Below, piece by piece: positions 1 to 64,000 of a stretch of DNA of 64,000 bases. The stretch is taken from positions 1,302,001 through 1,366,000 of the forward strand of contig NZ_CP014230.1 of assembly GCF_001553625.1 (NCBI RefSeq). Reading direction: 5' to 3'. This DNA comes from Desulfomicrobium orale DSM 12838 (GTDB lineage: Bacteria > Desulfobacterota > Desulfovibrionia > Desulfovibrionales > Desulfomicrobiaceae). Every line of letters starts with the position of its first letter. The first letter of the stretch is position 1. The notes under the pieces were generated by a model that searched no databases, was not told the DNA's origin, and saw nothing but the letters and a program-made list of their open reading frames with translations. The translations under genes and the position numbers were made by a program.

Positions 1-2
1 CG

Positions 3-533
3 CTGGTGCTGCGCGAGGATGCGCCTTTGCCGGAAAACGGAAGCCCTGCGCCCGGCTCCCGCAACGGGCCGCTCATGCGCATGGGCCTTTTCACCGCCCT
101 GGCCATAGGCATCCACAATTTTCCCGAAGGGCTGGCCACGTTTCTGTCCGCCCTGCAGGAGCCCGGTCTGGGGCTGGTCATCGCGGCGGCCATCGCCCTG
201 CACAACATTCCGGAGGGAATCAGCGTCGCCGTGCCCATCTACTACGCCACGGGCGACCGCAAAAAGGCTTTCCTCTGCTCCCTGACCAGCGGCCTGGCCG
301 AGCCCGTAGGCGCGGTCGCGGCCTATCTGGGGATTCTTCTCTTCTCCGGCGGCACGACTGTACCCGCGCATTTCATGGGAATACTCTTCGGCGGCGTGGC
401 CGGAATCATGGTCTATATCAGTCTGGACGAGCTGCTGCCCACCAGCCGGGCCTACGGCAAGGGGCACGACAGCCTGTTCGGTCTGGCGGGAGGCATGGCC
501 GTCATGGCCCTGAGCCTGCTGCTCATGCGCTGA
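3..533 (+). CDS. ZIP-family metal (zinc) transporter, C-terminal part
   Basis: The reading frame is open from the window edge, so the true start lies upstream and only about 176 C-terminal residues are seen. The protein is very hydrophobic. It carries the two ZIP metal-binding helices: [10 protein letters not shown], then [12 protein letters not shown] about 36 residues later. These are the paired HN-PEG motifs of the ZupT/ZIP transporters, which import divalent metals such as zinc across the inner membrane. The C-terminus has further membrane helices and ends with a short LLLMR tail. It lies 22 bp upstream of lgt on the same strand. Metal specificity cannot be read from the sequence. Confidence 0.9.
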
Positions 534-555
534 CTTCCGCTGTCAGAGAGTGATC

Positions 556-1320
556 ATGCTTCACTGGAACGCCGACCCTACGGCTTTTTCTCTGGGACCC
601 GTAAGCGTACGCTGGTACGGCATATTTTTCGCCGTCGCCTTCTGGCAGGGCCTCATATTCATGCGCCGGGCATACGTCCGCGCGGGGTATGACCCAGGGG
701 AAGCGGACCGGCTGTTCGGCTATATCGTGATCGGCGTGGTGGTCGGCGCGCGGCTCGGACACTGCCTGATTTACGAACCGGCCTTTTACCTTTCCCGTCC
801 GCTGGAGATACTCAAAATCTGGGAGGGCGGGCTGGCCAGCCACGGCGGAACCGCCGGTCTGGTTTTTGGCGCATGGCTGTTTTTCAAACGCTCCGGTCGG
901 GCCGATCCGTTCTGGCTGCTGGACCGGCTGAGCGTTCCGGCGGTTTTGGGGGGCATGTGCATCCGGCTGGGCAATTTCATGAATTCCGAAATCGTCGGCC
1001 TGCCTGCTGCCGTGCCCTGGGCCGTGATTTTCGAGCGGGTGGATTCATTGCCCAGGCACCCGGCGCAGCTTTATGAGGCTTTGGCCTACGGCGTGACCGC
1101 CTTGCTCCTTGGTGCTGTCTCCGGGAGCGAGGCTGGCCGACGCAAAGGGGTTCTGGCCGGATGGTGTCTGATTCTGGTTTTCGGCTCCCGCCTTGTCCTG
1201 GAATTTTTCAAAACCCCGCAAGCCGCTTATGAGGCGGATTTCACGCTGACGGTGGGGCAGTGGCTGAGCGTGCCCGTCATTCTGGCGGGATGCTGGCTGG
1301 TCCGGCGGCGTCCATCGTAA
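556..1320 (+). CDS. lgt: Prolipoprotein diacylglyceryl transferase
   Basis: Lgt transfers diacylglycerol from phosphatidylglycerol to the lipobox cysteine of prolipoproteins, the first step of lipoprotein maturation in the inner membrane. The 254-residue polytopic protein has the family signature (IRLGNFMNSEIVG) near residue 140, the HPAQLYEA motif near residue 172, an SHGG motif (LASHGGTAG) near residue 97 and RWYG near the N-terminus. Length is normal. I prefer the ATG at 556, preceded by GAGAG at a good distance, over the GTG at 550. It converges on tyrA, and no convincing terminator is visible between them. Confidence 0.95.
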   Translation: MLHWNADPTAFSLGPVSVRWYGIFFAVAFWQGLIFMRRAYVRAGYDPGEADRLFGYIVIGVVVGARLGHCLIYEPAFYLSRPLEILKIWEGGLASHGGTAGLVFGAWLFFKRSGRADPFWLLDRLSVPAVLGGMCIRLGNFMNSEIVGLPAAVPWAVIFERVDSLPRHPAQLYEALAYGVTALLLGAVSGSEAGRRKGVLAGWCLILVFGSRLVLEFFKTPQAAYEADFTLTVGQWLSVPVILAGCWLVRRRPS

Positions 1321-1400
1321 ACATTCTCTTTGGAGCCGTGTTTGCGGCAGCGGTCTGGCATTTCTTCGGGGAAAGACTGGCCATTTCCGGAGAAGCTTCT

Positions 1401-2177
1401 CTACTTTTTTTCTTCTTCTCCCCTGGTTTCCTGCCACCACAGCCGGGCTTTCTGGCTCAGAAGTTCCAGATCCCCGCCCGCAGCCACGTTGAGGTAGGAC
1501 CGGAACAGCCGCACGGCTTCCAGACTGCGTGGGTTGGCTTCGAACAGAGTGGTGAAGAGTTCCGCGTCCTGATTGATCATTTTGGCCGCCGCATCCACGC
1601 GCCGGGCAAGGGACGGGGTGAAGAAGCGCTCCATATCCCTGACTGACGGCACGGCGCACAGATAGGCCACGGTGGTTACGAAATTGAGCCCCTGCACATA
1701 GCTCATGGCCTGGTCGTGTTCTTCGGCGGTGGTGGTGAAGGTGGAAAATCCGAGGGCGCGGAAGAGGCGGCCGAGATCTTCAAGGGCCTTCCGGTCGCGT
1801 CCCGGCACCAGAGCCACACGCAGATCCGGTCCGGCCGTCTCCGGCCCGAACAGGGGATGAGTGCCCGCCACGGGCGTGTGCGTGGCCGCGAGCATGGTTT
1901 CCAGGGGTGCGATCTTGAGGGAGCAGATGTCGGCCAGAATCGTTTCCGGTGAGAGATGCGGAGCCACGACTGCCACCACTTCCCGCATGGCGGTGACGGG
2001 CACGCACAGAAGAACCAGATCGGCGCCGCTTACGGCCTGGGGCAGGGCATCGGCGTCCAATGGATGATCGAATTCCTCCACTCGGTGTCCGGCGCGGCGG
2101 AAGGTCGTGACGAAGCGGCGGCCCATCTGCCCTCTGGCGCCGATCACCACCATGCGGGAGGGCACGTCAAAGCGCAT
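1401..2177 (-). CDS. tyrA: Prephenate dehydrogenase
   Basis: The enzyme oxidatively decarboxylates prephenate to 4-hydroxyphenylpyruvate for tyrosine synthesis. The N-terminus carries a Rossmann NAD(P) motif (VVIGARGQMGRRF), followed by DLVLLCVPV and the conserved HPLFGPE segment at about residues 107-113. The all-alpha C-terminal domain contains the HDQAMSYVQGLNF stretch. It is 258 residues, short for the family but complete, with no chorismate mutase or ACT domain attached. It is the last gene of the minus-strand aromatic operon, and its start overlaps the end of aroA by about 11 bp, which suggests translational coupling. Confidence 0.92.
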   Translation of the reverse strand: MRFDVPSRMVVIGARGQMGRRFVTTFRRAGHRVEEFDHPLDADALPQAVSGADLVLLCVPVTAMREVVAVVAPHLSPETILADICSLKIAPLETMLAATHTPVAGTHPLFGPETAGPDLRVALVPGRDRKALEDLGRLFRALGFSTFTTTAEEHDQAMSYVQGLNFVTTVAYLCAVPSVRDMERFFTPSLARRVDAAAKMINQDAELFTTLFEANPRSLEAVRLFRSYLNVAAGGDLELLSQKARLWWQETRGEEEKK

Positions 2178-3495
2178 GGGGCACTCCGTTGGCCCGGCGG
2201 ATCAGCGCCCACGCCGTCCAGAAATCCGGGAAAGATTTGGCCACGCAGGCCGGGTTGTCCAGGCTTACCGCCACACCGCCCAGTTCCAGAAGCGAGAGGC
2301 TCATGGCCATGCGATGGTCGCCGTGAGCGGAGAGCTTTGCGCGCGTGCGAAACGGCCCGCCGCGAACGGCCATGCCGTCGGCCCGGGCCGTGATATCCAC
2401 TCCGGCCTTGGACAGCTCCGCCACCGGAGCCTGGATGCGGTCGCATTCCTTGATGGCGAGGTGCGCGGCCCCGGAAATGACGGTTTCCCCCCGGGCGAAG
2501 GCTGCCACGGCTGCCACCGTGGGCACGATGTCCGGGCAGGCGTTCATGTTCACGTCCACGCCGTGCAGGGCCGAAGGAAAGACCGTTACTTCGTCTTTAT
2601 CCCACAGCACGCGCGCGCCCATGCGTTCCAGAATGTCCACCATGAAGCGGTCGCCCTGGGCCGAATCGCGGCGTAGCCCGGTGACCGTGACCGGCACCCT
2701 GCCCACCGTTCCGGCGGCCAGAAAATAGGAGGCGTTGGACCAGTCGCCCTCGATGCGCATGTTTCTGGCCCGGTACGGTCCGGGATTCACCAGAAAGCGG
2801 ATGTCTGCGGGCTCTGCCCCGGCGGCCCCCGAAACATGAGGGCAAGGCCGCCAGCCGCTGCCTGCGCGGAGCTCCACGGCCGCTTCCGCGCCGAAAGCGT
2901 CCATCATGTCCAGGGTCAGGGCCACGTAGGGCCATGAGGCGGTGGACCGTCCGGTCAGGGTGATGACCGTTCTGGACCGGGCCAGAGGTGCGGCCAGAAG
3001 TAGGCCCGACAGGTACTGGCTGCTCTGTTCCGGATTGATGGGCGTTTCCCCGCCGGAAAGGCCCTGCCCGGCGATGGTCAGGGGCGGGTATCCGGTTTTT
3101 TCCTCGAAGATCACATTCACGCCCTGGGAAACGAGAGCGTCGGTCAGATGGGATATGGGCCGCTCGTGCATGCGTTCTTCGCCGTGGATGCGCCATTTGC
3201 CCGGAAAAGCTGCCGCCACGGCGGCCATAAGGCGGCAGGTGGTACCGGATTCACCCACGTTCAGGGATACGGCCGCGCCGGAAGCCGGACCTGGGACCGT
3301 ACCCCGCACCAGCAGGCCGCCGTGGCAGGGTTCCAGTTCCACTCCGAGGGCGCGCAGGCATTCCTTGGTGCGGCTCAGATCCTGGCTGTCCAGCAGTCCT
3401 TCCAGGATGGAGTCGCCGGAAGCCAGAGCCGCGCAGATGAGAGCTCTGTGCGACAGGGATTTGGATGGCGGAGCGGCTATGCGAACGGGGTTCAT
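2167..3495 (-). CDS. aroA: 3-phosphoshikimate 1-carboxyvinyltransferase (EPSP synthase)
   Basis: EPSP synthase joins phosphoenolpyruvate to shikimate 3-phosphate, the sixth step of the shikimate pathway. The 442-residue protein shows the expected signatures: PPSKSLSHRAL near the N-terminus with the catalytic lysine, NVGESGTTCRL near residue 75, IKECDRIQAP, and DHRMAMSLSL near the C-terminus. The start chosen is the ATG at 3495, because the extra upstream residues in frame lie inside the previous gene. That ATG overlaps the stop of the chorismate mutase gene (ATGA), so the two are coupled. Contrast the EPSPS-like domain at about 21.1-22.5 kb, which lacks these residues. Confidence 0.96.
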   Translation of the reverse strand: MNPVRIAAPPSKSLSHRALICAALASGDSILEGLLDSQDLSRTKECLRALGVELEPCHGGLLVRGTVPGPASGAAVSLNVGESGTTCRLMAAVAAAFPGKWRIHGEERMHERPISHLTDALVSQGVNVIFEEKTGYPPLTIAGQGLSGGETPINPEQSSQYLSGLLLAAPLARSRTVITLTGRSTASWPYVALTLDMMDAFGAEAAVELRAGSGWRPCPHVSGAAGAEPADIRFLVNPGPYRARNMRIEGDWSNASYFLAAGTVGRVPVTVTGLRRDSAQGDRFMVDILERMGARVLWDKDEVTVFPSALHGVDVNMNACPDIVPTVAAVAAFARGETVISGAAHLAIKECDRIQAPVAELSKAGVDITARADGMAVRGGPFRTRAKLSAHGDHRMAMSLSLLELGGVAVSLDNPACVAKSFPDFWTAWALIRRANGVPHAL

Positions 3496-3995
3496 GCGTC
3501 CTCCTGCCCATGCGGCAGCAGGCCGGCTGTACACACGTGGTACGGCACAGTCCTGTTGCTCTGCGCAGAATTTTTTTGGGTAATGGCATCTAGGCCGGCT
3601 TTGCGTGAATCCGCAGCCAGAAAGACCCCTCGTGGGGTAGTTTGGGGTGCGGAGTCCGCGGATCGTCCCAGATGCTCCAGATCAAGTTGATGGACGGGCA
3701 GGTCCCCTGGGTTGGGACAGGTTTTTACCAGTCGCCGTTGCAGAGCGCGCGACGAAGAGAAGATCTCCCGATAGATAGAGCGCAGGTGTTCCTCGGGAAT
3801 GGGGCCGCGATTCAGTCGGGTCAGCCGGGTCAGTATCACCTTTTCCCTGGATGGCCTGAACACCGCTGCCGAGGCTGCGGCCTTGATCCGCCCCGCCTCT
3901 AGGCTCAGGGCCGCGCGCTGGTTCAGAAGTTCCACAATACGCTTGTCCAGAGCGTCGATTCGCTTCCGGATTTCAGTCAGCTGGTCGGCAATCAT
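3492..3995 (-). CDS. Chorismate mutase (AroQ type), lacking a prephenate dehydratase domain
   Basis: Residues 1-85 are an AroQ-class chorismate mutase domain. It has the typical pattern of an early arginine (EIRKRID), then ALDKRIVELLNQRAAL, then a lysine at IKAA, and ends with YREIFSSSRALQ. Known relatives in this operon position in Desulfovibrio are bifunctional P-proteins with a C-terminal prephenate dehydratase domain. Here only about 80 residues follow, and they show none of the dehydratase motifs (no GPEGTFS, no TRF, no ESRP). The tail is unlike any domain I recognise. It is coupled to aroA by ATGA and follows DHQ synthase II by only 5 bp. The ATG at 3995 was chosen because the open frame upstream lies within the previous gene. 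Confidence 0.85.
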   Translation of the reverse strand: MIADQLTEIRKRIDALDKRIVELLNQRAALSLEAGRIKAAASAAVFRPSREKVILTRLTRLNRGPIPEEHLRSIYREIFSSSRALQRRLVKTCPNPGDLPVHQLDLEHLGRSADSAPQTTPRGVFLAADSRKAGLDAITQKNSAQSNRTVPYHVCTAGLLPHGQEDA

Positions 3996-4000
3996 AGGTG

Positions 4001-4969
4001 TTACTCCCTGATGTCTTCGTCGATGCGCATGCCGAAATGCCGTCCCGCCTGGTCCGTGCGGCAGAGCACCGTATCGCCCGTGGCCAGATCGACCACGCTG
4101 ACCGGCGCGCCGTCGGCCCGGACCAGTCGGATGGTCTCGGCGTTCTGCAGGAAAACGGCGCCGGTTCTGTCGCCGCATCGGGCCTCGATGAGCAGCATGG
4201 GCCGGACCTCGGTTTTGCAGCGGCCCACGGTGGCCAGGGTGGTGGAGCCGTCGGCGGCCGCGAGCAGGACTTCCGTCCCGGCGCGCAGCTCTTCCAGATA
4301 GGAGGTTCTGTCGCCGGGCATGACGGCATAGGCGTGCACGGCCCCGGCGTTGATCCTGAACGGCCGGGGAGCCACATAAGGATTGGATTCCGTTTCCGCG
4401 TTGACCAGAAAGGTGAAGGCGCTGGAGTTGCCCACCAGCATTCCCTGGCCGGACCGCATCAGGGTCATGGTGTCCACGCAGACGCGGTGGCCGAGACCGG
4501 CCGGGGTAATGGCCGTGATCGTGGCCGTTTCCAGCGGCAGAACACCCTGGCTGAGCTTCAGCTCGCGGACAATGCTCTTCAGGTCGCCCGCGCCTTGGGG
4601 TGTGACGACGACGGTGGCCACACCCCGCTCCAGAATGCCGGCGGCAAGCCTGGCCCTGTCCAGCCCCGCCGCCTCCACGGCCAGCCCGCCGGACTGGGCC
4701 AGAATGTTCTCCACGGGAATGATCTCCCAGCCCTCGCGCAGGATCACGGTCCGGCCCTGAGCGAGCAGCCGTACGGTCTCTTCTTCATCGGACTTGTCCT
4801 TGAGGGCGACGAATTCCAGTTCCCCGGCGTCCAGAACGGGAATCTTGCTCAGAGCCCGCACTGCCTCCAGATGTTCGGCCTCGGCGATGACGGCGTCCAC
4901 CCCGGATTCCAGAGCCAGGGTGACTTCGCCCTTGTCGAAGGGCACGGCTTCAAAAAAGATTTTTTTCAT
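4001..4969 (-). CDS. 3-dehydroquinate synthase II (archaeal-type)
   Basis: This family makes 3-dehydroquinate from 2-amino-3,7-dideoxy-D-threo-hept-6-ulosonate (ADTH) by NAD-dependent oxidative deamination, replacing AroB. It was characterised in methanogens and is also found in Desulfovibrio. The 322-residue protein begins MKKIFFEAVPFDKGEVTLAL and contains EWEIIPVEN-like (REGWEIIPVENI) and KTEVRPMLLIEA segments typical of DHQ synthase II. The ATG at 4969 matches the usual family start; the further upstream frame is a shadow of the preceding gene. It follows ADTH synthase by 34 bp, so the two consecutive pathway steps sit side by side. Confidence 0.92.
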   Translation of the reverse strand: MKKIFFEAVPFDKGEVTLALESGVDAVIAEAEHLEAVRALSKIPVLDAGELEFVALKDKSDEEETVRLLAQGRTVILREGWEIIPVENILAQSGGLAVEAAGLDRARLAAGILERGVATVVVTPQGAGDLKSIVRELKLSQGVLPLETATITAITPAGLGHRVCVDTMTLMRSGQGMLVGNSSAFTFLVNAETESNPYVAPRPFRINAGAVHAYAVMPGDRTSYLEELRAGTEVLLAAADGSTTLATVGRCKTEVRPMLLIEARCGDRTGAVFLQNAETIRLVRADGAPVSVVDLATGDTVLCRTDQAGRHFGMRIDEDIRE

Positions 4970-5003
4970 GGCGTTTCTCCAGGCGTCAGCCCGACTTCGG
5001 CGC

Positions 5004-5810
5004 CTAGACGGCGTTTTCCTCGAACAGGGCCAGAGCCTGATCCACGGAGTAGTCCAGATGCACCACGCTGTGCAGAGCCCGCACCAGCCGGGCCGGGTCC
5101 TCGGCCTGGAAGATATTGCGCCCCATGGACAGCCCCGCGCCGCCGGCGGTGATGGAGTCGTGGGCCATTTGCAGGATTTCTCTGGGCGAGTCCATGCGCG
5201 GCCCGCCGGCAATGACCACGGGAACGCAGCAGCTTTCGGTCACTCTGGAGAAGGATTCGGGATCGCCGGTGTAGGCCACTTTGATCACGTCGGCGCCCAG
5301 CTCCACGCCCAGACGGGCGCAGTGAGCCACGGTGAACGCGTCCCATTCAGACTTCACCTTGGGGCCGCGGGCATAGACCATGGCCAGGAGCGGAATGCCC
5401 CATTCAGCGCAGGATGCGGACACCCGTCCCATGTCCCGGAGCATGTCCCGCTCCGATTCGTCACCCAGGTTCAGATGCACGGACACGGCATCGGCTCCGA
5501 GCTTGATGCCTTCCTCCACCGTACCCACCAGAACCTTGGCGTTGGGGAAAGGAGACAGGCTGGTGCTGGCGGAAAGATGGATGATGAGTCCGATGTCCCG
5601 GCCGTGCCTGCGGTGTCCGCACCGGGCCAGTCCCTTGTGCATGAGCACGGCGTTGGCTCCGCCTTCGGCCACCTTGTCTACGGTGACCCGTGTGTCCACC
5701 AGCCCGTCGATGGGGCCCACCGTGGTGCCGTGATCCAGGGGCACGATGATGGTTCTCTCCGTGTTACGGTTGAAAATTCGCTCCAGCCGGATACTCTTTC
5801 CCATGTGCAT
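5004..5810 (-). CDS. 2-amino-3,7-dideoxy-D-threo-hept-6-ulosonate synthase (class I aldolase family)
   Basis: This 268-residue protein belongs to the DeoC/LacD-like class I aldolase family that includes fructose-bisphosphate aldolase and ADTH synthase. It shows [17 protein letters not shown] near residue 20, a Schiff-base lysine candidate in [11 protein letters not shown], and a phosphate-binding [10 protein letters not shown] segment. Next to DHQ synthase II the ADTH synthase role is strongly preferred over glycolytic aldolase: it would join aspartate semialdehyde to a 6-deoxy-5-ketofructose phosphate. The ATG at 5810 has a strong AGGAG 8-9 bases upstream. It is the first enzyme gene of the operon and lies just downstream of a candidate transcription attenuator (see leader entries). 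Confidence 0.9.
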
Positions 5811-5847
5811 GATCGTCTCTCCTTAAATAATGAATTTCCGGCGGCGA

Positions 5848-5880
5848 AGAAAAAGGGCCGCCGGCGGTTGCCTGCGGCCC
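5848..5880 (-). terminator. Attenuator terminator of the aromatic operon
   Basis: On the minus strand GGGCCGC pairs with GCGGCCC. After one A/G mismatch the stem continues with GGC/GCC around an AACC loop, and TTTTTCTT follows. This is a strong intrinsic terminator placed between the leader peptide and the ADTH synthase start. Its 5' arm and loop (GGCAACCGCC, 5863-5872) can instead pair with GGCGTTGCC (5914-5922) in the last leader codons, with one bulged base. That is the alternative pairing expected of an antiterminator. Confidence 0.8.
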
Positions 5881-5909
5881 TCTAATGCTTTGCTCGTGTC
5901 GGAAAAAGA

Positions 5910-5999
5910 TTACGGCAACGCCTCCGGACCACAGGAATTGCGACAGTAATAATCGTAAACAAATACGTATGAATTTTGTGTGAACATGGAGCTTCTCAT
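5910..5999 (-). CDS. Phe/Tyr-rich leader peptide of the aromatic operon
   Basis: A 29-codon frame starts at the ATG at 5999 and stops with TAA at 5910-5912. Phe is at codons 6 and 13 and Tyr at codons 11, 15, 17 and 18, so six of thirteen consecutive codons (6-18) are aromatic. No Trp codon is present. The frame ends 30 bases before the terminator hairpin. A ribosome stalled on the Tyr/Phe codons would leave GGCGTTGCC (codons 26-29) free to form the antiterminator, whereas a ribosome reaching the stop would cover it and allow termination. No good ribosome-binding site is visible; an internal ATG at codon 5 is an alternative start. Confidence 0.72.
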   Translation of the reverse strand: MRSSMFTQNSYVFVYDYYCRNSCGPEALP

Positions 6000-6013
6000 A
6001 ATGGAGTTGTACC

Positions 6014-6039
6014 TATGCGCCGCTGTCGGAGGCTGTCAA
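6014..6039 (-). promoter_or_regulatory. Candidate promoter of the aromatic operon leader
   Basis: On the minus strand a perfect TTGACA (6034-6039) is followed after about 16-18 bases by a weak CATAGG/TAGGTA -10 region. Transcription would begin a few bases before the leader ATG at 5999, giving a very short untranslated leader. The -35 is convincing and the -10 is not. Confidence 0.45.
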
Positions 6040-6193
6040 GAAATAATCCGGTATGTTAAAAGATTTCATCCCGCCGGTCCGTTGGTCCGGGTCGGCCTCC
6101 GGAGCTTGCCGCCTGGACAGGCAGAGCATAGTGCGGAGCGAAAGGGAAACTCTGGGCCGTGGAGATCGCGGCCAGAAGACCATGGAGACGCCC

Positions 6194-6610
6194 ATGACCA
6201 CCGGAAAGGAACTGTCCAAGGTCGTCCGGAAACTCTGCCTGTGCTGCCAGGGGCAAAGCTGGAAGCTGGTCCGGGAGTGCGCCCAGAAGGGATGCTCCCT
6301 GCATGTCTTCCGGGACGGCGCAGCCGATGACGATGTCCTGCGTCCGGCCCTGGACGCCTTTTGTCTGGCCTGCGCGGGGAGTCCGGAAGAGGTGCTTCAC
6401 TGTCCGGCGGGACAGGCCATGGGCTCCCAGCCGCCCTGTCCGGCTCATCCTTTCCGGCCCGGCGCGCCGAGGCAGCGGCTCCGGACGCTGCCCGGTCTGG
6501 TGACGCGGGAAGCTTCGCCCGCCCCGGACGCGCGCCCGGCCGGAGAAGCTGAGGCCGCGACGGCGCTCTTCCCGCTGGAATTTTTGGCTCCCGAAGCGCC
6601 GGATATCTGA
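6194..6610 (+). CDS. Small cysteine-rich protein of unknown function
   Basis: 138 residues. The N-terminal third holds paired cysteines in the order LCLCCQG, RECAQKGCSLHVFRDG and FCLACAG, suggestive of a zinc- or metal-binding knuckle; a CPAHPFRPG segment follows. Short proteins with a C-x2-C, CPxxxCPLYPFR-like pattern are common in Desulfovibrio, but I know of no assigned function. The ATG at 6194 is preferred because GGAG stands 6 bases upstream; an ATG at 6182 is also possible. It is divergent from the aromatic operon leader, with about 150 bp between. The C-terminal third is Pro/Ala-rich and probably unstructured. Confidence 0.6.
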   Translation: MTTGKELSKVVRKLCLCCQGQSWKLVRECAQKGCSLHVFRDGAADDDVLRPALDAFCLACAGSPEEVLHCPAGQAMGSQPPCPAHPFRPGAPRQRLRTLPGLVTREASPAPDARPAGEAEAATALFPLEFLAPEAPDI

Positions 6611-6654
6611 ATCGGACGGCGGTCTGGATTCCGTAACAGCATCAGAGGACACAC

Positions 6655-7995
6655 ATGAGCAGATTCGACAGAAAAACCAGAGCCAGGCTGGACGCCTGGA
6701 CAAAGGCCGGGCTGATCTCCTCCGGGCAGGCCGCAGCCATTGACGCCTATGAAGAGGCCCGCAGCGGACCGTCCTGGGGAATCCTGGTCTTTGCGGGCTT
6801 CGGCGCGCTGGCGCTGGGCCTGGGCGTTATTTTGCTGTTCGCCTACAATTGGGAAAAGATGCATAAATTCGCCAAGCTGGGCGTCATTTTCGGAGGGCTC
6901 GCCCTGGCTCACGGCGCGGGCTTGTGGCTGCGCCGGGAAAATCGTCCCCTCTTGGCCGAGACGGCCCACCTTGTGGGAACCATGCTCTTCGGCGCAGGCA
7001 TTTTTCTGGTGGCGCAGATATACCATGTCTCCGCTCATTACCCTGACGCCTTCCTGATCTGGGCTCTCGGGGCGCTCCTTCTGACCTGGGTTCTGCCCTC
7101 GGTTCAGCAGGGCTGGCTGGCCTCGGGGCTGCTCTGCGTCTGGGCCTTTTCGGAATACATCTCCTACGATGCCAGAATGGCCGCCGCTCCGCTTCTGGTG
7201 TTCGCGGGCACGGGCCTTCCGGCCTGGAAGCTGCGCTCTCCGGCTCTGCTCACGGCTTCGGCCCTGTGCACCACCCTCACCGCCATGGCGGGCATTGTCG
7301 TGAGCGATGAAACCATTTTCATGATTCTGCTGTCCATGGCCGTGCTCTTCGCTGCTCTGGGCTGGCTGCTCCGGCGGCGCGGGGACTTCCCGCAGGCTTC
7401 GGCTGTTTTCAGAAACGTGAGCCTTGCGTTGTACCTCCCCTTGATGTTCGTCTTGAGCTTTTACGACATGGGCAGATTTCTCCTGCCTGAAGCCGGGTTC
7501 TGGCAGGATGAGCCGTTCGTTCTCTGGGGCCGGCTGGCCGCGCTCCTGCTGGCAAGCGCCGTACTGGGCGGCTGGGCCGTGTGGCAGGCCGTGCGCCGGG
7601 ACGAAGCGGGAACCGCCGCCTGCCGCGTGCATCTGCTGCTGCCCATCGCGGTGTATGCGGTCTATCTGTTGCTGGCTCTGGTTTTTTCCGCAGACCTGCC
7701 TGGTTTGGAACAGTCATACACGGTTTGGGTGATTCTGGCCGCGCTGGGCAGTCTGGCCTTTCTCCATCATGCCGTGTTGGGACTATGGGTCGGCTCGCGC
7801 GAAACCCGGCCCTGGCTGGTGGCGGGAAGCGCCCTGCTGCTGACCGCATGGGTCTTCGTACGGTTTGGCGATCTGTTTGAGAACCTGCTGGCGAGGGGCG
7901 CGGCTTTTCTGGTCCTGTCCGGGGCTCTTTTCTTCATTGCGGCCATGTATCACCGCCAGCGGCGGGAAGCGGCCGCCGGGAGGAACGCGTCATGA
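6655..7995 (+). CDS. DUF2157 family integral membrane protein
   Basis: 446 residues. A short cytoplasmic N-terminus contains the DUF2157 pattern (DAWTKAGLISSGQAAAIDAYE), followed by roughly a dozen hydrophobic segments from residue 43 to the end. Function is not established for the family. Its stop overlaps the start of the next gene by four bases (ATGA). The pairing of DUF2157 with a GDYXXLXY protein recurs in many bacteria and suggests that the two products work together in the envelope. The ATG at 6655 has an AGAGGA 7-12 bases upstream. Confidence 0.85.
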   Translation: MSRFDRKTRARLDAWTKAGLISSGQAAAIDAYEEARSGPSWGILVFAGFGALALGLGVILLFAYNWEKMHKFAKLGVIFGGLALAHGAGLWLRRENRPLLAETAHLVGTMLFGAGIFLVAQIYHVSAHYPDAFLIWALGALLLTWVLPSVQQGWLASGLLCVWAFSEYISYDARMAAAPLLVFAGTGLPAWKLRSPALLTASALCTTLTAMAGIVVSDETIFMILLSMAVLFAALGWLLRRRGDFPQASAVFRNVSLALYLPLMFVLSFYDMGRFLLPEAGFWQDEPFVLWGRLAALLLASAVLGGWAVWQAVRRDEAGTAACRVHLLLPIAVYAVYLLLALVFSADLPGLEQSYTVWVILAALGSLAFLHHAVLGLWVGSRETRPWLVAGSALLLTAWVFVRFGDLFENLLARGAAFLVLSGALFFIAAMYHRQRREAAAGRNAS

Positions 7996-8954
7996 AAACG
8001 GCAGCGGTCGTGGCCGCTATCGTCATACAGTTTGCGGTGCTCGGCTGGATGGCCGGGCAGCGGGAGTGGATCGTGCGCACCGGGCCTTCTGTCTGGTTGT
8101 GTACGGCACCTGTGGATCCGAGAGATCCGTTCCGGGGCGATTACGTAACCCTCGGGTACGAGATTTCCACCATTCCGGCAGAGAAATGCGGTCCGGCGCT
8201 GCGGGCCAAAATGGATGAAATGAACGCGACGCGGCATTGGCAGCAGGAAACGGTCATCTTCGTGGCTCTGGATGCCCGGGAAAACGGCTCCGCGGAAATC
8301 GTCAGCGCCGATCTGACCCCGCCCGAGTCGGGTCTGTTCATCAAAGGGCGGGTTCGGGGCGGCGGTGTCCACCCTTCGGGATTGGCCGGAGTGAGCTACG
8401 GCATCGACGCCTTCTTCGTGGAACAGGGGCGAGGCCGTGAACTGGAGCAGATCCCTAAGGGCACGCCCGAAGGAATGCGGGTACCGCTGGAAATGCGGGC
8501 GGCCTTCGGCTCCGGCGGCACGGCCGTTTTGACGGGCTATCGCTGGGGAGCTCTGGGCATTGGTCTGAAATCGGCATCGGAGACCAACGGCACCATGGAA
8601 ATGATCCTGCATAATGTCTCTTCCTCTCCGGTGGCCGTGGTCCTGCCCGAGGACCAGCGAACCCTGCGGCTGCGGGAAACTCCGGGGATGGATGTCTCAG
8701 AGCCGCGGATTCCGGTACCCTTTACGGACGGCGACGTGCGCGTAGTGGCTCCGGGCGAATCCGTGGCCGTGCCCGTCCGCGTCCGGCCGCAATGGCGGGA
8801 GCGGTTTGAGGACAAGTCATGGGCGGCATTTCAGCTTGTGTACACGGCGCCATCCGCCGCGGAATGTGCGGCTCTGAAGGACGCGGACAAGATCTGGCGT
8901 GGTTCTCTGGTCAGCGACAGGTTTGCGCCCAGGGATATCGTGGTGGAGGAGTAG
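7992..8954 (+). CDS. GDYXXLXY-domain membrane-anchored protein
   Basis: 320 residues. A single N-terminal membrane segment (residues 4-20) is followed by the family signature GDYVTLGYE near residue 52, after RDPFRGD. A duplicated GDYXXLXY half normally follows; the second half here (PEGMRVPLEMRAAFGSGG onward) is diverged. An extra C-terminal region of about 130 residues resembles a beta-sandwich with proline- and valine-rich strands. It is translationally coupled to the upstream DUF2157 gene by ATGA. The likely location is the periplasmic face of the inner membrane. No enzymatic role is known. Confidence 0.82.
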   Translation: MKTAAVVAAIVIQFAVLGWMAGQREWIVRTGPSVWLCTAPVDPRDPFRGDYVTLGYEISTIPAEKCGPALRAKMDEMNATRHWQQETVIFVALDARENGSAEIVSADLTPPESGLFIKGRVRGGGVHPSGLAGVSYGIDAFFVEQGRGRELEQIPKGTPEGMRVPLEMRAAFGSGGTAVLTGYRWGALGIGLKSASETNGTMEMILHNVSSSPVAVVLPEDQRTLRLRETPGMDVSEPRIPVPFTDGDVRVVAPGESVAVPVRVRPQWRERFEDKSWAAFQLVYTAPSAAECAALKDADKIWRGSLVSDRFAPRDIVVEE

Positions 8955-8985
8955 GACCGCGGCATCCCGGCTCTGTCTGCCGGTT

Positions 8986-10194
8986 TCAGGCCGGTACGGA
9001 GCCGGGAGCGGTCCGTTCGGCCGGAGAATGGGCCAGTTCCAGCAGCGCCCGGCAGAGCAGATGCGGGTCAACGGCTCCGGCAGCGCCGGTCAGCGGTGTG
9101 ACGACGACGCGTACGCCCAGGCCGGCCAGCTCCCGCTCCGGACTGGTGCATCCCGGATAGGCCGTATTCGGATCGAGCAGTACGCAGTCCAGCACGTCGC
9201 TTGGGGCGATGGCTTGTGGCGCGTCGGCCCGCAGGTGGCGCAGCAGGATTTCCGTCTGCTTTTTGAGGGACAGGCCGATGCTTTCGGGATCGGGCAGGGT
9301 GTTGGGCACGAATACCTTGGGCGCGGCGGTCCGGCTTATGGCCCGGCCCACGCCGGACGGAAGCAGGTTGGCCACAAGGGAGCTGTAAAAGCTGCCCATG
9401 GGATAGCAGATCAGATGGGCGGAGCGGATGCGCCCAAGAATGTCTTCCCTGGCGGGTGGCCGCACGGGCCGGGCGGGTTCGTCCGGGCGCACCAGATGCA
9501 GTTCCCGCAGAGGCGATGTCAGCGGCGGCACTTCCTTGCCGGTCAGAAGGTGCTGCCCGAGAATGCGCTGTCCGTTTTCCAAAACGCCCAGCAGATGCAG
9601 ATCATCGTCGAGCATGAGGCGCACATCCCCCCGCGCCGCCACCAGACCGGCATACAGTGCTGTCGCCGGGTCCATGCGCCGTCCGTTTTCCAGATAGGCC
9701 GCCGTGAGTACAAGGTTCCCAAGGCTCGCTCCGCGCGGATCGAAATCCGGCCCGGCCTCCCGGAAGACGCCCAGCAGATGCCTGAGGCGCGTGTTTGCGG
9801 GCCCGGTCACCGCCGCAAGAAGCGCGTGGTCCCCCCTGGCCAGAGCGGCCAGTTCCGTGCGCAGAATTTCCGGATCGCCCTCCTTGGGCAGCCGGTGGGA
9901 CAGCATGCCGCATATGGCGGAAATTTCCGGCCGGGAACGGTCGGCCAGGGCCATGAGGCGGCTGCGCATGTCGCCCACGGCGGGCATACGGAAATACCGG
10001 CGCAGCACGGCCGAACTGCCTCCGGAGTCGAACGGGGTGACCAGATGGATGGAATGGGGCGTGTGCCCGGCCAGAACGCGGCTTGTTTCCCTCAGGGCTG
10101 TTCCGCCGGAGAAAAAAAGAATGCGCGGGCCCGGGGCGGCCTGAACGTCCCGCTTACTGATGGGGCGGCGTGGGATCGCTGTACTCCTCGCCAT
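8986..10194 (-). CDS. CofD/YvcK-like protein of the GAK type
   Basis: The N-terminus RILFFSGGTALRE, then HLVTPFDSGGSSAVLR and MPAVGDMRSRL, matches the CofD/YvcK nucleotide-binding fold in the variant called CofD-like of the GAK system in deltaproteobacteria. CofD transfers 2-phospholactate to the F420 precursor and YvcK regulates gluconeogenesis; the substrate of the GAK subtype is unknown. A downstream YPMGSFYSSLVANLLPSGVGRAI segment resembles the CofD core. The start is uncertain: the ATG at 10194 lies inside the previous gene (about 40 bp overlap), while the first conserved residues begin near 10125. The GAK partner genes (an ATP-grasp enzyme and an XXXCH protein) are not in this window. 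Confidence 0.75.
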   Translation of the reverse strand: MARSTAIPRRPISKRDVQAAPGPRILFFSGGTALRETSRVLAGHTPHSIHLVTPFDSGGSSAVLRRYFRMPAVGDMRSRLMALADRSRPEISAICGMLSHRLPKEGDPEILRTELAALARGDHALLAAVTGPANTRLRHLLGVFREAGPDFDPRGASLGNLVLTAAYLENGRRMDPATALYAGLVAARGDVRLMLDDDLHLLGVLENGQRILGQHLLTGKEVPPLTSPLRELHLVRPDEPARPVRPPAREDILGRIRSAHLICYPMGSFYSSLVANLLPSGVGRAISRTAAPKVFVPNTLPDPESIGLSLKKQTEILLRHLRADAPQAIAPSDVLDCVLLDPNTAYPGCTSPERELAGLGVRVVVTPLTGAAGAVDPHLLCRALLELAHSPAERTAPGSVPA

Positions 10195-10741
10195 CGACGG
10201 TTTCGGCATCGCGGATGATGGCAATGGTTCTGCGCAGCTGATCCTCGGAAATCAGGTGTTCCGAGTGCAGCCAGTGAAACTTGCGGATTTCCTCTTCGGG
10301 ATCGTTGCCGAAGTCGATGTCGCCGTACCACTCCAGCAGCTGTTTCTTCCTGCGCTTGTTGATTTCCTCCATGAGTGTATCGTACCGGCCGTCGCGGAGA
10401 AGAGATATTTCTCCGGCGTCGGAAGGCAGATAAATCACCTCCGCCCTGATCAGGGCATGGGCGGCCAGACACGCGGGAGCGGCCAGCAGAAAGAGTGGTC
10501 CGTACGGGTCGGCATGCAGGAGGGCGTGGGCGGCCTGAACCAGACCCCAGAAAAACAGGGCCACAGCACAGGCGAAAAGCGCGGCGTTCTGCTCCAGACC
10601 GGAACCGGGCTCCATCCGGATGGAGCCGTAGGGGACTTCGAGCCTCTGGACTCCGTGCCAGTCCTTGCGGACGCAGATCAGGTTTTCCGCTTCAAAAACG
10701 AAGCTCGTGGAGAGAAGAGGGCTTTTCTGAACGATACGCAT
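10154..10741 (-). CDS. Two-helix membrane protein of unknown function
   Basis: 195 residues with two adjacent hydrophobic segments (about residues 58-75 and 84-105) inside an otherwise soluble protein. The N-terminal 55 residues are PH-like in feel (beta-rich, ending VPYGSIRMEPGSG). The C-terminal half is charged (INKRRKKQLLEWYGDIDFG), followed by an acidic tail. The ATG at 10741 has a near-perfect AGGAGG 8 bases upstream, so the longer upstream frame is rejected. It overlaps the 5' end of the CofD-like gene and is probably co-transcribed with it. I do not recognise a named family. Confidence 0.65.
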   Translation of the reverse strand: MRIVQKSPLLSTSFVFEAENLICVRKDWHGVQRLEVPYGSIRMEPGSGLEQNAALFACAVALFFWGLVQAAHALLHADPYGPLFLLAAPACLAAHALIRAEVIYLPSDAGEISLLRDGRYDTLMEEINKRRKKQLLEWYGDIDFGNDPEEEIRKFHWLHSEHLISEDQLRRTIAIIRDAETVDGEEYSDPTPPHQ

Positions 10742-10868
10742 GCTTACGGCCTCCTGTTGCCGGGCGATACGGTGGCAGGGCGGAGGCGGTTCGTCAAGAC
10801 GGGGAGAAGACCGGGCCTTCCATATGGCTGAACGGCCTCGCCAGCGGAATGAACGGTTCCGCCGGGAA

Positions 10869-10904
10869 CAAAAAAGGCTTCCCCGCATGAGGAAGCCTTT
10901 TTTT
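10869..10904. terminator. Bidirectional terminator downstream of qmoD-like gene
   Basis: A run of A, then GGCTTCC, a loop and GGAAGCC, then a run of seven T. It can end the minus-strand qmo operon and would also work on the plus strand. Confidence 0.85.
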
Positions 10905-10924
10905 CTGGAGCAACAAACCGTTTT

Positions 10925-11599
10925 TTACCAGTTGGAATCGGAGAAGGGGTCCTGGGCTCCGCCGGAGAAGCCGAAATCGTCTCCGGCTCCCACTTCGACC
11001 GGGGCTCCGGAGTCGTTCGCAGCGGCCGGAGCGGCACCAGCGGCGGCAGGGGCTGCCCCCGCCACGCCAGCGACCACCACGCCGGTCTTTTTCACTTCGT
11101 CCACTTCCTTCAGCAGGGCTTCCAGCTTGCCCGTGAATTCCACGATGCGGGCTTCGGTGGTCACGAACAGGGCTTCGGCCTCGCTCTTTTTCTGGTCCTC
11201 GAATTCCTTCACCTTGGCGGACAACTCGGCGATTTTGGCGTCCTTTGCTTCCAGGGCCTTGGTCAGTTCCTCGACCTTGGCCGCCTTGGCGTTGATCTGG
11301 GCCTTGTAGTCGGCCAGCTTGGCGAATACTTCGTCCACCTCGGTCTTGGCTTTGACGGGCATGGGGGCCACGGAGACGGACTGCCCCAGTTCGACGACCT
11401 GTCCCTTGGACATTCTGGTCAGTTCCGGATGCTGTTCGTAGATCCAGGCCTTGGCCAGGGCGGCGGCGAAGGGCGTGGAATCGGCGTCCAGGGTTTTCTG
11501 GGTCAGATATCCGAGCATCTCGGCCACGGAGGCGTTTTCGTCACCTTTCAGGCAGGCCACAAACGTATCCATGGGAAAAATCTTGCGAGCTTCAGACAT
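10925..11599 (-). CDS. qmoD: Coiled-coil protein distal to qmoC (QmoD-like)
   Basis: 224 residues. The first 70 resemble a small helical domain (DTFVACLKGDENASVAEML). Residues 85-165 are a heptad-rich coiled coil of Lys/Glu/Ala, an Ala-Pro linker follows, and the tail ends acidic and aromatic (DDFGFSGGAQ, then SDSNW). The position directly after qmoC corresponds to qmoD of Desulfovibrio vulgaris, a hypothetical gene in the qmoABC transcript. I assign the symbol from position and general character, not from a remembered alignment. No signal peptide or membrane segment is seen, so it is probably cytoplasmic. It lies 17 bp after qmoC with a good AAGGAGG, and a strong terminator follows. Confidence 0.6.
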   Translation of the reverse strand: MSEARKIFPMDTFVACLKGDENASVAEMLGYLTQKTLDADSTPFAAALAKAWIYEQHPELTRMSKGQVVELGQSVSVAPMPVKAKTEVDEVFAKLADYKAQINAKAAKVEELTKALEAKDAKIAELSAKVKEFEDQKKSEAEALFVTTEARIVEFTGKLEALLKEVDEVKKTGVVVAGVAGAAPAAAGAAPAAANDSGAPVEVGAGDDFGFSGGAQDPFSDSNW

Positions 11600-11616
11600 G
11601 GCGTCCTCCTTAGAAA

Positions 11617-12843
11617 TTAAAGAACAAAGATTTTATCGTCATCGATGAGTTTTTCGCCGATGGGCAGCCGCCCCACATACCGGGCATAGATGAGCGCCGT
11701 GGTCCGGTACACCAGATGCCCCAGCTTGGACCAGGGCAGGTAGGCGATGAGCATGAAGACGCTGACCAGGTGCATGTAATAGGTGAAGTAGGCCAGATGC
11801 GCGGCCGCCGCCAGACGGAACACCTGTGCGCCGATGCCGGTCAGGGTCACGGCCCAGATCACGCCCAGCAGATACCAGTCGTAGTAGCTGGATACCGATT
11901 TGCCCGTATCCGCGTTCAGCCGCCGCCGGGTGAGCAGGGTCAGGCCGGTCAGCAGCAGAATGGCGCCCACGTTGGCCAGGACTTTGACCGGGTGCCACAG
12001 GGGCATGGGCGTGTGCCCGATGGGGGCCAGGATGGATATGACCTTGCCGCCCCAATGGGTCACAGCCACGATGGAGGTCACGATGAAGCAGGCCAGAAAA
12101 CCGTAAAACAGGATCTGGTGCCCTTTGACCCGTTCTTCGTCCTCAGGCTTGTCCACGCAGTTCTTGAAGCGGGAGTGCTGCAGGATGTCGTATCTGATGG
12201 TGTCGATGATGGCGTCCTTCAGGGAGGGCTTTTTATAGCCGATAACAAAGGTCTGCGGCACCGATTCCTTGAAGCCGTCGATCATGTTCTTGATACCCAG
12301 GGCGAAGCAGATCATCACGAAGATGGCCGTCAGCCCGAACAGGGGGTCGATGGTGAAATCGCCGGGAAAGAGCAGGCCATAGATCACCTGGCCCTCTTCC
12401 GTGACCGGGAAGAACGAGCCAGTGATGGAGGCCCGGATCATCCAGATGATGGCCCAGATCACGGCGGGAATGCCCGCCAGAATGGGCAGGTATTTGGGTG
12501 AGCTCATCCACTTGCCGATGGCTGCGGGCGGCACCAGTTTGCGGTAGGTCATGTTGCGCAGGGCCCCCAGCAGATCGCCGGGTTTGGCGCCGCGCGGGCA
12601 CAGGTCCGAGCAGGTGCCGCAGTTGTGGCAGAGCCAGATGTCGATGTCGTTCAGCAGCCTGTCCTTCAGCCCCCACTGGGCCCAGATCATTTCCTTGCGC
12701 GGATAGGGATTCTCGGCGGGAGACATGGGGCACGCGACGGAGCAGGTGGCGCACTGGTAGCATTTCTTCAGATCAACGCCGCCCACCTCCTGCAGTTCCT
12801 TGACGAACTGCAGGCAGGGCTCAATCCTTGTTGTTTTGGACAT
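11617..12843 (-). CDS. qmoC: QmoC, membrane subunit of the quinone-interacting oxidoreductase
   Basis: 408 residues fusing an HdrC-like ferredoxin part to an HdrE-like cytochrome b part. Two 4Fe-4S motifs lie in the first 100 residues (CYQCATCSVACPM and CHNCGTCSDLCPRG). About six transmembrane helices follow, with histidines placed for heme b. In sulfate reducers QmoABC links the menaquinone pool to AprAB; QmoC is the membrane anchor that takes electrons from menaquinol. It is preceded by qmoB with 11 bp between. Confidence 0.96.
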   Translation of the reverse strand: MSKTTRIEPCLQFVKELQEVGGVDLKKCYQCATCSVACPMSPAENPYPRKEMIWAQWGLKDRLLNDIDIWLCHNCGTCSDLCPRGAKPGDLLGALRNMTYRKLVPPAAIGKWMSSPKYLPILAGIPAVIWAIIWMIRASITGSFFPVTEEGQVIYGLLFPGDFTIDPLFGLTAIFVMICFALGIKNMIDGFKESVPQTFVIGYKKPSLKDAIIDTIRYDILQHSRFKNCVDKPEDEERVKGHQILFYGFLACFIVTSIVAVTHWGGKVISILAPIGHTPMPLWHPVKVLANVGAILLLTGLTLLTRRRLNADTGKSVSSYYDWYLLGVIWAVTLTGIGAQVFRLAAAAHLAYFTYYMHLVSVFMLIAYLPWSKLGHLVYRTTALIYARYVGRLPIGEKLIDDDKIFVL

Positions 12844-12854
12844 ACACGCTCCTC

Positions 12855-15146
12855 CTAATATCCCTTGAACGGGTTGGGACCAAGCTTGACGATGTCCTCG
12901 ACAAACTGGTCGATCAGCTCCGGCACCTTGTCATACTCGTCGATGGCGATCTGCAGCTGCTGGACCCGTTCCGTCTCGATGCCGAGCTTGCCGAGTGTCT
13001 CGCCGATATTGTCCATGCGCCGGTTGCACAGCTCCGAGCCCTTCACGAAGTGGCACTGATAATCCTCGCCGTATTTGCAGCCGAGAAGCAGGCAGCCGTC
13101 CGTTCCCTTGGACATGGCGTCCGCGATCCAGATGGTGTTGACGGAGCCCAGGCAGCGCACGGGCACGATGCGGACATAGGGGCTCCATTTCCGGCCCCTG
13201 AGGGCGGCCATGTCCAGGGCCGGATAGGCGTCGTTCTCGCAGGCCAGGATGAGCATGCGCGGGCCGCCTGCGGCCATGTCGTCAGGCACGTCCACCTGTT
13301 TGATCATGGAACCGATCTGGTCGACGTTGTAGTTGTCGAAGGAGATGACCCGCTCCGGGCACGCGCCCATGCAGGTGCCGCAGCGGCGGCAGCGCGAGGT
13401 GTTGGGCAGCGGATTTCCCTTTTCGTCTTCATCCAGCGCGCCGAACGGACATTCTTCCGTGCAGCGTTTGCACTGCGTGCAGCGGACCATGTTGAACTTG
13501 GGATAGGACAGGTCGCCGGAGCGCGGGTGCACGGCCATGCCCCGGTTGGCCGATTCCAGACACTGGATGGCCTTGAGGGCCGCTCCCGCCGCGTCCATTT
13601 CCGCCGCAGGCAGGGTCATGGGCTGCCGCACGGCCCCGGCCGCGTAGATGCCGGTGCGGCGCGTTTCGTACGGGAAGCAGATATAGTTGGAGTCGGCATA
13701 GCCCGAGAACAGGTTCAGGTCGGGCATGGCCGGACCCTGCCTGTATTTGAGGCGCAGCACCGGGTCGAGAGCCGTGGTCGGAACCATGGCCGTGGGCAGC
13801 ACCAGCATGTCCACTTCCATCTCCACCTTGGGACCCAGAAGCGTGTCCTCCAGAACCACCACGATGTCTCCATCGCCGCCGTCCCGGACCTCGCTGAGCA
13901 CGCCCTTGGTCATCATCACGCCGGGATCGTTCTGCGCGGCCTTGTAATAGAGTTCGTTCAGGCCGGGCATCATCATGTGTTCGTACACGATCATGGCCAC
14001 GCCGTCCGGGATGAATTCCCGCACGTAGTTGGCCTGCTTCAGGGCCGCGAGCGAAGTCAGCTCCGACGTGTAAGGCAGATGCCGGTAGGTGTCCTGCTTG
14101 ACGAAATTGGTCTTGGGCGCGTCGCTTTCCTCTTTCTTCCCGGCGTCGGCCTGCGCCGCGGCGAGGGCTTCGGCCTCTTTGTCCGCGAAAGGTTCGAGCT
14201 TGTCGCCGAAGCCCGTCAGGAACATGATTTTCCTGGGCTTTTCGCCGTCCGAGGGCCGGATGATGGCGCCGCCCTTGGCCAGGACCTCGAACTCGCGGGA
14301 TGTGAGCACGTTTTTAAGCGTTCCGTATCCGAAGGGTTTCAGGAAAGAGGTGTCCTGCGGGACCCAGCCCGTGGCCACCACCACCGCCCCTGCGGACAGT
14401 CCGCGTTCTTCGCCGTTCACGGACAGGGTGACTTCGTAGTTGCCCGGCGCACCACTGATGGCCTGAACTTCGCTGCTCAGCAGGATTTCAATCCTGTCAC
14501 AGGTCTGTACGTCAGCGATTTTCTGTTCCACTCCGGTGGAGTGGGCCGCATCGTACGGATGCCTGAAGGGGGCGGTCTTGTACATGCCCACGGCCGCGCC
14601 GCCGAGAATATCCTTCTTTTCCACCAGAGTGACGTCGTATCCTACCGATGCCACATGCAAAGCCGCGGTCAGTCCGGCCCAGCCGCCGCCGATGACCAGA
14701 ACCCGCCGCACGACCTCCAGGTCCTCTTTCTGCGGAATGCCGGACTTCTGCAGTTTGATGATGCCCATGTTCACGTAATCATTGGCCATCTTGTACAGAA
14801 GCTCCGGCGTCTGGCCGGGTGCGGGTGTCTGGCCGGACGGGTCCGCGTAGCACAGCACGCACAGTTCGCGCAGGTTCACACGGTCCACCAGAATGTCCGT
14901 GCCGAACTGGTAGAAGTCCCAGTCCACACGGGGTGAGGAGCCGCAGATGCAGACCGCGTCGATGACACCCGCGTCAATGTCGGCCTGGATCATGGAATGT
15001 CCTTCGGAGCTTGCCAGACAGGGATGCGTTTTGACCACGGGGCAGGCGTCACGCCATTTTTTCTGCACATCCTCGCCCAGCTTCTGCAGATCGAGAGCTC
15101 CGCCGAGGCTTGCTTCGTCGAAATATACACCGATTTTATCGGCCAT
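12855..15146 (-). CDS. qmoB: QmoB, HdrA/MvhD-like flavoprotein subunit
   Basis: 763 residues. The N-terminal 140 residues carry an HdrA-like cysteine region. An FAD-binding Rossmann motif (VLVIGGGWAGLTAALHVA) lies near residue 150. Two ferredoxin-type clusters (CTQCKRCTEECPFG and CRRCGTCMGACPE) lie near residues 550-600. The C-terminus has an MvhD-like domain with VRCLGSVN and GCLLLGCKYGEDYQCHF. This is the standard QmoB architecture. QmoB is cytoplasmic, bound to QmoA and QmoC, and is thought to carry electrons toward AprAB. It follows qmoA after only 3 bp. Confidence 0.96.
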   Translation of the reverse strand: MADKIGVYFDEASLGGALDLQKLGEDVQKKWRDACPVVKTHPCLASSEGHSMIQADIDAGVIDAVCICGSSPRVDWDFYQFGTDILVDRVNLRELCVLCYADPSGQTPAPGQTPELLYKMANDYVNMGIIKLQKSGIPQKEDLEVVRRVLVIGGGWAGLTAALHVASVGYDVTLVEKKDILGGAAVGMYKTAPFRHPYDAAHSTGVEQKIADVQTCDRIEILLSSEVQAISGAPGNYEVTLSVNGEERGLSAGAVVVATGWVPQDTSFLKPFGYGTLKNVLTSREFEVLAKGGAIIRPSDGEKPRKIMFLTGFGDKLEPFADKEAEALAAAQADAGKKEESDAPKTNFVKQDTYRHLPYTSELTSLAALKQANYVREFIPDGVAMIVYEHMMMPGLNELYYKAAQNDPGVMMTKGVLSEVRDGGDGDIVVVLEDTLLGPKVEMEVDMLVLPTAMVPTTALDPVLRLKYRQGPAMPDLNLFSGYADSNYICFPYETRRTGIYAAGAVRQPMTLPAAEMDAAGAALKAIQCLESANRGMAVHPRSGDLSYPKFNMVRCTQCKRCTEECPFGALDEDEKGNPLPNTSRCRRCGTCMGACPERVISFDNYNVDQIGSMIKQVDVPDDMAAGGPRMLILACENDAYPALDMAALRGRKWSPYVRIVPVRCLGSVNTIWIADAMSKGTDGCLLLGCKYGEDYQCHFVKGSELCNRRMDNIGETLGKLGIETERVQQLQIAIDEYDKVPELIDQFVEDIVKLGPNPFKGY

Positions 15147-15149
15147 GTC

Positions 15150-16391
15150 CTACCTCCCTCTGACCGTCTGGATCGCTTGCATGGCGGCGCCCGTGGCGGA
15201 CTGGGCCGACTTGGTCACGTCCAGAGGTTGTTTGGCGCAGCCCGCCGCGAAAATGCCCTTTCCTCCGCCGTCCTGGATGAAGCCCTCGGCATCCATGGAA
15301 ATGTCCAGAGGCAGGGGGGAATCGGCCAGACTGGGCTGCATGCCCGTGGCCAGCACCACGAGGTCGAAACGCTCCACCGACTTGGCTCCGGAAACGGCGT
15401 CCTCCACGATCACCCAGACATCGTCTCCGGCCTTGTCCCGGGTCACGGCCGCGACCTTGCCCTTCACCGCGTGGACATTCTCGTCGGACAGTATTTTGCG
15501 GGCGAAATTCTCATACCGGCCGGGGGTGCGCAGATCGATGTAGTAAATGGTCACTTCCGCGTCCGGGTACTGCTCCCGGACATACTGGGCCTGTTTCAGG
15601 GAGGCCATGCAGCAGATGTACGAGCAGTAATGGAGATGATTTTCGTCCCGCGACCCGGCGCATTGCACGAAGGCCACTTTCCGGGGCGCGTTTCCGTCGG
15701 ACGGACGCAGAATTTTTCCGTTCGTCGGCCCGAAGGGGGAAGCCAGACGCTCCATCTGCATATTGGTGATGCAGTTTTCTATCTCTCCGGCACCGAGGTT
15801 GGTCAGCTTTTTCACGTCGTAGGGCTTCCAGCCCGTGGCGATGACAATGGAGCCAACGTTCAGGGTGATTTCCTTTTCTTCTTCGTTCAGGTCGAAGTAG
15901 CCGCATTTCTGGACTTTGGCCTTGTCGGCGGAGCTCAGCGCCGTCTTGTCCACGACGTACCGCTGGGGAAAGGCGAAGGGGGCGTCCATGTACACGGCTT
16001 TGCGCGTGCTCAGGCCGAAGTCGAAATCATTGGGTACTTCCGCGTTCAGTTCTCCGCACAGGCCGGAAAGATCGGGACTGTTCGGTCCGGCGTGGCGGGG
16101 TCTGATGCGCACCGTGACCTCATAGGCTCCCGGGGCACCGTTTACCTTGGTCACTTCGGCCAGGGTGAAAAATTTGACCTTGGGGTTGTTCTTGATCCGT
16201 TGATACTGGATTTCCAGGCCGCATGAAGGCGGGCACAGCTTGGGAAAATATTTGTTCAGCTGCATGACGCGTCCGCCCAGAAACGGAGTCTTCTCCACGA
16301 TGAAGACTTCGTGACCAAGCTCGGCGGCCTCAAGGGCGGCGGTGAGTCCCGAGAATCCGCCGCCGATGACAAGTATGCTGTTGCTAGCCAT
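15150..16391 (-). CDS. qmoA: QmoA, HdrA-like flavoprotein subunit
   Basis: 413 residues. The N-terminal FAD-binding motif is ILVIGGGFSGLTAALEAA. The HdrA-like core includes CPPSCGLEIQYQRIKNNP, SVQCAGSRDE-like (FVQCAGSRDENH), and YCSYICCMASLKQAQYVRE. The last is the family segment with clustered cysteines. The ATG at 16391 is preceded by GGGAGGAA at a good distance; the longer upstream frame runs into an inverted repeat and is rejected. It is the first gene of the qmo operon, and its control region (16392-16510) lies behind the aprA terminator. Confidence 0.96.
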   Translation of the reverse strand: MASNSILVIGGGFSGLTAALEAAELGHEVFIVEKTPFLGGRVMQLNKYFPKLCPPSCGLEIQYQRIKNNPKVKFFTLAEVTKVNGAPGAYEVTVRIRPRHAGPNSPDLSGLCGELNAEVPNDFDFGLSTRKAVYMDAPFAFPQRYVVDKTALSSADKAKVQKCGYFDLNEEEKEITLNVGSIVIATGWKPYDVKKLTNLGAGEIENCITNMQMERLASPFGPTNGKILRPSDGNAPRKVAFVQCAGSRDENHLHYCSYICCMASLKQAQYVREQYPDAEVTIYYIDLRTPGRYENFARKILSDENVHAVKGKVAAVTRDKAGDDVWVIVEDAVSGAKSVERFDLVVLATGMQPSLADSPLPLDISMDAEGFIQDGGGKGIFAAGCAKQPLDVTKSAQSATGAAMQAIQTVRGR

Positions 16392-16434
16392 GAAGATTCC
16401 TCCCAGAACGCTCATGTTGAAGGCCATAAAAATG

Positions 16435-16502
16435 AATAGAATGGTCCATGCATGATCTATAACCACCTGACCGCTACAGATCATACGCAGACCATTCTAT
16501 TT
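16435..16502. repeat. Interrupted inverted repeat in the aprA-qmoA intergenic region
   Basis: AATAGAATGGTC (16435-16446) is the perfect inverse complement of GACCATTCTATT (16491-16502, with the G at 16490 completing the arm). After a 5-base internal loop on each side, ATGATCT (16452-16458) pairs with AGATCAT (16478-16484) around a 19-base apical loop. On the minus strand the far arm is followed by CATTTTTATGG. It may be a transcribed hairpin, a weak second terminator or an operator. It is not a coding feature. Confidence 0.8.
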
Positions 16503-16512
16503 CCTGATACAG

Positions 16513-16542
16513 AAAAGGCTGCGGGACGGCCCGCAGCCTTTT
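16513..16542 (-). terminator. Intrinsic terminator of aprBA
   Basis: AAAAGGCTGCGGG, a four-base loop, then CCCGCAGCCTTTT: a 13-bp perfect inverted repeat just past the aprA stop. It separates aprBA from qmoABC. Confidence 0.9.
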
Positions 16543-16551
16543 GGCCCATAA

Positions 16552-18537
16552 CTAGTCAGGGATGATCTGGTAGTAGTGTCTCTTGAAGATTTCAGTTTCA
16601 CCGGTGGCCGGGTTGAACTTTGAGTTCACGAAGCACTTCCACTTGGAATCGTCCAGGCCCATGAAGTCCGCGCGATAGTAGAAGCCGGGATAGCGGCTTT
16701 CCTGGCGGAAACGGATGTGCTGCATGTGCAGACGGACGGTCCACAGCCTGTGATACTGTTCCCAGCAGCGGAGCAGTTCGTGCAGGTCGCGGGCGGCCAG
16801 CTTCTTGGAGTCCTCTTCGAGCATGTCGAGCAGGGTGAAGCCGGTGTCCAGCAGCCTCTCGGACGTGGTGTACAGGGTCGCCACACCGCCGCCGTATTCA
16901 TCAGTGGCCTTGATCAGGCGCATCATGAAGTTGTTGGGCGTGATGTAGTTGGGGTTGACCACAGGATCGGTGGAAGCGGCCTTGAATTCCTCGTAGGTGT
17001 ACCAGGGCTGATAGATTTCCTTCTTCAGCGCTTTGGCGTCGAGGGTCAAAGTGGGCTTGAAGTCTTTGTGATCAAGAGCGTAGCGGACCAGCTGCTTGCC
17101 CACGATGCGGCCCTCGGCATGGGAACCGGAGGAGAACTTGTGGCCGGACGCACCCACACCGTCGGCGCAGGTGAACAGGCCGTTGACCGTGGTCATGCGG
17201 TTGTAGACTTTTCCGTTGTCGGCCTTGATCTTGTATTCTTCGGGAACCCAGTCCTCGTTCGGGCCGGACGCCCAGATGCCGCAGCAGCCGGAGTGGGAAC
17301 CGAGCAGATAGGGCTCGGTGGGCATGATTTCAGAGCCGCGTTCCTCGGGCTTGATGTTCATGGCCGCCCACAGGTTGGCCTGACCCACGCACATGTCGAG
17401 GAAGTCTTCCCAGGCTTCGGATTCAAGATGCTTCTGCTCAGCCTTGGAGAGTTCCTTGAAGGTGGTCTGCAGAGCGGTGGCCGTATCCATGTAGATGGGA
17501 CCGCGGCCTTCGCGCATTTCACGCAGCATCATGTGGTTGCGCAGACAGGTCGGGATGACGTGTCCCTTGGCGTAGCCGCGATCCTCGTAGGGCTTCAGCA
17601 TGGCGCGGTTGGTCACGCAGTAGTCTTCGCCCTTGGCGTTGGTGGCCTTGGCCTTGAACAGCAGGAACCACGCGCCGACCGGGCCGTAGCCGTCCTTGAA
17701 GCGGGCGGGCACGAAACGGTTTTCCATCATGGTCATCTCGGCGCCGACCTGCGCACACATGGTGTAGGTGGAACCGGCGTTCCATACGGGATACCAGGCG
17801 CGTCCGAGACCCTCGCCAGTGGAGCGGGGCCGGTACACGTTGACCGCACCGCCGCAGGCCACGGACATGGCTTTGGCCTTGATGACATACACTTTGTTCT
17901 CGCGCACGGAGAAGCCGACCGCACCGGCGATCTGGTTGGGTACCTTGGCGTCGAGGAGCAGCTTCACGATGAACAGGCGCTCGATGTAACGGTCGCTGCC
18001 CAGAGCATTTTTGGCGGCCTCGCCCACGATGACCTTATAAGATTCGCCGTTGATCATGATCTGCCAGCGGCCGGAACGCACGGGCGCGTCGCCCTTGGCC
18101 AGAGCCAGACCTTCTTTCTTGGCCTGAGCGCCGTCCAGGTTCTTGCCGTCCTTCTTGATCCAGCAGGGCAGGCCCCACTCTTCAAACAGGTGCACGGAAT
18201 CGTCCACATGACGGCCCAGATCAAAGATCAGGTCTTCGCGGACCAGACCCATGAGGTCGGTGCGAACCATGCGCACATAGTCATCGGGCTCGTTTTCGCC
18301 GATGTAGGTGTTGATGGCCGAAAGACCCTGGGCCACCGCGCCGCCGCGGTCGATGGCGGCCTTGTCCACCAGGAGCACCTTCACGCCGGCCTTGTCGGCC
18401 CAGCGGCAGGCTTCGAATGCGGTTCCACAGTTGCCCATGCCGGCGCCAACCATGAGAATATCGGTTTCAAGCTCCACTACTTCCGGCTCAGCCAGGGCCA
18501 AACCCTTGACCGTGTCTTTGACAGGAATCTGAGGCAT
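16552..18537 (-). CDS. aprA: Adenylylsulfate (APS) reductase alpha subunit
   Basis: AprA holds the FAD active site that reduces APS to sulfite and AMP in dissimilatory sulfate reduction. The 661-residue protein is full length. An FAD motif (DILMVGAGMGNCGTAFEA) lies near residue 25. It also has GAVAQGLSAINTY, the RFVPARFKDGYGPVGAW segment and a late HSGCCGIWASGP. The ATG at 18537 has AGGAGG 6-11 bases upstream. It sits 38 bp after aprB, the usual aprBA order, and is followed by a perfect intrinsic terminator. It acts in the cytoplasm and receives electrons from AprB. Confidence 0.98.
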   Translation of the reverse strand: MPQIPVKDTVKGLALAEPEVVELETDILMVGAGMGNCGTAFEACRWADKAGVKVLLVDKAAIDRGGAVAQGLSAINTYIGENEPDDYVRMVRTDLMGLVREDLIFDLGRHVDDSVHLFEEWGLPCWIKKDGKNLDGAQAKKEGLALAKGDAPVRSGRWQIMINGESYKVIVGEAAKNALGSDRYIERLFIVKLLLDAKVPNQIAGAVGFSVRENKVYVIKAKAMSVACGGAVNVYRPRSTGEGLGRAWYPVWNAGSTYTMCAQVGAEMTMMENRFVPARFKDGYGPVGAWFLLFKAKATNAKGEDYCVTNRAMLKPYEDRGYAKGHVIPTCLRNHMMLREMREGRGPIYMDTATALQTTFKELSKAEQKHLESEAWEDFLDMCVGQANLWAAMNIKPEERGSEIMPTEPYLLGSHSGCCGIWASGPNEDWVPEEYKIKADNGKVYNRMTTVNGLFTCADGVGASGHKFSSGSHAEGRIVGKQLVRYALDHKDFKPTLTLDAKALKKEIYQPWYTYEEFKAASTDPVVNPNYITPNNFMMRLIKATDEYGGGVATLYTTSERLLDTGFTLLDMLEEDSKKLAARDLHELLRCWEQYHRLWTVRLHMQHIRFRQESRYPGFYYRADFMGLDDSKWKCFVNSKFNPATGETEIFKRHYYQIIPD

Positions 18538-18575
18538 ATGTTCCTCCTGAAATTTCTTGCGTTAAAGGCGCTGGT

Positions 18576-19064
18576 TTAGGCGACGGCGGACTTGAACTTG
18601 ACCTTCATGTCCGCTTCGGTGACCTCAAATTTCTTGCTCAGGGCTTCCTTCGGAGCTTTCAGGCTGGTCTCGGTGAAGAGCAGCTCGTTTTCCAGATCAG
18701 CGCCTTCAGGCTTGCCTTCATAGGGTTTGATGGAACCCTCAACGGTGGTGCGGATGGGGAACTTGAAGCGTTTTACCTCGCCATTGCGGAACTGTACGGT
18801 CCACATGATGTCTTCGGCGCCACGCAGTGGAATACAGGTGCCGCCCATGGGAGCGAAGTCGGCGTAAGGCCGGGCCGTGATGGCACCCTGCGGACAGATT
18901 TTCACGCAGGAATAGCATTCCCAGCATGCCGCCGGCTCCTGATTGTAGGCTTTCATTTCCGTCGGATCCAAGATCATCAGATCGTTGGGGCAGATGTACA
19001 TACAGGCAGTTTTTTCACCGCCCTTGCACCCATCACACTTTGCTGGATCAACAAAGGTAGGCAT
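18576..19064 (-). CDS. aprB: Adenylylsulfate (APS) reductase beta subunit
   Basis: AprB is the two-cluster ferredoxin-like subunit that passes electrons to AprA. In 162 residues the first cluster motif is CDGCKGGEKTACMYICPND and the second is CWECYSCVKICPQGA, followed by the beta-strand domain and the long C-terminal tail that wraps AprA. Length is normal. The ATG at 19064 has GCGGAGGAATT just upstream. It leads the aprBA operon; a TTGACG/TAAAAG promoter candidate lies about 80-110 bp upstream. Confidence 0.98.
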   Translation of the reverse strand: MPTFVDPAKCDGCKGGEKTACMYICPNDLMILDPTEMKAYNQEPAACWECYSCVKICPQGAITARPYADFAPMGGTCIPLRGAEDIMWTVQFRNGEVKRFKFPIRTTVEGSIKPYEGKPEGADLENELLFTETSLKAPKEALSKKFEVTEADMKVKFKSAVA

Positions 19065-19144
19065 AATTCCTCCGCTTAAAAGTTAAACCAACTTGGCCGT
19101 TTTTATGGCCTGATGACTCTTTACCAAATTCTTTGCTTGTGAAT

Positions 19145-19173
19145 CTTTTACCAAGTTGGGACAGGCACGTCAA
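19145..19173 (-). promoter_or_regulatory. Candidate aprBA promoter with paired CCAACTTGG sites
   Basis: On the minus strand TTGACG (19168-19173) and TAAAAG (19145-19150) are separated by 17 bp. The spacer contains CCAACTTGG next to the -10. An inverse copy of the same nine bases lies at 19088-19096, inside the leader. The pair looks like an operator set, but the regulator is unknown. Confidence 0.5.
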
Positions 19174-19204
19174 GCCATAGTTGAGGGAAAATCTTTCCTG
19201 TTAC

Positions 19205-19240
19205 AAAAACGGCCCGCCAAGACGTTTCCCGGCGAGCCGT
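19205..19240 (-). terminator. Intrinsic terminator of sat
   Basis: On the minus strand ACGGC-T-CGCC pairs with GGCG-G-GCCGT around a 12-base loop, followed by TTTTTG. It lies just past the sat stop and upstream of the aprB promoter, so sat and aprBA are separate units. Confidence 0.8.
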
Positions 19241-19249
19241 ATGTAAGCT

Positions 19250-20517
19250 CTACATTTTTGCGCCGGAAGCGGCACCCTGCATCTTGATTTCGACCTTTTC
19301 CGTCAGGCCGGAATAGTATTCGCGCAGAATTTCCAGAACTTCGTCGCGGCCGAAATGGTCGGCGACCGGAGCACCTTCGGACAGAGCCTTGCGCAACTTG
19401 GTTCCGGACAGAACCACGCGGTCTTCCTTGCTGTGCGGGCAGGTGCGCAGGGAGGCCATGCCGTCGCACTTGTAGCAGTAGAAGGTCCAGTCGATCTTCA
19501 TGGGCTGGGTGATCAGAGCCTTGCCTTCGCCCAGATTTTTGGGGATGCGATCAAAGATTTCCTGGGCTTCGAACAGGCCGTAGAAGTCGCCCACGCCCGC
19601 ATGGTCGCGGCCGATGATCATATCGGAAACGCCGTAGTTCTGACGGAATGTCGCGTGCAGCAGGGCCTCGCGGGGACCGGCGTAGCGCATATCCAGGGGA
19701 TATCCGCCCTGCACCACGTTTTCCTTGACGAAATAACGGTCGATCAGGGTGTCGATGCACTTGATGCGCACTTCGGCCGGGATGTCGCCGGGCTTCAGGT
19801 TGCCTACCAGAGAGTGGATGAACACGCCGTCACAAACCTCGCAGGCGATTTTGGCCAGGAATTCGTGGGAGCGGTGCATCGGGTTTCTGAGCTGCAGGGC
19901 GGCGACACGCTTCCAGCCCCGTTTTTCGAATGTGGCGCGGGCTTCGGCCGGAGTCATGTAGCAGCCGGGGAAGCGTTCGCGATAGTCGCCTTCGGACAGG
20001 ACTTTGACCGGCCCGGCGATGTTGTATTTTTTCTGAGCCATGACCATCTGCACGCCGGGATGATCTTTGGGGGCCACTTCCCAGAATTTGTCGCCTACGG
20101 AATCATCTCCGTTGCCCCTGTAGATTTTTTCGCATTCCCATTTTTTATCGGCCTCGGTCATCTCATAAACTTCTGTGACCTTCATGGTGGCCATGAAGAC
20201 GCCCTTTTTGGGATCGAACAGGGCGATCTCTTCACCGACTTTCACGGTTTCGTCGGTGTCGAGGGTCACGGGTACCGGCCAGAAAGTACCGTCGGCCAGA
20301 GTGAAATTTTCACACACGGATTTCCAGTCGGCTTTTGTCATGAAGCCGTTCAACGGGCTGAAGCCACCGATGCCCATCATGATCAAGTCGCCTTTGGCGC
20401 GGGGGCTGATGTCAATCTTTCTCAGACCAGCGGCTTTTTTCTGTTCGGCAGCCAATTCCGCACCCTGAAGTAATGAGCAAACCAAGCCTTTTCCACCATG
20501 GGGGGTACAAGAGCCAT
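19250..20517 (-). CDS. sat: Sulfate adenylyltransferase (ATP sulfurylase), 5' end out of frame by one base
   Basis: Sat activates sulfate with ATP to APS, the entry step of dissimilatory sulfate reduction. The main frame shows the family motifs: [12 protein letters not shown] (ATP binding), [31 protein letters not shown] and a C-terminal [17 protein letters not shown]. The expected N-terminus (MALVPP, then [12 protein letters not shown]) is present but split over two frames. The ATG at 20517, with AGGAGGAAT upstream, reads into a C6 run (20500-20505 on the plus strand), after which the frame is lost. A seventh C would restore one 422-residue protein. A TTG at 20485 could start a 411-residue protein lacking the first residues. 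The gene is otherwise intact and essential for this lifestyle, so sequencing error is the simplest cause. Confidence 0.93.
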
Positions 20518-20574
20518 AACGCGATTCCTCCTAGAGATTTGTTTTTATTGGCGCAAAAACAGAACGTTGGCTTC

Positions 20575-20603
20575 AATCTGCTCGGGTCGGGCCGCCTTGT
20601 CAA
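20575..20603 (-). promoter_or_regulatory. Candidate sat promoter
   Basis: A perfect TTGACA (20598-20603, minus strand) and a weak CAGATT 17 bp later lie 58 bp upstream of the sat ATG. The -35 is good and the -10 is poor. The wider 20.53-20.83 kb region is AT-rich and holds no gene on either strand. Confidence 0.4.
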
Positions 20604-20838
20604 TTGTTTTGTGATTTTTTTATCAACATCTTGGACTCCGTTTTGTCCGTGTAGCGATAAAAATTCCGCTATACGGCATCGTTTCTTTGCTATTTTATAT
20701 ATTTATTTCAGTATGATATCTTTGAATATGTGCTGGGCTCTTGCAATGGAAGGGCAAACGCTGTTAGGCAGTCGCCTGTTTCTGCGCGTGACAGTATGCA
20801 CATTTCGGAACTCCCGACTACTCCTTTGGACGTGACAC

Positions 20839-22505
20839 ATGGCGGAAAAGCATCCTCCCCTTTCCCTCACACAGGAACTGGCGCAAATTGACGAGAGACT
20901 GGTTTCTCTTCTGGCTTCGCGCACGGAGTTGCTGTCCCGGGCCGCCATATCCAGGCGGGCCAAGAGCCTGAGCATCACCGATCCCAATCAGGAAAAGGCA
21001 CTCTGGCAGGTCTGGCGGGATTCTCCCAAGGCCGAGGGCTTGGAGCCCCAGATGCTGAGGCGGATTTTCCATCTGGCCAACAATCTTGCCTACTCCAGAG
21101 CCGAAAACAGCTCCGCCCCCGGAAAATCTCTTTCGCTTTTTCCCAGAAGGAAGCCGGTCAATATTGATCTCGACGCGCCGCGGGATCAAATCCTCCGGAG
21201 CATGACATTTTTTCTCGGGGCACTAGGCTCCGCTTCCCTGGCCGTGGCGCCGTTTCAGAGCAACAGCATCTCGCTTGAGTTCATCAACGCCCTCAACCTG
21301 TGCGGCTTTAACATCGCCATTCAGGACCGGCAGTGTCTGATCTGGCCCGCACCGTCGTGGTCCTTGGACAACAAGGCGGTGTACGCGGGACAGAGCACTT
21401 TTCATTTTTATCTGCTTTTGTGTCTGGCTTTGGGCGGGGTGAACAGAGTCAAGTACACGGGGGCGACCAAGCTCAAAATCCTCGACCTGCGTCCGGTGCA
21501 GGAATTGCTACCCAAACTTGGATGCCGGCTGACCATTGTGGAGCCCCACAGCAACGGCCTGCCCGTCCGTGTGGAGACAAGCGGCCTGATTCCGGACAGT
21601 CTGGATATTCCACCCGGTATTTCCCGGAAGTTCATCCTGGCCCTGATCGCCGCTGCCACAACCTTTAAAAAGACATTGTCCATCCGGCTGCATGAATCCT
21701 ACGGAGACAGCAAGCTGTTGCGCAAAGGCATCGCTTTTCTGCAGCATTTTCTGCCGGAAGTGCAGTTTGACGGTTCGGTGATCACCATTCCGGCCGGGTC
21801 TGCGGGGCTCGACACCGCACAGATGGACATCCCCGTCGATCCGTTGATGAGCCTGCATCTGCTGGTGTTGCCCTTCTTTACGGATGGTCAGGTGTCACTG
21901 CGCGGCAAATGGCCCGAATACACACCCAATCTGCAGGACGTGATGGACATTCTGTATGAATTCGGTCTGCGCATTTCCATTGAGCCCGACTCCATCACCT
22001 CCCGGATGGGTGACAGGCCCCCCGGCTTTCTTTGGATATCACGTCCTGTCAGGAATACCTGCCTCTTTTGCTGGCCATGGCCTTTGGTTTGAGAGGGGCC
22101 TGCGACATCACTCTCGACACGGCCCGCATTGATGTGGAGCATGCTCAGGATCTGCTCGAAGCCCTTGGCGCCGGTTATTCCCTGCAACCGGGCCTGCTGC
22201 GGCTGGGTCTGCCTTCCACCCGCAGGCCCAAGGAAGGACCCTGGCAAAGTCCGGGACCATACTGGACGCTGGCGGGGGCGCTTATTTCCTTTACGCATCC
22301 CGGAGTCTGCCTGGCCAACGCGGACAACATTTCCTCCGCGTGGCCCTGGTTCTGGAAGATTTTCATGAATCTGCCCGAGCCCCAGCACTTCATCCGCTCC
22401 GTAAGCGACGGCGATGACGCGGACGGTGATGCTGATTTTGATGACTCTCCAAAGCGCAGACGCATCAAGGTCACAGGACATGGACGACCTCACGACGCAG
22501 ATTGA
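20839..22505 (+). pseudogene. Chorismate mutase-like / EPSP synthase-like fusion, frameshifted
   Basis: The first frame runs from the ATG at 20839 to 22092. Residues 8-85 look like an AroQ-type helical domain (ELAQIDERLVSLLASRTELL). From residue 110 an EPSP synthase-like repeat fold follows (LKILDLRPVQELLPKLGC; IPPGISRKFILAL). Around 22023 homology jumps to a second frame (ITSCQEYLPLLLAMAFGLRG, then DVEHAQDLLEALG) that ends at 22505. One extra C in the C6 run at 22018-22023 would join them into about 555 residues. The EPSPS part lacks the catalytic signatures of AroA: the N-terminal PPSKS lysine is replaced by APRDQ, and no NxGTxxR, KExDR or DHRxAM is visible. It would be a pseudoenzyme if intact. 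It is divergent from sat. Confidence 0.7.
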
Positions 22506-22683
22506 GTATCTGCGGCGGGAGCGGGCGGCCGTGCAGGCGCGGATCAAGGAACTGCTGCTGGCCGAAGATCCTGGACGGGGCGTTGTTTTCCATGAGGAAA
22601 TCTTCCGTCTGCAGCAGGACAGTCTGCGCATGGAAACGGAAATCCAGATTCTCCAGGCCCGGTTGCGGCGCGAATCCTGCTGA
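22480..22683 (+). CDS. Small coiled-coil protein
   Basis: 67 residues starting at MDDLTTQIEY. It is almost entirely helical with heptads rich in Arg, Glu, Leu and Gln (RAAVQARIKELLLAEDPGRG, then FRLQQDSLRMETEIQILQAR). It overlaps the end of the preceding gene by 26 bp in another frame and is followed 57 bp later by aconitase. Codon choice resembles the neighbours. I do not recognise a family. The arrangement fits a short helper protein co-transcribed with the fusion gene. Confidence 0.5.
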   Translation: MDDLTTQIEYLRRERAAVQARIKELLLAEDPGRGVVFHEEIFRLQQDSLRMETEIQILQARLRRESC

Positions 22684-22740
22684 TTTTGCAAATCCCGTCG
22701 TCTACTTTATAATAAGCTTACTTTTTTCCAAGGACATTCC

Positions 22741-24663
22741 ATGAAACAGAATCTCACCCGCAAGATCATCGCCGCACACCTGGTCGAGGGCTCCATGACC
22801 GCCGGCAGTGAAGTGGCCGTGCGCATCGACCAGACCCTGACCCAGGACGCCACAGGCACCATGGCCTATCTGCAATGGGAGGCCATCGGGCTGCCCAGGG
22901 TCAAGACGGAAGTCTCGGTCAGCTATGTGGACCACAACACCTTGCAGATGGGCTTCCGCAACCCCGACGATCATCGCTATCTGCGCAGTGTGGCGGCCAA
23001 ATACGGCATTGTTTTTTCTCCTCCCGGCACGGGCATCTGTCATCAGCTGCATCTGGAAAATTTCGCCGTGCCGGGCAAAACTTTGATCGGCTCGGATTCC
23101 CACACGCCCACGGCAGGCGGCATCGGCTGTCTGGCCATGGGCGCCGGAGGGCTTTCCGTGGCCTTGGCCATGGCGGGCGAACCTTACACCCTGGCCATGC
23201 CCAAGGTGTTCAAAATACGTCTTGAGGGGCAACTGACCGGATATGCCTCGGCCAAGGACGTCATTTTGCATCTGCTCGGTCTGCTTACCGTCAAGGGCGG
23301 AGTGGGCGCGGTCATGGAATACTGTGGTCCGGGCGTGGCCAGTCTGAGCGTGCCGGAGCGGGCCACCATCGCCAACATGGGCGCGGAGCTGGGAGCGACG
23401 GCCTCTGTTTTTCCCAGTGATGAACAGACCAGAGCCTTTCTGGAACTCATGGGCCGGGCCGACGCCTTTACGCCGCTGGCTGCCGATGACGGCGCGGAGT
23501 ACGACCGGGAAATCGTCGTGGATCTGAGCGCTCTGGTGCCGCTGGCCGCGCGGCCGCATATGCCCGATCTGGTGGTGCCTGTGGCCGAACTGGACGGGCT
23601 GGCCGTGGATCAGGTGGCCATCGGCTCCTGCACCAATTCGTCCTATTCCGATTTGCAGGCCGTGGCCTGGATTCTGGCCGGAGAACATGTTGCTCCGGGG
23701 ACGGATCTCATGCTTTCACCGGGTTCCAAACAGGTCTTGAAAATGCTCATGGCCGAAGGGTTGCTGGACCATATTCTGGATGCCGGAGGACGGCTCCTGG
23801 AATGTTCCTGCGGGCCGTGCATCGGCATGGGCGGCTCTCCCGGCAGCGGTGGAGTCAGTGCGCGGACCTTTAACCGTAATTTCGAGGGCCGCAGCGGTAC
23901 TCAGGACGGACAGATCTATCTGGTCAGCCCCGTCACCGCCGCCTTCTGCGCCCTGCGCGGCAAATTCACTGATCCGGCCACATGGAACAAAGAAATCCCC
24001 CGGCCGTCTCTTCCATCCACCGCGCCGTCCATCAGGCATCTGTTTGCCTACCCGCCCGAGGATGCTTTCTCCGTCGAGGTGCTGCGCGGTCCGAACATCG
24101 TCCCGCTGTCGCCCTTCGACAGACTGCCCGATATCCTGACTCTGCCGGTTCTGATCAAGGTCGGCGACAACATCACCACGGACCACATCATGCCTGCGGG
24201 CGCGGCCATCACGGCCCTGCGCTCGAATATTCCGGCCATCAGCCGCCACGTGTTCGAGCGGGTGGACAAGGATTTCGTCGGCCGGGCTGAAGCCGCCGGA
24301 CAGGGCGTGATTCTGGCCGGGGAGAACTACGGCCAGGGTTCCAGCCGCGAACACGCGGCTCTGGCCCCGCGCCACTTAGGCGTGCGGATGGTGCTGGCCA
24401 AGTCCTACGCACGCATTCACAAGGCCAATCTGGTCAATTTCGGTATCCTGCCGCTGACTCTGGTCAATCCCGCCGATTACGACCTGCTGTCTCAGGGGTG
24501 TCCGCTCACGGTGGATCTGGCCGGACTCGCGCCGGGCAAGGAGCTGGCCGCGGTCATGGAAAACGGCCGGAAAATCGCTCTGGCCCATGATTTGACGGGC
24601 AATGAAATAGCCATTATCAGGGCGGGCGGTTTGCTGAACTACGTCAACGACAGGCAAAAATAG
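22741..24663 (+). CDS. Aconitate hydratase
   Basis: Aconitase interconverts citrate and isocitrate with a 4Fe-4S cluster. At 640 residues this is the short form found in Desulfovibrio and Bacteroidetes, smaller than E. coli AcnA/AcnB. Motifs: GTGICHQLHLENFA, the cysteine-bearing SDSHTPTAGGIG region, IGSCTNSSYSDLQ with one cluster ligand, CSCGPCIGMG with the two others, and the mobile C-terminal domain motif GENYGQGSSREHAALAPRHLG. The ATG follows AAGGA at 6 bases. It works in the partial citrate cycle that supplies 2-oxoglutarate. Confidence 0.95.
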   Translation: MKQNLTRKIIAAHLVEGSMTAGSEVAVRIDQTLTQDATGTMAYLQWEAIGLPRVKTEVSVSYVDHNTLQMGFRNPDDHRYLRSVAAKYGIVFSPPGTGICHQLHLENFAVPGKTLIGSDSHTPTAGGIGCLAMGAGGLSVALAMAGEPYTLAMPKVFKIRLEGQLTGYASAKDVILHLLGLLTVKGGVGAVMEYCGPGVASLSVPERATIANMGAELGATASVFPSDEQTRAFLELMGRADAFTPLAADDGAEYDREIVVDLSALVPLAARPHMPDLVVPVAELDGLAVDQVAIGSCTNSSYSDLQAVAWILAGEHVAPGTDLMLSPGSKQVLKMLMAEGLLDHILDAGGRLLECSCGPCIGMGGSPGSGGVSARTFNRNFEGRSGTQDGQIYLVSPVTAAFCALRGKFTDPATWNKEIPRPSLPSTAPSIRHLFAYPPEDAFSVEVLRGPNIVPLSPFDRLPDILTLPVLIKVGDNITTDHIMPAGAAITALRSNIPAISRHVFERVDKDFVGRAEAAGQGVILAGENYGQGSSREHAALAPRHLGVRMVLAKSYARIHKANLVNFGILPLTLVNPADYDLLSQGCPLTVDLAGLAPGKELAAVMENGRKIALAHDLTGNEIAIIRAGGLLNYVNDRQK

Positions 24664-24714
24664 CCGGAAAATCCGGCCCCTTCTCCCACTTCAAAGAAAT
24701 CGATCGGAGCCTTC

Positions 24715-26607
24715 ATGCTGGATATACTGCGCCAGGGCGCACAGAGCTGGATGATAAAAGTTCTCTTCGGCATCATCATCGCCGTCTTTGTGCTGGCCTT
24801 CGGCATGAACCGCGTGGACCACGACCGGGGCACCACTGTGGCCACGGTCAACGGCGAGCCCATCCTCTTTCAGCAGTTTCAGGACCGCCTGCAACGCAGC
24901 CTGGAAATGGTCCGCGCCCAGAGTCCCGGCATGTCTTCGGAGATGCTGGCCCAGATGGGATTCAAAAAGCAGATTTTCGAACAGATGGTCGTGGAAGAAC
25001 TGCTGCTGCAGAAGGCCGCCGAACTGGGCGTGACCGTATCCAGGGAAGAGCTGACCCGCGAAGTGCATATGCTTCCGGCCTTCCGGAACGAGGCCGGAGT
25101 GTTCGATCCGGCGGTCTATCAGAGCGTGCTGCAGAACAATCATCTCACGCCCGGCGTTTTTGAGGCCGACTACATGCGCGGCATGCTCATGACCAAGATG
25201 CGTGGTTATATAGGGCTGGCCGGCCGCCTGAACGAAGACCTGATCCATGATTTCTTCACTTACGGCCAGAGTAAGGCCGTTATCGCGTACAGACTTTTTC
25301 CCTGGGAGGACTATCGCGGGCAGGTCAACGCCACGGACGAACAGGTGAACAGCTATTACGAGAACCACAAGAGCGAGTATGCCATTCCGGCTCAGGCCCG
25401 TGTGGCATACCTGGAAATCACGCCGGCTTCCTTGGCCGACCTCGCCGCTGTGACCGATCAGGAAATCCAGAAGCACTACGATGCCCGCAAGGAAGACTTC
25501 AAGGTGGAAGAGGAAGTCAAGGCCCGGCATCTGCTGGTGCGCGTGGCCGAGGATGCGCCTGAGGAAGACGTGAAAAAGGCCATGGAAAAGATCGAGACGG
25601 CGCGCAAGGAATTGCAGGCTGGCAAGAAGTTCGCGGATGTGGCCGGAAAGTACACCGAAGATCCTTCCGGAACAGATACGGGCGGTGCTTTGGGCTGGTT
25701 CGGTCGCGGCCGGATGGTCAAGCCTTTCGAGGATGCGGCCTTTGGCCTGGAAAAAGGTGCGGTCAGCGAACCCGTGCGCACCCAGTTCGGCTTTCATCTG
25801 ATCGAGGTGGAGGACAAGAAGCCCGCCTACTACCGGGAGCTTCCCGACGTAAGCGGCCAGATTCGGGAGCGTCTCGCTCAGGATCGTGCCGCCGAGACGC
25901 TTCAGGACCGCCTGGATCAGGCCCTGGAAATGCTGCTCGCCGGTGAGACGCTTCAGGCTGTGGCCAAAAGCATCGGCCTGCGTCTCGAAGTCAGGGAAAC
26001 AGCTCCCTTCAGCCGTCAGCAGGGGCCGGGAGAACTGCCCGGACTTTCGGCCGAAAATGCGGAGGCGCTTTTCGATCTGGCCGTGAACGCCACCACCCAG
26101 ACTCCGCTGATGGTGCAGGATGGCTATCTGCTGGCCACCAAACTTGAGCAGACTCCGGAGCTTTTCACACCGCTGGACGAGGTCCGTCAGGGCATCAAGG
26201 ATACTATAGTGCGGGAAGAAGCCCTGAAACTGGCCAAGACCGCTGCGGACAAGGCGCTGCCCGGACTTAAGGACGGAGGAGAAAACGCCACGCTCAAGGA
26301 AACCGAGCCCTTTGGCCGTCAGGACCAGATCCCCGGATTGGGGATGGTTCAGCCGCTGACCAAGGCGGCCTTCGGTGCCGCTCCCGGAACTTGGCTGCCG
26401 GAAAGCTATGCCGTGCCCGAAGGGTACGTGCTGGCCAAAACCGTCAAGGTGACACCGCCCACGGAAGAGGAATGGGAAGCCGAGAAGACGTCTTGGATCG
26501 AGTCCATGAACAGGGGCTCCGAGCAGCAGGCGGTGCAGGCCTTTCTTACGGATTTGCGAAACAAGGCGGATGTCCGTATTATCAATCCGGCGGTTCTTGA
26601 GAACTGA
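24715..26607 (+). CDS. ppiD: PpiD-type periplasmic peptidyl-prolyl isomerase / SurA-like chaperone
   Basis: 630 residues. One N-terminal membrane anchor (about residues 14-32, VLFGIIIAVFVLAFGMNRV) is followed by a SurA-like helical chaperone domain. A parvulin rotamase domain sits at about residues 262-360 (KARHLLVRVAE, then GWFGRGRMVKPFEDAAF and TQFGFHLIEVED). A long C-terminal region follows that includes a second, diverged parvulin-like part. PpiD is anchored at the inner membrane and helps fold exported proteins. It stands 51 bp after aconitase and ends at a clear terminator. Confidence 0.9.
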   Translation: MLDILRQGAQSWMIKVLFGIIIAVFVLAFGMNRVDHDRGTTVATVNGEPILFQQFQDRLQRSLEMVRAQSPGMSSEMLAQMGFKKQIFEQMVVEELLLQKAAELGVTVSREELTREVHMLPAFRNEAGVFDPAVYQSVLQNNHLTPGVFEADYMRGMLMTKMRGYIGLAGRLNEDLIHDFFTYGQSKAVIAYRLFPWEDYRGQVNATDEQVNSYYENHKSEYAIPAQARVAYLEITPASLADLAAVTDQEIQKHYDARKEDFKVEEEVKARHLLVRVAEDAPEEDVKKAMEKIETARKELQAGKKFADVAGKYTEDPSGTDTGGALGWFGRGRMVKPFEDAAFGLEKGAVSEPVRTQFGFHLIEVEDKKPAYYRELPDVSGQIRERLAQDRAAETLQDRLDQALEMLLAGETLQAVAKSIGLRLEVRETAPFSRQQGPGELPGLSAENAEALFDLAVNATTQTPLMVQDGYLLATKLEQTPELFTPLDEVRQGIKDTIVREEALKLAKTAADKALPGLKDGGENATLKETEPFGRQDQIPGLGMVQPLTKAAFGAAPGTWLPESYAVPEGYVLAKTVKVTPPTEEEWEAEKTSWIESMNRGSEQQAVQAFLTDLRNKADVRIINPAVLEN

Positions 26608-26611
26608 TGAG

Positions 26612-26637
26612 AAAGCCCGGCAATGCCGGGCTTTTTT
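26612..26637 (+). terminator. Intrinsic terminator of ppiD
   Basis: AAAGCCCGGC and GCCGGGCTTTTTT form a strong stem with a short AAT loop immediately after the ppiD stop. Confidence 0.92.
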
Positions 26638-26679
26638 GTGTCCATTTTCCGGGCTCCCCTCGAGGGAGACTTAAGCGCC

Positions 26680-26901
26680 TCATATGGTCCTGGACCTGCC
26701 GGTTCCTCCCATAATCGCCAGTAACGCGATTTCCGGCGGGCGGTTGAACCGCACCGGCAGCACGGACCGACTCAATCCTCGACTACTTATGCGGTAACCT
26801 CGATAAAGGCCGCCGATACAAACGGCCCGAAGCGGAAGTCCGCAAGAGGGGATGTTGAATCCGTGGAATGCGGGCAGCAGGGACGGCGATGGCGTGGCGG
26901 C
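26680..26901 (-). pseudogene. Decayed metallophosphoesterase, C-terminal remnant
   Basis: A frame of about 73 codons without an ATG near its beginning reads AFHGFNIPSCGLPLRA, then GGLYRGYRISSRGLSRSVLP and VRFNRPPEIALL. The order GLYR, SRGL, LPVRFN and PPEI-LL is the characteristic C-terminus of YaeI/LpxG-type metallophosphoesterases. Upstream in the same frame there is a stop at 26902-26904, and no catalytic DxH/GNHD part is present between 26905 and 26990. I read it as a truncated relic. The rest of 26640-26990 shows nothing else I can support. Confidence 0.55.
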
Positions 26902-26991
26902 TCAGCTGGACGATGGGCGTTCAATGAGAAACGGATAACTTCCCGTCAGGGCAAGGGCGCCATAGGCCGAGCTTGGGGAAACATCTTCTGT

Positions 26992-27507
26992 TCAGACGCA
27001 TAGGCACCGGTGGCTCTCTTCAGGGTCCACGTTTATCCACTCCACGGCGGGTGGCAGGTCTTTTTTCAGCGTCAGCAGTGCCAGACCGGCCATGCCGTCC
27101 CTGGGCAGGGAAAAGGAACCGGGGTTGAGCATCCATACGCCGCCGCGAAATCCCCAGTCGCGGATGTGGGTATGTCCGTAGCAGATCAGGTCCGCGTTCC
27201 GGAATTCGGCGGTCACGGTTTCCGCCACCAGACTGCGCGGTCCCCAACCGTGGGCCATGCCGATGCGGAAGCCTTCGGCTTCGACTTCACGCAGCGCCGG
27301 CAGGCTGCCACGGAGCGAAAAAGAATCGCAGTTACCCAGAACCGCGTGGAAACAGTGGTGCGCGTTCAGAAAAGCCCAGGTTTCCTCGCCCACGCAGTCG
27401 CCGCAGTGCAGCAGCATGTCGGCCCCGGCGCAGTATCTGTCGAATGCGGTGGCCAGACGCGGAGAGGGGCGCTCCAGATGCGTGTCGGAGAGCACCGCTA
27501 TGATCAT
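26992..27507 (-). CDS. YfcE/MJ0936-type metallophosphoesterase
   Basis: 171 residues. The calcineurin-like phosphoesterase signatures are all present: an N-terminal VLSDTHLE, then LLHCGDCV, VLGNCD, GMAHGWGP, YGHTHIRD and a late LNPGSFSLPR. The family hydrolyses phosphodiesters with two metal ions (often Mn); the natural substrate is uncertain. The ATG at 27507 overlaps the stop of the TonB-like gene by one step (the stop is at 27504-27506), so translation is coupled. The much longer frame through it belongs to other genes and is rejected. Confidence 0.9.
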   Translation of the reverse strand: MIIAVLSDTHLERPSPRLATAFDRYCAGADMLLHCGDCVGEETWAFLNAHHCFHAVLGNCDSFSLRGSLPALREVEAEGFRIGMAHGWGPRSLVAETVTAEFRNADLICYGHTHIRDWGFRGGVWMLNPGSFSLPRDGMAGLALLTLKKDLPPAVEWINVDPEESHRCLCV

Positions 27508-28259
27508 GATTTTCTGCGTTCCGTGGGCGTAACCTTGAATTCGCATTCGAGCCAGAAGGATTCCCCCGGCCCGGCCTGGTTCCCATAGGACGCCTTCAAG
27601 GTGGTTAGAAAGGAAAGGAGAAAGGTCCGGAAGGCAGCGTCGTCGGAGATGCGTTGCACCACGAATTCCCCGATGCCGCCATTGTCCAGAATATTGAGGC
27701 TGACCAGCGCATAGCCCGGCTGCTCCGGTGCCGCTTTCGCCCAGAGGCGGTTGATGGCCTCCTGCACAATGCGGATCCGCTCCAGATTTTCTTCGGCCTC
27801 CGGTTTGGCTGTCCGCGCCTCGGGCGAGGGAAGCACATCTTTCGGTATTTGGGTCTGCATCCGTACCTGAACCGGATGCAGCTCCATCGGAGCGGCGGCC
27901 TGGGCCCCGCCTTCTTCCCGGAAAACGCGGTCCCGGAACAGACTCATGGTCTCCAGATTCACTTCCAGTACATCGGGCAAACCATAACGCGGGGCAAGCA
28001 AGGCATAAGCCGCCGGGGCGGCATGCAGGCAGACGGCCAGAAAAGCGCAGGCGCACCACCAGCCGTTGCGGATTTTTTTCTCCTCCATGTTGGAGAGAAC
28101 GGCGAGGGAGCCGGTGTGCCGGGGAAGATTTTCCTCCTCTCCGGAGTCCGGAATCCGCCCGGGCACATCCGCAGGCTTCAGGATATTCGTCCGGAGTCTG
28201 ATTTTCTGTCGGATGCTCCATCCGATTCTTCCGGCTCTTCTGGAGGACTTTCGGGTCAT
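27504..28259 (-). CDS. TonB/TolA-like membrane-anchored protein
   Basis: 251 residues. About 60 charged N-terminal residues precede one membrane segment (about residues 67-88, WWCACAFLAVCLHAAPAAYALL). A linker and a C-terminal domain follow with the pattern RIRIVQEAINRLWAKAAP, then GYALVSLNILDNGGIGEFVV. This has the feel of a TonB C-terminal domain (strand 'v-v-i--dG-i'). In sulfate reducers related proteins sit near HD hydrolases with no known client. The ATG overlaps the HD gene stop (ATGA). It could be an energy transducer or a TolA-like envelope protein; no ExbBD genes are nearby. Confidence 0.6.
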   Translation of the reverse strand: MTRKSSRRAGRIGWSIRQKIRLRTNILKPADVPGRIPDSGEEENLPRHTGSLAVLSNMEEKKIRNGWWCACAFLAVCLHAAPAAYALLAPRYGLPDVLEVNLETMSLFRDRVFREEGGAQAAAPMELHPVQVRMQTQIPKDVLPSPEARTAKPEAEENLERIRIVQEAINRLWAKAAPEQPGYALVSLNILDNGGIGEFVVQRISDDAAFRTFLLSFLTTLKASYGNQAGPGESFWLECEFKVTPTERRKS

Positions 28260-28900
28260 GCCTTGTCATCAACCTGCGGGGACTGGGGCGTGCCGTTACC
28301 TCTGCGCCACCAGGACTCGTCGGGCCGGTCGAACCACCAGCCGGACTGGTCCGTCCGCAGCACGGCCTGGGCCAGTTCGCGGGCCGCATCCGTCTTGAGG
28401 CGCAGTACCGCGTGCTTCAGCCATTTGGGGGCATACGGGTTGCCCATATCCTGCTCTTCCTTCAGGTTGGCGATGAAGTCGAGCTGGTCCGCATCCTGAG
28501 CCAGATGCGATTCCAGGGTTTCACCCGCCTCCAGTTCCCGCCACAGGGCCAGGGCTTCCTCGCGCAGACCTGTGCCTTCCAGGGCATGGGTCAGGGCCAG
28601 TTCCGGATTGGAGGTGTTGTAGATACGATTGACGTAGTTGAAATCCCCGATCCGGGCTTCGTGCACGTCGTGAAACAGGCACAGGAACACGGTTCTGGGG
28701 ACGTCGGCTCCGGCCCGGCGGGCCAGAATATAGCCGATCATGGCCGTGCGGAAGGAGTGTTCGGCCACGTTTTCCGCGCCCGAACGCAGAAACTGGTATC
28801 CCGTGCGCGGGGTGCGCCGCAGCATGCCCAGCTCGAAAATGAAGTCGGCCAGGCGTTTCCAGGTGGCGTCCGTGGCCGGATCAGGAGCGGTATTCAGCAT
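28256..28900 (-). CDS. HD-domain phosphohydrolase (YfbR-like)
   Basis: 214 residues. The metal-binding HD signature is complete: AEHSFRTAMIGYIL gives the first His, LCLFHDVHEARIGD the HD pair, and HLAQDADQLDFIANL the last Asp. The order and length match the YfbR/HDDC2 5'-deoxynucleotidases. It overlaps the 3' end of argJ by 20 bp at its own 5' end and is coupled to the TonB-like gene by ATGA. The substrate is probably a nucleoside monophosphate, from family knowledge only. Confidence 0.88.
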   Translation of the reverse strand: MLNTAPDPATDATWKRLADFIFELGMLRRTPRTGYQFLRSGAENVAEHSFRTAMIGYILARRAGADVPRTVFLCLFHDVHEARIGDFNYVNRIYNTSNPELALTHALEGTGLREEALALWRELEAGETLESHLAQDADQLDFIANLKEEQDMGNPYAPKWLKHAVLRLKTDAARELAQAVLRTDQSGWWFDRPDESWWRRGNGTPQSPQVDDKA

Positions 28901-30056
28901 TGATTTTCACATATTCCTCGGTCAGGTCGGAGGCCATGAGCATGGTCCGGCTGTTTCCGGCCCCCAGGTCCACTTCGATATTCACCAGATCCCGGCGCAG
29001 GGCCGAGGCCAGCAGAGAATCCCAGTCCGCCTGAACGGGCGTGCCGTTTTGGAAAATGGTCTTGCCGGCTATGCGCACGGTCACTTTTTCGGGCTCGAAA
29101 GAAGCGCCGCTGCGCCCGAGGGCGGCCACAATCCGCCCCCAGTTCGGATCGCGTCCGTAGAGCGCCGTCTTGACCAGAGGCGAATTGCCCACGGCTCTGG
29201 CGGCCATCCGGGCGTCTGCCGTGGTGTCCGCGCCGGTGACATGAATGTGCATGACTTTGGTACCGCCCTCGGCATCCTGCACGATCATGTAGGCCAGGTC
29301 CTGGCATATCTCCAGCAGCGCACCTTCCAGCGGAGGCAGATCGCCCGCCTCGGCCCGGACGCTTGCGCCGTTGGCCAGGGCGAAAACACAGTCGTTGGTG
29401 CTGGTATCTCCGTCCACGGTGATGGCGTTGAAGCTTCTCTCCACGCAGCGGGCCAGAGCTTCCTGCCACCACTGGGGCTCCACTCCCGCATCGCAGAAGA
29501 TGAAGCCGAGCATGGTGGCCATATCCGGACAGATCATGCCCGCGCCCTTGCAGAAGCCCGCCAGCCGGGCGGTGCCGCCGTGCAGCCGTACTTCCCTGGC
29601 CGCAATCTTGGGAAAGGTGTCCGTGGTCATGACGGCCTTGGCCAGGTCCATCAGGGTGGCCCGGCCCAGTGTTTCCCGCAGGCCCGCCGTACCTTTTTCC
29701 CACAGATCCATTTTCAGCTGGTCGCCGATGACGCCCGTGGACGCGGGCAGCACTTCCGAGGGCTCTAGTCCCAGAATGCCCAGCAGGCGCAGACTGGCCC
29801 GGCAGTTGTCCAGACCCTCCTGGCCGGTACAGGCGTTGGCCTGCCCCGAGTTGGCCACGATGGCGCGGATGGATTCGCGGCCGGCTTTCAGATGCTGGCG
29901 GGCCACCTGAATGGGTGCGGCCTGGAAACGGTTGGTGGTGAATACACCCGCGGCCACGGCCGGGACATCACTGACCGCGACGCCGAGATCGAAGCGGTCC
30001 GGACGCTTGAAGCCGCACTGGGCGACGGCGAAACGAAATCCTGCGGGAATGTTCAT
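28881..30056 (-). CDS. argJ: Glutamate N-acetyltransferase / amino-acid acetyltransferase
   Basis: ArgJ moves the acetyl group from N-acetylornithine to glutamate in the cyclic arginine pathway; some forms also use acetyl-CoA. The 391-residue precursor contains KGAGMICPDMATMLGF, whose Thr is the self-cleavage and catalytic residue that splits the chain into alpha and beta parts. It also has AITVDGDTSTNDCVFALANG and a C-terminal NWGRIVAALGRSG. GGAGGCCCC stands before the ATG. A perfect TTGACA about 80 bp upstream may be its promoter. Confidence 0.96.
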   Translation of the reverse strand: MNIPAGFRFAVAQCGFKRPDRFDLGVAVSDVPAVAAGVFTTNRFQAAPIQVARQHLKAGRESIRAIVANSGQANACTGQEGLDNCRASLRLLGILGLEPSEVLPASTGVIGDQLKMDLWEKGTAGLRETLGRATLMDLAKAVMTTDTFPKIAAREVRLHGGTARLAGFCKGAGMICPDMATMLGFIFCDAGVEPQWWQEALARCVERSFNAITVDGDTSTNDCVFALANGASVRAEAGDLPPLEGALLEICQDLAYMIVQDAEGGTKVMHIHVTGADTTADARMAARAVGNSPLVKTALYGRDPNWGRIVAALGRSGASFEPEKVTVRIAGKTIFQNGTPVQADWDSLLASALRRDLVNIEVDLGAGNSRTMLMASDLTEEYVKINAEYRS

Positions 30057-30140
30057 GGGGCCTCCATGATGGCGGAACTCCGCGCCATGTTTGACTAATA
30101 TGTGGCATCACGTCCTGACAGGGGAAAAAATCTTTGTCAA

Positions 30141-30163
30141 ACGGATGCGAAAGGCGCATCCGT
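30141..30163 (-). terminator. Hairpin between rimO and argJ
   Basis: ACGGATGCG and CGCATCCGT form a perfect 9-bp stem. On the minus strand it is followed by TTTGACAAAGATTTTTT, an imperfect T tract that also contains TTGACA. It probably ends rimO transcription and overlaps the argJ promoter. Confidence 0.65.
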
Positions 30164-30201
30164 TCCCGGAAGTCCTCTCCTTCAGACGCCAAATCTGCCG
30201 T

Positions 30202-31494
30202 TCAGGCCAGAGTGACAAGATCGTAGGTTTTGGCTTCTTCCACCGTGGCCCGGACCATGCGGCCGGAAACCAGCCCATCCCCGCTGACATAAGTGAGGCC
30301 GTCAACTTCCGGGGCCTGGAACCAGGCTCGTCCCTCGAAAAGTCCCGGCCATTCCTCGTGGGGACAGTCCACCAGAATGTCCAGCTCCTGCCCTTCCTGC
30401 TCCCGGAGAATGTCCGCACTGATGCCGGACTGGATGCGCATGATGGCGTCCCGCCGCCGCTTTTTGACCGCGCCGGGCAGTTGCCCGGGCAGGGCGGCCG
30501 CGGCCGAACCGTCTTCCGGGTAATACGGGAAAACACCCAGATGATTGAAGCGCGCTTCCCGTACAAAAGACTCCAGGGCTTTGAAATGGATTTCGGTTTC
30601 GCCCGGATATCCGGTAATGAATGTGGTGCGCAGTGCGGCCTGCGGGAAGAAGCTGCGTACCCGCTCGACGACCTCGCGCGGATCGCGCCGGAAAGGGCGG
30701 CCCATGGAAGCCAGGATTTCCGGATGTGCGTGTTGCAAGGGGATGTCGAAGTACGGCAGCAGGGGCGGCCCCAGGTCCGCCAGAAAGGAGAGAAGTTCCC
30801 GGTCCAGCCCCGCCGGATACAGATACATGAGGCGCAGCCATTTGAGGCCGGACAGCCGGGTCAGATCACGAAGCAGGCCGGGCAGAGCGCTTTTTCCACC
30901 CCTGTCCCGGCCATAGGCCGTCACATCCTGAGCGATGAGCACCAGCTCGCTGCGGCCCTGATCGAGACATCGCCGGGCGTCTTCCAGGATGTCCGCTTCC
31001 GGCCGGCTTTTGAGCGGGCCGCGAATGGATGGGATGGTGCAGAAGCGGCAGCGGTTGTCACAGCCTTCGGCGATTTTCAGGTAGGCAAATCCCGGAGCCG
31101 TGGTCAGCAGCCGGGATGGCGGCGTGTCCTCCCCGCGTCCCAGGAGATTCCGGACATGTACCCCGAGTTCTCCCTGCCGGGCTATTTCCAGAAAAAGGTC
31201 CACTTCCGGCAGTTCCCGCCCAAGTTCCTGTCCGTAGCGGCTGACCAGGCAGCCCGTGACCACCAGCAGGGGCCTGGGCCGCAGAGACGCGACGCGCTCC
31301 GCCGTATCCAGAATGGTCTGCAGGGATTCGTTCACAGCAGGCTCGATGAACCCGCAGGTATTGACGAGGATGACCTCGGCCTCTTCCGGTTCCGGAGCGT
31401 GAATGAGGCCCGGCCCGAATCCGCCGAGCATCCACTCCGTGTCCACCCGGTTCTTGGGACAGCCCAGGCTGATGGTGTGCACGCGTATGTCCAT
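30202..31494 (-). CDS. rimO: Ribosomal protein S12 methylthiotransferase
   Basis: RimO is a radical SAM enzyme that adds a methylthio group to an aspartate of ribosomal protein S12. The 430-residue protein has the three UPF0004-type domain cysteines (first in SLGCPKNRVDTE, then VNTCGFIEPA and VTGCLVSRYG), the radical SAM motif CDNRCRFCTIP, FITGYPGETE, and a C-terminal TRAM domain (EGQELDILVD). GCPKNRVDTEWMLG and the overall length separate it from MiaB. Confidence 0.95.
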   Translation of the reverse strand: MDIRVHTISLGCPKNRVDTEWMLGGFGPGLIHAPEPEEAEVILVNTCGFIEPAVNESLQTILDTAERVASLRPRPLLVVTGCLVSRYGQELGRELPEVDLFLEIARQGELGVHVRNLLGRGEDTPPSRLLTTAPGFAYLKIAEGCDNRCRFCTIPSIRGPLKSRPEADILEDARRCLDQGRSELVLIAQDVTAYGRDRGGKSALPGLLRDLTRLSGLKWLRLMYLYPAGLDRELLSFLADLGPPLLPYFDIPLQHAHPEILASMGRPFRRDPREVVERVRSFFPQAALRTTFITGYPGETEIHFKALESFVREARFNHLGVFPYYPEDGSAAAALPGQLPGAVKKRRRDAIMRIQSGISADILREQEGQELDILVDCPHEEWPGLFEGRAWFQAPEVDGLTYVSGDGLVSGRMVRATVEEAKTYDLVTLA

Positions 31495-31553
31495 ATGCGT
31501 TCCTTATGAGAAATGGCTGTCCGGCAGGGCGCTTGGCCTTGCCGGTCGAGAAT

Positions 31554-32606
31554 TCAGGCCTGTTCTTCGCCGGGAACCGGATCCGGCCCCGAGAGCTCCA
31601 CTCCGATGTCCGTCTCGGACCAGAATTTTACCCGCTCTCTGGTGACGCCGATCCGGGCCAGAGCCGGGACGTTGGCCCGGCCATGCCCCCACAGATCCCC
31701 GCTCAGAGCGCACGGCATCCACACGGCACGGATGCGGCCGGTCAATCCTGCCAGCCGTTCCTCCAGAAAGAGGCGCAGAGCCGCCGAGCGGACCATGTTG
31801 CCGAAGGCCGGATGCCAGGGCCCGGCCTTCAGTCTGGCCAGCATGTCCGGCTGCGCCGCCAATCCCAGGCGGATGATCCGGATTCCGGCCCTCCAGAAGC
31901 CGAGCACGGCCCGGGCGGTTTCCTCCACGGCCAGGGGCAGAGACCATGGCGTGTATTCGCCCCGGGCATGCATGTCCGCCAGAGGCGTGCCGCCAATGAC
32001 CACGCATGGATAGACGCGGACCACTTCCGGGCGCAACGCGACCACGCGGGCCGCATCTTTCCGCCATAACCCGGCATCGTGTCCGGGCAGGCCGGGCAGA
32101 AGCTGAATGCCCAGCTCAAATCCGCCGTCGCGGACATCCTCGCAGGCCCGTATGGCGCGCGCGCCGTCGTACCCCCGGCCGCTCGCGGTCAGAACCGGTG
32201 TGGAAAAACTCTGCACGCCCAGTTCCACCATGTCCACTCCGCCCGTTTGCAAGAGGCTCAGGGCCGCCCGGTCAATGCGGTCGGGGCGGGTGGAGACGCG
32301 CAGATGCGTCAGCGCGCCATTTTTGCGGAACTGCGCAGCCTGCTCCAGAAATCGTTTTTGCCATTCCGGCGGCAGACCGGTGAAGGTCCCGCCGAAAAAG
32401 CCCAGGGCAAAGGAGCCGTCCATTGTCGTGAGAAGCTCCGTCAGCGAGATCAGCGCCCGTTCCAGCCCGCCGTAGGTCACGCCGGTTTGAGCCCGCTGGT
32501 CGCAGAACACGCACTTTCCCGGACAGCCCATGCCCGGCAGAAAAAAAGGGACAAGGCGCATGGCCTTTCCCTTTGGTGCGGGATGGGGAAACCGCCACAA
32601 TCTCAT
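31554..32606 (-). CDS. Elp3-like radical SAM protein
   Basis: The radical SAM motif is CPGKCVFCDQ, followed by FFGGTFTGLP, then STRPDRID, VELGVQSFS and LPGLPGHD. This is the layout of the Elp3/YhcC class but without the acetyltransferase domain. These proteins are widespread in deltaproteobacteria with no assigned reaction. The start is uncertain: MRLWRFPHP at 32606 keeps a conserved-looking FPHP lead, but its AGGAG is only one base away; MRLVPFF at 32561 has a GGGAAAGG upstream. The frame upstream of 32606 is not convincing. It is divergent from ihfA. Confidence 0.8.
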   Translation of the reverse strand: MRLWRFPHPAPKGKAMRLVPFFLPGMGCPGKCVFCDQRAQTGVTYGGLERALISLTELLTTMDGSFALGFFGGTFTGLPPEWQKRFLEQAAQFRKNGALTHLRVSTRPDRIDRAALSLLQTGGVDMVELGVQSFSTPVLTASGRGYDGARAIRACEDVRDGGFELGIQLLPGLPGHDAGLWRKDAARVVALRPEVVRVYPCVVIGGTPLADMHARGEYTPWSLPLAVEETARAVLGFWRAGIRIIRLGLAAQPDMLARLKAGPWHPAFGNMVRSAALRLFLEERLAGLTGRIRAVWMPCALSGDLWGHGRANVPALARIGVTRERVKFWSETDIGVELSGPDPVPGEEQA

Positions 32607-32754
32607 GCTCCTGTCTTTATCCAATGGTGTTGGAATTCGGGATGTTGTCCTTGAAAAAGCAAAACGCATCGATTATCGGAAATCTGCGGAAAATATATAT
32701 GCCGCAAGCGGCGGCTGTTTTTTCGTGGCGAACACCCCCCAAACAGGAGGAATC

Positions 32755-33045
32755 ATGACAAGCACTCTGACCAAAGCGGAGATCGTGGACAATATCTATG
32801 AGAAGTCCGGCCGCAACCGGGCCGAAGTCAAAATACAGGTCGAAGCCATGTTGGACATCATGAAGGCGGCCATCAAGGAAGACAGTTCTCTGCTCATCAG
32901 CGGATTCGGCAAATTCGAGGCCTATGAGAAGAGCCCCCGCAAGGGCCGCAACCCCCAGACCAGCGAGTCCATCATCCTATCCGGACGCAAGGTGGTGGTT
33001 TTTCGCATTTCCCGCAAGCTGAGAACTGAACTCAATCCGCAATGA
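32755..33045 (+). CDS. ihfA: Integration host factor alpha subunit
   Basis: A 96-residue DNA-bending protein of the HU/IHF family. It begins STLTKAEIVDNIYEKSGRN and carries LLISGFGKFEAYEKSPRKGRN and a C-terminal RKVVVFRISRKLR, which are features of the IHF alpha side. The true start is the ATG at 32755, with AGGAGGAATC before it; the longer open frame is rejected. IHF assists sigma-54 promoters, recombination and nucleoid structure. Its 3' end overlaps the 3' end of the convergent rlpA gene by 14 bp. Confidence 0.94.
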   Translation: MTSTLTKAEIVDNIYEKSGRNRAEVKIQVEAMLDIMKAAIKEDSSLLISGFGKFEAYEKSPRKGRNPQTSESIILSGRKVVVFRISRKLRTELNPQ

Positions 33046-33778
33046 CGAAGCAGTCGGGGCTTTCCTGAAGAAGTCCGACCCGGACACCTTCGGCCTGTTC
33101 CAGAGTATTGAAAGCCCCGATCTGCACTCTCCAGTATATCGTTCCCCCCAATTCTCCCCTGGTGACGCGGGTTCCCCTGTAGCCCCGGCCGGCCAGCCGG
33201 TCCCGCAGGCGCAGGGCATTCTCCCGAACCACAAAGGCTCCGTACTGCACGTAAAACGGCCCTACGTACCGGATGGGCTGGTTGCCCACGCTGCGCACAT
33301 GCACCCTGGCCGTGCCCGGACCGACGACGCCCAGTGCATTGGCGGCGGCATAGGACAGGTCGATGATGCGGTTGTTGACGAAGGGACCGCGGTCGTTGAT
33401 CCGCACTTCTGCCGTGCGTCCGTTGTCCAGGTTTCGTACAAGAACCCTGGTATTCATGGGCAGAATACGATGGGCCGCAGTCATCTGGTGCATGTTGTAG
33501 GTCTCGCCGTTGGCCGTCTTCCGGCCGTGGAACTGCGGGCCGTACCAGGAGGCCACACCGTTTTCGGAGTAGCCCTCGCCCGATGCCAGAGGGTAATAGG
33601 TCTGCCCCCGGATGGTGTAGGGGCGGTATGTTCCTCCCTTGCCCTTGCCGCTTTTGCCTGGCGGCGGAGTGATGCTGCCGCCGGGCGGGACGGACCTGAA
33701 GCCGCATCCGCCAAGCCCCGCCAGCAGGGCGAAGATCAGCAGGAGTCCCAGAATTTTTGTCGCGTGCATGGGTGTCAT
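33032..33778 (-). CDS. rlpA: RlpA-like septal ring lytic transglycosylase (lipoprotein)
   Basis: 248 residues. The signal peptide ends with a lipobox (LLAGLGGCG), so the protein is a lipoprotein. The double-psi beta-barrel domain has GVASWYGPQFHGRKTANGE, PMNTRVLVRNLDNGR and VRINDRGPF, the core of RlpA. A C-terminal SPOR-like domain (FYVQYGAFVVRENALRLRDR) binds denuded glycan at the septum. The ATG at 33778 has GAGGCACC before it. In other bacteria RlpA cleaves septal glycan without stem peptides. Confidence 0.93.
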   Translation of the reverse strand: MTPMHATKILGLLLIFALLAGLGGCGFRSVPPGGSITPPPGKSGKGKGGTYRPYTIRGQTYYPLASGEGYSENGVASWYGPQFHGRKTANGETYNMHQMTAAHRILPMNTRVLVRNLDNGRTAEVRINDRGPFVNNRIIDLSYAAANALGVVGPGTARVHVRSVGNQPIRYVGPFYVQYGAFVVRENALRLRDRLAGRGYRGTRVTRGELGGTIYWRVQIGAFNTLEQAEGVRVGLLQESPDCFVIAD

Positions 33779-33834
33779 GGTGCCTCGTTTTGCCGTTGGG
33801 AGAGCGCTATGATTCAGTTTTAGACCGGTAGAGC

Positions 33835-34767
33835 TTATGCTTGTGAGTACACTGGAGCACATTGAAGGACTCCGTAAACGTCAAGCCATTCTTCTGCAAA
33901 CCAGTCTTCATCATATCCTGTGATGCCGGGAAATCCTGATATGGATGTGGAATACACATATTTTGCTTCGTGCTTTCCGCCTCCGATGTCAGTATATTTT
34001 ATGCTCAAGGTAATTTTCGGCAGTTCAGGTTCGATTTTCGGATCTTTTTTAAAAGAGAAAAACAAAATTGCATTAACAAGCTTGCAGTATACAGAAGGAA
34101 TTTTCATTGTTATCGGTATTGGATCTATAGACACAGGAAGAATATAATTAATTTTTTTAGTTTTCCCGTGCTTTTTGACGTATTTCTCTATGAAAAATGG
34201 CGTATTTTCTTTCTTTATATTCATTTTCAGCCAATTATCATCTAACTCAAAATATCTGTACTCTGTGTTATACACTTCGCTTGCGAGCTGGTTTGCCTCT
34301 TCGATTACCTTCTCGATTTCAAATTCCCACCTTATTTCTACGTTCTTCGCTGCACTGGACCCTATATTGACGATGGGGATATCTATTTTTTTAGCTTGCT
34401 TCATCTTGTATGGCTCCCCTTCAGAGTATGAAGGTAGTTCCAGCCATTCAATATTAATAATAATATTCTCCATACTTTTCTTTTCTGCAGAGTTTTTCAT
34501 GTAGCCCGTTTTGAAATTGATGGATGAAAATGGAATGATCTCCGGGCGGGACATCATTTCGCGCTGTTTTTTCATCTCATTTGCCGTACGGAATGTGGCC
34601 ATCGCCGCAAAGCAGGCAGCCAGGCTGGCGCCTGAACCGGTGACAAGAGAGAACAGTGTGAAAGAATCTATTTCTGACAAAACAAAACTATTGACTGCTG
34701 CAAAGGAAAATCCCGCAAAGATGCCGATTATTACCGTCAGGGCAATGTGAGGAAGAAACGTCTTCAT
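33835..34767 (-). CDS. AT-rich orphan membrane protein
   Basis: 310 residues. Two N-terminal hydrophobic segments (about residues 9-28 and 36-58) are followed by a soluble domain of about 240 residues rich in Lys, Ile, Asn and Glu. Base composition and codon use are markedly AT-richer than every neighbour, which suggests transfer. A short TANEMKKQREMMSRPEI segment resembles the juxtamembrane part of many uncharacterised phage-sensing or signalling membrane proteins, but I cannot name a family. The start overlaps the stop of the ClC gene (ATGA), so it is translated from the clc transcript. Confidence 0.6.
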   Translation of the reverse strand: MKTFLPHIALTVIIGIFAGFSFAAVNSFVLSEIDSFTLFSLVTGSGASLAACFAAMATFRTANEMKKQREMMSRPEIIPFSSINFKTGYMKNSAEKKSMENIIINIEWLELPSYSEGEPYKMKQAKKIDIPIVNIGSSAAKNVEIRWEFEIEKVIEEANQLASEVYNTEYRYFELDDNWLKMNIKKENTPFFIEKYVKKHGKTKKINYILPVSIDPIPITMKIPSVYCKLVNAILFFSFKKDPKIEPELPKITLSIKYTDIGGGKHEAKYVYSTSISGFPGITGYDEDWFAEEWLDVYGVLQCAPVYSQA

Positions 34768-36590
34768 TTATTTTTCTCTCCGCTGCGGATGGTCTTGAGC
34801 GTCTCCGCATAGGCCGTGAAAACATCCGCCCGGTCCAGGGTGCCCAGCACCCGAGTGGGGTCCTCGGTGTCTACCACCGGGAGCTGCGCCAGGTCCGACT
34901 CCACGAATTTGAGCAGAGCCGAGTAGAGGTCGTCGTCCGGGCGCAGCAGCACTGGCGGGCGGGCCACATCGCCGGCCACCAGCAGTTCGCCCAGGCAGTC
35001 CTCGTACATCACCTTGCGCAGGTCCTGCACGGACAGGATGCCGGTGATGGCGTCGTCCTCTCCGCGTACCGGAAAACAGAGTTCGTTGGAATTGACGATG
35101 ATATCCGTCAGGGCGCCGAAATGCGTGCCTTCCTCCACCACCGTGACCCGGCTGCGGCGGAAGTGTTTCTCCACGGTTTCTTTCTCCAGGATGTTGGTGG
35201 TGGCGTCACCGACGTGGGCCGGAGAGTCGAACTTGTTGCCTGTCTGGTTTTCGTAGAGAGAGACATTCCGGCACAGCACAAGGGAAATGGCCGAGGCCAG
35301 CATGAGCGGAGCCAGAAGACCATACCCCTGGGTCAGCTCGCAGACCATGACCAGCGGGCCGATGGGCGCGTGGGCCACTCCCGCGAAAAAGGCGGCCATG
35401 CCCACCAGCACGTAGCCGCCGGGCTCCTGTACCACCGCAGGGAAAAAGCGCTGCGCCAGAGTGCCCACTACGCCGCCGCTCATGCCGCCCACCAGCAGGG
35501 CCGGGGCAAACATGCCGCCGCTCATGCCCGATCCCATGACCAGCGAGGTCGCCAGAGTCTTGCCCGCGATCATGCCGAGCATCATGGTCACGGAAAGCTT
35601 GCCCAGAATGGCCATTTCGAGCCAGCCCTGACCGCCGCCCAGAAGCTCCGGAAAGGCGTACCCGAGAGCGGCCATGGACAGCGCACCCAGAGTCAGGGAA
35701 GGGATGAAGCCGAAACGGTCGGTCAGGGGCCAGAATATCCTGTATTTGATGCCCCGGAACGTCGTCACATAGGACCAGCCCGTGGCCGCGCAGACAAGAC
35801 CCAGCAGGGCGTAGAGCGGCAGTTCCCGGATGTCCGCGAAGGTGAAGGACGGAATGCCGAAAATCGGATCCGCTCCGAAAACAAGAGTGAACAGGGAATA
35901 CGAAACCACGGAGGAAATGATGGACGGCAGCAGGGCTTCGGCCTCGAAATCCTCCTTGTAGATGACTTCCACGGCGGTGAGGGCTCCGCCCAGAGGGGCC
36001 CGGAAAATGGCTCCCAATCCTCCGGCAGCCCCGGCCAGAAGCAGAATCCGCCGTTCCTTGGCCGAGAGTTTGAGGCGTGTGGCCAGCCAGGAGCCGCAGC
36101 CCGCGCCGAGCAGGGAGATGGGGCCTTCACGTCCCGCACTTCCGCCCGAGGCGATGGTCAGGATGGACGTACCGACCTTGATGAGGGGCACTGCGGGTTC
36201 GATGCGTCCTTCCTGGTAGTGGAAGGCCTTGATCATGGAGTCCGTGCCGTCCGTGCCGGAGTAGCGGGTGAAAGGCACGAAAAATCGCAGGAGCACGGCC
36301 GTGAAAAGTCCCACGGGTACCAGAAAGGCAAACAGAAGCCAGGGGCGGGGATCCCCGGACGGTCCGGAAAAAAGCGCCTCGCCGGCAGGGGCGGGCAGGG
36401 AAAAACCGGCCAGTTCGTGCAGCAGAAAATGGTGCAGCCACTCGATGGCCACATAGAAGATGATGGCTCCAAGGCCGGTCATGGCCCCCACGACCACGCC
36501 CAGAACCAGCCATTTGAAATTGAGAATGGAGCGATAGCTGCGGGTCAGCTCCAGAGGGATGGTGAAAAACGATCGCAACAGGGTCTTCAT
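34764..36590 (-). CDS. ClC-family chloride channel/antiporter with CBS domains
   Basis: 608 residues. About ten hydrophobic segments contain the ClC selectivity motifs: SGGSAGREGP near residue 150 (GREGP with the external gating glutamate) and GSGMSGGMFAPALLVGG near residue 355. The usual GSGIP position reads YSGTDGTDS, as in several bacterial ClCs with a cytosolic tail. Residues 460-600 form two CBS domains (VRGEDDAITGILSVQDLRKV; LAQLPVVDTEDPTRVLGTLD) that probably bind a nucleotide. The transport mode, channel or H+/Cl- exchange, cannot be decided by eye. It lies 8 bp after ribF. Confidence 0.93.
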   Translation of the reverse strand: MKTLLRSFFTIPLELTRSYRSILNFKWLVLGVVVGAMTGLGAIIFYVAIEWLHHFLLHELAGFSLPAPAGEALFSGPSGDPRPWLLFAFLVPVGLFTAVLLRFFVPFTRYSGTDGTDSMIKAFHYQEGRIEPAVPLIKVGTSILTIASGGSAGREGPISLLGAGCGSWLATRLKLSAKERRILLLAGAAGGLGAIFRAPLGGALTAVEVIYKEDFEAEALLPSIISSVVSYSLFTLVFGADPIFGIPSFTFADIRELPLYALLGLVCAATGWSYVTTFRGIKYRIFWPLTDRFGFIPSLTLGALSMAALGYAFPELLGGGQGWLEMAILGKLSVTMMLGMIAGKTLATSLVMGSGMSGGMFAPALLVGGMSGGVVGTLAQRFFPAVVQEPGGYVLVGMAAFFAGVAHAPIGPLVMVCELTQGYGLLAPLMLASAISLVLCRNVSLYENQTGNKFDSPAHVGDATTNILEKETVEKHFRRSRVTVVEEGTHFGALTDIIVNSNELCFPVRGEDDAITGILSVQDLRKVMYEDCLGELLVAGDVARPPVLLRPDDDLYSALLKFVESDLAQLPVVDTEDPTRVLGTLDRADVFTAYAETLKTIRSGEKNK

Positions 36591-36598
36591 GACGAATC

Positions 36599-37540
36599 TC
36601 AGAGCCGGGCTTCGGGTGCGGCCAGAATGGTCCGCCCTTGGGCGACATCCCTGCCGATCTGCTCTTTCAGTTCCTCGAGCCCGGAAAATTTGCGTTCCCC
36701 GCGCAGACGCCGCACGAAGTGTACGGTGAGATGCTGGCCGTAAAGGTCTTCATCCAGATCCAGAACGTGGACTTCCACGGACAGATCGTCGTTGCCGAAA
36801 GTGGGATTGTACCCGACGTTGGCCATGGCCTGGTGGATTCGGCCATGCAGTTCCGCCCAGCAGCAGTATACGCCGGTTTTGGGGAAAAGCTCTCCGGCGG
36901 GCTGAAGGTTGGCCGTGGGGAAACCCAGAAGACGGCCGCCCCGGCCCCGGCCGTGAATCACGGTTCCGGGCACACAGTAAAAACGGCCCAGCAGAGGCCG
37001 TGCGGCCCAGACGTCGCCCGATTCGATCAGCTTGCGGATACAGGTGGAACTGACCACCACGCCGTCCGCCGTCACGGGATCCATCCGCTCTACGCCAAAT
37101 CCCCATGTTTCACCCAGGGCCCGCAGCAGTTCGTAATTACCCTGTCGCCCCTTTCCGAAAGCGTAGTCATGACCGATGATCAGTTCCCGCGCGTGCAGGT
37201 GTTCCACCAGTATCCGGCGCACAAATTCCTCGGGCGGCATCTGGGCCAGAGAGTGATTGAATTCGAGGCAGAGCAGATATTCGATGCCAAGGTCGGCGAT
37301 GAGCTCGGCGCGCTGTTCATATGATGTAATGAACGGAGGAGTTTTTTGGCCCGTAAAAAAGCGCACCGGGTGCGGCTCGAAGGTGACGGCCACGGATGCC
37401 AGGTCGAGCCCGGCCGCCCTGTCCCGGACCCGGGCGATGAGCCGCTGGTGTCCGATGTGGACGCCATCGAAATTGCCGATGGTGACGCAGGCCCCCCTTT
37501 CCAGGCCAGTGGCCCCGCCGGGCCATGTGACGCGCTGCAT
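36599..37540 (-). CDS. ribF: Bifunctional riboflavin kinase / FAD synthetase
   Basis: RibF phosphorylates riboflavin to FMN and adenylates FMN to FAD. In 313 residues the N-terminal nucleotidyltransferase shows TIGNFDGVHIGHQRLI and the C-terminal flavokinase domain shows GTVIHGRGRGGRLLGFPTAN. The remaining motifs GHDYAFGKGRQG and VSSTCIRKLIESGDV fit. Length is normal. No FMN riboswitch-like structure is visible upstream. The cofactor product serves the many flavoproteins of this organism (AprA, QmoA/B, flavodoxin). Confidence 0.95.
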   Translation of the reverse strand: MQRVTWPGGATGLERGACVTIGNFDGVHIGHQRLIARVRDRAAGLDLASVAVTFEPHPVRFFTGQKTPPFITSYEQRAELIADLGIEYLLCLEFNHSLAQMPPEEFVRRILVEHLHARELIIGHDYAFGKGRQGNYELLRALGETWGFGVERMDPVTADGVVVSSTCIRKLIESGDVWAARPLLGRFYCVPGTVIHGRGRGGRLLGFPTANLQPAGELFPKTGVYCCWAELHGRIHQAMANVGYNPTFGNDDLSVEVHVLDLDEDLYGQHLTVHFVRRLRGERKFSGLEELKEQIGRDVAQGRTILAAPEARL

Positions 37541-37715
37541 GCATATCCTCCCGCAAATGACTGGGCCTCGCGTCTATCTCAAAAGGTCCGGAGCTTCAAC
37601 AGAAGGCGATAGCCCGACATTCACGGCGGATTTTCGTGCCGGGAGCGGCCTGCGGATTTCTAAAAAAAGACTTGCCAAGGCATATGCTCTCGCATAGAGG
37701 CATTTCTCACGTCGC

Positions 37716-37802
37716 GCCGAAGTGGTGGAATTGGTAGACACGCTAGGTTCAGGGTCTAGTCGGGGTTCCCCGGTGGAGGTTCGAGTCCTCTCTTCGGCAC
37801 CA
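37716..37802 (+). tRNA. tRNA-Leu (anticodon CAG)
   Basis: The acceptor arms GCCGAAG and CTTCGGC pair perfectly, followed by A and an encoded CCA. The anticodon stem CTAGG/TCTAG closes a TTCAGGG loop. A long variable arm (CGGGGTTCCCCGG-like) marks a class II tRNA. The T arm reads GGAGGTTCGAGTCCTC. It is 87 nt including CCA. Confidence 0.96.
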
Positions 37803-37810
37803 TGAAAGAA

Positions 37811-37850
37811 AAAATCCGGAATTTCTGTTCAGAGATTCCGGATTTTCTTT
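37811..37850 (+). terminator. Terminator after tRNA-Leu
   Basis: AAAATCCGGAAT and ATTCCGGATTTT form a 12-bp perfect stem, followed by CTTTTG. Confidence 0.88.
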
Positions 37851-37859
37851 TGCCCCCGG

Positions 37860-38828
<969 letters not shown>

Positions 38829-38876
38829 TGTGTTCCGTTTCCCGCCTGCCCTTGCGGTTCCGCGAGGGGTTCCGTC

Positions 38877-38908
38877 GGCCGGACGTGTCTCCCACGCCCG
38901 GCCTTTTT
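38877..38908 (+). terminator. Terminator of flavodoxin gene
   Basis: GGCCGG-A-CGTG pairs with CACG-C-CCGGCC, then TTTTTTG. It lies between flavodoxin and the convergent AraC-type regulator. Confidence 0.85.
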
Positions 38909-38922
38909 TGTTTTCCGAAGGA

Positions 38923-39804
38923 TTATTCCCTGAGAATCTGCGAAGGCTTGAGGCCGTGATGCTGCGCGAAGATTTTGGAAAAATGGCTCAGATTGGAGTA
39001 GCCGACTTCCAGGGCTGCCTCGGTGACGTTCCGGCCTTCGTGCCGCAGGAGATGCATCGCCCGCTCCATGCGGATCATGCGCAGATAGGCGTATGGTGGC
39101 ATGCCGTGCGCCTGGGTGAAGATCTGTTTGAGTTTGGACAGGCTCACGCCGACGCGTACGGCCAGGGCTTCCAGATGCGGCGGTTGCTCCATGTTGGCCT
39201 CCAGAATGGAGCGGGCTTCCCGGGCCGTGCGCAAAGATGCCTCCGAAAGCCTGGGGCGTGGCTCCGGCTGGGCAAAAATCCAGAGTATCTCCAGAATGCT
39301 GGAGAGCGCCAAGGGCTTTGCCTGGCCCGAATTTTCCGATGTGAGAGCGCGTAATCTGTTCAGAGCCTGGATCATGGCTGGGTTCGTGGGCCGGTGCAAA
39401 TGCAGAGGAGAATCGTTGTGCATGGCTTCTTCCAGTGCATTTCCGAGTGGCGTGTCCTTAACCAGGGCGCGAAGTTTTTCCGCCGGGCAGGTCACTTCCA
39501 GAAACCTGGCGCGGCAGGCCGGATCGCGCTGTGTGCGCTGTCCGTTTCCCGGGCTGTAAATCAGGGCGCAGTCGCCCGGCGCGATGTGCATGTCCTTGCA
39601 GGTTCCCGGCTGAGCCAGATTGAGGTGGACTTCCCCGTCCAGACATATGATCAGCAGGCAAGTGCTGCCGTCGCCCTCAAATACAGCGGGGGGGGCGGAC
39701 TCCGATTTTTTGAACGAAATATGGAACTGTTCAAAGCTCCAGTGGTGATTCTGTAAAGAAAAACTTTCGGAAATATCGGCTGTTGCGCGAAGATCCTCTA
39801 TCAT
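38923..39804 (-). CDS. AraC-family transcriptional regulator
   Basis: 293 residues from the ATG at 39804 (GCAGGGATAATT upstream; a TTG five codons earlier is less likely). The C-terminal 100 residues are a double helix-turn-helix AraC/XylS domain: VRVGVSLSKLKQIFTQAHG, AYLRMIRMERAMHLLR and ALEVGYSNLSHFSKIFAQHHG. The N-terminal 190 residues resemble the PchR/siderophore-regulator type cupin-like sensor domain. It is transcribed away from the fez-like operon that begins 470 bp on the other side, so it is the obvious candidate regulator of that operon. Effector unknown. Confidence 0.88.
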   Translation of the reverse strand: MIEDLRATADISESFSLQNHHWSFEQFHISFKKSESAPPAVFEGDGSTCLLIICLDGEVHLNLAQPGTCKDMHIAPGDCALIYSPGNGQRTQRDPACRARFLEVTCPAEKLRALVKDTPLGNALEEAMHNDSPLHLHRPTNPAMIQALNRLRALTSENSGQAKPLALSSILEILWIFAQPEPRPRLSEASLRTAREARSILEANMEQPPHLEALAVRVGVSLSKLKQIFTQAHGMPPYAYLRMIRMERAMHLLRHEGRNVTEAALEVGYSNLSHFSKIFAQHHGLKPSQILRE

Positions 39805-40274
39805 AATTATCCCTGCCAAAAGATTCGGGCTTTATACTGCAGAACTGTGAATATTGTTAGTTATGACGAATTCTTGGGATTCCTAATAAAATTTCCTTCA
39901 AATTGGCAAGAGGGGGCTGGATGCCTGTTGGAAAAGAAAAATGCGGGCAGGTATCTGTATGGTGGTCAGTAATTTCAGTTAATTATCCTGCATGGCCTTG
40001 TCTTCTTCTTTGAGATGGTATGTCTCTGTCCGCAAAAAAGTCATATTGACAGCATCTGATACGGGCGTTAGGCAATCAGATTTCATGAGCCCCGGCTAAA
40101 ATATTATTTCCGTGAATTTCATGAAACTCCCTCCCTTAGTTGGAAAAAAGGGAGGAGCTAAGGTGTGTTTCCTTGTGGTTTATTTGCGGGTTTGAACTTG
40201 ATTGGAGTGGTAAAAAAAACGGAACAGGTGGCGGTTCGCTGCCGTTGTTGCTAAGCCCTCTCCCGGAGCGTGTC
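39805..40274. other. Divergent control region between araC-type gene and fez-like operon
   Basis: About 470 bp, AT-rich, without a supported gene. A TTGACA at about 40047 on the plus strand is followed by weak -10 candidates, and a GAATTTCATGAAAC stretch lies near 40111-40125. An open frame from 40140 runs into the first fez-like gene, but its beginning is low-complexity and not protein-like. Confidence 0.5.
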
Positions 40275-40655
40275 GTGAAAGAACAAGATGATCCCAACAG
40301 CGCGTGCCCGCATGAGATGTACAGGCTCTACCTGCTGGAATTGCGCCCGCATGTGGTTGTGGCGCACCACCTGCCAGGCCGGTTGCGGGTCCGGGTACGG
40401 CCCGGGCTGGCGGCGATCAGGATGCTCAGCCGCCATGCGGCGGACGGTCCTGACGCGTTGCATCGGCTTTTGCCCGGACATCCTGCGGTGCATGTGAATC
40501 CGTTGAGCGGATCATTGGTTCTGGAGTATGCTCCCTCCCTCATTCCGTTCGAACTGCTGGACGAGTTCTTCCGTACCGGCAGCGATGAACAGGCGGCGGC
40601 TTTGTTGGACCGCCTGCTTGGTTCAAACCTGCAACCAAAGGAGACCGCATTATGA
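40275..40655 (+). CDS. HMA-like metal-binding-fold protein, first gene of fez-like operon
   Basis: 126 residues from a GTG with GGAG 7 bases upstream. The core reads VVVAHHLPGRLRVRVRPGLA, then HPAVHVNPLSGSLVLEY. This is the HMA_2 pattern (HxxPGRxRxR, 'G-v-xNp-TGSllV-Y') that also forms the N-terminal domain of the P1B ATPase two genes downstream. The classical CxxC metal site is absent. It overlaps the next gene by ATGA. In ferrosome loci this kind of protein corresponds to FezC-like proteins. No membrane segment is seen. The start could also be the ATG at 40317. Confidence 0.7.
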   Translation: MKEQDDPNSACPHEMYRLYLLELRPHVVVAHHLPGRLRVRVRPGLAAIRMLSRHAADGPDALHRLLPGHPAVHVNPLSGSLVLEYAPSLIPFELLDEFFRTGSDEQAAALLDRLLGSNLQPKETAL

Positions 40656-40939
40656 ATGAATCGACTCAGAAAGTTCTGCTGTTTTTGGGTGGCCTGGCCC
40701 TGGGAACCCTGGGTGCCTCGATGTTGAACAAGCACTCCAGTTCGCTGCGGCCGGCCATGACCGGACTGACCGCTGGTGCGCTCGAACTGCGTGACAAGGC
40801 TGTGGGCATGCTGCAGCGCACCAAAGAGGACGTGAGCGACTTCATGGCCGAAGTGGAATACGCGCGTACGGCCAAAGCCGCGGAAACCGAACCTGTAAAG
40901 CCGAAGAAATCCGGGAAGCGCGCTTCTTCGGCGTCCTAA
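40652..40939 (+). CDS. FezA-like small hydrophobic-segment protein (DUF6110 type)
   Basis: 95 residues. The N-terminal hydrophobic stretch KVLLFLGGLALGTLGASML with small-residue Gly pattern is followed by an amphipathic helix (ALELRDKAVGMLQRTKEDVS) and a basic Lys/Ala tail. This FLGGxALGTxG lead plus helical tail matches my memory of DUF6110/FezA proteins, which are tied to the ferrosome membrane. It is coupled to the upstream gene by ATGA and precedes the P1B ATPase by 9 bp with AAGGAG. A role in membrane insertion or organisation of the compartment is inferred, not shown. Confidence 0.7.
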   Translation: MNESTQKVLLFLGGLALGTLGASMLNKHSSSLRPAMTGLTAGALELRDKAVGMLQRTKEDVSDFMAEVEYARTAKAAETEPVKPKKSGKRASSAS

Positions 40940-40948
40940 GGAGAAAAT

Positions 40949-43030
40949 GTGGCTCTTTCCATCGTTCATGATCTGCCCGGGAGAATACGTCTGCGCGGGG
41001 CTTCCCGCGAGGATGCCCATGTATTGAGCCGGGGCCGTGGCGTCCGTTCGCGCGCTGGTGTGCTCGACGTGCGCCACTCCGCCGCCGGTGTGAGTCTTCT
41101 GGTCCTGTATGATCCCTCCGTGTTGGAGAGGGCGGACCTGCTGCTGGCTCTGCACGAGGCTTTCATTACCGAGCCGGTTGCGGGTGTGGAGATGCCGGAA
41201 GAACCCCCGCAGACCTTGACGGGCCTTTTTCTGCCGCTGGCCATACGGCCGCTCATGCCTATGGGCCTGCGGCAGCTCCTTGCCCTGAAACAGGCTTGGC
41301 CCCGGCTGAAAAAAGGGCTGGGCAGCCTGATCCGGGGCGCGCTGGACGTGGATGTGCTGGATGCCGCAGCCATAGGCCTGTGCCTGTTGCGCCGGGATTT
41401 CCGGACATTGACGTCCATCAGCCTGTTGCTCGGTCTGGGCGAGTTTCTGGAACAGTGGACCAGAAAGCGCTCTGAAGAGAGCCTGGCCAATTCCTTGGGC
41501 GCGCAATCCGTAAAGGCCCAGCTCCGCCGGGGCGAGGAAGAAATCGTGATCGATGCCACGGCGCTTCGCGTGGGCGATGTGGTGGTGGTGCGCCAGGGCC
41601 AGTTTATTCCGGCCGATGGCGTGGTCATGGACGGGGAAGGGCTGGTGGATCAGAGCCTCATGACGGGCGAGGCGGCCTTGCAGGAAAAACGAGCGGGCAA
41701 GGCCGTCTTTGCCGGTTCTCTGCTGGAGGAAGGCGAGATCTTCATCCAGGCCACTGAAGACGGGGACAAGACCGTGTGGCGGCGGACGCTCCATCTGCTG
41801 CAGGACGCCGAACAGCGCAAGGCCGGCATCCAGGGGCAGGCGGAACGTCTGGCCAGCAGGCTGGCGCCCTTCTCCCTGGCGCTGGCAGCTCTGGTCTTCC
41901 TTATTACCCGCGACCCGCGGCGGGCCGCTGCGGTGCTTTTGGTGGATTACTCCTGCGCCATCAAACTGGCCACACCTTTGGCGGTGCTTTCGGCCATGCG
42001 GCAGGCTACGGGCCTTGGAGCCACGGTGCGGGGGGGCCGCCATCTGGAAGATCTGGCCAAGGCCGATGCCTTTGTTTTCGATAAAACCGGTACTTTGACC
42101 ATGGCCTCGCCCGTGGTCAAGGAGATCGTCCCCTATAACGGCTGGAGCCGGGTGGAAGCCCTGCGCTTGGCCGCCTGCCTGGAAGAACACTTCCCCCACC
42201 CTGTGGCCAAGGCTGTGGTGCATCTGGCCTCTGAAGAGGGATTGGATCATGCCGAGCGCCATGCCACTGTGGAATATGTGGCCGCGCACGGGGTTGCCAG
42301 CTGTTTGGACGGGCAGCGGGTGCTTCTGGGCAGCCGGCATTTTGTGGAGGAGGACGAAGAGGTTGATGTGTCCCAGATGGATACTGTGGTCGAGGCCTGG
42401 AACACCGAAGGACGAACCATCCTCTATCTGGCCGTGGGAGGAGAGCTGGCGGCCGGTTTCGCTCTGGAGGATCCCGCCCGTCCCGAGGCGGCGGCGGTGG
42501 TCGCCAGCTTGCGGGCCTCCGGCGTCAAGCGGGTGGTCATGCTCACGGGAGACCTGGAGGGCATGGCCGCGCGCATGGCTCCGGAAATCGGAGTCACGGA
42601 GTGGATTTCCCAGGTCCTGCCCGATGACAAGTTCCGCTACATAAAGGAGTTGAAAGAGGCGGGGTATGTTGTGGCCATGGTCGGGGATGGCATGAACGAC
42701 GCGGCCGCTCTGGCCGAAGCCTCGGTGGGCTGCTGCATGCGTCAGGGCGCGGACATGGCCCGGGATGCCGCGGATGTCGTCCTGTCCACAAACGATCTGA
42801 CCGTACTGCCGGCGTTACGGGCCTTGTCCGTGGCGACGCTGGGCCGCATACGGCGCAATTTCGCGTTCATAGTGGGGATCAATTCCCTGCTGCTTCTGGG
42901 CGGACTTTTTGGTTTCTCTTCGCCCGCTCTGGGCGCGCTCCTGCACAATTCAGGTACCATCGCCGCCGCCTTGAACGCCATCCGGCCGTACTCCCTGCCC
43001 ATGATTCCGGAAAACAGACAAAGGAGTTAA
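40949..43030 (+). CDS. fezB: P1B-type metal-transporting ATPase (FezB-like)
   Basis: 693 residues. The N-terminal 70 are an HMA_2-like domain (HDLPGRIRLRG). Membrane helices follow. The actuator motif is LMTGEAA, the phosphorylation site is DKTGTLT, the nucleotide domain has the HP motif in EEHFPHPVAKAVV, and the hinge is GDGMNDAAAL. The metal-site helix reads VDYSCAIKLATPLAV, so the common CPC/SPC is replaced by SCA, the class (P1B-6) to which FezB of ferrosomes belongs. FezB is thought to pump iron into the ferrosome lumen. The start ('GTGGCTCTTTCC' region) is GTG with AAGGAGAA upstream. Confidence 0.85.
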   Translation: MALSIVHDLPGRIRLRGASREDAHVLSRGRGVRSRAGVLDVRHSAAGVSLLVLYDPSVLERADLLLALHEAFITEPVAGVEMPEEPPQTLTGLFLPLAIRPLMPMGLRQLLALKQAWPRLKKGLGSLIRGALDVDVLDAAAIGLCLLRRDFRTLTSISLLLGLGEFLEQWTRKRSEESLANSLGAQSVKAQLRRGEEEIVIDATALRVGDVVVVRQGQFIPADGVVMDGEGLVDQSLMTGEAALQEKRAGKAVFAGSLLEEGEIFIQATEDGDKTVWRRTLHLLQDAEQRKAGIQGQAERLASRLAPFSLALAALVFLITRDPRRAAAVLLVDYSCAIKLATPLAVLSAMRQATGLGATVRGGRHLEDLAKADAFVFDKTGTLTMASPVVKEIVPYNGWSRVEALRLAACLEEHFPHPVAKAVVHLASEEGLDHAERHATVEYVAAHGVASCLDGQRVLLGSRHFVEEDEEVDVSQMDTVVEAWNTEGRTILYLAVGGELAAGFALEDPARPEAAAVVASLRASGVKRVVMLTGDLEGMAARMAPEIGVTEWISQVLPDDKFRYIKELKEAGYVVAMVGDGMNDAAALAEASVGCCMRQGADMARDAADVVLSTNDLTVLPALRALSVATLGRIRRNFAFIVGINSLLLLGGLFGFSSPALGALLHNSGTIAAALNAIRPYSLPMIPENRQRS

Positions 43031-43033
43031 GTC

Positions 43034-43456
43034 ATGATCACACATTCGATTCCCGGTCGCATCCGGGTGCGGCATGCCACGCCCCTGACTGAGGACGCCT
43101 TGAATACTCTGACCAGCGATATTCGGAAGCTTGCTCCCTCCGCGCGGGTGGAGCACAATCCGGAGACATGCGGCACGCTCATTGTTTTCGAGGAGAAAGA
43201 CGCCTCGCCCGCTGTTGTGGAACTGTGCGGCGGACGGGAAGACACCGCCGCTCCGGCGGGCGGCTGTCCCATGCCGCAGCTGAAGATTCCGTGGCCGAGC
43301 ATGCGTGTCGTCAAACGGGGCATGTCCGCGTCCCTGCTCGCCTCCATGGGACTTTTGGCTCTGAACCGCGAAGGCGCTCACGCGCTCTTCGGAAGCGTCT
43401 TTCTGGCTTGCTTGGCGCGTCACGCCTGGGTCTACAGGCGGCGACTGATTCAATAG
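43034..43456 (+). CDS. HMA-like domain protein with C-terminal membrane segment (FezC-like)
   Basis: 140 residues. It starts ITHSIPGRIRVRHATPL, the third HMA_2-like domain in this operon. A middle loop holds three cysteines (NPETCGTLIVF, VELCGGRED, GGCPMPQ). The C-terminus has one or two hydrophobic stretches (MSASLLASMGLLAL; FGSVFLACLARHAW) that probably anchor it. It lies 3 bp after the ATPase and ends the operon before a terminator. By position and fold it is the best FezC counterpart. No CxxC metal-binding pair is visible. Confidence 0.7.
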   Translation: MITHSIPGRIRVRHATPLTEDALNTLTSDIRKLAPSARVEHNPETCGTLIVFEEKDASPAVVELCGGREDTAAPAGGCPMPQLKIPWPSMRVVKRGMSASLLASMGLLALNREGAHALFGSVFLACLARHAWVYRRRLIQ

Positions 43457-43504
43457 GCCATCTCTCAGACCGACTTGTCGGTTCGCCGGGGACAGCCTGG
43501 CTTC

Positions 43505-43539
43505 AAACGCGGTATTCGAAGTGGATGCCGCGTTTTTTG
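43505..43539 (+). terminator. Terminator of fez-like operon
   Basis: AAACGCGG-x-AT pairs with AT-x-CCGCGTTT around a short loop, followed by TTTTG. Confidence 0.85.
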
Positions 43540-43692
43540 TGGTTTGGTGGATTAAAGTTCCCTCAGGCCCATACGCATGGCGTGCGGGAACAGGCCGTTC
43601 GGTTTTCCCGGCCGGAAAGAAACTTCGAGCAAAAAGGATGTTTCACGCAGGTTGACAGATATTTTTCGGATAGGTAGTCCTGTTTTTATAAA

Positions 43693-43708
43693 ATTAGCTA
43701 TAGCTAAT
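43693..43708. promoter_or_regulatory. 16-bp perfect palindrome upstream of DUF2325 gene
   Basis: ATTAGCTATAGCTAAT is its own reverse complement. It directly follows a TATAAA -10-like element (43687-43692), so it would cover the transcription start, as an operator would. It lies 142 bp before the DUF2325 start. The rest of the 43540-43850 gap is AT-rich and holds no gene. Confidence 0.55.
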
Positions 43709-43850
43709 AATTATTTTGCGATTTAAGTCATAACTGGTTGAATAAAAAAATAGTCTTTAAAAATGAAATTTACAGAATTTCAGTAAGCCAAATGGAGCCG
43801 TTCTCCCGGTTGGACTCTTTTTGGTGGAGAATGGGACGGAGGGTTTTCAT

Positions 43851-45083
43851 ATGAATATGTTTGTTGAGGCACTGAGCGGTTCCGGCGGGATTGATGCCGT
43901 GACGTATGCGCCGCAGAGAAAAAAAATATGGGAAATGGATCAGGTTTTCCGCTGCCCGGTGGTGGGCATGTGTCTGAGTGTGAAAGAGCAGCGCCTGTTG
44001 TGCCGCAAGGTTGGTGCCGGAGTACAGGTCAAGTCGGATTTCGGGATTCACGAGATGATCGTGGCGACCATGAACGGCGAGAATCCGCTTTCCCGGAAGC
44101 TGGAGAATATGCTGGCCAAAAAGTACGAAGCGTCCTGTTCCATCTATCTGGACATGGCTGAAGCGGATTTTCTGGATTGCTGGCACCGGGCTCTCGAATC
44201 GGGGGATTACGGCGGCCTGCTGTGGGCGGCGGCCGTGCGGCCGCTCAGTAATACCGCGTTGGTGGATGTCTTTGGCTCTTTGCATATGGCCATGCACGAG
44301 CACGCCAAGATGTATTGCGACCTGAAGAGGGCCCGGGAGGCAGCCGAGGAAAAATATCTTCAGCTTAAGGGTGGCGTCAGGGAAAACGAAAAGCAGCGCC
44401 GCACGCTTCATTCCGAAAATGAGCAGCTGCGCGAGTCTTTGGCGCGCACCAGAGAGCAGCTGGAAGAGCTCCGGCATGAAAGGGATGACGCCGTTTCGCG
44501 GATAGCCACAGCTCCTGAGGAGAAGAGCGAGGCCGTTCAGACCCGGATGGACGAGATGCAGGAGGAGATCGCCGCTCTCAGAAAGCAGGTCGAAGAGAAG
44601 GATCTCGAGCTGCTGCAACTGACCGGGCAGTTTTTGGATCTGGAGGAAGAACGTGATTCGTTGCGGGAAGAAGTGGAGGCCCACCGGGCTGTGGCCGCGG
44701 CCATGCACGATGCGGTGCCGGAGGCGGAAGTGCCGGAAGGATGCAGCTGCTCCCCCGATTGCCCTTCATATGATCTGTGTAAGAAGCGTATTCTCATTGT
44801 GGGTGGCATTGAGCGCATGGAGTCAGCGTACCGCAAGCTCGTGGAGGAACGCGGCGGAATTCTCGAATACCACGCGGGACATATGAAATCCGGCGGCAGA
44901 GCACTGGAAAACAGCGTACAGCGGGCGGATCTGGTACTGTGCCCGGTCAACTGCAACAGTCACGGAGCCTGTCTCATGGTCAAAAATCTGGGAAAGAAAT
45001 ACAAGAAGCCTGTGCATATGCTGCCTAATTTCAGTCTGAGCACCCTTGCCCGGACAGTGGAAGAGATACACAGTACAAATTAG
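43851..45083 (+). CDS. Coiled-coil protein with C-terminal DUF2325 domain
   Basis: 410 residues. The N-terminal 150 form an unrecognised domain with cysteines (FRCPVVGMCLS). Residues 165-300 are a long Glu/Arg coiled coil. A Cys cluster follows (CSCSPDCPSYDLCKKR), and the last 105 residues are a DUF2325 domain: ILIVGGIERMESAYRKLVEE, YHAGHMKSGG, ADLVLCPVNCNSHG, KNLGKKYKKPVHML. DUF2325 has a Rossmann-like core of unknown function. The ATG at 43851 has GGAGGG 7 bases upstream and is preferred over an ATG ten codons earlier. It is separated from the fez-like operon by a terminator and has its own operator-like palindrome. Confidence 0.8.
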   Translation: MNMFVEALSGSGGIDAVTYAPQRKKIWEMDQVFRCPVVGMCLSVKEQRLLCRKVGAGVQVKSDFGIHEMIVATMNGENPLSRKLENMLAKKYEASCSIYLDMAEADFLDCWHRALESGDYGGLLWAAAVRPLSNTALVDVFGSLHMAMHEHAKMYCDLKRAREAAEEKYLQLKGGVRENEKQRRTLHSENEQLRESLARTREQLEELRHERDDAVSRIATAPEEKSEAVQTRMDEMQEEIAALRKQVEEKDLELLQLTGQFLDLEEERDSLREEVEAHRAVAAAMHDAVPEAEVPEGCSCSPDCPSYDLCKKRILIVGGIERMESAYRKLVEERGGILEYHAGHMKSGGRALENSVQRADLVLCPVNCNSHGACLMVKNLGKKYKKPVHMLPNFSLSTLARTVEEIHSTN

Positions 45084-45260
45084 TCTGTTTCGAGACCTCC
45101 CGCATCGCCATGTCCATAGCGGGCTTTTTTTCAGGTGTCCGGGGGCGAAACGCGGCTGATGAGATGATATGATGGAAAGCTTTCCGTAAGGGACTGCACA
45201 GAAACGGGCCGTCGGCCTTAGAGGCGGAATACAGAGCCGGTTTCCACCGGAATCAAAAAA

Positions 45261-45303
45261 GGGCTTACATGTACATGTAAGCCCTTTTATTTGTCTGGCT
45301 CCC
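45261..45303. repeat. Distal attachment repeat (attL-like) of the tRNA-Asn island
   Basis: GGGCTTACAT-GTAC-ATGTAAGCCC, then TTTTATTTGTCTGGCTCCC. The same order of hairpin and tRNA 3' end occurs at 53161-53205, with differences mostly in the hairpin loop and one C/T. It is a copy of the tRNA-Asn 3' terminus (the inverse of GGGAGCCAGACAA) and its terminator, as left by site-specific integration at a tRNA gene. Confidence 0.75.
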
Positions 45304-45387
45304 GAGTGTGATCTCTTCATAACTGCTTTTTCTGTTAACTGGAATTTTAATATCAACTAATTGTCAAAGATTAGATCGTTTCCGTGA

Positions 45388-46647
45388 CATTGCTGTCCGG
45401 CTAAGGGATAAGAAAAGAGTCCAAAATCTCAGCGATGTGTGGTAAAAGAAATCACCACAACATCTTGCCACACAAGGAGATTCTGGACTTGAGTCACCAT
45501 AATACACTATTCTCCCAGACGCTATCTCTGATTCCCAGACATGTTTTTCAGAAACTCGAAAGACGGCACAAAACCGGGCGCTCGTCGCGTCAATTCGGTT
45601 TCAAGGAGCAGTTCACGGTCATGGCCTTCATCCAGCTTGCCGCAAGACGTTCCATGCGCGATGGCCTGCGCTGCCTTGAGGCTGCGGGAAACCGCCTGTA
45701 TCACTGGGGACTGAAAAACGTGGCCCGCTCGACCTTTGCTGACGCGAACAATTCTCGCCCCGTAGGCTTTTTCAAGGATCTGTTCGCCGAGATGTACGGC
45801 CTGTGCGCCGCAAAAGCCCCGAAGCACAAATTCCGTTTCAAATCCAAATTGTTCAGTCTGGACGCCACCACCATAAAGCTTTGCCTGTCGCTTTTTCCCT
45901 GGGCCTCGTTTCGGCAGGCCAAGGGCGGCGTCAAAGTACATACCTTGCTGGATCACGATGGCCATATCCCGGCTTTCGCAACCGTCACCGACGCCAAAAC
46001 CCATGAAAGCCGCATAGCTCAGGCTATGGAGTTGCCCAGGGGCTCCATCGTGGTCTTTGACAAGGGCTTCATCAGCTATCCCTGGTTTCGGATCCTCGGG
46101 GCAAAGGGTGTCTTTTTTGTGACCCGGCTCAAGCGCAACGCCGTTTTCAAACTCCTGGAGCGCCGCCTCGTGAATCGCAAGACCGGCGTTACTTCCGATC
46201 ACATCATTGAAGTCTCCAGCCGGGGAAAATCCTTACGCTTGCGCCGTATCGGCTATCGTGACCAGGAAACCGGGAAACACTACGAATTTTTGACCAACCA
46301 TTTCCGGCTTTCGGCGAAAACCATCGCCGACATCTATAAAGACCGCTGGCAAATCGAGCTCTTCTTCAAGGAAATCAAACAAAATTTGCGCATAAAGACC
46401 TTCGTCGGCAACTCGGAAAACGCTGTCCTGATCCAGATTTACACGGCCCTGACGGTTTACCTGCTCCTCGCGTACCAGAAATTCCTCAGCCGTCTCGGAC
46501 TCTCCGTACAGCAACTCTTCCAGCTCATTCAACTCAACCTGCTCGGCGAGGCATCCTTGGATGAACTCCTGAATCCCAGACGACGAAAATTCGATAATTC
46601 ATATAACTTCAAACTGTTAGATTACATCGCTTAGCCGGACAGCAATG
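45388..46647 (+). mobile_element. Intact IS4-family insertion sequence, 1260 bp
   Basis: The terminal inverted repeats are CATTGCTGTCCGGCTAAG at 45388-45405 and its perfect inverse complement at 46630-46647 (18 bp). The flanks carry a 9-bp direct repeat, TTTCCGTGA, at 45379-45387 and 46648-46656, which is the target duplication. The single transposase gene fills the element. Perfect ends and duplication indicate a recent, probably active insertion. It has landed in the 3' end of a decayed minus-strand gene. Confidence 0.95.
45489..46634 (+). CDS. IS4-family transposase
   Basis: About 381 residues from a TTG start (LSHHNTLFSQ) preceded by AAGGAG; the open frame begins 18 codons earlier inside the left end. 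The DDE catalytic residues are placed as in IS4: FSLDATTIKL for the first Asp, VVFDKGFISY for the second, and the YREK-like motif YKDRWQIELFFKEIKQ for the Glu. The N-terminal RSSRQFGFKEQFTVMAFIQL is typical of this subgroup. The gene ends 13 bp before the right end of the element. No frameshift is needed. Confidence 0.95.
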   Translation: MSHHNTLFSQTLSLIPRHVFQKLERRHKTGRSSRQFGFKEQFTVMAFIQLAARRSMRDGLRCLEAAGNRLYHWGLKNVARSTFADANNSRPVGFFKDLFAEMYGLCAAKAPKHKFRFKSKLFSLDATTIKLCLSLFPWASFRQAKGGVKVHTLLDHDGHIPAFATVTDAKTHESRIAQAMELPRGSIVVFDKGFISYPWFRILGAKGVFFVTRLKRNAVFKLLERRLVNRKTGVTSDHIIEVSSRGKSLRLRRIGYRDQETGKHYEFLTNHFRLSAKTIADIYKDRWQIELFFKEIKQNLRIKTFVGNSENAVLIQIYTALTVYLLLAYQKFLSRLGLSVQQLFQLIQLNLLGEASLDELLNPRRRKFDNSYNFKLLDYIA

Positions 46648-46996
46648 TTTCCGTGAAACGAAAGCGGCGTCGAGATGCATTCCTTTGACAATCAGAGTAC
46701 ACAACGCCCTGGTATGCATAGAGGATGAGTAGCACCCAACATTTACTAAGTAATTGGAAATAGCAATCTCAGGTTGACGGCACTCTTGGCTGAACTGGCT
46801 CATCCAGTCGCGATCACACTTGAAATCTATGGCGATTTCTGTGGGTGTATCAGTTCTCGGGGAGAAGTGAATACCACATAGGCGTTTTTACTAAGATCAT
46901 CTTTGTGTTGACTGTAGAGAGCACCCATGTGTTGAAACTATTCACTGTGGCTGATCCTGAGTTTGGTGAGGCGTTTATCTGCGACTTCAAAGTTGA
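46648..46996 (-). pseudogene. Decayed gene of unknown family, interrupted by the IS
   Basis: Minus-strand coding traces read NFEVADKRLTKLRISHSE, then a TAG, then QHMGALYSQHKDDLSKNA, then a frame change, then TEIAIDFKCDRDWMSQFS and LVNVGCYSSSMHTRALCTL up to the IS. Removing the IS and one target copy continues the frame into VSRKRSNL and a stop at 45364-45366. So the gene already had an in-frame stop and a frameshift, and the IS entered its last codons. I recognise no family. Confidence 0.5.
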
Positions 46997-47097
46997 GAGG
47001 CTCGGAGGCTGAGAATCGACTTTGACATCATTTGGAATATTAATATACCCTATGCTATATGACTTGCAATGACTTTTTGATATTGGAAGGGTACACG

Positions 47098-47310
47098 ATG
47101 AGAACTAAAAAAGATACGAGGCTTGGGACTGAGCAGAGCGATCTGGCAGATAAGATCAGAGAGTTACGTTCCAAACTGGGCATGACTCAGGAGCAGTTCG
47201 CTGCCAAGGTCGGGGTTACTTTCTCAACCGTTAACCGCTGGGAGAGCGGTAAGAGCAAGCCTTCGCCTTTGGCCATGCGCCAGATCGAAGAGCTGATGGA
47301 GCGTACATAG
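47098..47310 (+). CDS. XRE-family helix-turn-helix regulator
   Basis: 70 residues from the ATG at 47098, which has GGAAGGG 6 bases upstream. The core IRELRSKLGMTQEQFAAKVG, then VTFSTVNRWESGKSKPS, is a Cro/CI-type helix-turn-helix, and almost nothing else is attached. It sits at the head of the island's gene block in the same direction, 115 bp before the next gene, and is the likely repressor of the system. AT-rich promoter-like sequence (TTGACATCATTTGG; TATAT) precedes it near 47020-47070. Confidence 0.9.
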   Translation: MRTKKDTRLGTEQSDLADKIRELRSKLGMTQEQFAAKVGVTFSTVNRWESGKSKPSPLAMRQIEELMERT

Positions 47311-47424
47311 GACAGATACGGAACTGTCCTTTTGCAAGGAGACATGTCGCCATGAATAGAAAAGCACGGATCGGGGCGGCAAAGGCGTCAAGAGTCCCGT
47401 GGACGATTTGTAGAGGAGAAACGT

Positions 47425-48249
47425 ATGGAGTTTCCTGTTGAGATGATTGATCAAGTCCGCGAGCTGCATGCCCAAGCGAAGGCGGACACACAGCGCCTCA
47501 AGGCCGAGGCGGAAGTAGCCGCTCAGGCGGAAAGGGCCTGGGCGGAGTTTCATGCCTTTCTTGACAAGGGCTGGACGTTGCATCTGCTCGCCTTGCTCGA
47601 AAAGGGAGCGCCACGGTTAAAGAAGATGAGAGCGGAAAACCACCCGGCTATTCCGGCAATCGAGGACGCCTATCGCAGGGCAAAAGAGGAGCGTGACCGC
47701 ATTTTCCGGCGCTTCCCATCGCTCCTTGAGGAAGCCTTTGCCAACAGCGGTTTGTCCATTGATCCGACGAGCAGACATCCCAAATACACCTTGGAAAGTG
47801 GGTTCTTTCGATTGGAGATCGACGAGAAGAAGCAAACCGCCCGCCTGTCGGACCATGAAGGGCGCTTGGCGGAAATCCCGGCGGACGTACAGGCTGTTGT
47901 TGAAACCGTTCGCAGGGAACGCCAGCGGCTTTTTGACCGGAAATACAATGCCAAGAAGTTCCTCCAGACTGTGCGGTCCCAATATAAGGCAATCATCAGG
48001 AAAGAGAAGCAGCCGGACGGTTCGAGCGTGCCCATCCGTCATATCACGCGCAGGCTGGGCAAGAACGTGAAGGGATTTCGCACGGATGAATTCCTTGTCG
48101 ACCTGTCGCGGTTGGCGCAGGATGGCCCATTCGAAATCGATGGACGGCGGCTGGACTTGCAGCAAACCAAAGACACCAACCAAGGGATGCTCCTGCATGG
48201 TGCCGCGGGGCGCGGCTATGTCGGGTTCATCGTCTTCAAGGAGGCGTGA
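47425..48249 (+). CDS. Unrecognised coiled-coil protein of the defence-like operon
   Basis: 274 residues. Residues 1-100 are charged and helical with coiled-coil character (QAKADTQRLKAEAEVAAQAE). Residues 115-150 form beta-like strands (KYTLESGFFRLEID). Residues 155-190 are helical and basic. The C-terminus reads IRHITRRLGKNVKGFRTDEF, then LLHGAAGRGYVGFIVFKEA. I do not recognise a domain. It starts after a good GAGGAGAAAC and ends 2 bp before the first ATPase gene, so it belongs to the operon. A TerB-type or structural adaptor role is possible but there is no motif evidence. Confidence 0.7.
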   Translation: MEFPVEMIDQVRELHAQAKADTQRLKAEAEVAAQAERAWAEFHAFLDKGWTLHLLALLEKGAPRLKKMRAENHPAIPAIEDAYRRAKEERDRIFRRFPSLLEEAFANSGLSIDPTSRHPKYTLESGFFRLEIDEKKQTARLSDHEGRLAEIPADVQAVVETVRRERQRLFDRKYNAKKFLQTVRSQYKAIIRKEKQPDGSSVPIRHITRRLGKNVKGFRTDEFLVDLSRLAQDGPFEIDGRRLDLQQTKDTNQGMLLHGAAGRGYVGFIVFKEA

Positions 48250-48251
48250 TC

Positions 48252-49517
48252 GTGGATCAAAAAATCGTCGCAACCCAGGTGGTGGAGTCGCTCCGCAAGG
48301 GCATTCCACCTCAGCGCGGAGTCGATCTCTATTCCGTGGGCAACGAGAAGCTCATGGAAGGCGTCAAGAAATTCCACCTGAATGGAATCGCGGATCGTGG
48401 CATTATTCGCTTTGTCAGCGGCTCGTGGGGCGCGGGCAAGACTCACTTTTTTCGCCAGCTTCGCGAGGCGGCGTTTCATGGCGATTGTCTGGTTTCCAAT
48501 GTCGAACTGGATGTAAGCAGCGCGGCTTTGAACAAGTTTCAAAGCGTATTCGCCGCCATCGTCCGCCAGATCGCCACACCGTCCTATTACGCCGGACACG
48601 CGACTCTTGAGGCCGCGCCATTCGGTACGGTGGTTCGTGAATCCTTGGCCTGGCTCGCCACGGGTTCCCGCCAGATCGGCGACGAAATCCCCTACGAACA
48701 ATATACCAAGGCTGGCGAGTTATTGATGTCCGACCGCGGCATCGATATCGACTTCAAGAAGATGATTCAGAAGTACTGGGAAACCTTCCTGCCGGAAGCC
48801 CCCGATCCCGCCGCAATCGAACAAACGCGCGGCGAAATTCTCCAGTGGTTCAGCGGCGAAGGTACCGTCGGCGCCTTTCGCAAGCGGTTCGGAGTCAGCA
48901 AAATTGTTTCAAAGGATAACGCCAAGCTTATGCTTCAGTCGCTTGCGGCGTTCGTCCGTCTCTCCGGTTTCAAGGGATTGCTGATCCTGTTCGACGAGGC
49001 GGAACAAGCCTATTCCGTCATGCGCAAATCGGCATTGCGCGAAGCCCACAACAACCTTCTATCGCTCATCAACAATATCGAATCGCTTCCCGGTCTTTTC
49101 CTGATCTATGCCACCACGCCAGACTTCTTCTCGGACCCCAAGCACGGCATCGTCGTCTATGGCGCGCTTTCCGGAAGAATCGGTAAACCCGAGGAGCGCC
49201 ATCCCCGCGCATTGGATACCATTTGGAACCTGGACGCCGTTGAAACCAAGCTCGATGACTATCAGGAGGCTGCCCGGAAGATACGAGCTGTCTATGCAAT
49301 GGTGTATCCGGAGGCCGATTCAACCTTGCCGTCCGAATCTACCGTCGCGGACAAGGTGGCTGAACTGTTCCGCATCCATCCTTCCCTTGCCGCTGTCCGG
49401 TTCTGGCGGCTGCTCGTGACGGCGCTCATCTCCGACTTCGACGACCACATGGAAGGCGAGCCCCGGGAAACAGAGAAACTCTACGATGACGTGATGGACC
49501 GCCTCCGGGAGGATTAA
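48252..49517 (+). CDS. BrxD/DUF2791-like P-loop ATPase (first paralog)
   Basis: 421 residues from the GTG at 48252 (GGAGG 7 bases upstream; a GTG two codons earlier is too close to it). The N-terminus QVVESLRKGIPPQRGVDLYS and the Walker A GSWGAGKTHFF, then Walker B KGLLILFDEAEQ, match the DUF2791 ATPases called BrxD in BREX systems. The C-terminal third contains ESTVADKVAELFRIHP and looks like a winged-helix or lid part. BrxD is required for BREX type 2 defence, but its precise activity is unknown. Base composition is less GC-rich than the core genome. Confidence 0.8.
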   Translation: MDQKIVATQVVESLRKGIPPQRGVDLYSVGNEKLMEGVKKFHLNGIADRGIIRFVSGSWGAGKTHFFRQLREAAFHGDCLVSNVELDVSSAALNKFQSVFAAIVRQIATPSYYAGHATLEAAPFGTVVRESLAWLATGSRQIGDEIPYEQYTKAGELLMSDRGIDIDFKKMIQKYWETFLPEAPDPAAIEQTRGEILQWFSGEGTVGAFRKRFGVSKIVSKDNAKLMLQSLAAFVRLSGFKGLLILFDEAEQAYSVMRKSALREAHNNLLSLINNIESLPGLFLIYATTPDFFSDPKHGIVVYGALSGRIGKPEERHPRALDTIWNLDAVETKLDDYQEAARKIRAVYAMVYPEADSTLPSESTVADKVAELFRIHPSLAAVRFWRLLVTALISDFDDHMEGEPRETEKLYDDVMDRLRED

Positions 49518-49520
49518 GCT

Positions 49521-50705
49521 ATGCAACCCAACGAAGCGCGGCGGGTCATCGAGTCGTTACGTAAGGGAATCCCTCCGGATGGATTCGTGCGGGATTTCAC
49601 TGTCGGACGCAGAGAGGAAATCAAAGAACTTCAGCGACACCTTTCGGATGCTGGCGGAACCGCTCTATTATTGAAAGCCAACTATGGCGCGGGGAAATCC
49701 CACCTAATACGGTTTATACGCGAAGAAGCGCTCGAGCAAAGATTTGCCGTAAGCGTAGTCACTTTAGATTCGAGTTCAGCTATTCGCTTTAATCGAATGG
49801 ACCAAATCTTCGGAGCCATCTGTCGTAATATTGAAACTCCAGATCGGTGCCATACAAAAGGAATTCGGTGTCTCCTCGATGCTCTCAAGGACCAAATACA
49901 TGCAAAATCTGGAGGGCCGTTCTGGAATGATCTGTCGAACGGATGGAAGTGGGACTATTCCGAACGCCTCGACAGCCCAGCGCTATTTGTGGCTATACGC
50001 GCTTGGGCAACCGGCAATGCGAAGGCCTGCGATCTTATCGAGGACTGGTTGCTGAATCCTTGGCAATATAGGGGGCAAAGAAAAAGACTCTACACCCACC
50101 TCGTTGAGAATATGCGAAAACACTTTCGAGATTCAAGGCCCGAATGGAAATTCTATGCTGATGAAGTGTTCATGTTTCACACAGGGGGCTATGCACAAAG
50201 CTGGGCGGCATTACGCGACCTCGAACGTCTTGCTTGTGCTGTGGGACTAAAAGGGTTGGTCATCTTGTTTGATGAGTTTGAGGACGTGATTACGAACTTG
50301 CGCAACGTCGCGCATCAGGAGGTTGCGTTCTGGAACCTATTCCATTTCTATTCAGGAAAGCAGTTTCCTGGGAAGACGTTTTACGCCGTGACTCCAGGAT
50401 TTGTTGAGAAATGCAAGATAAGACTGCTTCAGAAAGGTAGATGGGACATGGACTTGTCAATGTTTGACGCCTTACCAAAATTCGAGATGTCTCCTCTCAG
50501 TCGACCCCATTTGGTTTCGCTTGGAGAGAAGATCGTCAAAATCCACAGCTTAGCTTACGAATGGAATGGTCAATTTTCGGTGAGCCGGGAAGACCTTGAA
50601 GCCTGGATGAAAGAAGCCACAACAGTCCAATTGCAAGATAGAACACGGCAAGCTATTACAACGATAGTGAAACGGCTCGATACACTCTTTCAGGATGCGG
50701 AATGA
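49521..50705 (+). CDS. BrxD/DUF2791-like P-loop ATPase (second paralog)
   Basis: 394 residues. It repeats the start of the preceding gene (EARRVIESLRKGIPPDGFVR), so the two are paralogs. Walker A is KANYGAGKSHLIRF, Walker B is KGLVILFDEFED, and an arginine-bearing segment lies at SPLSRPHLVSLGEK. Residues 120-220 form a long insertion rich in Trp and Lys. It follows the first ATPase after 3 bp, with GGAGG 8 bases before the ATG, and overlaps the helicase start by ATGA. Its composition is visibly more AT-rich than either neighbour, so the operon may be a mosaic. Confidence 0.8.
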   Translation: MQPNEARRVIESLRKGIPPDGFVRDFTVGRREEIKELQRHLSDAGGTALLLKANYGAGKSHLIRFIREEALEQRFAVSVVTLDSSSAIRFNRMDQIFGAICRNIETPDRCHTKGIRCLLDALKDQIHAKSGGPFWNDLSNGWKWDYSERLDSPALFVAIRAWATGNAKACDLIEDWLLNPWQYRGQRKRLYTHLVENMRKHFRDSRPEWKFYADEVFMFHTGGYAQSWAALRDLERLACAVGLKGLVILFDEFEDVITNLRNVAHQEVAFWNLFHFYSGKQFPGKTFYAVTPGFVEKCKIRLLQKGRWDMDLSMFDALPKFEMSPLSRPHLVSLGEKIVKIHSLAYEWNGQFSVSREDLEAWMKEATTVQLQDRTRQAITTIVKRLDTLFQDAE

Positions 50706-52867
50706 ATATCAACCTTGATAAAGCCGTTGCCTCCGCATTTTATGGCCATTTCAAAGAGCTGCGTGATGCGCAACAAGCAGTGATAGAGCCGCTATTGGAT
50801 GGCCGCAATATTGTGCTTACATCCGGAACGGGGTCTGGCAAGACCGAAGCCGTGATGGCACCATTGGTCAGTAAGTATTGGCGGGATGCCGTCCGCGATG
50901 ATTATCTCTTTCTGCTCTACATCGTGCCGACCAAGGCTCTAGTCAACGATCTGGAGAAACGGCTCCACCCGCCATTGGCCGCTTTGAACCTGCGCGTGGG
51001 AGTGCGGCACAGCGACCGGGACGACCTGAAGAGCGGCCCTACGCCTCATGTGCTTATCACTACCCCCGAATCGCTTGATGTGATGCTGTTTCGGAAGGAC
51101 CCGGCTTTTGATTCAATACGGGCTGTTGTCGTTGACGAAGTTCACTTGCTCTACAACACGCAACGAGGGCTTCAGCTATCCGTCCTTTTACAGCGCTTAC
51201 GGCGAAGCCTGTCGCACGACCTCCAATGCGCCGCACTCTCGGCCACGGTGGGAGATCTGTCCCATATACGCGATTTTCTGCTGGGCGCTGAGGAGAACGC
51301 CGAATTACTCGCGTTCTCGGCGGCCCGCTCAATTGACGCTCAAATCCGTCATATCGAAAATCCGCATCAATTGCTCTCGCTTGTTCAGAAGATTACGGAA
51401 GGACGGCCAACGAAGCTGCTCATCTTCGCGGATTCTCGCCGGGAGTGCGAACGCCTGGCAGGCATATTACAGGATGACGAGACCCTCCGGCATAGCGTCT
51501 TTGCCCACTATTCTTCTCTCTCGCCTGAAGTGCGGCTGGACACCGAGCGCAAATATGCCGTGATGCGCACGGCCATTTGCGTGGCGACGAGTACGTTGGA
51601 ACTTGGTATCGACATCGGCAATATTGACGCAGTGTTGCTATGGGGCGTTCCTTCGGGCGTCGATTCGTTTCTGCAGCGCATCGGGCGCGCCAACAGACGC
51701 TCCAACAAGACCAATGTCGTCTGTCTTGTGCCGGATGATTCCGAGTCCGTGCCGCTGGATGCGCTCCGTTTCGCCGTAATGCTGGATGCCGCCTCGAAAG
51801 GGGATCTGCCAATTTACGAGCCGTTTGAACTGTTTGGGGCCGCCGGTCAACAATGCCTCAGTATCATTGCGTCGGACGATGGCCGATTCACGCGAATAGC
51901 CGATCTTTGCGATTTGCTCAGGCATAAGTCCTGTCTTCAGCGCGATGTTGTCGAATCCATCCTGGCCGAACTTGCGTCGAATGGTTTCCTTCAGCGGCAC
52001 GGATACAAGAATCGCTATGGCGCGGACGAAGAAGTCCATCGACTCGTCGATATGAAGATGATCTACGGCAACTTCGGGGTAGGTTCTCAGACTGTTGACC
52101 TGTTTCACGGGGCAAAACGACTTGGCGAGGTGCCCGCCATCAACCTGTTGCGGATTCGCGGCAGTATTGCCGTGCGATTCGCCGGGAAGAATTGGCGGGT
52201 GAAAAAAGTATCGCGTGAAGGAATACACTTGGAGGCCTGCAAGGGAAGGACGGAATCCATAGAGTTTTCTTATGGAGGAAGCGGGATTTCCTCCAATCCA
52301 TACATCACGGACCGTATGTGGGCATTCATTCATACGGATGGCGCGGTGCAGGATCAATTCAGCATCGCGCTTTCGGAGACAGTCGGGAAATTTATCTCGT
52401 CCATACGTAAGTCTTGTGACTTTCCGCAAGTCCCGTTTTCCAGAGCGGCGGAAGGTATTCGCTACTACACGTTTGGGGGTTACATCGTAAACCGTGCAAT
52501 CGGCCTGTTTTCGGGCAAACCGGAATTCAAGGCCGATGATGTGTCTTTGCTTGTCCCGTCGCAGATTGACTGGTCCACACTCCCGGAGAACCCCACCGAG
52601 TATGAGGATATCTTCCATTTGCTGTTTGAAGCCACTGTGGCGCAATCCATCTACCAGAAGCAATTGCCATTGGAACTCCAAGAGCGCGAATACCTTCAGG
52701 CTTGGCTCAAGGACACGGCAATTCCTCGCATCCTTGCCCGGTTGCGAAATGCCAAAGCTGTTGCATGCAATACTTTTGATACAGGTGAGAGCTACCGCTT
52801 CCGAGTTTTTCGGGCCGGAGCTGTTCAACTTCGCCGGAATCTTGTCACTCCCAATGAGCTTCGCTAG
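50702..52867 (+). CDS. DEAD/DEAH superfamily 2 helicase (Lhr/BrxHI-like)
   Basis: 721 residues. Helicase motifs in order: LTSGTGSGKTEAVMA (I), VPTKALVNDLEKRL (Ia), VLITTPESLDVMLF, VVVDEVHLLYNT (II, DEVH), CAALSATVGD (III), ICVATSTLELGIDIGNID (V) and FLQRIGRANRRS (VI). This is the Lhr-like layout of BrxHI in BREX type 2. After the two RecA folds come about 370 residues including a winged-helix part and a novel C-terminal region (PFSRAAEGIRYYTFGGYIV). It is coupled to the second ATPase by ATGA and is the last gene of the operon. Confidence 0.88.
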   Translation: MNINLDKAVASAFYGHFKELRDAQQAVIEPLLDGRNIVLTSGTGSGKTEAVMAPLVSKYWRDAVRDDYLFLLYIVPTKALVNDLEKRLHPPLAALNLRVGVRHSDRDDLKSGPTPHVLITTPESLDVMLFRKDPAFDSIRAVVVDEVHLLYNTQRGLQLSVLLQRLRRSLSHDLQCAALSATVGDLSHIRDFLLGAEENAELLAFSAARSIDAQIRHIENPHQLLSLVQKITEGRPTKLLIFADSRRECERLAGILQDDETLRHSVFAHYSSLSPEVRLDTERKYAVMRTAICVATSTLELGIDIGNIDAVLLWGVPSGVDSFLQRIGRANRRSNKTNVVCLVPDDSESVPLDALRFAVMLDAASKGDLPIYEPFELFGAAGQQCLSIIASDDGRFTRIADLCDLLRHKSCLQRDVVESILAELASNGFLQRHGYKNRYGADEEVHRLVDMKMIYGNFGVGSQTVDLFHGAKRLGEVPAINLLRIRGSIAVRFAGKNWRVKKVSREGIHLEACKGRTESIEFSYGGSGISSNPYITDRMWAFIHTDGAVQDQFSIALSETVGKFISSIRKSCDFPQVPFSRAAEGIRYYTFGGYIVNRAIGLFSGKPEFKADDVSLLVPSQIDWSTLPENPTEYEDIFHLLFEATVAQSIYQKQLPLELQEREYLQAWLKDTAIPRILARLRNAKAVACNTFDTGESYRFRVFRAGAVQLRRNLVTPNELR

Positions 52868-52926
52868 CAGTCATACCTCGATTTGATGGCGCTGGATTTG
52901 GCAAGACATCCTTTGGTAAATCGAAT

Positions 52927-53085
52927 TCATTCGAAGATAAGCTGGTTAGAGGTAGTGTCATCAAATTTTGCCCAAATAGCGATGTATCTAATGTGCACAG
53001 CAGCCAATAATGATGCTATATTCTTTGCATAGCGGGTGGCGCGACCCCGGGCCAGCATTTCAATCCCAGAAACGTATTTTCTATC
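52927..53085 (-). pseudogene. IS5-family transposase C-terminal remnant
   Basis: A minus-strand frame reads RKYVSGIEMLARGRATRYAK, then IASLLAAVHIRYIAIWAKFD, and stops at 52927-52929. This is the usual IS5 transposase C-terminus (RYDKTA-x-FLAAVHIRCI-x-W). The rest of the transposase is gone, and upstream the frame meets unrelated sequence and then the tRNA-side repeat. It marks earlier mobile-element traffic at the tRNA end of the island, where an integrase gene would be expected but is missing. Confidence 0.65.
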
Positions 53086-53160
53086 AGATACCGAAGGCCA
53101 TGCGGATACTTAATCCCGTGGGACTTTGCCCCTTTTCCGGGTTTCTGTCGAAAACAAGAA

Positions 53161-53205
53161 GGGCTTACATATTTCTATGTAAGCCCTTTTACTTGTCTGG
53201 CTCCC
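53161..53205. repeat. tRNA-side attachment repeat (attR-like) of the island
   Basis: GGGCTTACATA-TTTC-TATGTAAGCCC, then TTTTACTTGTCTGGCTCCC. The last bases are the 3' end of tRNA-Asn on the minus strand and the hairpin is its terminator. It matches 45261-45303 in the same orientation. Confidence 0.75.
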
Positions 53206-53273
53206 CGGGACAGACTTGAACTGCCGACAGGGTGGTTAACAGCCACCTGCTCTGCCAACTGAGCTACCGGGGA
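53198..53273 (-). tRNA. tRNA-Asn (anticodon GTT)
   Basis: On the minus strand the acceptor arms TCCCCGG and CCGGGGA pair, followed by G and an encoded CCA. The D arm is GCTCAGTTGGCAGAGC. The anticodon stem GGTGG/CCACC closes CTGTTAA with anticodon GTT. The T arm reads TCGGCAGTTCAAGTCTG-like. It is 76 nt including CCA. Its 3' end is the integration point of the island on its downstream side. Confidence 0.96.
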
Positions 53274-53412
53274 ATGCTCGTTGAAAGACACTTCTTATGG
53301 AAATGAAGAGCAGTTGTCAATTATTTATTTGCCGCTGGATGCATTTTGTCCGGCCTGCCCGGTTTTGCCTCTGAACGGCCGGGTATCCTATTCTTCACTT
53401 CTGCCGGTGCTT

Positions 53413-53787
53413 TCAAAGCTTGGCCTGTAGCGCTTCGTGAAATTTGCGGGAGGCCACCTCGTCGCCGAGATAGCCGACCCGGACGGAGACTTCCGTCGTA
53501 GTGGAACTCTGGGTTTTGAGCTTGATCCATACGTCCCGGCCTTCGTCGTTGGTTTTGATGGACGCTTCACTCAGTTTGAGTTCGCGGTCCAGCACGCCGA
53601 GACCCAGAGCCTGACATCCGGCCAGGGCCGCGTTGTAGGTGCGTTCGAGATTCGCGTTATAGGTCCGGTTGAGCTGCCCGGATACGTAGGTATAGGTGCC
53701 CACCGCAGCCACGCCTCCGGCCACGAGAGCCATACAGCCCGTGGTCAGCAGGATCATCAGCAATAATGCATTGCGCGCGAGGTTCAT
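53413..53787 (-). CDS. DUF3568-type lipoprotein
   Basis: 124 residues. The signal peptide ends in a lipobox (LLTTGCMALV), so it is a lipoprotein. A short Gly/Ala-rich segment (GGVAAVGTYTYVSGQLNRTY) is followed by an alpha/beta domain that ends SVRVGYLGDEVASRKFHEAL. The family is common in deltaproteobacteria and has no known function. The ATG at 53787 has AAGGAGGAAA upstream. It lies 52 bp past recJ on the same strand and is probably in its operon. Confidence 0.8.
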   Translation of the reverse strand: MNLARNALLLMILLTTGCMALVAGGVAAVGTYTYVSGQLNRTYNANLERTYNAALAGCQALGLGVLDRELKLSEASIKTNDEGRDVWIKLKTQSSTTTEVSVRVGYLGDEVASRKFHEALQAKL

Positions 53788-53839
53788 AATTTCCTCCTTT
53801 TTGCTGCCCCGGCTCCCGGCGGCCCAATGGCGGGAACCG

Positions 53840-55564
53840 TCAGACGCCTTTTTGGGTGACAGTGAAAATACGCTGTACCGTCAGTTCAATCTGCCGCAAT
53901 CCGTTGAATTTCGCCAGCCGCGGCGTATAGGCCAACCGGATCTCTCCGCTGGGCTGCCGCCAGCCGTCCCCTTGTCTCCAGGCCACGGCGCGCATGGTGG
54001 TGCCGTCGTTGCGGTCGCTCACGTGCAGCTCCAGATGCCTTTTCTGGCTGAAAAGGCGGTGGCGCAGTATGCTGAGCGGCGGAGACAAAAAAACTGGGCG
54101 CGGGTTGCCCTGCCCGTAGGGCTGGAGCAATTCCAGCTCCTTCAGGAGCGTGGCGGACAGGGCGGCAAAAGGCAGTTCCGCGTCTACCTCCAGAGTGGGA
54201 GGTGCGGGCTCCGCCCCGAGTTGCTCCTGTGCCGCCTGGGCAAAGAGCTCTTTCAGCGTCGCCAGCTGGAACGGCTCCAGTTTGAGTCCTGCGGCCTGCC
54301 GGTGTCCACCGAACTGGTACAGGCATCGGGAGCAGGATTGCAGTGCCGCGTACAGATCGAAATCCGGCGTCGCCCGGCCGGAGCCTTTGAAAATACCGCT
54401 CTCCTTGGTCAGAATCAGGCATGGCCGGTGAAAGAGTTCCACAATGCGTGAGGCCACGATGCCGATGATGCCGGAGTGCCAGTGCTCGGAATGCAGCACC
54501 AGACCGGGCAGATGCCGCTGCGCTTCGGCCTGGATGACCGCTTCTTCCAGAATCCGCTGCTCCTCGGCCTTGCGTTTGGCATTCAGACCGTCCAGTTGCG
54601 CGGCCAGGGCGCGGGCTGCGGCCGGAGTTTTTTCCAGCAGCAGACGCACGGCCAGATCCGGATCGCCGATGCGCCCGGCGGCATTGATGCGGGGGGCCAG
54701 GGCAAAACCAATGGCGTTCGCGCCCACCTGTTCCTCGGCCTCCATCCCGCTGACTTCCTTCAGCGCCCGAAGCCCCGGCCTTTTCCCCTGGGCCATGACG
54801 AGCATCCCGTTTTTGACCAGAATTCTGTTGTGCGCGTCGAGAGGCACGACATCGGCGATGGTTCCGAGCGCCACCAGATCGAGATATTCGCGCATGTCGG
54901 CGGCCGGGCCGGGGAGCAGGCGGTTCAGGGCAGCCATGAGCAGAAAGGCGACGCCTACCCCGGCCAGTTCCCGGCTGGGCCATTCCTGCAGTTTGGGATT
55001 GATGATGATGTCCGCTTCGGGCAGTTCCGGGCCGGGGAGATGATGATCCGTGACCACCGTGCCCAGCCCCAGAGCCTTGGCTTCCCGGATTTCCGCCACA
55101 TTGGTGATGCCGCAGTCCACGGTCAGCAGAACGTCCGCGCCCTGACGGGCCAGCTCCCGGATTCCTTCGGCATGTATTCCGTAGCCGAAGGCCAGCCGGG
55201 CCGGGATGTGGTGCAGCGCGCTCACGCCGCGCAGGGCCAGAAAATCCTTGATCAGGGCCGTGGCCGTGATGCCGTCCACATCGTAATCGCCCCAGACCGC
55301 GATTTTTTTGCCGTTCTGGATGGCCGCATGCAGAAATTCCGCCCCTGCCCCAAATCCCGGCCATTGTTCCAGAGGGGAGAAATGTCTGAGGCCGGGATTC
55401 AGAAACCGGTCCATATCCTTTTCGGACGCCAGGCCGCGCAGGGCCATGAGCCGCACCAGAAGCGGGCTGACTTCCAGACGCGCGGCCAGATGCGCGAGAT
55501 CGCTCTGGCCGGGAATTTCTGGCGCGGATTTCACACGCCATGTGGTGTGTCTGGAAGCGGTCAT
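53840..55564 (-). CDS. recJ: Single-stranded-DNA 5'-3' exonuclease RecJ
   Basis: RecJ degrades single strands in RecF-pathway recombination and mismatch repair. The 574-residue protein carries the DHH phosphoesterase motifs: AVWGDYDVDGITATAL, VLLTVDCGI, GTVVTDHHLPGPELP and LDLVALGTIADVVPL. The DHHA1 domain follows with GGHRQAAGLKLE and a C-terminal OB fold. The ATG at 55564 is the first that begins recognisable RecJ sequence; the open frame upstream (to 56107) is the shadow of the divergent DUF2156 gene. The ribosome-binding site is weak. Confidence 0.95.
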   Translation of the reverse strand: MTASRHTTWRVKSAPEIPGQSDLAHLAARLEVSPLLVRLMALRGLASEKDMDRFLNPGLRHFSPLEQWPGFGAGAEFLHAAIQNGKKIAVWGDYDVDGITATALIKDFLALRGVSALHHIPARLAFGYGIHAEGIRELARQGADVLLTVDCGITNVAEIREAKALGLGTVVTDHHLPGPELPEADIIINPKLQEWPSRELAGVGVAFLLMAALNRLLPGPAADMREYLDLVALGTIADVVPLDAHNRILVKNGMLVMAQGKRPGLRALKEVSGMEAEEQVGANAIGFALAPRINAAGRIGDPDLAVRLLLEKTPAAARALAAQLDGLNAKRKAEEQRILEEAVIQAEAQRHLPGLVLHSEHWHSGIIGIVASRIVELFHRPCLILTKESGIFKGSGRATPDFDLYAALQSCSRCLYQFGGHRQAAGLKLEPFQLATLKELFAQAAQEQLGAEPAPPTLEVDAELPFAALSATLLKELELLQPYGQGNPRPVFLSPPLSILRHRLFSQKRHLELHVSDRNDGTTMRAVAWRQGDGWRQPSGEIRLAYTPRLAKFNGLRQIELTVQRIFTVTQKGV

Positions 55565-55705
55565 GGATGTCCGGTTCGGGCTGGGGCGTTCTTTGACAAG
55601 GCAATATCGATGAGTATATTTCTTGTCTCGAAACTGCAACCTGTTTGATTTTTTTGAATTTTTAATGGCGTATTCGCTGTGGCCAGCACGCTGGCATGAG
55701 GAAGC

Positions 55706-56593
55706 ATGAACAGAATTTTCACGCCCGTCTCTCTGGACGGGCAGGCCGAGTACAACCGCCTTCTGGCCATGTGCGCCCAGAAGGCTTCGGATTACAGTTT
55801 TGTGAATTTGTGGGGATGGGGCCGCGAATACGGTCTGGAATGGTCTTTCTGCGAGAAGTATGTGCTGATCCGCCAGACAATTCCCGATCTCGTCTACTGG
55901 GCCCCTGTGGGTGACTGGGCGGGGGCGGACTGGAAGGCTCTGCAGAATGATCTGCCTCAGGATATCTGTTTCAGCCGCATTCCCGAAGAACTGAAAAATA
56001 TCTGGGAGGCCCGCCTCGAGGACGTGCGGGTCCGGGAATGCCGGGAACATTGGGACTATCTGTACGACCGCGCGGAACTGGCGGAACTCAAGGGGCGGAA
56101 GTTCCACAACAAGAAGAACCTGCTGAACCAGTTTGTGCGGGAGTACGACGCCACTTTCGTCGAGCTGGACGAGAAAACCGTGGAGTGCGCTCTGGCCATG
56201 CAGACGGACTGGTTTTTATGGCGCAATTCCGAAAACGACCGGACTCTGGAAGCGGAGAACCGGGCCATCGTCAAGGTCATGCATGACTGGTCGCGGCTTG
56301 GTTCCCTCATGGGCGGGGGGATTGTGGTGGACGGCAAGATGATTGCCTACACCATCGCCGAGGCGCTGGACGAGAAGAGCGTACTGATCCATTTCGAGAA
56401 GGGTTGTCCGCTGTTCAAAGGAGTCTATCAGGCCGTCAATCAGATGTTTCTGGAGCATTGCGCTCAAGGTTTCAGCATCGTCAACCGGGAGCAGGATCTG
56501 GGGGATGAAGGTCTGCGCAAGGCCAAGCTCAGCTATAATCCAGTGGATTTCCTGAAGAAATACACGGTCTGCCTGCGCGGCAGCCTGAGGTGA
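55706..56593 (+). CDS. DUF2156 protein (phosphatidylglycerol lysyltransferase C-terminal-like)
   Basis: 295 residues of a double GNAT-like fold. Motifs include YSFVNLWGWGREYGLEW, KKNLLNQFVREYDATFVEL, MAYTIAEAL-like (MIAYTIAEALDEKSVLIHFE) and NREQDLGDEGLRKAKLSYNP, all typical of DUF2156. This family is related to the aminoacyl-transfer domain of MprF/LpiA, but stand-alone bacterial members have no proven substrate. GAGGAAGC precedes the ATG. It is divergent from recJ and convergent with topA across a shared terminator. Confidence 0.88.
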   Translation: MNRIFTPVSLDGQAEYNRLLAMCAQKASDYSFVNLWGWGREYGLEWSFCEKYVLIRQTIPDLVYWAPVGDWAGADWKALQNDLPQDICFSRIPEELKNIWEARLEDVRVRECREHWDYLYDRAELAELKGRKFHNKKNLLNQFVREYDATFVELDEKTVECALAMQTDWFLWRNSENDRTLEAENRAIVKVMHDWSRLGSLMGGGIVVDGKMIAYTIAEALDEKSVLIHFEKGCPLFKGVYQAVNQMFLEHCAQGFSIVNREQDLGDEGLRKAKLSYNPVDFLKKYTVCLRGSLR

Positions 56594-56596
56594 TTT

Positions 56597-56634
56597 CAAA
56601 AAAAGAGGCGGCCTTCGGGCCGCCGATTGTTTTG
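56597..56634. terminator. Bidirectional terminator between DUF2156 gene and topA
   Basis: GGCGGCC-TTCG-GGCCGCC with A-rich sequence on the left and GATTGTTTT on the right. The UUCG tetraloop is typical of strong terminators. Confidence 0.88.
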
Positions 56635-56644
56635 TGTGGGGCGG

Positions 56645-58879
56645 CTATTCCGGCTTTTCCCGGAAGCCGCACTCCTTGAGCGGGCAGGCCAGATAGGTGC
56701 CTTTCTTGGTCTCCTTGCGGACCAGTATCTTCGATCCGCACAAAGGGCAGGGCTTGGCCACGGGATAGTCCCATACCGCGTAGTCGCATTTGGGATACGT
56801 GTTGCATGAAAAAAAGACCTTGCCCCGGCGGCTGCTTTTTTCCACCAGCTCCCCGCTGCAGCCTTCTCTGGGGCACGGCACGCCCGTGGAGACCGATTCC
56901 GCGTGGCGGCATTCGGGATAATTGGTGCAGGCCACAAAGCGTCCGCCGGCCCTGGTTTTCTTCACTACCAGCCGTCCGGTGCCGCAGTCGGAGCAGGGGC
57001 CTTTGTCTTCGGCGGCTTCCGCTTCCGCGATCCGGATTTCACCCTGCTCGTCGCGGGTGTAGTTGCTGGTGAAGGAGCAGGCGGGATAGTTGGAGCATCC
57101 CAGAAACATGCCGTTCTTGCCGAATTTCATGGTCAGGCGGCCGTCTTCGCATTGCGGGCAGGAAAGACCCGTGTCCATGCCTGCCTTGAGCTGGGTCATG
57201 GTTTCGCGGGCCTTGTCCAGCAGCGGATAAAAATCCTGCGTGAAGTTGCGCAGCAGCTGCACCCAGTCTTCGCCCCCCTCGGCCACCTGATCCAGCCGTT
57301 CCTCCATGCGCGCCGTGAAGCCCGTGTCCATGAGCCGCGCGAAATGCTCCAGAAGCAGGTCGCAGACAATGACGCCCAGATCCGTGGGCAGAAACTGCCT
57401 GTCCTCTATGTGGACATAATCACGCTCGGTCAGGGTGGAGATGATGGCCGCATAGGTGGACGGCCGGCCGATGCCCAGTTCTTCGAGTTTGTGCACCAGG
57501 GACGCTTCGGAGAATCTGGCCGGAGGCTGGGTGAATTTCTGCTCCTTGTGCAGCTTTTCCAGACGCAGTTCCTGCCCTTGCCGCAGTTCGGGCAGAGCGG
57601 ACGCGTCCGCTTCCTGCGCGGGGGAAACGCTCAGAAAACCCGGAAAGATGAGTTGCTCGCCCTTGGCCCGCCACTGGGCCGGGCCGCTCTGGATGGTCAC
57701 CACCGTATCCCAGAAGCGGGCCGATGCCGCCTGGGACGCCATGAACCGTTGCCAGATGAGGCGGTAGAGCCTGTACTGTTCCGCCGGGAGCGAGCTTTTC
57801 ACCTCGTCCGGAGTCAGAGCCGGGTCCACCGGCCGGATGGCTTCGTGCGCATCCTGAGCGCCGCCCTTGCTTTTGTACACGCGGGGTTTTCCGGGCAGGA
57901 AATCCGGCCCCAGGTTCCGGCCGATCCAGTCTTTGGCCGCCTCTCTGGCCTCGTCGGAAACGCGCACCGAGTCCGTACGCATATAGGTGATGAGCGCCGT
58001 AGTGCCCCGCCCTTCCAGTTCCACGCCCTCGTAGAGGCGCTGGGCCACGGACATGGTCCGTTTGGCGTTGAAGCCGAGCCGGTTGCTTGCTTCCTGCTGC
58101 AAAGTGGAGGTGATGAACGGCGGGCGCGGATGGCGCTGGCGTTCCTTCTGGGTGATGTCTTCCACAATGAAGGGCTGCCCGGCGATGCGTTTTTCCAGTG
58201 TCCCGGCGTCTTCGGCATTGCCGAGGACGGGCTTGGCCTGGTCCACTTTCCACAGGTCGGCCTCGAAGGCCGGAGGCGCGCCGCCCTGAAGCGTGGCTTT
58301 GAAAACCCAGTACTCTTCGGACACGAACGCCTGCCGCTCGCGTTCCCGGTCCACGATGAGGCGCAGGGCCACGGACTGGACCCGGCCCGCCGAAAGGCCG
58401 CGTTTGACGTTTTTCCAGAGCAGGGGAGAAATTTTGTAGCCTACCAGACGGTCCAGAATGCGTCTGGCCTGCTGGGAATCGAAAAGGGATTTGCGCAGTT
58501 CCGTGGGGTGGGCCAGGGCATCCTTCACGGCCCTGGCCGTGATTTCATTGAACTGAATCCGTTTCAGATTGGAGTTGGCGCCGCGGATGATTTCAGCCAC
58601 ATGCCAGGCGATGGCCTCGCCCTCGCGGTCCGGATCCGGAGCCAGATACACTGTGTCCGCTTCCCTGGCGGCGGCCTTCAGTCTGCTGACCACCTTGGCC
58701 TTGCCGGGAATGATCTGGTAGTCGGGGGCGAAGTCGTGCTCCTCGTCCACTCCCAGAGTTTTGGAGGGCAGGTCGCGCACATGGCCCACGGAGGCTTCCA
58801 CTTCATACCCGCTGCCCAGGAATTTCTTGATGGTTTTGATTTTGGCGGGCGATTCGACGATGATTAAGTCCTTGCTCAT
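56645..58879 (-). CDS. topA: DNA topoisomerase I
   Basis: TopA relaxes negative supercoils with a 5'-phosphotyrosine intermediate. The 744-residue protein has the TOPRIM acidic motif LAPDPDREGEAIAWHV, the active-site region ITYMRTDSVRVSDEA with the catalytic Tyr, and GRPSTYAAII. The C-terminus carries four zinc-ribbon repeats from about residue 590: CPQCEDG/CSNYPAC, CSDCGTG/CTNYPEC, CPREGC/CNTYPKC and CPLCGSK/CPLKEC. E. coli has three to four degenerate ones; here all keep their cysteine pairs. It is divergent from era with a 108-bp gap. Confidence 0.97.
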   Translation of the reverse strand: MSKDLIIVESPAKIKTIKKFLGSGYEVEASVGHVRDLPSKTLGVDEEHDFAPDYQIIPGKAKVVSRLKAAAREADTVYLAPDPDREGEAIAWHVAEIIRGANSNLKRIQFNEITARAVKDALAHPTELRKSLFDSQQARRILDRLVGYKISPLLWKNVKRGLSAGRVQSVALRLIVDRERERQAFVSEEYWVFKATLQGGAPPAFEADLWKVDQAKPVLGNAEDAGTLEKRIAGQPFIVEDITQKERQRHPRPPFITSTLQQEASNRLGFNAKRTMSVAQRLYEGVELEGRGTTALITYMRTDSVRVSDEAREAAKDWIGRNLGPDFLPGKPRVYKSKGGAQDAHEAIRPVDPALTPDEVKSSLPAEQYRLYRLIWQRFMASQAASARFWDTVVTIQSGPAQWRAKGEQLIFPGFLSVSPAQEADASALPELRQGQELRLEKLHKEQKFTQPPARFSEASLVHKLEELGIGRPSTYAAIISTLTERDYVHIEDRQFLPTDLGVIVCDLLLEHFARLMDTGFTARMEERLDQVAEGGEDWVQLLRNFTQDFYPLLDKARETMTQLKAGMDTGLSCPQCEDGRLTMKFGKNGMFLGCSNYPACSFTSNYTRDEQGEIRIAEAEAAEDKGPCSDCGTGRLVVKKTRAGGRFVACTNYPECRHAESVSTGVPCPREGCSGELVEKSSRRGKVFFSCNTYPKCDYAVWDYPVAKPCPLCGSKILVRKETKKGTYLACPLKECGFREKPE

Positions 58880-58987
58880 AATGGGTGGGGCCTATATCCA
58901 GATTGCGAAGCGCAGGGCAAGGGCTAATTCCCGCGCGGCAGGCCGGTTCGCGGAAGATTTTTCCGGTTTTTTCATGCGGCGGAAGAC

Positions 58988-59902
58988 ATGACCGATACAG
59001 AATACAAGTCCGGGTGCATTGCCCTGATGGGCCCGCCCAACGCGGGTAAATCCACCTTCCTGAACGCAGTGCTGGGCGAGAAGATCGCCATTGTCTCGCC
59101 CAAGCCCCAGACCACCCGCAACAGCATCACCGGCATCCACACCACCCGGACGGAGCAGATCGTCTTTCTGGATACGCCGGGCATCCACATGGCCAGGGGC
59201 AAGCTGAACCGTTTTCTGGTGGATGCGGCCTGGGGCGCGCTGCAACAGGCCCACGGCGCGATTCTTTTTCTGGACGGCGCGCGCTACGCACAGAGGCCCG
59301 GGTTGCTGGAGAGCGATCTGCGGCCTCTGCTTGCCCGGTTCGGCAGTTCCGGCGTCCCTCTGGCTGTGGCTGTGAACAAGGTCGATGCGGTCAGACCCAA
59401 GGATCGGCTGCTGGGTGTGCTGGCCGCGGCCGCGGAGCTGTTTCCCGGCGCGGAACTGGTTCCTGTTTCGGCCCGGACGGGCGATGGCATTGACCGGCTG
59501 CTGGCGGCCGTGCGTGCGTTTCTGCCCGAAGGACCGCCCCTTTTTCCCGAAGATCAGTTGAGCACGGTCTCCGTGCGTTTTCTGGCCTCGGAGATCATCC
59601 GGGAGAAGCTCTTTCTGGCTCTGGAGCAGGAGCTGCCCTACAATGTGGCCGTGGAAATCGAGTCCTGGGAGGAAAATCCGGACCGGACGGTTATCCACGC
59701 GGCCATCTATACGTCAAAAAACAGTCACAAAGGGATGATCGTCGGCCGCCAGGGTCAGAACCTGAAGCGGGTCGGCCAGGCCGCGCGGGAGGAATTGCGG
59801 TCCCTGCTCGGCGTGAAAGTGCATCTGGAGCTGTGGGTCAAGGTCCGCGAGGGCTGGACCGAGGACGGCCGGTTCATGCTGTCCCTTGGCCTTGGCGCGT
59901 GA
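58988..59902 (+). CDS. era: GTPase Era
   Basis: Era binds the 3' end of 16S rRNA and helps 30S assembly. In 304 residues the GTPase motifs are MGPPNAGKSTFLNAVLGEK (G1), TTRNSI (G2), FLDTPGIHMARGKLN (G3) and AVNKVDAVRPKD (G4). The KH domain at the C-terminus has the GMIVGRQGQNLKRVG loop. It is followed 77 bp later by yggS, with which it probably shares a transcript that runs on into the motility genes. Confidence 0.96.
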   Translation: MTDTEYKSGCIALMGPPNAGKSTFLNAVLGEKIAIVSPKPQTTRNSITGIHTTRTEQIVFLDTPGIHMARGKLNRFLVDAAWGALQQAHGAILFLDGARYAQRPGLLESDLRPLLARFGSSGVPLAVAVNKVDAVRPKDRLLGVLAAAAELFPGAELVPVSARTGDGIDRLLAAVRAFLPEGPPLFPEDQLSTVSVRFLASEIIREKLFLALEQELPYNVAVEIESWEENPDRTVIHAAIYTSKNSHKGMIVGRQGQNLKRVGQAAREELRSLLGVKVHLELWVKVREGWTEDGRFMLSLGLGA

Positions 59903-59979
59903 GATTTTTCCGGCGGGAGATTCCGTTTGCCGGGGACCCGGCCTTGCGGGAGCTTCCGCGTATTCTTTTGGAGCCGGAG

Positions 59980-60675
59980 ATGACGAAAATGATGTCCAGC
60001 GTTGAACGCCTGCGGGAAGTTCTGGACCGTATGGCCTTGGCCGCCGGCAATGCCGGCAGACGGCCGGAGGATGTGCGTCTGGTGGCCGTGTCCAAGCTGC
60101 ATGGGCCCGAGGCGGTGGAAGCCTTGTTCCAGGCCGGACACCGGGCTTTCGGAGAGAATTACATTCAGGAAGCCCTGACCAAGATGGACGCCCTGCCCGG
60201 GGAAATCGAATGGCATTTCATCGGGCACCTGCAGACGAACAAGGCCAGGATGGCGGCGGGCCGCTTCGCCCTGATCCACAGCCTGGATTCGATCAAACTG
60301 GCCCGTTCGTTGCAAAAAAAAGCAGCGGAGCTTGGCCTGACTCAGGATGTTCTGGTGCAGGTCAATCTGGCCGGAGAGGTCCAAAAAGGCGGCATTTCCG
60401 AAGCGGAGCTGCCCGAATTGGCCGAGTTTCTGGCCGGTGCTCCCGGTCTGCGCTGGCGGGGGCTCATGCTGATGCCGCCTTTTTTTGACGACCCGGAGCG
60501 GGTCCGCCCTTATTTTTCCCGTCTGCGGGAACTGGCCGCGCGTCTGAGCAAGGATTTCGGCCTGCCGCTGCCGGAGCTGTCCATGGGTATGACCGGGGAT
60601 TTCGAGGCCGCCGTGGCGGAAGGCGCCACCCTGATCCGGGTGGGCACCAGAATATTTGGAGAACGGAAACAGTAA
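59980..60675 (+). CDS. yggS: PLP homeostasis protein (YggS/PROSC family)
   Basis: 231 residues. The PLP-binding lysine lies in VRLVAVSKLHGPEAV, then GHRAFGENYIQEALTKM, EWHFIGHLQTNKAR, the region of HSLDSIKLARSL, LSMGMTGDFEAAVAEGATLI and VRVGTRIFG-like (IRVGTRIFGER). These proteins buffer pyridoxal phosphate and have no catalytic activity of their own. The ATG at 59980 is chosen, with GGAG nearby; the longer frame overlaps era. It lies directly ahead of motA (3 bp). Confidence 0.95.
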   Translation: MTKMMSSVERLREVLDRMALAAGNAGRRPEDVRLVAVSKLHGPEAVEALFQAGHRAFGENYIQEALTKMDALPGEIEWHFIGHLQTNKARMAAGRFALIHSLDSIKLARSLQKKAAELGLTQDVLVQVNLAGEVQKGGISEAELPELAEFLAGAPGLRWRGLMLMPPFFDDPERVRPYFSRLRELAARLSKDFGLPLPELSMGMTGDFEAAVAEGATLIRVGTRIFGERKQ

Positions 60676-60678
60676 GTT

Positions 60679-61434
60679 ATGGATCTGGCAACCATTATCG
60701 GCATTCTGGTCGCTTTCGGCCTGGTGCTCGCCTCCATGGGCTCCGACGCCATCATGTTTGTGGATGTCGCCTCGCTGCTCATCGTGATCGGCGGAACCAT
60801 CGGCGCCATACTGGTGACGTATCCCCTGGAAAACGTGCTGGGGGTTATGCGCATCGTCAAAAAAACCTTTCTGTCGAAATCCGGGGAACCGGCGGAACTG
60901 GTTTCCCGCTTCATCGAATACGCGGTCCGCGTGCGCAAGGAGGGAATTCTGTCTTTGGAGGCCAGCCTGAAAGACGTGTCCGACGACTTTCTGCGCAAAG
61001 CCCTGCAGCTTACGGTGGATGGCCTCGAACCGCAGCTCATCCAGCAGATTCTCGAAACCGAAATTTCCTGTCTGGAGGAGCGGCACCTGAAGGGTGCGGA
61101 AATTCTGCAGACGCTTGGCGCTCTGGCTCCGGCCATGGGCATGATCGGCACCATCATCGGTCTGGTGCTCATGTTAAAGAGGATGAACGATCCCAGCACC
61201 ATCGGACCGGCCATGGCTGTGGCCTTGCTGACCACTTTCTACGGGGCGCTTCTGGCCAACCTGGTCTTCAACCCGATGGCCGGGAAACTGCGGGCGCGCA
61301 GTCAGGAAGAAGTGCTTTTGCGCAGCATGATCGTGGAAGGCGTGATATCTCTTTCCAAGGGCGAGAATCCCCGGATTCTCGAAGAAAAGCTGAACGGCTT
61401 CCTGCCGCCCAAGGAGCGGCAGACCAAGGCCTGA
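60679..61434 (+). CDS. motA: Flagellar motor stator protein MotA
   Basis: MotA forms the stator ring with MotB and drives the flagellum by ion flow. 251 residues with four membrane helices: two at the N-terminus (IIGILVAFGLVLASMGSD; SLLIVIGGTIGAILVTY) and two around residues 150-205 (LAPAMGMIGTIIGLVLML; AVALLTTFYGALLANLVF). The cytosolic loop has the conserved charged residues (FIEYAVRVRKEG). The PomA-like pattern fits either proton or sodium use. It is followed by two motB-like genes. Confidence 0.95.
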   Translation: MDLATIIGILVAFGLVLASMGSDAIMFVDVASLLIVIGGTIGAILVTYPLENVLGVMRIVKKTFLSKSGEPAELVSRFIEYAVRVRKEGILSLEASLKDVSDDFLRKALQLTVDGLEPQLIQQILETEISCLEERHLKGAEILQTLGALAPAMGMIGTIIGLVLMLKRMNDPSTIGPAMAVALLTTFYGALLANLVFNPMAGKLRARSQEEVLLRSMIVEGVISLSKGENPRILEEKLNGFLPPKERQTKA

Positions 61435-61446
61435 CACGAAACGGCC

Positions 61447-62277
61447 ATGCGGAAACGTAAGCGCGCCTCTTCCGATTCGGACATTCCGCCCTGGATGGTC
61501 ACGTTCTCCGATCTGGTCACGCTGCTCATGACCTTTTTCATCGTGCTGGTGTCCATGGCTTCGCTGGTCGACACGCAAAAGCGCAAGGTGGCTCTGGGGT
61601 CGGTGGCCGGGGCTTTCGGCAAGGGCGCGCGGAACCTGGATGACCTGACCACCGTGGACACCAAAAATTCCGTGTCTCCTGGCCCCATCAACATGTTCGA
61701 CGATCTCGCGCCGCTGGAAAAACAGCTCTGGGAGCGGCCGGACCAGGATCTGCGTTTTGAGTCCAACCGTTTTGTACAGCGTCTGTCCATCGATGCCGAC
61801 GCGCTTTTCGCCGCCAATTCCTCCGATCTCTCGGGCCGGGGGCGAGCCTTGCTGGACCGGCTTCTGCCCGTGATGGCCGGCTCCGCGTATCCGCTGGCTC
61901 TGTCCGGACATACGGCGGGCGGATTCGGAGAACTGGGGCCGGATTACGAGCAGCCCCGGGACACGCGTGTGGATTTTTCCTGGGAGCTTTCCTTGCGCCG
62001 GGTGCTGGCCGTGTACCGCTATTTCGTGGGTGCGGGCATCGATCCGGAAAAGCTGCGGGTGGAAGCCTTCGGGCGTTTTCATCCGGTGGCCGGAAATGAG
62101 ACACCGGAAGGGCGGAGAAGAAACCGGCGGGTGGACATTACCCTGGACCGCCGTATCAGCGGCTGGTCGCCCGAACTGGCGGCCCGGGACGCGCAGGAAG
62201 GGAAGGAGAAGGAAGAAGGGTTCCGGGTACGGGATTTCCTTTTCCGCTTCGATCTTCCGGGAGAGCGGCGCCCATGA
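61447..62277 (+). CDS. motB: MotB-like stator protein, first copy
   Basis: 276 residues. A short basic N-terminus is followed by one membrane helix with the ion-binding aspartate (WMVTFSDLVTLLMTFFIVLV). A plug/linker follows. The C-terminal OmpA-like peptidoglycan-binding domain has LSGHTAGGFGELGPD, a VEAFGRFHPVAGNETPEGRR match and NRRVDITLD. The OmpA domain has an insertion around residues 155-185 compared with the second copy. The next gene overlaps it by ATGA. Confidence 0.9.
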   Translation: MRKRKRASSDSDIPPWMVTFSDLVTLLMTFFIVLVSMASLVDTQKRKVALGSVAGAFGKGARNLDDLTTVDTKNSVSPGPINMFDDLAPLEKQLWERPDQDLRFESNRFVQRLSIDADALFAANSSDLSGRGRALLDRLLPVMAGSAYPLALSGHTAGGFGELGPDYEQPRDTRVDFSWELSLRRVLAVYRYFVGAGIDPEKLRVEAFGRFHPVAGNETPEGRRRNRRVDITLDRRISGWSPELAARDAQEGKEKEEGFRVRDFLFRFDLPGERRP

Positions 62278-63005
62278 GCAGGCGCAAGGAATCCCGCGAG
62301 GGCTCGTCGTCGGGTGGCCTGGGGTGGATGGTCACCTTCGCGGATTTGATGACCCTGCTGCTGACCTTCTTCGTGTTGCTGCTGTCCATGTCGTCCATGG
62401 ACAAGTCCGTGCTGCGGGATGCGGTCGTTCATTTTGCGGGTGAGATGGATCTCGCGCCGAAGCGGGGTGCGGGCCGCATACCGGCGCGGTTTGAACTCGT
62501 GAAGAAGATTCTGGAGGATCCGGAACGGGCTTTGCGGGAATCGAAGCGCATCAAGGATCTGCTGTTCCCCGACGAAGTGCTGCCCCCGGACATGATGCGC
62601 AGCACGCTGGAGAAGAACCTGGAAATTCTGGCGCGGCCGGAAGGCGTCGCCCTGGTGCTTTCGGACAGTCTGCTCTTCGGCACGGGTCAGAGTGGTCTTG
62701 ATGAAAACGGGCGGCGTCTGCTGAGCGAGTTTGCCGAATTCCTGGCCGGGACCACCATGCCGGTCAATGTGGCGGGCTATACGGACAACATACCGGGCGG
62801 CCGCAAGGACAACTACGCCCTGTCCGGGGAGCGGGCCATGTCGGTGCTGGAGTATTTTCTGGAAAAGGAATTCGATCCGCACCGGTTTTCCGTATCCGCA
62901 TACGGCGAGACTTTTCCTCTGGCTGACAACGCTTCGCCGGAAGGGCGGGCCAGAAACAGGCGTGTGGAAATTCTGCTGAAAACAAGAGGGCGGACATATC
63001 TTTGA
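62274..63005 (+). CDS. motB: MotB-like stator protein, second copy
   Basis: 243 residues with the same plan as the preceding gene: membrane helix with the essential aspartate (WMVTFADLMTLLLTFFVLLL), linker, and an OmpA-like domain (VAGYTDNIPGGRKDNYALSG, VSAYGETFPLADN, NRRVEILL). It is closer to typical MotB than the first copy. Translation is coupled by ATGA. One motA and two motB genes in tandem is a recurring layout in Desulfovibrio. Either a hetero-pair or two alternative stators is possible. Confidence 0.9.
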   Translation: MSRRKESREGSSSGGLGWMVTFADLMTLLLTFFVLLLSMSSMDKSVLRDAVVHFAGEMDLAPKRGAGRIPARFELVKKILEDPERALRESKRIKDLLFPDEVLPPDMMRSTLEKNLEILARPEGVALVLSDSLLFGTGQSGLDENGRRLLSEFAEFLAGTTMPVNVAGYTDNIPGGRKDNYALSGERAMSVLEYFLEKEFDPHRFSVSAYGETFPLADNASPEGRARNRRVEILLKTRGRTYL

Positions 63006-63063
63006 GAGTACAGCCCGTAATGCGGCGCATGGGGCGGCCCGTGCGTGATCTTTGGAGAGACTG

Positions 63064-63573
63064 ATGGCCGAGAAGAACGGACAGGCGGCTGAGGAAAAGA
63101 AGAAAGGCGGAGGCATGAAGAAGCTCATTTTTCTGGTGCTGATTCTGGCCATCCTCGGGGGCGGTGGTTTCGCGGGCTGGAAATACTTCTGGGTGCCCCG
63201 GCAGGAGGCTGCGGCGGAAGCGGCGGAAAAGGCTGCCGAAGAGGCGGAGAATGCGTCGAAGGTGGCTCCGGCTGGGCCGCTGGTGCCTCTGGAGCCTTTT
63301 GTGGTCAATCTGGCAGACCCCATGGGGCGGCGCTACCTGAAAATGACACTGGATGTGGAAGTGCTGGACGAGGCCGCTTCGGCCGACCTGACCACGGCCA
63401 TGCCCAAGGTCAAGGATTCCCTGCTTCTTCTGCTGTCCAGCAAATCGTTCGAGGACATCGGCAGCATGGACCGCAAGCTGGAGTTAAAAAACGAGATTGT
63501 GGACCGGCTCAACCTTGTGCTGGGCAAGGGCCGGGTGCGCAACGTTTATTTCACGGAATTCGTGGTGCAGTGA
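63064..63573 (+). CDS. fliL: Flagellar basal-body protein FliL
   Basis: 169 residues. A Lys/Glu-rich cytosolic N-terminus is followed by a membrane helix (LIFLVLILAILGGGGFAGW) and an Ala/Glu linker. The periplasmic stomatin-like FliL domain includes PLVPLEPFVVNLADP, YLKMTLDVEV and GRVRNVYFTEFVVQ. FliL surrounds and stabilises stators. The ATG at 63064 has GGAGAG upstream. It lies just ahead of fliM as in most flagellar operons. Confidence 0.94.
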   Translation: MAEKNGQAAEEKKKGGGMKKLIFLVLILAILGGGGFAGWKYFWVPRQEAAAEAAEKAAEEAENASKVAPAGPLVPLEPFVVNLADPMGRRYLKMTLDVEVLDEAASADLTTAMPKVKDSLLLLLSSKSFEDIGSMDRKLELKNEIVDRLNLVLGKGRVRNVYFTEFVVQ

Positions 63574-63605
63574 ACTGACGCCCTGCGGCACGGCGGATTG
63601 CGCGT

Positions 63606-64000
63606 ATGAGCAAAATTCTGAATCAGGATGAGGTCGATGCTCTGCTCCGTGGAATATCGGGGGGGGAGATCGAAACCGAGGAAGAACCTGTTGAGAGTGC
63701 CGACGGCATCGTGCCGTTCGACCTGGTCAATCAGGACCGGATCATCCGCGCCCGGATGCCGGTTCTGGAGATCATCAACGACCGGTTCTCCCGGCTCATG
63801 GCCGGCGCGCTGGGCAATACCATGCGCAAGCGCATCGACGTGAACCCCATGTCCATAGAAATGTCCAAATTCGGGGATTTCATGCGCTCCCTGCCGGTGC
63901 CCACCAGCATCAACATTTTCAAACTGGAGCCCCTGCGCGGCAACGCCCTTCTGGTGGTGGACACCAGACTGGTATTCTCCCTGGTGGAGAATTTCTTTGG
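63606..64000 (+). CDS. fliM: Flagellar motor switch protein FliM, N-terminal part
   Basis: The frame starts at the ATG at 63606 and is open to the window edge (131 residues). The N-terminal CheY-P-binding segment reads ILNQDEVDALLRGIS, and the middle domain begins with DRIIRARMPVLEIINDRFSR, MSIEMSKFGDFMRSLP and TSINIFKLEPLRGNALLVVD. FliM is the C-ring protein that reverses rotation on CheY-P binding. It is truncated only by the window. Confidence 0.96.
   Translation, partial: MSKILNQDEVDALLRGISGGEIETEEEPVESADGIVPFDLVNQDRIIRARMPVLEIINDRFSRLMAGALGNTMRKRIDVNPMSIEMSKFGDFMRSLPVPTSINIFKLEPLRGNALLVVDTRLVFSLVENFF

Follow-up and report, generated by a model that had tools for sequence, protein, structure and literature searches.

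Leader-peptide attenuation is textbook knowledge. In the Escherichia coli pheA, pheST and trp attenuators, a short leader ORF carries runs of codons for the end product, and protector, antiterminator and terminator helices exclude one another. The first-step isozymes AroF, AroG and AroH of the same bacterium answer to separate aromatic amino acids through the TyrR and TrpR repressors and allostery on the DAHP synthases. In Sinorhizobium meliloti, the attenuator uORF trpL lies on an mRNA that starts at the ATG (leaderless), with a start point determined experimentally (PMC7298713). An attenuator was predicted computationally before the Desulfovibrio vulgaris aroA'-aroB'-pheA-aroF-tyrA-[trp] operon (Song et al. 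2005; PMC1173090, Table 7, Merino database), in a paper from which the word "leader" is absent and which names neither a leader peptide nor an amino acid that is sensed and has no data on conservation or isozymes. In D. hydrothermalis, the cluster from ADTH synthase to trp changes expression as a block (PMC4162548), which is consistent with one control point.

The locus described here lies in a 64-kb window (the whole stretch of DNA that was analysed) from a bacterium of sulfate-reducer type and represents the same operon type as that of D. vulgaris, with a putative attenuator likewise ahead of it. All five genes are on the minus strand and encode ADTH synthase (2-amino-3,7-dideoxy-D-threo-hept-6-ulosonate synthase; 5004..5810; TIGR01949 at 386.5 bits against a cut-off of 299.45, NF005556 above cut-off), 3-dehydroquinate synthase II (DHQ synthase II; 4001..4969; NF002628 and PF01959 above cut-off), a chorismate mutase domain that is a PheA remnant without the prephenate dehydratase part (3492..3995; TIGR01807 and PF01817 only), EPSP synthase (aroA; 2167..3495; TIGR01356), and prephenate dehydrogenase (tyrA; 1401..2177; PF02153 above cut-off, best NCBIfam match below cut-off). 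Judging from the window and its relatives, we put the probability that the element ahead of this operon is a ribosome-mediated transcription attenuator at roughly 0.9. The earlier note had proposed a ribosome-stalling attenuator with aromatic codons and ADTH synthase as its target, and the relatives strongly back that proposal.

The leader ORF (5999-5910, minus strand) has 29 codons and encodes MRSSMFTQNSYVFVYDYYCRNSCGPEALP followed by a stop. Phe stands at codons 6 and 13 and Tyr at codons 11, 15, 17 and 18, exactly as the earlier note had read them, and the leader is enriched in codons for end products of the pathway both in the window and family-wide. Between the leader and the first structural gene sits a GC-rich intrinsic terminator hairpin with a T run (5849..5883, minus strand), which nearly all leader-bearing relatives also have. 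It is as strong as had been claimed: the stem starts 26 nt past the leader stop, has a dG of -24.7 kcal/mol and is followed by TTTTT. The stem has an internal mismatch.

The -35 element TTGACA (6034..6039, minus strand) lies 40 nt before the leader ATG, and the likely -10 element TAGGTA (6010..6015, minus strand) follows an 18-nt spacer at a position kept as TAnnnn in relatives. In 106 of 152 distinct leaders, TTGAC precedes the ATG by 35-40 nt and a TA occupies the -10 position. Together these place the expected start point 0-4 nt before the ATG and would make the frame leaderless; in the window the transcript is predicted to start near 6003-6000, and the comparison suggests that most leader frames are on leaderless mRNA. 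In Desulfovibrio-like genera, TTGAC lies 48-58 nt from the ATG instead, often with a purine-rich stretch that resembles a Shine-Dalgarno (SD) sequence as judged by eye. A leader start at Met5 was considered and rejected, as the conserved distance from TTGACA fits Met1. The predicted -10 element of the window is poor, and a promoter and terminator consensus scan listed neither the leader promoter nor the terminator, probably because of that weak -10 element and the mismatch in the terminator stem.

The conserved antiterminator joins the segment right after the aromatic codons to the 5' arm of the terminator. In the window, the predicted pairing is that of CCTGTGGTCC (leader codons 22-25; 5935-5926, minus strand) with GGGCCGCAGG (5880-5871, minus strand), a common strand that serves as both terminator 5' arm and antiterminator 3' strand; the resulting 10-bp helix would exclude the terminator by using its 5' arm. 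From the last aromatic codon to the start of the antiterminator the median distance is 6 nt (IQR 6-9). Over 149 distinct leaders, the antiterminator strand pairs better with its own partner than with swapped ones (-20.6 vs -18.8 kcal/mol, z -12.1, 0 of 2000 permutations), in a test partly confounded by composition and common ancestry, related sequences not being independent. Composition-matched shuffles still give a z of about -3.5, so part of the pairing signal is composition. Changes on both sides of the helix are found, for example GCTGGC/GCCAGC, GGTCGCAGGC/GCCTGTGACT and CGCGAAC/GTTCGCG. Candidate antiterminators are weak in some outgroup leaders with a terminator gap of 46-61 nt.

The earlier note had assigned the antiterminator to leader codons 26-29. 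The two segments, GGCGTTGCC (5922-5914) and GGCAACCGCC (5872-5863), do exist and can pair (-13.1 kcal/mol), but this pairing was rejected as the antiterminator: among 188 upstream regions only 5 contain it, every one from the window genome or its sister, and it would open the terminator at its top alone and leave the lower GC stem intact. The minimum-energy fold of 5840-6040 was likewise set aside; its long helix takes in bases of the promoter spacer and is thus probably absent from the RNA.

The covarying strand also bears on a reading in which the leader peptide itself is the agent, either in trans or, in the manner of TnaC, as a nascent chain that binds free amino acid and arrests the ribosome. 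Attenuator peptides can act in trans (S. meliloti peTrpL, PMC7298713), and a CGLEG-like end is kept in many leaders; the conserved C-terminal residues are, however, explained by the antiterminator DNA, and they change with the pairing partner (KIAADG, QPVVME, ASTFKSP). The aromatic residues vary in number and order, as codons would, and the window and sister leaders have only about 60% of their residues in common. We consider a role of the peptide itself very unlikely.

ADTH synthase was found in all 22 family genomes searched (G006 with a distant 42% paralog only) and in 238 of 247 order genomes at the cut-offs used, several of the compared genomes being fragmentary. Leader and terminator lie ahead of it in nearly all members of the order examined; MTNSSLNHSLYFFWYFYFSRACGLRGLL is an example from the same genus. 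The proposal that an aromatic-rich leader and a hairpin would appear at the same place in relatives was borne out across genera and families. Elsewhere in the phylum, an aromatic-rich leader together with a terminator whose hairpin differs in sequence was seen at 20 of 22 readable loci (for example, leader RGFYFSYYYFWGYRCASTFKSP with AAAAGCCGTGGCGCA). Codons kept in kind while the DNA differs argue for sensing at the codon level.

Given this conservation, it is most improbable that an ordinary terminator, whether end-of-gene or constitutive and promoter-proximal, stands behind a chance ORF. Aromatic-containing short ORFs do arise by chance, and in the 64-kb window, counting both strands, six of 568 ORFs that are 12-45 codons long have at least five aromatic residues in 10, but across genera and families the leader keeps its place, its aromatic content, its spacing and its pairing partner. 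The leader is the only one of those six with a terminator after it. An end-of-gene terminator is further opposed by the upstream sequence, where no minus-strand gene was found and ORFs 6053-6610 and 6655-7995 are oppositely oriented (the choice of genes being ours).

The ribosome was assumed, on general grounds, to cover -14 to +16 nt around the P site, and the bases it covers were forced unpaired in thermodynamic folds that ignore kinetics. In the window, the antiterminator retains 10 bp as long as the A site is no further along than Y18; 7 bp are left at codon 19 and about 0 at codons 25 to 29. The last aromatic codon of the sensing stretch from Y11 to Y18 (Y-V-F-V-Y-D-Y-Y; 5946..5969, minus strand) is thus where masking starts to abolish the antiterminator. 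In 13 of 13 leaders tried, the switch came no more than a few codons from where the aromatic cluster ends. By masking and spacing in silico, the sensing codons are so placed that the antiterminator would stay free behind a stalled ribosome and be masked by one that has finished. With the ribosome on the stop codon, these folds show the antiterminator partly re-forming in some leaders, and termination there would need the protector or kinetics.

In most relatives, leader segments on either side of the aromatic codons can pair as a protector, with those codons in the loop. This pairing also covaries (own partner -25.2 vs swapped -20.8 kcal/mol, z -15.2; controls z -0.9 and -2.8). The protector is weak in the window (-12.3 kcal/mol) and strong in the sister genome (-27.6), so the window attenuator may be leaky when its leader is untranslated. 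By raw count, 91 of 152 leaders have a GGAG, GAGG or AGGA stretch in the last 24 nt ahead of their stop codon, often at a distance of 8-10 nt from it; the window copy is at 5925-5921. Such a stretch could slow a terminating ribosome over the antiterminator and is also part of the protector strand.

A stalled ribosome on the Tyr/Phe-rich leader very likely decides whether transcription continues; we infer the stalling itself, where transcription starts and how the operon responds from the sequence features above. RNA polymerase would start nearly at the leader ATG, and a ribosome would begin the leader peptide. With charged tRNA-Tyr (or tRNA-Phe) scarce, the ribosome would stall at codons up to Y18 and leave CCTGTGGTCC free to pair with the emerging GGGCCGCAGG, so that the terminator would be blocked and the ADTH synthase operon transcribed. 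With charged tRNA plentiful, the ribosome would reach the stop and cover CCTGTGGTCC, the terminator would form, and transcription would end. The third pairing, around the aromatic codons, would be the classical protector helix in relatives.

Comparison of the loci establishes that the choice of amino acid follows gene context. The window leader is Tyr-heavy and has no Trp codons. At 76 loci ADTH synthase heads an aro or aro-trp operon, and 69 of the leaders are mixed with Trp, three are Phe/Tyr only and four were not called, the classes being assigned by script and about a dozen by hand; L140, one of the four, does carry a leader. The sensing of two amino acids at once, as claimed for the Phe/Tyr leader of the window, would be a local derivative, as the leaders of most relatives contain codons for all three of Phe, Tyr and Trp. 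Among ADTH synthase paralogs that stand alone, some have a leader with Phe only (e.g. MTHNSARFFFFFSFNDRNACGLGVR), some have one with Tyr only (e.g. FGPYYYYGLRARG) and some have no leader, and two-gene ADTHS-pheA units of Desulfobacterales have Phe-rich leaders. On a quick FastTree tree, the Tyr-type paralogs form one clade, and three or more changes on well-supported branches are needed for the Phe type. A trpE that lies in a separate operon is usually preceded by a Trp-run leader, e.g. MNVFSNTISNSFKGWWWRIQLRGGDVRA.

Several further arrangements were observed. A third clade of standalone ADTH synthase paralogs (L171, L174, L177, L180, L182, L147, L168) has no recognisable leader or attenuator. 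ADTH synthase genes are in tandem at L121, L148, L158 and L220-L222, and at L220-L222 a candidate leader precedes each copy, with Trp codons in the upstream one. In separate trpE operons of relatives (L230, L231, L233, L234, L239, L220 and others), two to three consecutive Trp codons are usual. The window genome has a second ADTH-synthase-like paralog, 42% identical (C1:870649-871380, L002), and nearly all family genomes contain this paralog; no attenuator was seen upstream of it in the loci read.

That general translation state, through uncoupling of the leader ribosome, sets readthrough with no amino-acid specificity is scarcely credible, for although the antiterminator is predicted at equilibrium in most leaders without a ribosome, the masking switch coincides with the end of the aromatic codons and codon identity tracks gene context (Phe-only, Tyr-only and Trp-only leaders).

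The gene content of the window genome can be set beside its leader. PF00800 (prephenate dehydratase) is absent from the whole single-contig genome and present in the sister and in 14 of 14 control genomes; the window organism is likely a Phe auxotroph. Neither TrpE nor TrpD was found in the window genome or its sister (G014), the window genome having only a chorismate-binding homologue of 30% identity (C1:1296019-1296768), and both are likely Trp auxotrophs. DAHP synthase was looked for by PF00793, and the single match in the window genome reads as KdsA, as judged from sequence. A plasmid search with the window gave no match.

None of the 6 Trp-minus genomes has a Trp codon in the cluster, against 44 of the 54 that are Trp-plus (Fisher p 1.6e-4), and this association of Trp-codon loss with Trp auxotrophy is suggestive only, because it comprises just 3-4 independent pairs. 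Four genomes (G007, G018, G019 and G246) were excluded from the comparison as their operon contig is cut; the first three have a Trp codon and no trpE match, and counting them would weaken the association. Of the 10 Trp-plus genomes without a Trp codon, several carry a leader with a Trp run ahead of a trpE located elsewhere, so absence of the codon does not imply auxotrophy.

Taken together, we think it fairly probable that leaders before ADTH synthase act phylum-wide as recodable amino-acid addresses, mostly on leaderless mRNA. Copies in aro(-trp) operons would read Phe, Tyr and Trp, and standalone paralogs would have switched independently to Phe alone (three or more times) or to Tyr alone, so that end-product control would be specific to each isozyme and need no repressor protein; codons would be dropped when a biosynthesis is lost, as in the Trp-less window genome. 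The leader codons would then show how archaeal-type entry into aromatic biosynthesis may be controlled in bacteria, by naming the end products, and the purpose of each ADTH-synthase isozyme could be simply predicted from them. Repeated rewriting of codons after gene duplication provides a natural test set for codon-by-codon evolution of regulatory specificity, and the 2005 attenuator prediction becomes directly testable.

The element matched no Rfam family at gathering score, T-box, Phe and Trp leaders included. The earlier note knew of no description for this pathway variant; the attenuator itself was in fact predicted in 2005 (PMC1173090), but no description of the leader, the three-amino-acid code or the isozyme-specific codes was found in openly searchable papers. 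The mechanism is of a known kind, and the isozyme-specific codes appear undescribed in the searchable papers.

Like E. coli pheA, pheST and trp, the window locus has a leader ORF with end-product codons and mutually exclusive antiterminator and terminator helices; unlike them, its target is ADTH synthase with DHQ synthase II, and most members of the group mix Phe, Tyr and Trp codons. It resembles S. meliloti trpL as a probably leaderless attenuator uORF, with a start point predicted here and experimental there, whereas trpL is alphaproteobacterial, reads Trp only and lies upstream of trpE(G). As with AroF, AroG and AroH of E. coli, first-step isozymes would be placed under separate aromatic amino acids, but here the code lies in the leader peptides of the ADTH synthase paralogs.

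Follow-up and report, generated by a model that had tools for sequence, protein, structure and literature searches.

A ferrosome-type fez operon with one accessory HMA-like gene in Desulfomicrobium orale

In a 64,000-nucleotide stretch of the Desulfomicrobium orale DSM 12838 chromosome (hereafter the window), we identified four genes that form a fez operon and that, judging from the genes themselves, most likely make ferrosomes, the small membrane-enclosed iron stores that fez genes are known to build in some bacteria. The FezA-FezB-FezC order is shared with the ferrosome model Solidesulfovibrio (Desulfovibrio) magneticus RS-1 (hereafter RS-1) and the P1B ATPase (FezB) falls within the clade of its RS-1 counterpart, which upholds the original prediction of a ferrosome-type fez operon. 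The locus is an ordinary member of the known fez system, set apart by a single accessory gene and perhaps by its control, because a FezA-like gene lies immediately upstream of 13 of 13 ATPases carrying the TM4 motif SCA, vs. 1 of 67 other ATPases. These 80 loci were drawn from named genomes using generic P-type ATPase motifs, and therefore sample P-type ATPases broadly and do not rank fez loci by closeness; the FezA profile applied to them was built from Desulfovibrionales loci. What had initially appeared odd about the locus is usual for fez loci.

Layout and conservation of the operon

The four genes span 40275-43456, all intact, on the + strand and with nearly no spacing (Table 1), and their ORF coordinates agree with the extent and tight packing first proposed. 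HMA1 begins at a GTG codon with GGAG 6 nt upstream, an ATGA overlap joins its end to the start of the FezA-like gene, and a plausible ribosome-binding site precedes each of the four genes. We found 10 terminator-like hairpins in the region, compared with 4.9 expected, with the one 3' of fezC having by far the longest stem. Downstream of the operon there is also a DDE transposase gene. The DUF2325 protein encoded directly downstream of fez has a coiled-coil middle. Homologues over nearly its full length occur in no more than three other Desulfomicrobium genomes, and most others match its DUF2325 end only.

Table 1. Features of the fez locus (positions in the window) and of the RS-1 locus L034 (positions in that locus)
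Feature	Position	Strand	Description
Flavodoxin gene	38388-38828		Upstream of the fez operon
AraC-family regulator gene	38923-39819	-	Divergent from fez; candidate operon regulator
HMA1	40275-40655	+	Stand-alone HMA_2-like protein, 126 aa, without CxxC, G-R-x-R present; accessory operon gene
FezA-like (DUF6110-like)	40652-40939	+	95 aa; Gly-rich N-terminal hydrophobic segment, charged C-terminus
FezB	40949-43030	+	P1B-6-type ATPase, 693 aa; N-terminal CxxC-less HMA-like domain, TM4 SCA
FezC	43034-43456	+	HMA-like domain and two-helix membrane tail, His116 and His130
Terminator-like hairpin	43505-43535	+	14 pairs, 3' of fezC
DUF2325 protein gene	43839-45083		Downstream of the fez operon
RS-1 FezA	5456-5716		Locus L034
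RS-1 FezB	5732-7963		Locus L034
RS-1 FezC	7944-8384		Locus L034

All four genes are kept in a sister genome, G014 (FezB 97% and HMA1 89% identical), and other genera show the arrangement as well, which argues that it is not due to chance. The same four components occur in Desulfovibrionaceae genus g25 (loci L045, in genome G236, and L011, in G089), where FezB is about 50-53% identical to that of the window and no AraC neighbour was found; L045 also has the gene order HMA1-FezA-FezB-FezC, as in the window. The presence of two separate HMA-like proteins, correctly pointed out at the start, is thus not unusual, as the same extra gene is found in both of these loci.

FezA, FezB and FezC and their relatives

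To compare the window with a known system, we used RS-1, identified as genome G172, whose contig 3 shows a 100% match to plasmid NC_012797.1 across 8 kb. Locus L034 in this genome is presumably the published fez locus, since it contains RS-1's only FezB match (E <= 1e-90) along with a FezC tail that gives a weak DUF4405-like match. It has the same FezA-FezB-FezC order and strand, SCA motif and tail histidines as the window, and differs by the absence of an HMA1 gene.

FezB of the window is 47% identical to RS-1 FezB, has clear E1-E2 ATPase and HAD hydrolase matches in Pfam, and retains intact DKTGTLT, TGE, EEHFPHP and GDGMND motifs. In a tree of 69 P-type ATPases rooted on KdpB (IQ-TREE; quick search with SH-aLRT support only), it belongs to a branch of 22 rows, all SCA (SH-aLRT 100), which also holds RS-1's only such ATPase, while E. 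coli CopA, E. coli ZntA and both CPC-type pumps of the window genome lie outside. A phylogeny had been named as a check on the original prediction, and the ATPase indeed branches apart from copper and zinc exporters. The SCA remarked on in place of CPC is present (TM4 motif DYSCAIKLATP), but represents the normal signature of the clade and not a departure. Taken overall, SCA rows require three label changes on the tree, because one Rhodobacter ATPase with ACP and two paralogues with ACA fall among them.

The Rhodobacter case, in Rhodobacter capsulatus DSM 1710 (L074 7674-10572), is a Fez-clade ATPase with ACP for SCA that adjoins FezA-like and HMA genes. We also observed larger fez-like clusters in Desulfovibrionaceae (L046 1521-12522, L047 828-11413, L048 1153-8896 and L049 301-7613), with up to three adjacent P1B ATPases. 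In L046 and L047 these ATPases comprise one of CPC type, one of SCA type (FezB) and one with FACA for SCA, and both clusters additionally carry HMA1, FezA-like genes and a FezC tail that lacks an HMA domain.

The second gene encodes a small membrane protein adjoining fezB, as in fez operons, and resembles its RS-1 counterpart (phmmer E 2.8e-14), the FezA similarity that had been named as a further check. Its Pfam match to DUF6110 is weak (14.7 bits, cut-off 26), with the cut-off being passed by DUF6110-like proteins of relatives in Mailhella (L066) and Anaerotignum (L060), which bears out the DUF6110/FezA-like assignment of this gene. A search of viral contigs returned no relative of the FezA-like protein. 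In Lachnospiraceae fez loci, too, an SCA-type P1B ATPase is immediately preceded by a FezA-like gene but, unlike in the window, no FezC- or HMA1-like gene was found within 6 kb in the loci sampled. In C. difficile, FezA and FezB are required for ferrosomes and are Fur-repressed (review, PMC12574912).

Gene 4 had been described as a second HMA-like protein with a membrane tail, which has its domains right but misses its identity: by sequence it is FezC, with candidate heme-ligand histidines in the tail. It matches RS-1 FezC (E 7.4e-9) with both tail histidines kept, and the pattern H-x3-[GS]-x9-H is found in every complete FezC tail examined, whether HMA-fused or separately encoded. FezC proteins form a ferrosome heme-b cytochrome family with a DUF4405-like tail that includes D. 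magneticus FezC (PMC10979944), so the telling part of gene 4 is this tail and not the HMA domain. By analogy with the published family, from which heme binding is taken, the FezC of the window is likely a cytochrome; it shares with FezC/DUF4405 cytochromes such as Desulfurispirillum indicum FezC a membrane tail with paired histidines, here predicted from sequence. Its Pfam HMA_2 match stays under the cut-off (E 4.6e-4, 20.6 bits), which the HMA_2 domains of L045, L066, L068 and RS-1 FezC pass. An AlphaFold model places a beta-beta-alpha-beta-beta-alpha N-terminal domain ahead of two long helices, with both histidines on the last helix.

HMA1 and HMA domains without CxxC

HMA1 gives a weak Pfam match to HMA_2 (14.3 bits, cut-off 30), and is recognized by a profile of stand-alone HMA proteins from other Desulfovibrionales fez loci, built with the window and its sister left out (E 1.7e-18, 64 bits, compared with at most 39.6 bits for the HMA domains of FezB and FezC). 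Invariant residues in this family include P-G-R-x-R and E-Y. The structural models of HMA1 and FezC have moderate confidence (mean pLDDT 78 for HMA1 and 80 for FezC), neither had a Foldseek match in the PDB at E <= 0.001, and the FezC N-terminus bears a weak likeness to ferredoxin-like folds, with Atx1 among many. The term "HMA-like" for HMA1 therefore rests on the profile and the invariant residues, as its Pfam score is below cut-off and its model lacks a significant structural match. Fez is accompanied by this family in some relatives, including a related Desulfovibrionaceae genus in which both FezC and a stand-alone HMA gene follow fezB, and the family is absent from RS-1, where its profile matches only the FezB N-terminus; we therefore regard HMA1 as accessory.

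As first noted, none of the three HMA domains (HMA1, FezB and FezC) contains CxxC. Across these domains in several phyla, from Bacillota to cyanobacteria, the only invariant residues are G-R-x-R, a pattern consistent with a non-metal, assembly-type role. One tentative possibility, compatible with a ferrosome operon, is that the G-R-x-R domains serve as an assembly code, binding each other, or else phosphate or the head groups of lipids, and thereby clustering the parts on one vesicle. The absence of CxxC and the presence of G-R-x-R, the sole invariant motif, in every HMA-bearing part of the locus would fit such a code, but the fold comparison yielded no significant match for the HMA1 and FezC models, and the arginines could act otherwise, for example by binding an anionic iron ligand.

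Distribution, regulation and proposed function

In the order, 125 of 247 sampled genomes have a FezB match at E <= 1e-90 (SCA checked in part); within Desulfomicrobium, FezB matches occur in 2 of 16 genomes, namely the window genome and G014. This pattern within the genus makes acquisition or repeated loss of fez likely. Gain by transfer is the simplest reading, with loss in other Desulfomicrobium species as a possible alternative. The nearest FezB proteins outside the genus, at 55-58% identity, come from Desulfovibrionaceae genus g34 and form one branch with that of the window in the tree. All four g34 genomes with fezB also encode, just upstream of fezA, a conserved protein of ~210-290 aa (L037 4660-5286, L038 4705-5436, L036 4587-5363 and L009 1-867). 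Its N-terminus is helix-turn-helix-like and it has no match in Pfam; it is possibly a fez regulator.

Links to iron are visible around fez loci of the order: among 28 short-flanked Desulfovibrionales loci, 17 have feoA adjoining fez, mostly those of one genus. For Fur-like palindromes we searched with a 14-position sequence that we take to be the consensus, TGAAAATNATTTTCA. Measured against this assumed consensus, five relatives have a palindrome upstream of fez matching 12 of 14 positions, a score reached in 0 of 200 mononucleotide shuffles each; upstream of fez in the window no such box was found, the best site matching 9 of 14 positions and being equalled in 162 of 200 shuffles. Fur-family genes are encoded in the window genome. 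The divergent AraC regulator has a homologue (48%) in G004, a fez-less Desulfomicrobium, where it immediately precedes feoB in the same orientation (L155 1-2382), and this adjacency makes the regulator a candidate for iron-linked control of fez, which we treat as a lead. A further reading, that HMA1 is a lineage-limited ferrosome adaptor acting through its arginine motif and not by binding metal, while in these Desulfomicrobium an iron-linked AraC regulator has replaced Fur in controlling the operon, we regard as unlikely.

In the favored explanation, a ferrosome-making fez operon, FezB would sit in the vesicle membrane as a P1B-6 ATPase and pump iron, presumably Fe(II), from the cytoplasm into the lumen. 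FezA, as a small Gly-rich membrane protein, would be needed for vesicle formation, and FezC would act as a heme-b cytochrome of the vesicle membrane whose electron transfer may oxidize iron for storage or reduce it for release. HMA1 would be an accessory HMA-type protein without metal ligands, probably contacting FezB or FezC. Organelle formation in D. orale is something we infer from the fez genes of other species. The window genome also has ferritin-family genes, and so could store iron by means other than fez.

The sequence evidence would also fit any P1B-6 ATPase that moves Fe2+, and HMA1 together with the missing Fur-like box sets the locus slightly apart from RS-1, as might be expected if fez here were a cell-membrane pump for ferrous-iron efflux or detoxification with no organelle; we consider this very unlikely, given that FezA and FezC, non-pump parts tied to the organelle elsewhere, are both present and conserved. 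It is almost certainly wrong to read the ATPase as an ordinary exporter of copper or zinc/cadmium with the small proteins as its metallochaperones: general P1B profiles fit well (TIGR01525, 488 bits) and the three HMA-like domains have a superficial likeness to a CopA/CopZ set, but FezB scores under the TIGR01511 copper cut-off, departs from P1B-1 copper exporters (CopA) in having SCA and not CPC, no CxxC in this or any other HMA domain of the locus and a position outside their clade, departs from P1B-2 zinc/cadmium exporters (ZntA) in lacking CPC in TM4 and lying outside theirs, and is encoded in a genome that already has two CPC pumps, so that the fully supported Fez clade largely refutes this reading and, with the TM4 motif, led us to reject either exporter identity.

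Apart from HMA1 and the sequence rules that emerge from the comparison, the fez operon of D. orale matches what published work would lead one to expect. An SCA-type P1B ATPase beside a FezA-like gene predicts fez, H-x3-[GS]-x9-H marks FezC, and HMA1 can be counted as an optional component of the system. With this locus Desulfomicrobium, a genus with a human oral species, joins the likely ferrosome makers, and the small, clean operon lends itself to studies of iron storage.

Follow-up and report, generated by a model that had tools for sequence, protein, structure and literature searches.

A candidate anti-invader module of OrfB, twin BrxD-family ATPases and an Lhr-type helicase in a mobile-looking insert of Desulfomicrobium orale

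The 64,000-nucleotide stretch of the Desulfomicrobium orale DSM 12838 genome analyzed here (hereinafter the window) contains a run of genes that encode two BrxD-like ATPases and a helicase resembling BrxHI. This run raises the question whether it is a stranded part of a BREX cluster, a variant of another known system, or a system in its own right.

Gene content and mobile setting of the module

The features of the locus are as follows.

45237..45303, no strand: left att-like direct repeat, comprising a terminator hairpin and 8 nt that match tRNA-Asn at its 3' end
45435..46634, + strand: transposase-like ORF inside the insert, not a member of the module; presumably of the IS4 type, judged by eye
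47098..47310, + strand: XRE/HTH_3 regulator, 70 aa (PF01381, E = 9e-16)
47425..48249, + strand: OrfB, 274 aa, a conserved partner without an assigned family (homologues in at least 20 loci)
48246..49517, + strand: ATPase1, 423 aa, BrxC_BrxD family (PF10923), Walker A and B intact
49521..50705, + strand: ATPase2, 394 aa, divergent PF10923 paralogue, Walker A and B intact
50702..52867, + strand: Lhr-core-type SF2 helicase, 721 aa (assigned from motifs and a structure model)
53137..53205, no strand: right att-like direct repeat, which extends into tRNA-Asn at its 3' end
53198..53273, - strand: tRNA-Asn(gtt), the right edge of the insert (ARAGORN)

The ORF list confirms the five co-directional genes from XRE to the helicase. 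The original prediction treated them as a single unit with its own regulator and with coupling among the last three genes. The spacing is -4 nt between OrfB and ATPase1, +3 nt between the two ATPases and -4 nt between ATPase2 and the helicase, so that the coupled set consists of four genes, OrfB included, not three. The XRE gene ends 114 nt before the OrfB start and, in a tblastn search of 22 other loci, has no relative. Thus, the ordered run on one strand stands, with a core of four genes, and the XRE protein was set aside as a core component. The mechanical call opens the XRE ORF at 47059; the better start is the ATG at 47098, which has GGAAGG ahead of it. An HTH-annotated gene unrelated to this XRE precedes the module in Desulfomonile, and an XRE gene is located upstream of one Shango locus (L019), so regulatory genes may repeatedly occur in this position with no homology among them. 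A scan of the locus for promoters and terminators yielded no excess above shuffled sequences. The Walker motifs of the ATPases and the SF2 motifs of the helicase are all intact and, therefore, the module is not a decayed remnant.

The placement of these genes in a mobile-looking island is supported. The two direct repeats (29 nt at 97% plus a 34-nt arm at 71%) enclose the transposase-like ORF, the XRE gene and the module; the 28-nt core of the repeat occurs in exactly two copies in the 2.78-Mb genome, and the GC content of the insert is 51-55% vs about 60% outside. Besides XRE and the module, the insert (45.3-53.1 kb) holds only the transposase-like ORF, which has no PADLOC match, and no integrase gene is left in it. 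The combination of low GC and repeats at a tRNA gene fits an integrated small element. Among the 16 genomes of the genus, OrfB is present in this one and absent from the other 15. An empty integration site was looked for and not seen, as the contig of the closest relative (G696) stops at the left-flank gene.

The proteins and their relationship to BREX and Shango

Both ATPases belong to PF10923 (BrxC_BrxD), with Pfam scores well above the gathering score of 22.2 bits (160.5 bits, E = 8e-47 for ATPase1; 88.4 bits, E = 6e-25 for ATPase2) and intact Walker A and B motifs. They are paralogues of each other (29% identity, E = 2e-18), and there is no further PF10923 protein in this single-contig genome. 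Neither attains the level of a BREX type 2 BrxD equivalog: scores against NF033438, the NCBIfam BrxD model, are 126.4 and 61.7 bits, below the cut-off of 350. The PADLOC models give 129 bits for BrxD and 98 for SngB with ATPase1, and 60 and 52, respectively, with ATPase2. Sequence searches with the two ATPases against solved structures, and with ATPase1 against a phage collection, returned no match. The shared ESLRKGIPP start of the two ATPases had been taken as a sign of a hetero-oligomer; because the L-R-x-G...P motif is family-wide and is also found in SngB, it is not evidence of a specific pairing and this argument was dropped. In the ATPase tree, SngB and BrxD group together (98/91) and both module ATPases fall outside, with deeper joins that are weak and long-branched.

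The helicase combines DEAD (E = 6e-29) and Helicase_C domains according to Pfam and retains motifs I, II, III and VI. Its structure model (m2e6c4b6fb384, pLDDT 80) superposes as a whole on the core of Mycobacterium smegmatis Lhr (5v9x; Z 31.1, rmsd 4.0, 627 residues, 24% identity) so that, judged by motifs and predicted fold, it is an Lhr-core SF2 helicase. Unlike the Lhr-core helicases, it is linked to AAA+ partners, and it is shorter than full Lhr. The PADLOC scores are 297 bits for BrxHI and 243 for SngC. The compact module in the window includes no nuclease gene.

OrfB shows no significant match to Pfam, NCBIfam or PADLOC, and no convincing match to PDB entries by sequence or by fold. The AlphaFold2 model (pLDDT 91.3) consists of long helices (residues 5-107) that form a helical or coiled-coil N-terminus, then a small beta sheet (120-152) and, at the C-terminus, a domain of helices and strands. 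A Foldseek search with the model retrieves nothing at E <= 1e-3. Residues 163-274 match many winged-helix chains, only at Z 5-7, a level too low to rule out a merely common arrangement, so that these matches are no more than suggestive of a winged-helix-like C-terminus. A profile search of 2.9 million viral contigs, seeded with a single short motif, detected no OrfB relatives.

The absence of BREX core genes claimed for this locus is borne out: the complete genome contains no match to PglZ (PF08665), with control genomes positive, and none of the five genes encodes PglX, PglY/BrxC or PglW. The BrxD-BrxHI arm of BREX-2 has in common with the module a BrxD-family AAA+ ATPase tightly linked to a Ski2/Lhr-like helicase, whereas the module lacks PglW/X/Y/Z and possesses two ATPases and OrfB. 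Consistent linkage to complete BREX clusters is not observed among the relatives, given that only two loci of the compact clade adjoin BREX genes, of type 2 in Aulosira (L016/L066) and of type 3 in Atribacteria (L069). The Aulosira module is located on a conjugative plasmid, where 172 nt separate it from a BREX-2 run upstream. This run has its own PglZ, BrxD (552 bits) and BrxHI (929 bits), preceded by two large proteins that, by size and position only, would correspond to PglY and PglX. In Atribacteria, the module is convergent with the BREX-3 genes BrxA, PglZ, BrxC, PglXI and BrxF. Elsewhere in the compact clade, no BREX gene was recognized among the neighbors scanned in the sequence read. 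Thus, BREX appears to be a neighbor of the module in some genomes, not its parent cluster. The interpretation of the locus as a BREX fragment was rejected on the genome-wide lack of PglZ, the distinct clade and the intact genes.

The original prediction placed the module closest to BREX-2, but among validated stand-alone systems Shango comes nearest; it consists of a TerB protein, one ATPase and a helicase and protects Pseudomonas aeruginosa PAO1 (PMC10250203). In both Shango and the module, a partner gene is followed by a gene for a BrxD-family ATPase and then by one for an Lhr/BrxHI-like SF2 helicase, in a stand-alone, mobile arrangement. The difference lies in the partner, a TerB_N-TerB-TerB_C protein (SngA) in Shango vs OrfB here, and in the number of ATPases, one vs two. 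In five Shango loci, the SngA proteins carry TerB_N, TerB and/or TerB_C; OrfB has no such domain by Pfam, and its profile comparison with SngA (hhalign) gives E = 0.74. No TerB gene is found beside the module; a TerB_N search of the complete genome was empty as well, but its controls gave no signal, so that the absence is firm locally only. True SngB and SngC from Phaeobacter score 579 and 911 bits against their models, compared with 98 for ATPase1 and 243 for the helicase of the window; scores this far under those of true BrxD/BrxHI and SngB/SngC place the window proteins outside both families. In the trees, SngB and SngC fall into separate clades of their own, and the OrfB-linked helicases are split from SngC plus BrxHI at 100/100. 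One Phycisphaerae genome encodes a Shango locus and an OrfB module at separate sites. Membership in Shango was, accordingly, rejected on the lack of an SngA-type neighbor, the dissimilarity of OrfB and SngA, the two ATPases and the helicase tree. By sequence comparison, the module is a cousin of BREX-2 and Shango, and a member of neither.

The homology of the module proteins to SngB/SngC and BrxD/BrxHI connects them to components of experimentally supported anti-phage systems. Likeness also exists to the BREX-related DUF499 systems and to the systems with a YprA helicase (ARMADA, BRIGADE, TALON and Druantia), in which AAA+ ATPases or partners and SF2 helicases likewise reside on mobile islands; these employ other ATPase and helicase families, mostly with a methylase or other genes (PMC12839542, PMC12458937). 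In the text searched, neither of these two papers mentions Shango or TerB or describes an OrfB plus twin-BrxD module. No description of a module of OrfB, twin ATPases and helicase was found in the open-access literature searched; the claim of novelty rests on that literature and on libraries dated 2023-2026, a search that was not exhaustive.

Conservation, spread and variants

The gene order OrfB-ATPase1-ATPase2-helicase is maintained in 15 loci in which all four genes are readable, so the conserved order sought in other genomes exists, as four genes. The cassette spans several, at least five, bacterial phyla, with two plasmids among the loci, and OrfB homologues are present in 13 of the 395 genomes of the phylum. 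OrfB searches identified compact forms in Sumerlaeota (L009, where the contig ends in ATPase2), Atribacteria (L010/L069), Phycisphaerae (L011/L068), the genome G182 (L012), Aulosira laxa plasmid3 (L016) and Desulfomonile tiedjei pDESTI.01 (L017). The diverged forms (L013/L053, L014, L015, L045-L049, L061 and L112, with L051, L052 and L062-L065 incomplete or less clear) are only 16-30% identical to the window proteins and still keep the order and coupling; the -4 overlaps recur among the conserved loci. From one pair of loci to the next, identity rises and falls together for the four proteins (r 0.96-0.98 for the 15 loci, 0.72-0.93 for the compact six), as would be expected if the four genes travel together, with shared ancestry of the hosts contributing in part. 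As to the suggested association with defence islands, BREX, AbiE or DruA (the latter adjoining L053) are neighbors at some loci, and a clear defence neighbor is found only in a minority.

In a sister clade, the helicase gene encodes 1100-2034 aa and includes a PD-(D/E)XK region (in L045 a match to PF12705, E = 5e-5; in L047 to the Cas4 family, E = 1e-4) with four invariant cysteines in the pattern C...CxxC...C, and an SF1 helicase is fused or encoded by the next gene. L045, L014 and L048 retain the whole nuclease motif, which is altered in L053 (GDTM), L047 and L049. These sequences link the module, in some of its relatives at least, to the cutting of DNA, and the nuclease-helicase fusions point to DNA as the target. 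In another branch (L113-L117), OrfB and two ATPases are accompanied by an SNF2 helicase (best match ZorD, E = 1e-72) and a protein of 185-188 aa. Here ATPase1 is short (316-336 aa), with no P-loop recognized by eye, which is consistent with a pair of one active and one inactive subunit. A third group (L107-L111, from four genomes of a single family plus one further genome) comprises the ATPase pair without OrfB or the helicase, in housekeeping-looking surroundings, so that a defence role of the whole class is not assured.

Predicted function

Kinship to BREX-2 and Shango without membership in either makes the module a good candidate for an unreported block on invading DNA. The reading that we favor, with a probability of about 0.58, is a self-contained system against invaders that moves horizontally and acts in the manner of Shango and of BrxD-BrxHI, but constitutes a lineage of its own, with another partner protein and a doubled ATPase. 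From the gene content, order and coupling, the fold classes and intact motifs, the separate phylogeny and the signatures of mobility, we infer formation of a complex, its target and a defence phenotype along the following lines. OrfB, with its long helices and putative winged-helix-like C-terminus, would sense some property of foreign DNA during its entry or replication, or connect the DNA with the ATPases. ATPase1 and ATPase2, as ORC/Cdc6-like AAA+ proteins of the BrxD family, most likely form a heteromeric ATP-dependent loader and switch, a pairing suggested by their coupling and co-inheritance, which would load and license the Lhr-type helicase; a helicase-loading role on BrxHI and an ORC/Cdc6-type fold have independently been proposed for BrxD (PMC12839542). 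The helicase would then translocate on the foreign DNA and unwind or strip it, so that replication is stopped or the DNA is exposed to nucleases of the host or the system. The module in the window is a compact form without its own nuclease; in the sister systems, a Cas4/Dna2-like nuclease is joined by an SF1 helicase, within one protein or from the next gene.

Lhr helicases are associated with repair. Given that the module helicase shares the Lhr core fold and the nuclease/SF1 fusions resemble Dna2, the module could instead be a machine for repair or replication restart carried by mobile elements, in which the AAA+ pair loads the helicase at stalled forks or damage and effects on phages are incidental. 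The lone ATPase pairs among housekeeping-looking genes fit genome maintenance better and are the strongest reason to keep such a role in view. Nevertheless, we consider this explanation unlikely in view of the patchy spread (1/16 in the genus, 13/395 in the phylum), the plasmid and island sites, the BREX neighbors and the validated relative, Shango. Still less probable is a role in plasmid or island maintenance or inter-element competition, with action on rival plasmids or on the stability of the module's own element, not on phages: the plasmid and tRNA-flanked locations, and the ParA and AbiE genes near the module on the 27-kb plasmid pDESTI.01, are compatible with it, whereas Shango and BREX act on phages and neither relaxase nor partition genes recur with the module. 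Finally, we regard as very doubtful an accessory arm that moved with BREX clusters, depends on BREX methylation or PglZ and is stranded here, which would account for the homology to BrxD/BrxHI and for the sites next to a complete-looking BREX-2 and to BREX-3, but not for a genome without PglZ or further PF10923 proteins, the BrxD and BrxHI that the Aulosira BREX-2 already has, the other compact loci without a BREX gene recognized in the sequence read, the helicase clade apart from BrxHI or the intact frames and motifs.

A broader scheme may be entertained, at somewhat short of even odds. OrfB and the twin BrxD-type AAA+ ATPases would be the constant core of an undescribed, phylum-spanning anti-invader class with an exchangeable motor or effector: an Lhr-core helicase, as in the window; an Lhr-type helicase with a Cas4/Dna2-like nuclease and SF1 helicase; or an SNF2 (ZorD/DpdE-like) helicase with one ATPase that has no recognizable P-loop. 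BrxD/BrxHI of BREX-2 and SngB/SngC of Shango would then represent offshoots built on the same loader-helicase principle.

For the annotation of defence genes, matches to BrxD and BrxHI do not equal BREX, as the module is picked up by PADLOC models named for BREX and by others named for Shango. As a minimal system that lacks a methylase and pairs two different BrxD-type ATPases with a single helicase, the module would allow a direct test of the loader-helicase idea for the BREX-2 arm and for Shango.

Bounds of the insert and extended helicases

The insert at the window's tRNA-Asn, which carries the module, is 7.9 kb long, contains no integrase, and is bounded by att-like repeats that correspond to a terminator hairpin:
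Window 45237-45303, att-like repeat copy
Window 53137-53205, att-like repeat copy, adjoining tRNA-Asn

In the diverged loci L053, L045-L049 and L014, the module helicase is fused to, or followed by, two further parts: a Cas4/Dna2-like PD-(D/E)XK domain, in which four cysteines are invariant, and an SF1 helicase resembling Mokosh MkoA. In some of these loci, the nuclease motif is changed. A DruA gene (PF14236; L053:17097-18059) adjoins this extended-helicase form. Only L048 has a large break in the module operon; a 119-aa ORF, MazF-like by eye, is located between ATPase2 and the helicase (L048:10564-11631).

BREX-type neighbors and solitary ATPase pairs

In the Atribacteria locus L069, BrxF, PglXI, BrxC, PglZ and BrxA (BREX-3; L069:3052-12910) are convergent with the module, and BrxHII was not seen on the 19.7-kb contig. 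On a Deinococcus psychrotolerans plasmid (L072:1349-10094), a 451-aa unknown protein precedes a BrxD/BrxHI-like pair, with another BREX-type ATPase 3 kb past it; this gene set is possibly another variant.

In five loci, two BrxD-like ATPases form a pair on their own beside housekeeping-like genes, with both OrfB and the helicase absent. The second ATPase of the pair is extended at the N-terminus, and four of these genomes come from a single family:
L107-L111, genomes G038, G074, G107, G136, G163

A module core with an SNF2 motor

A further gene set comprises an OrfB homolog, a short ATPase1 with no recognized P-loop, ATPase2, a conserved protein of ~188 aa (MPIPYRDADEL...) and an SNF2 helicase near ZorD/DpdE:
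L113-L117, genomes G130, G148, G332, G192, G152
Here, the module core is kept and the motor is exchanged for an SNF2 helicase.
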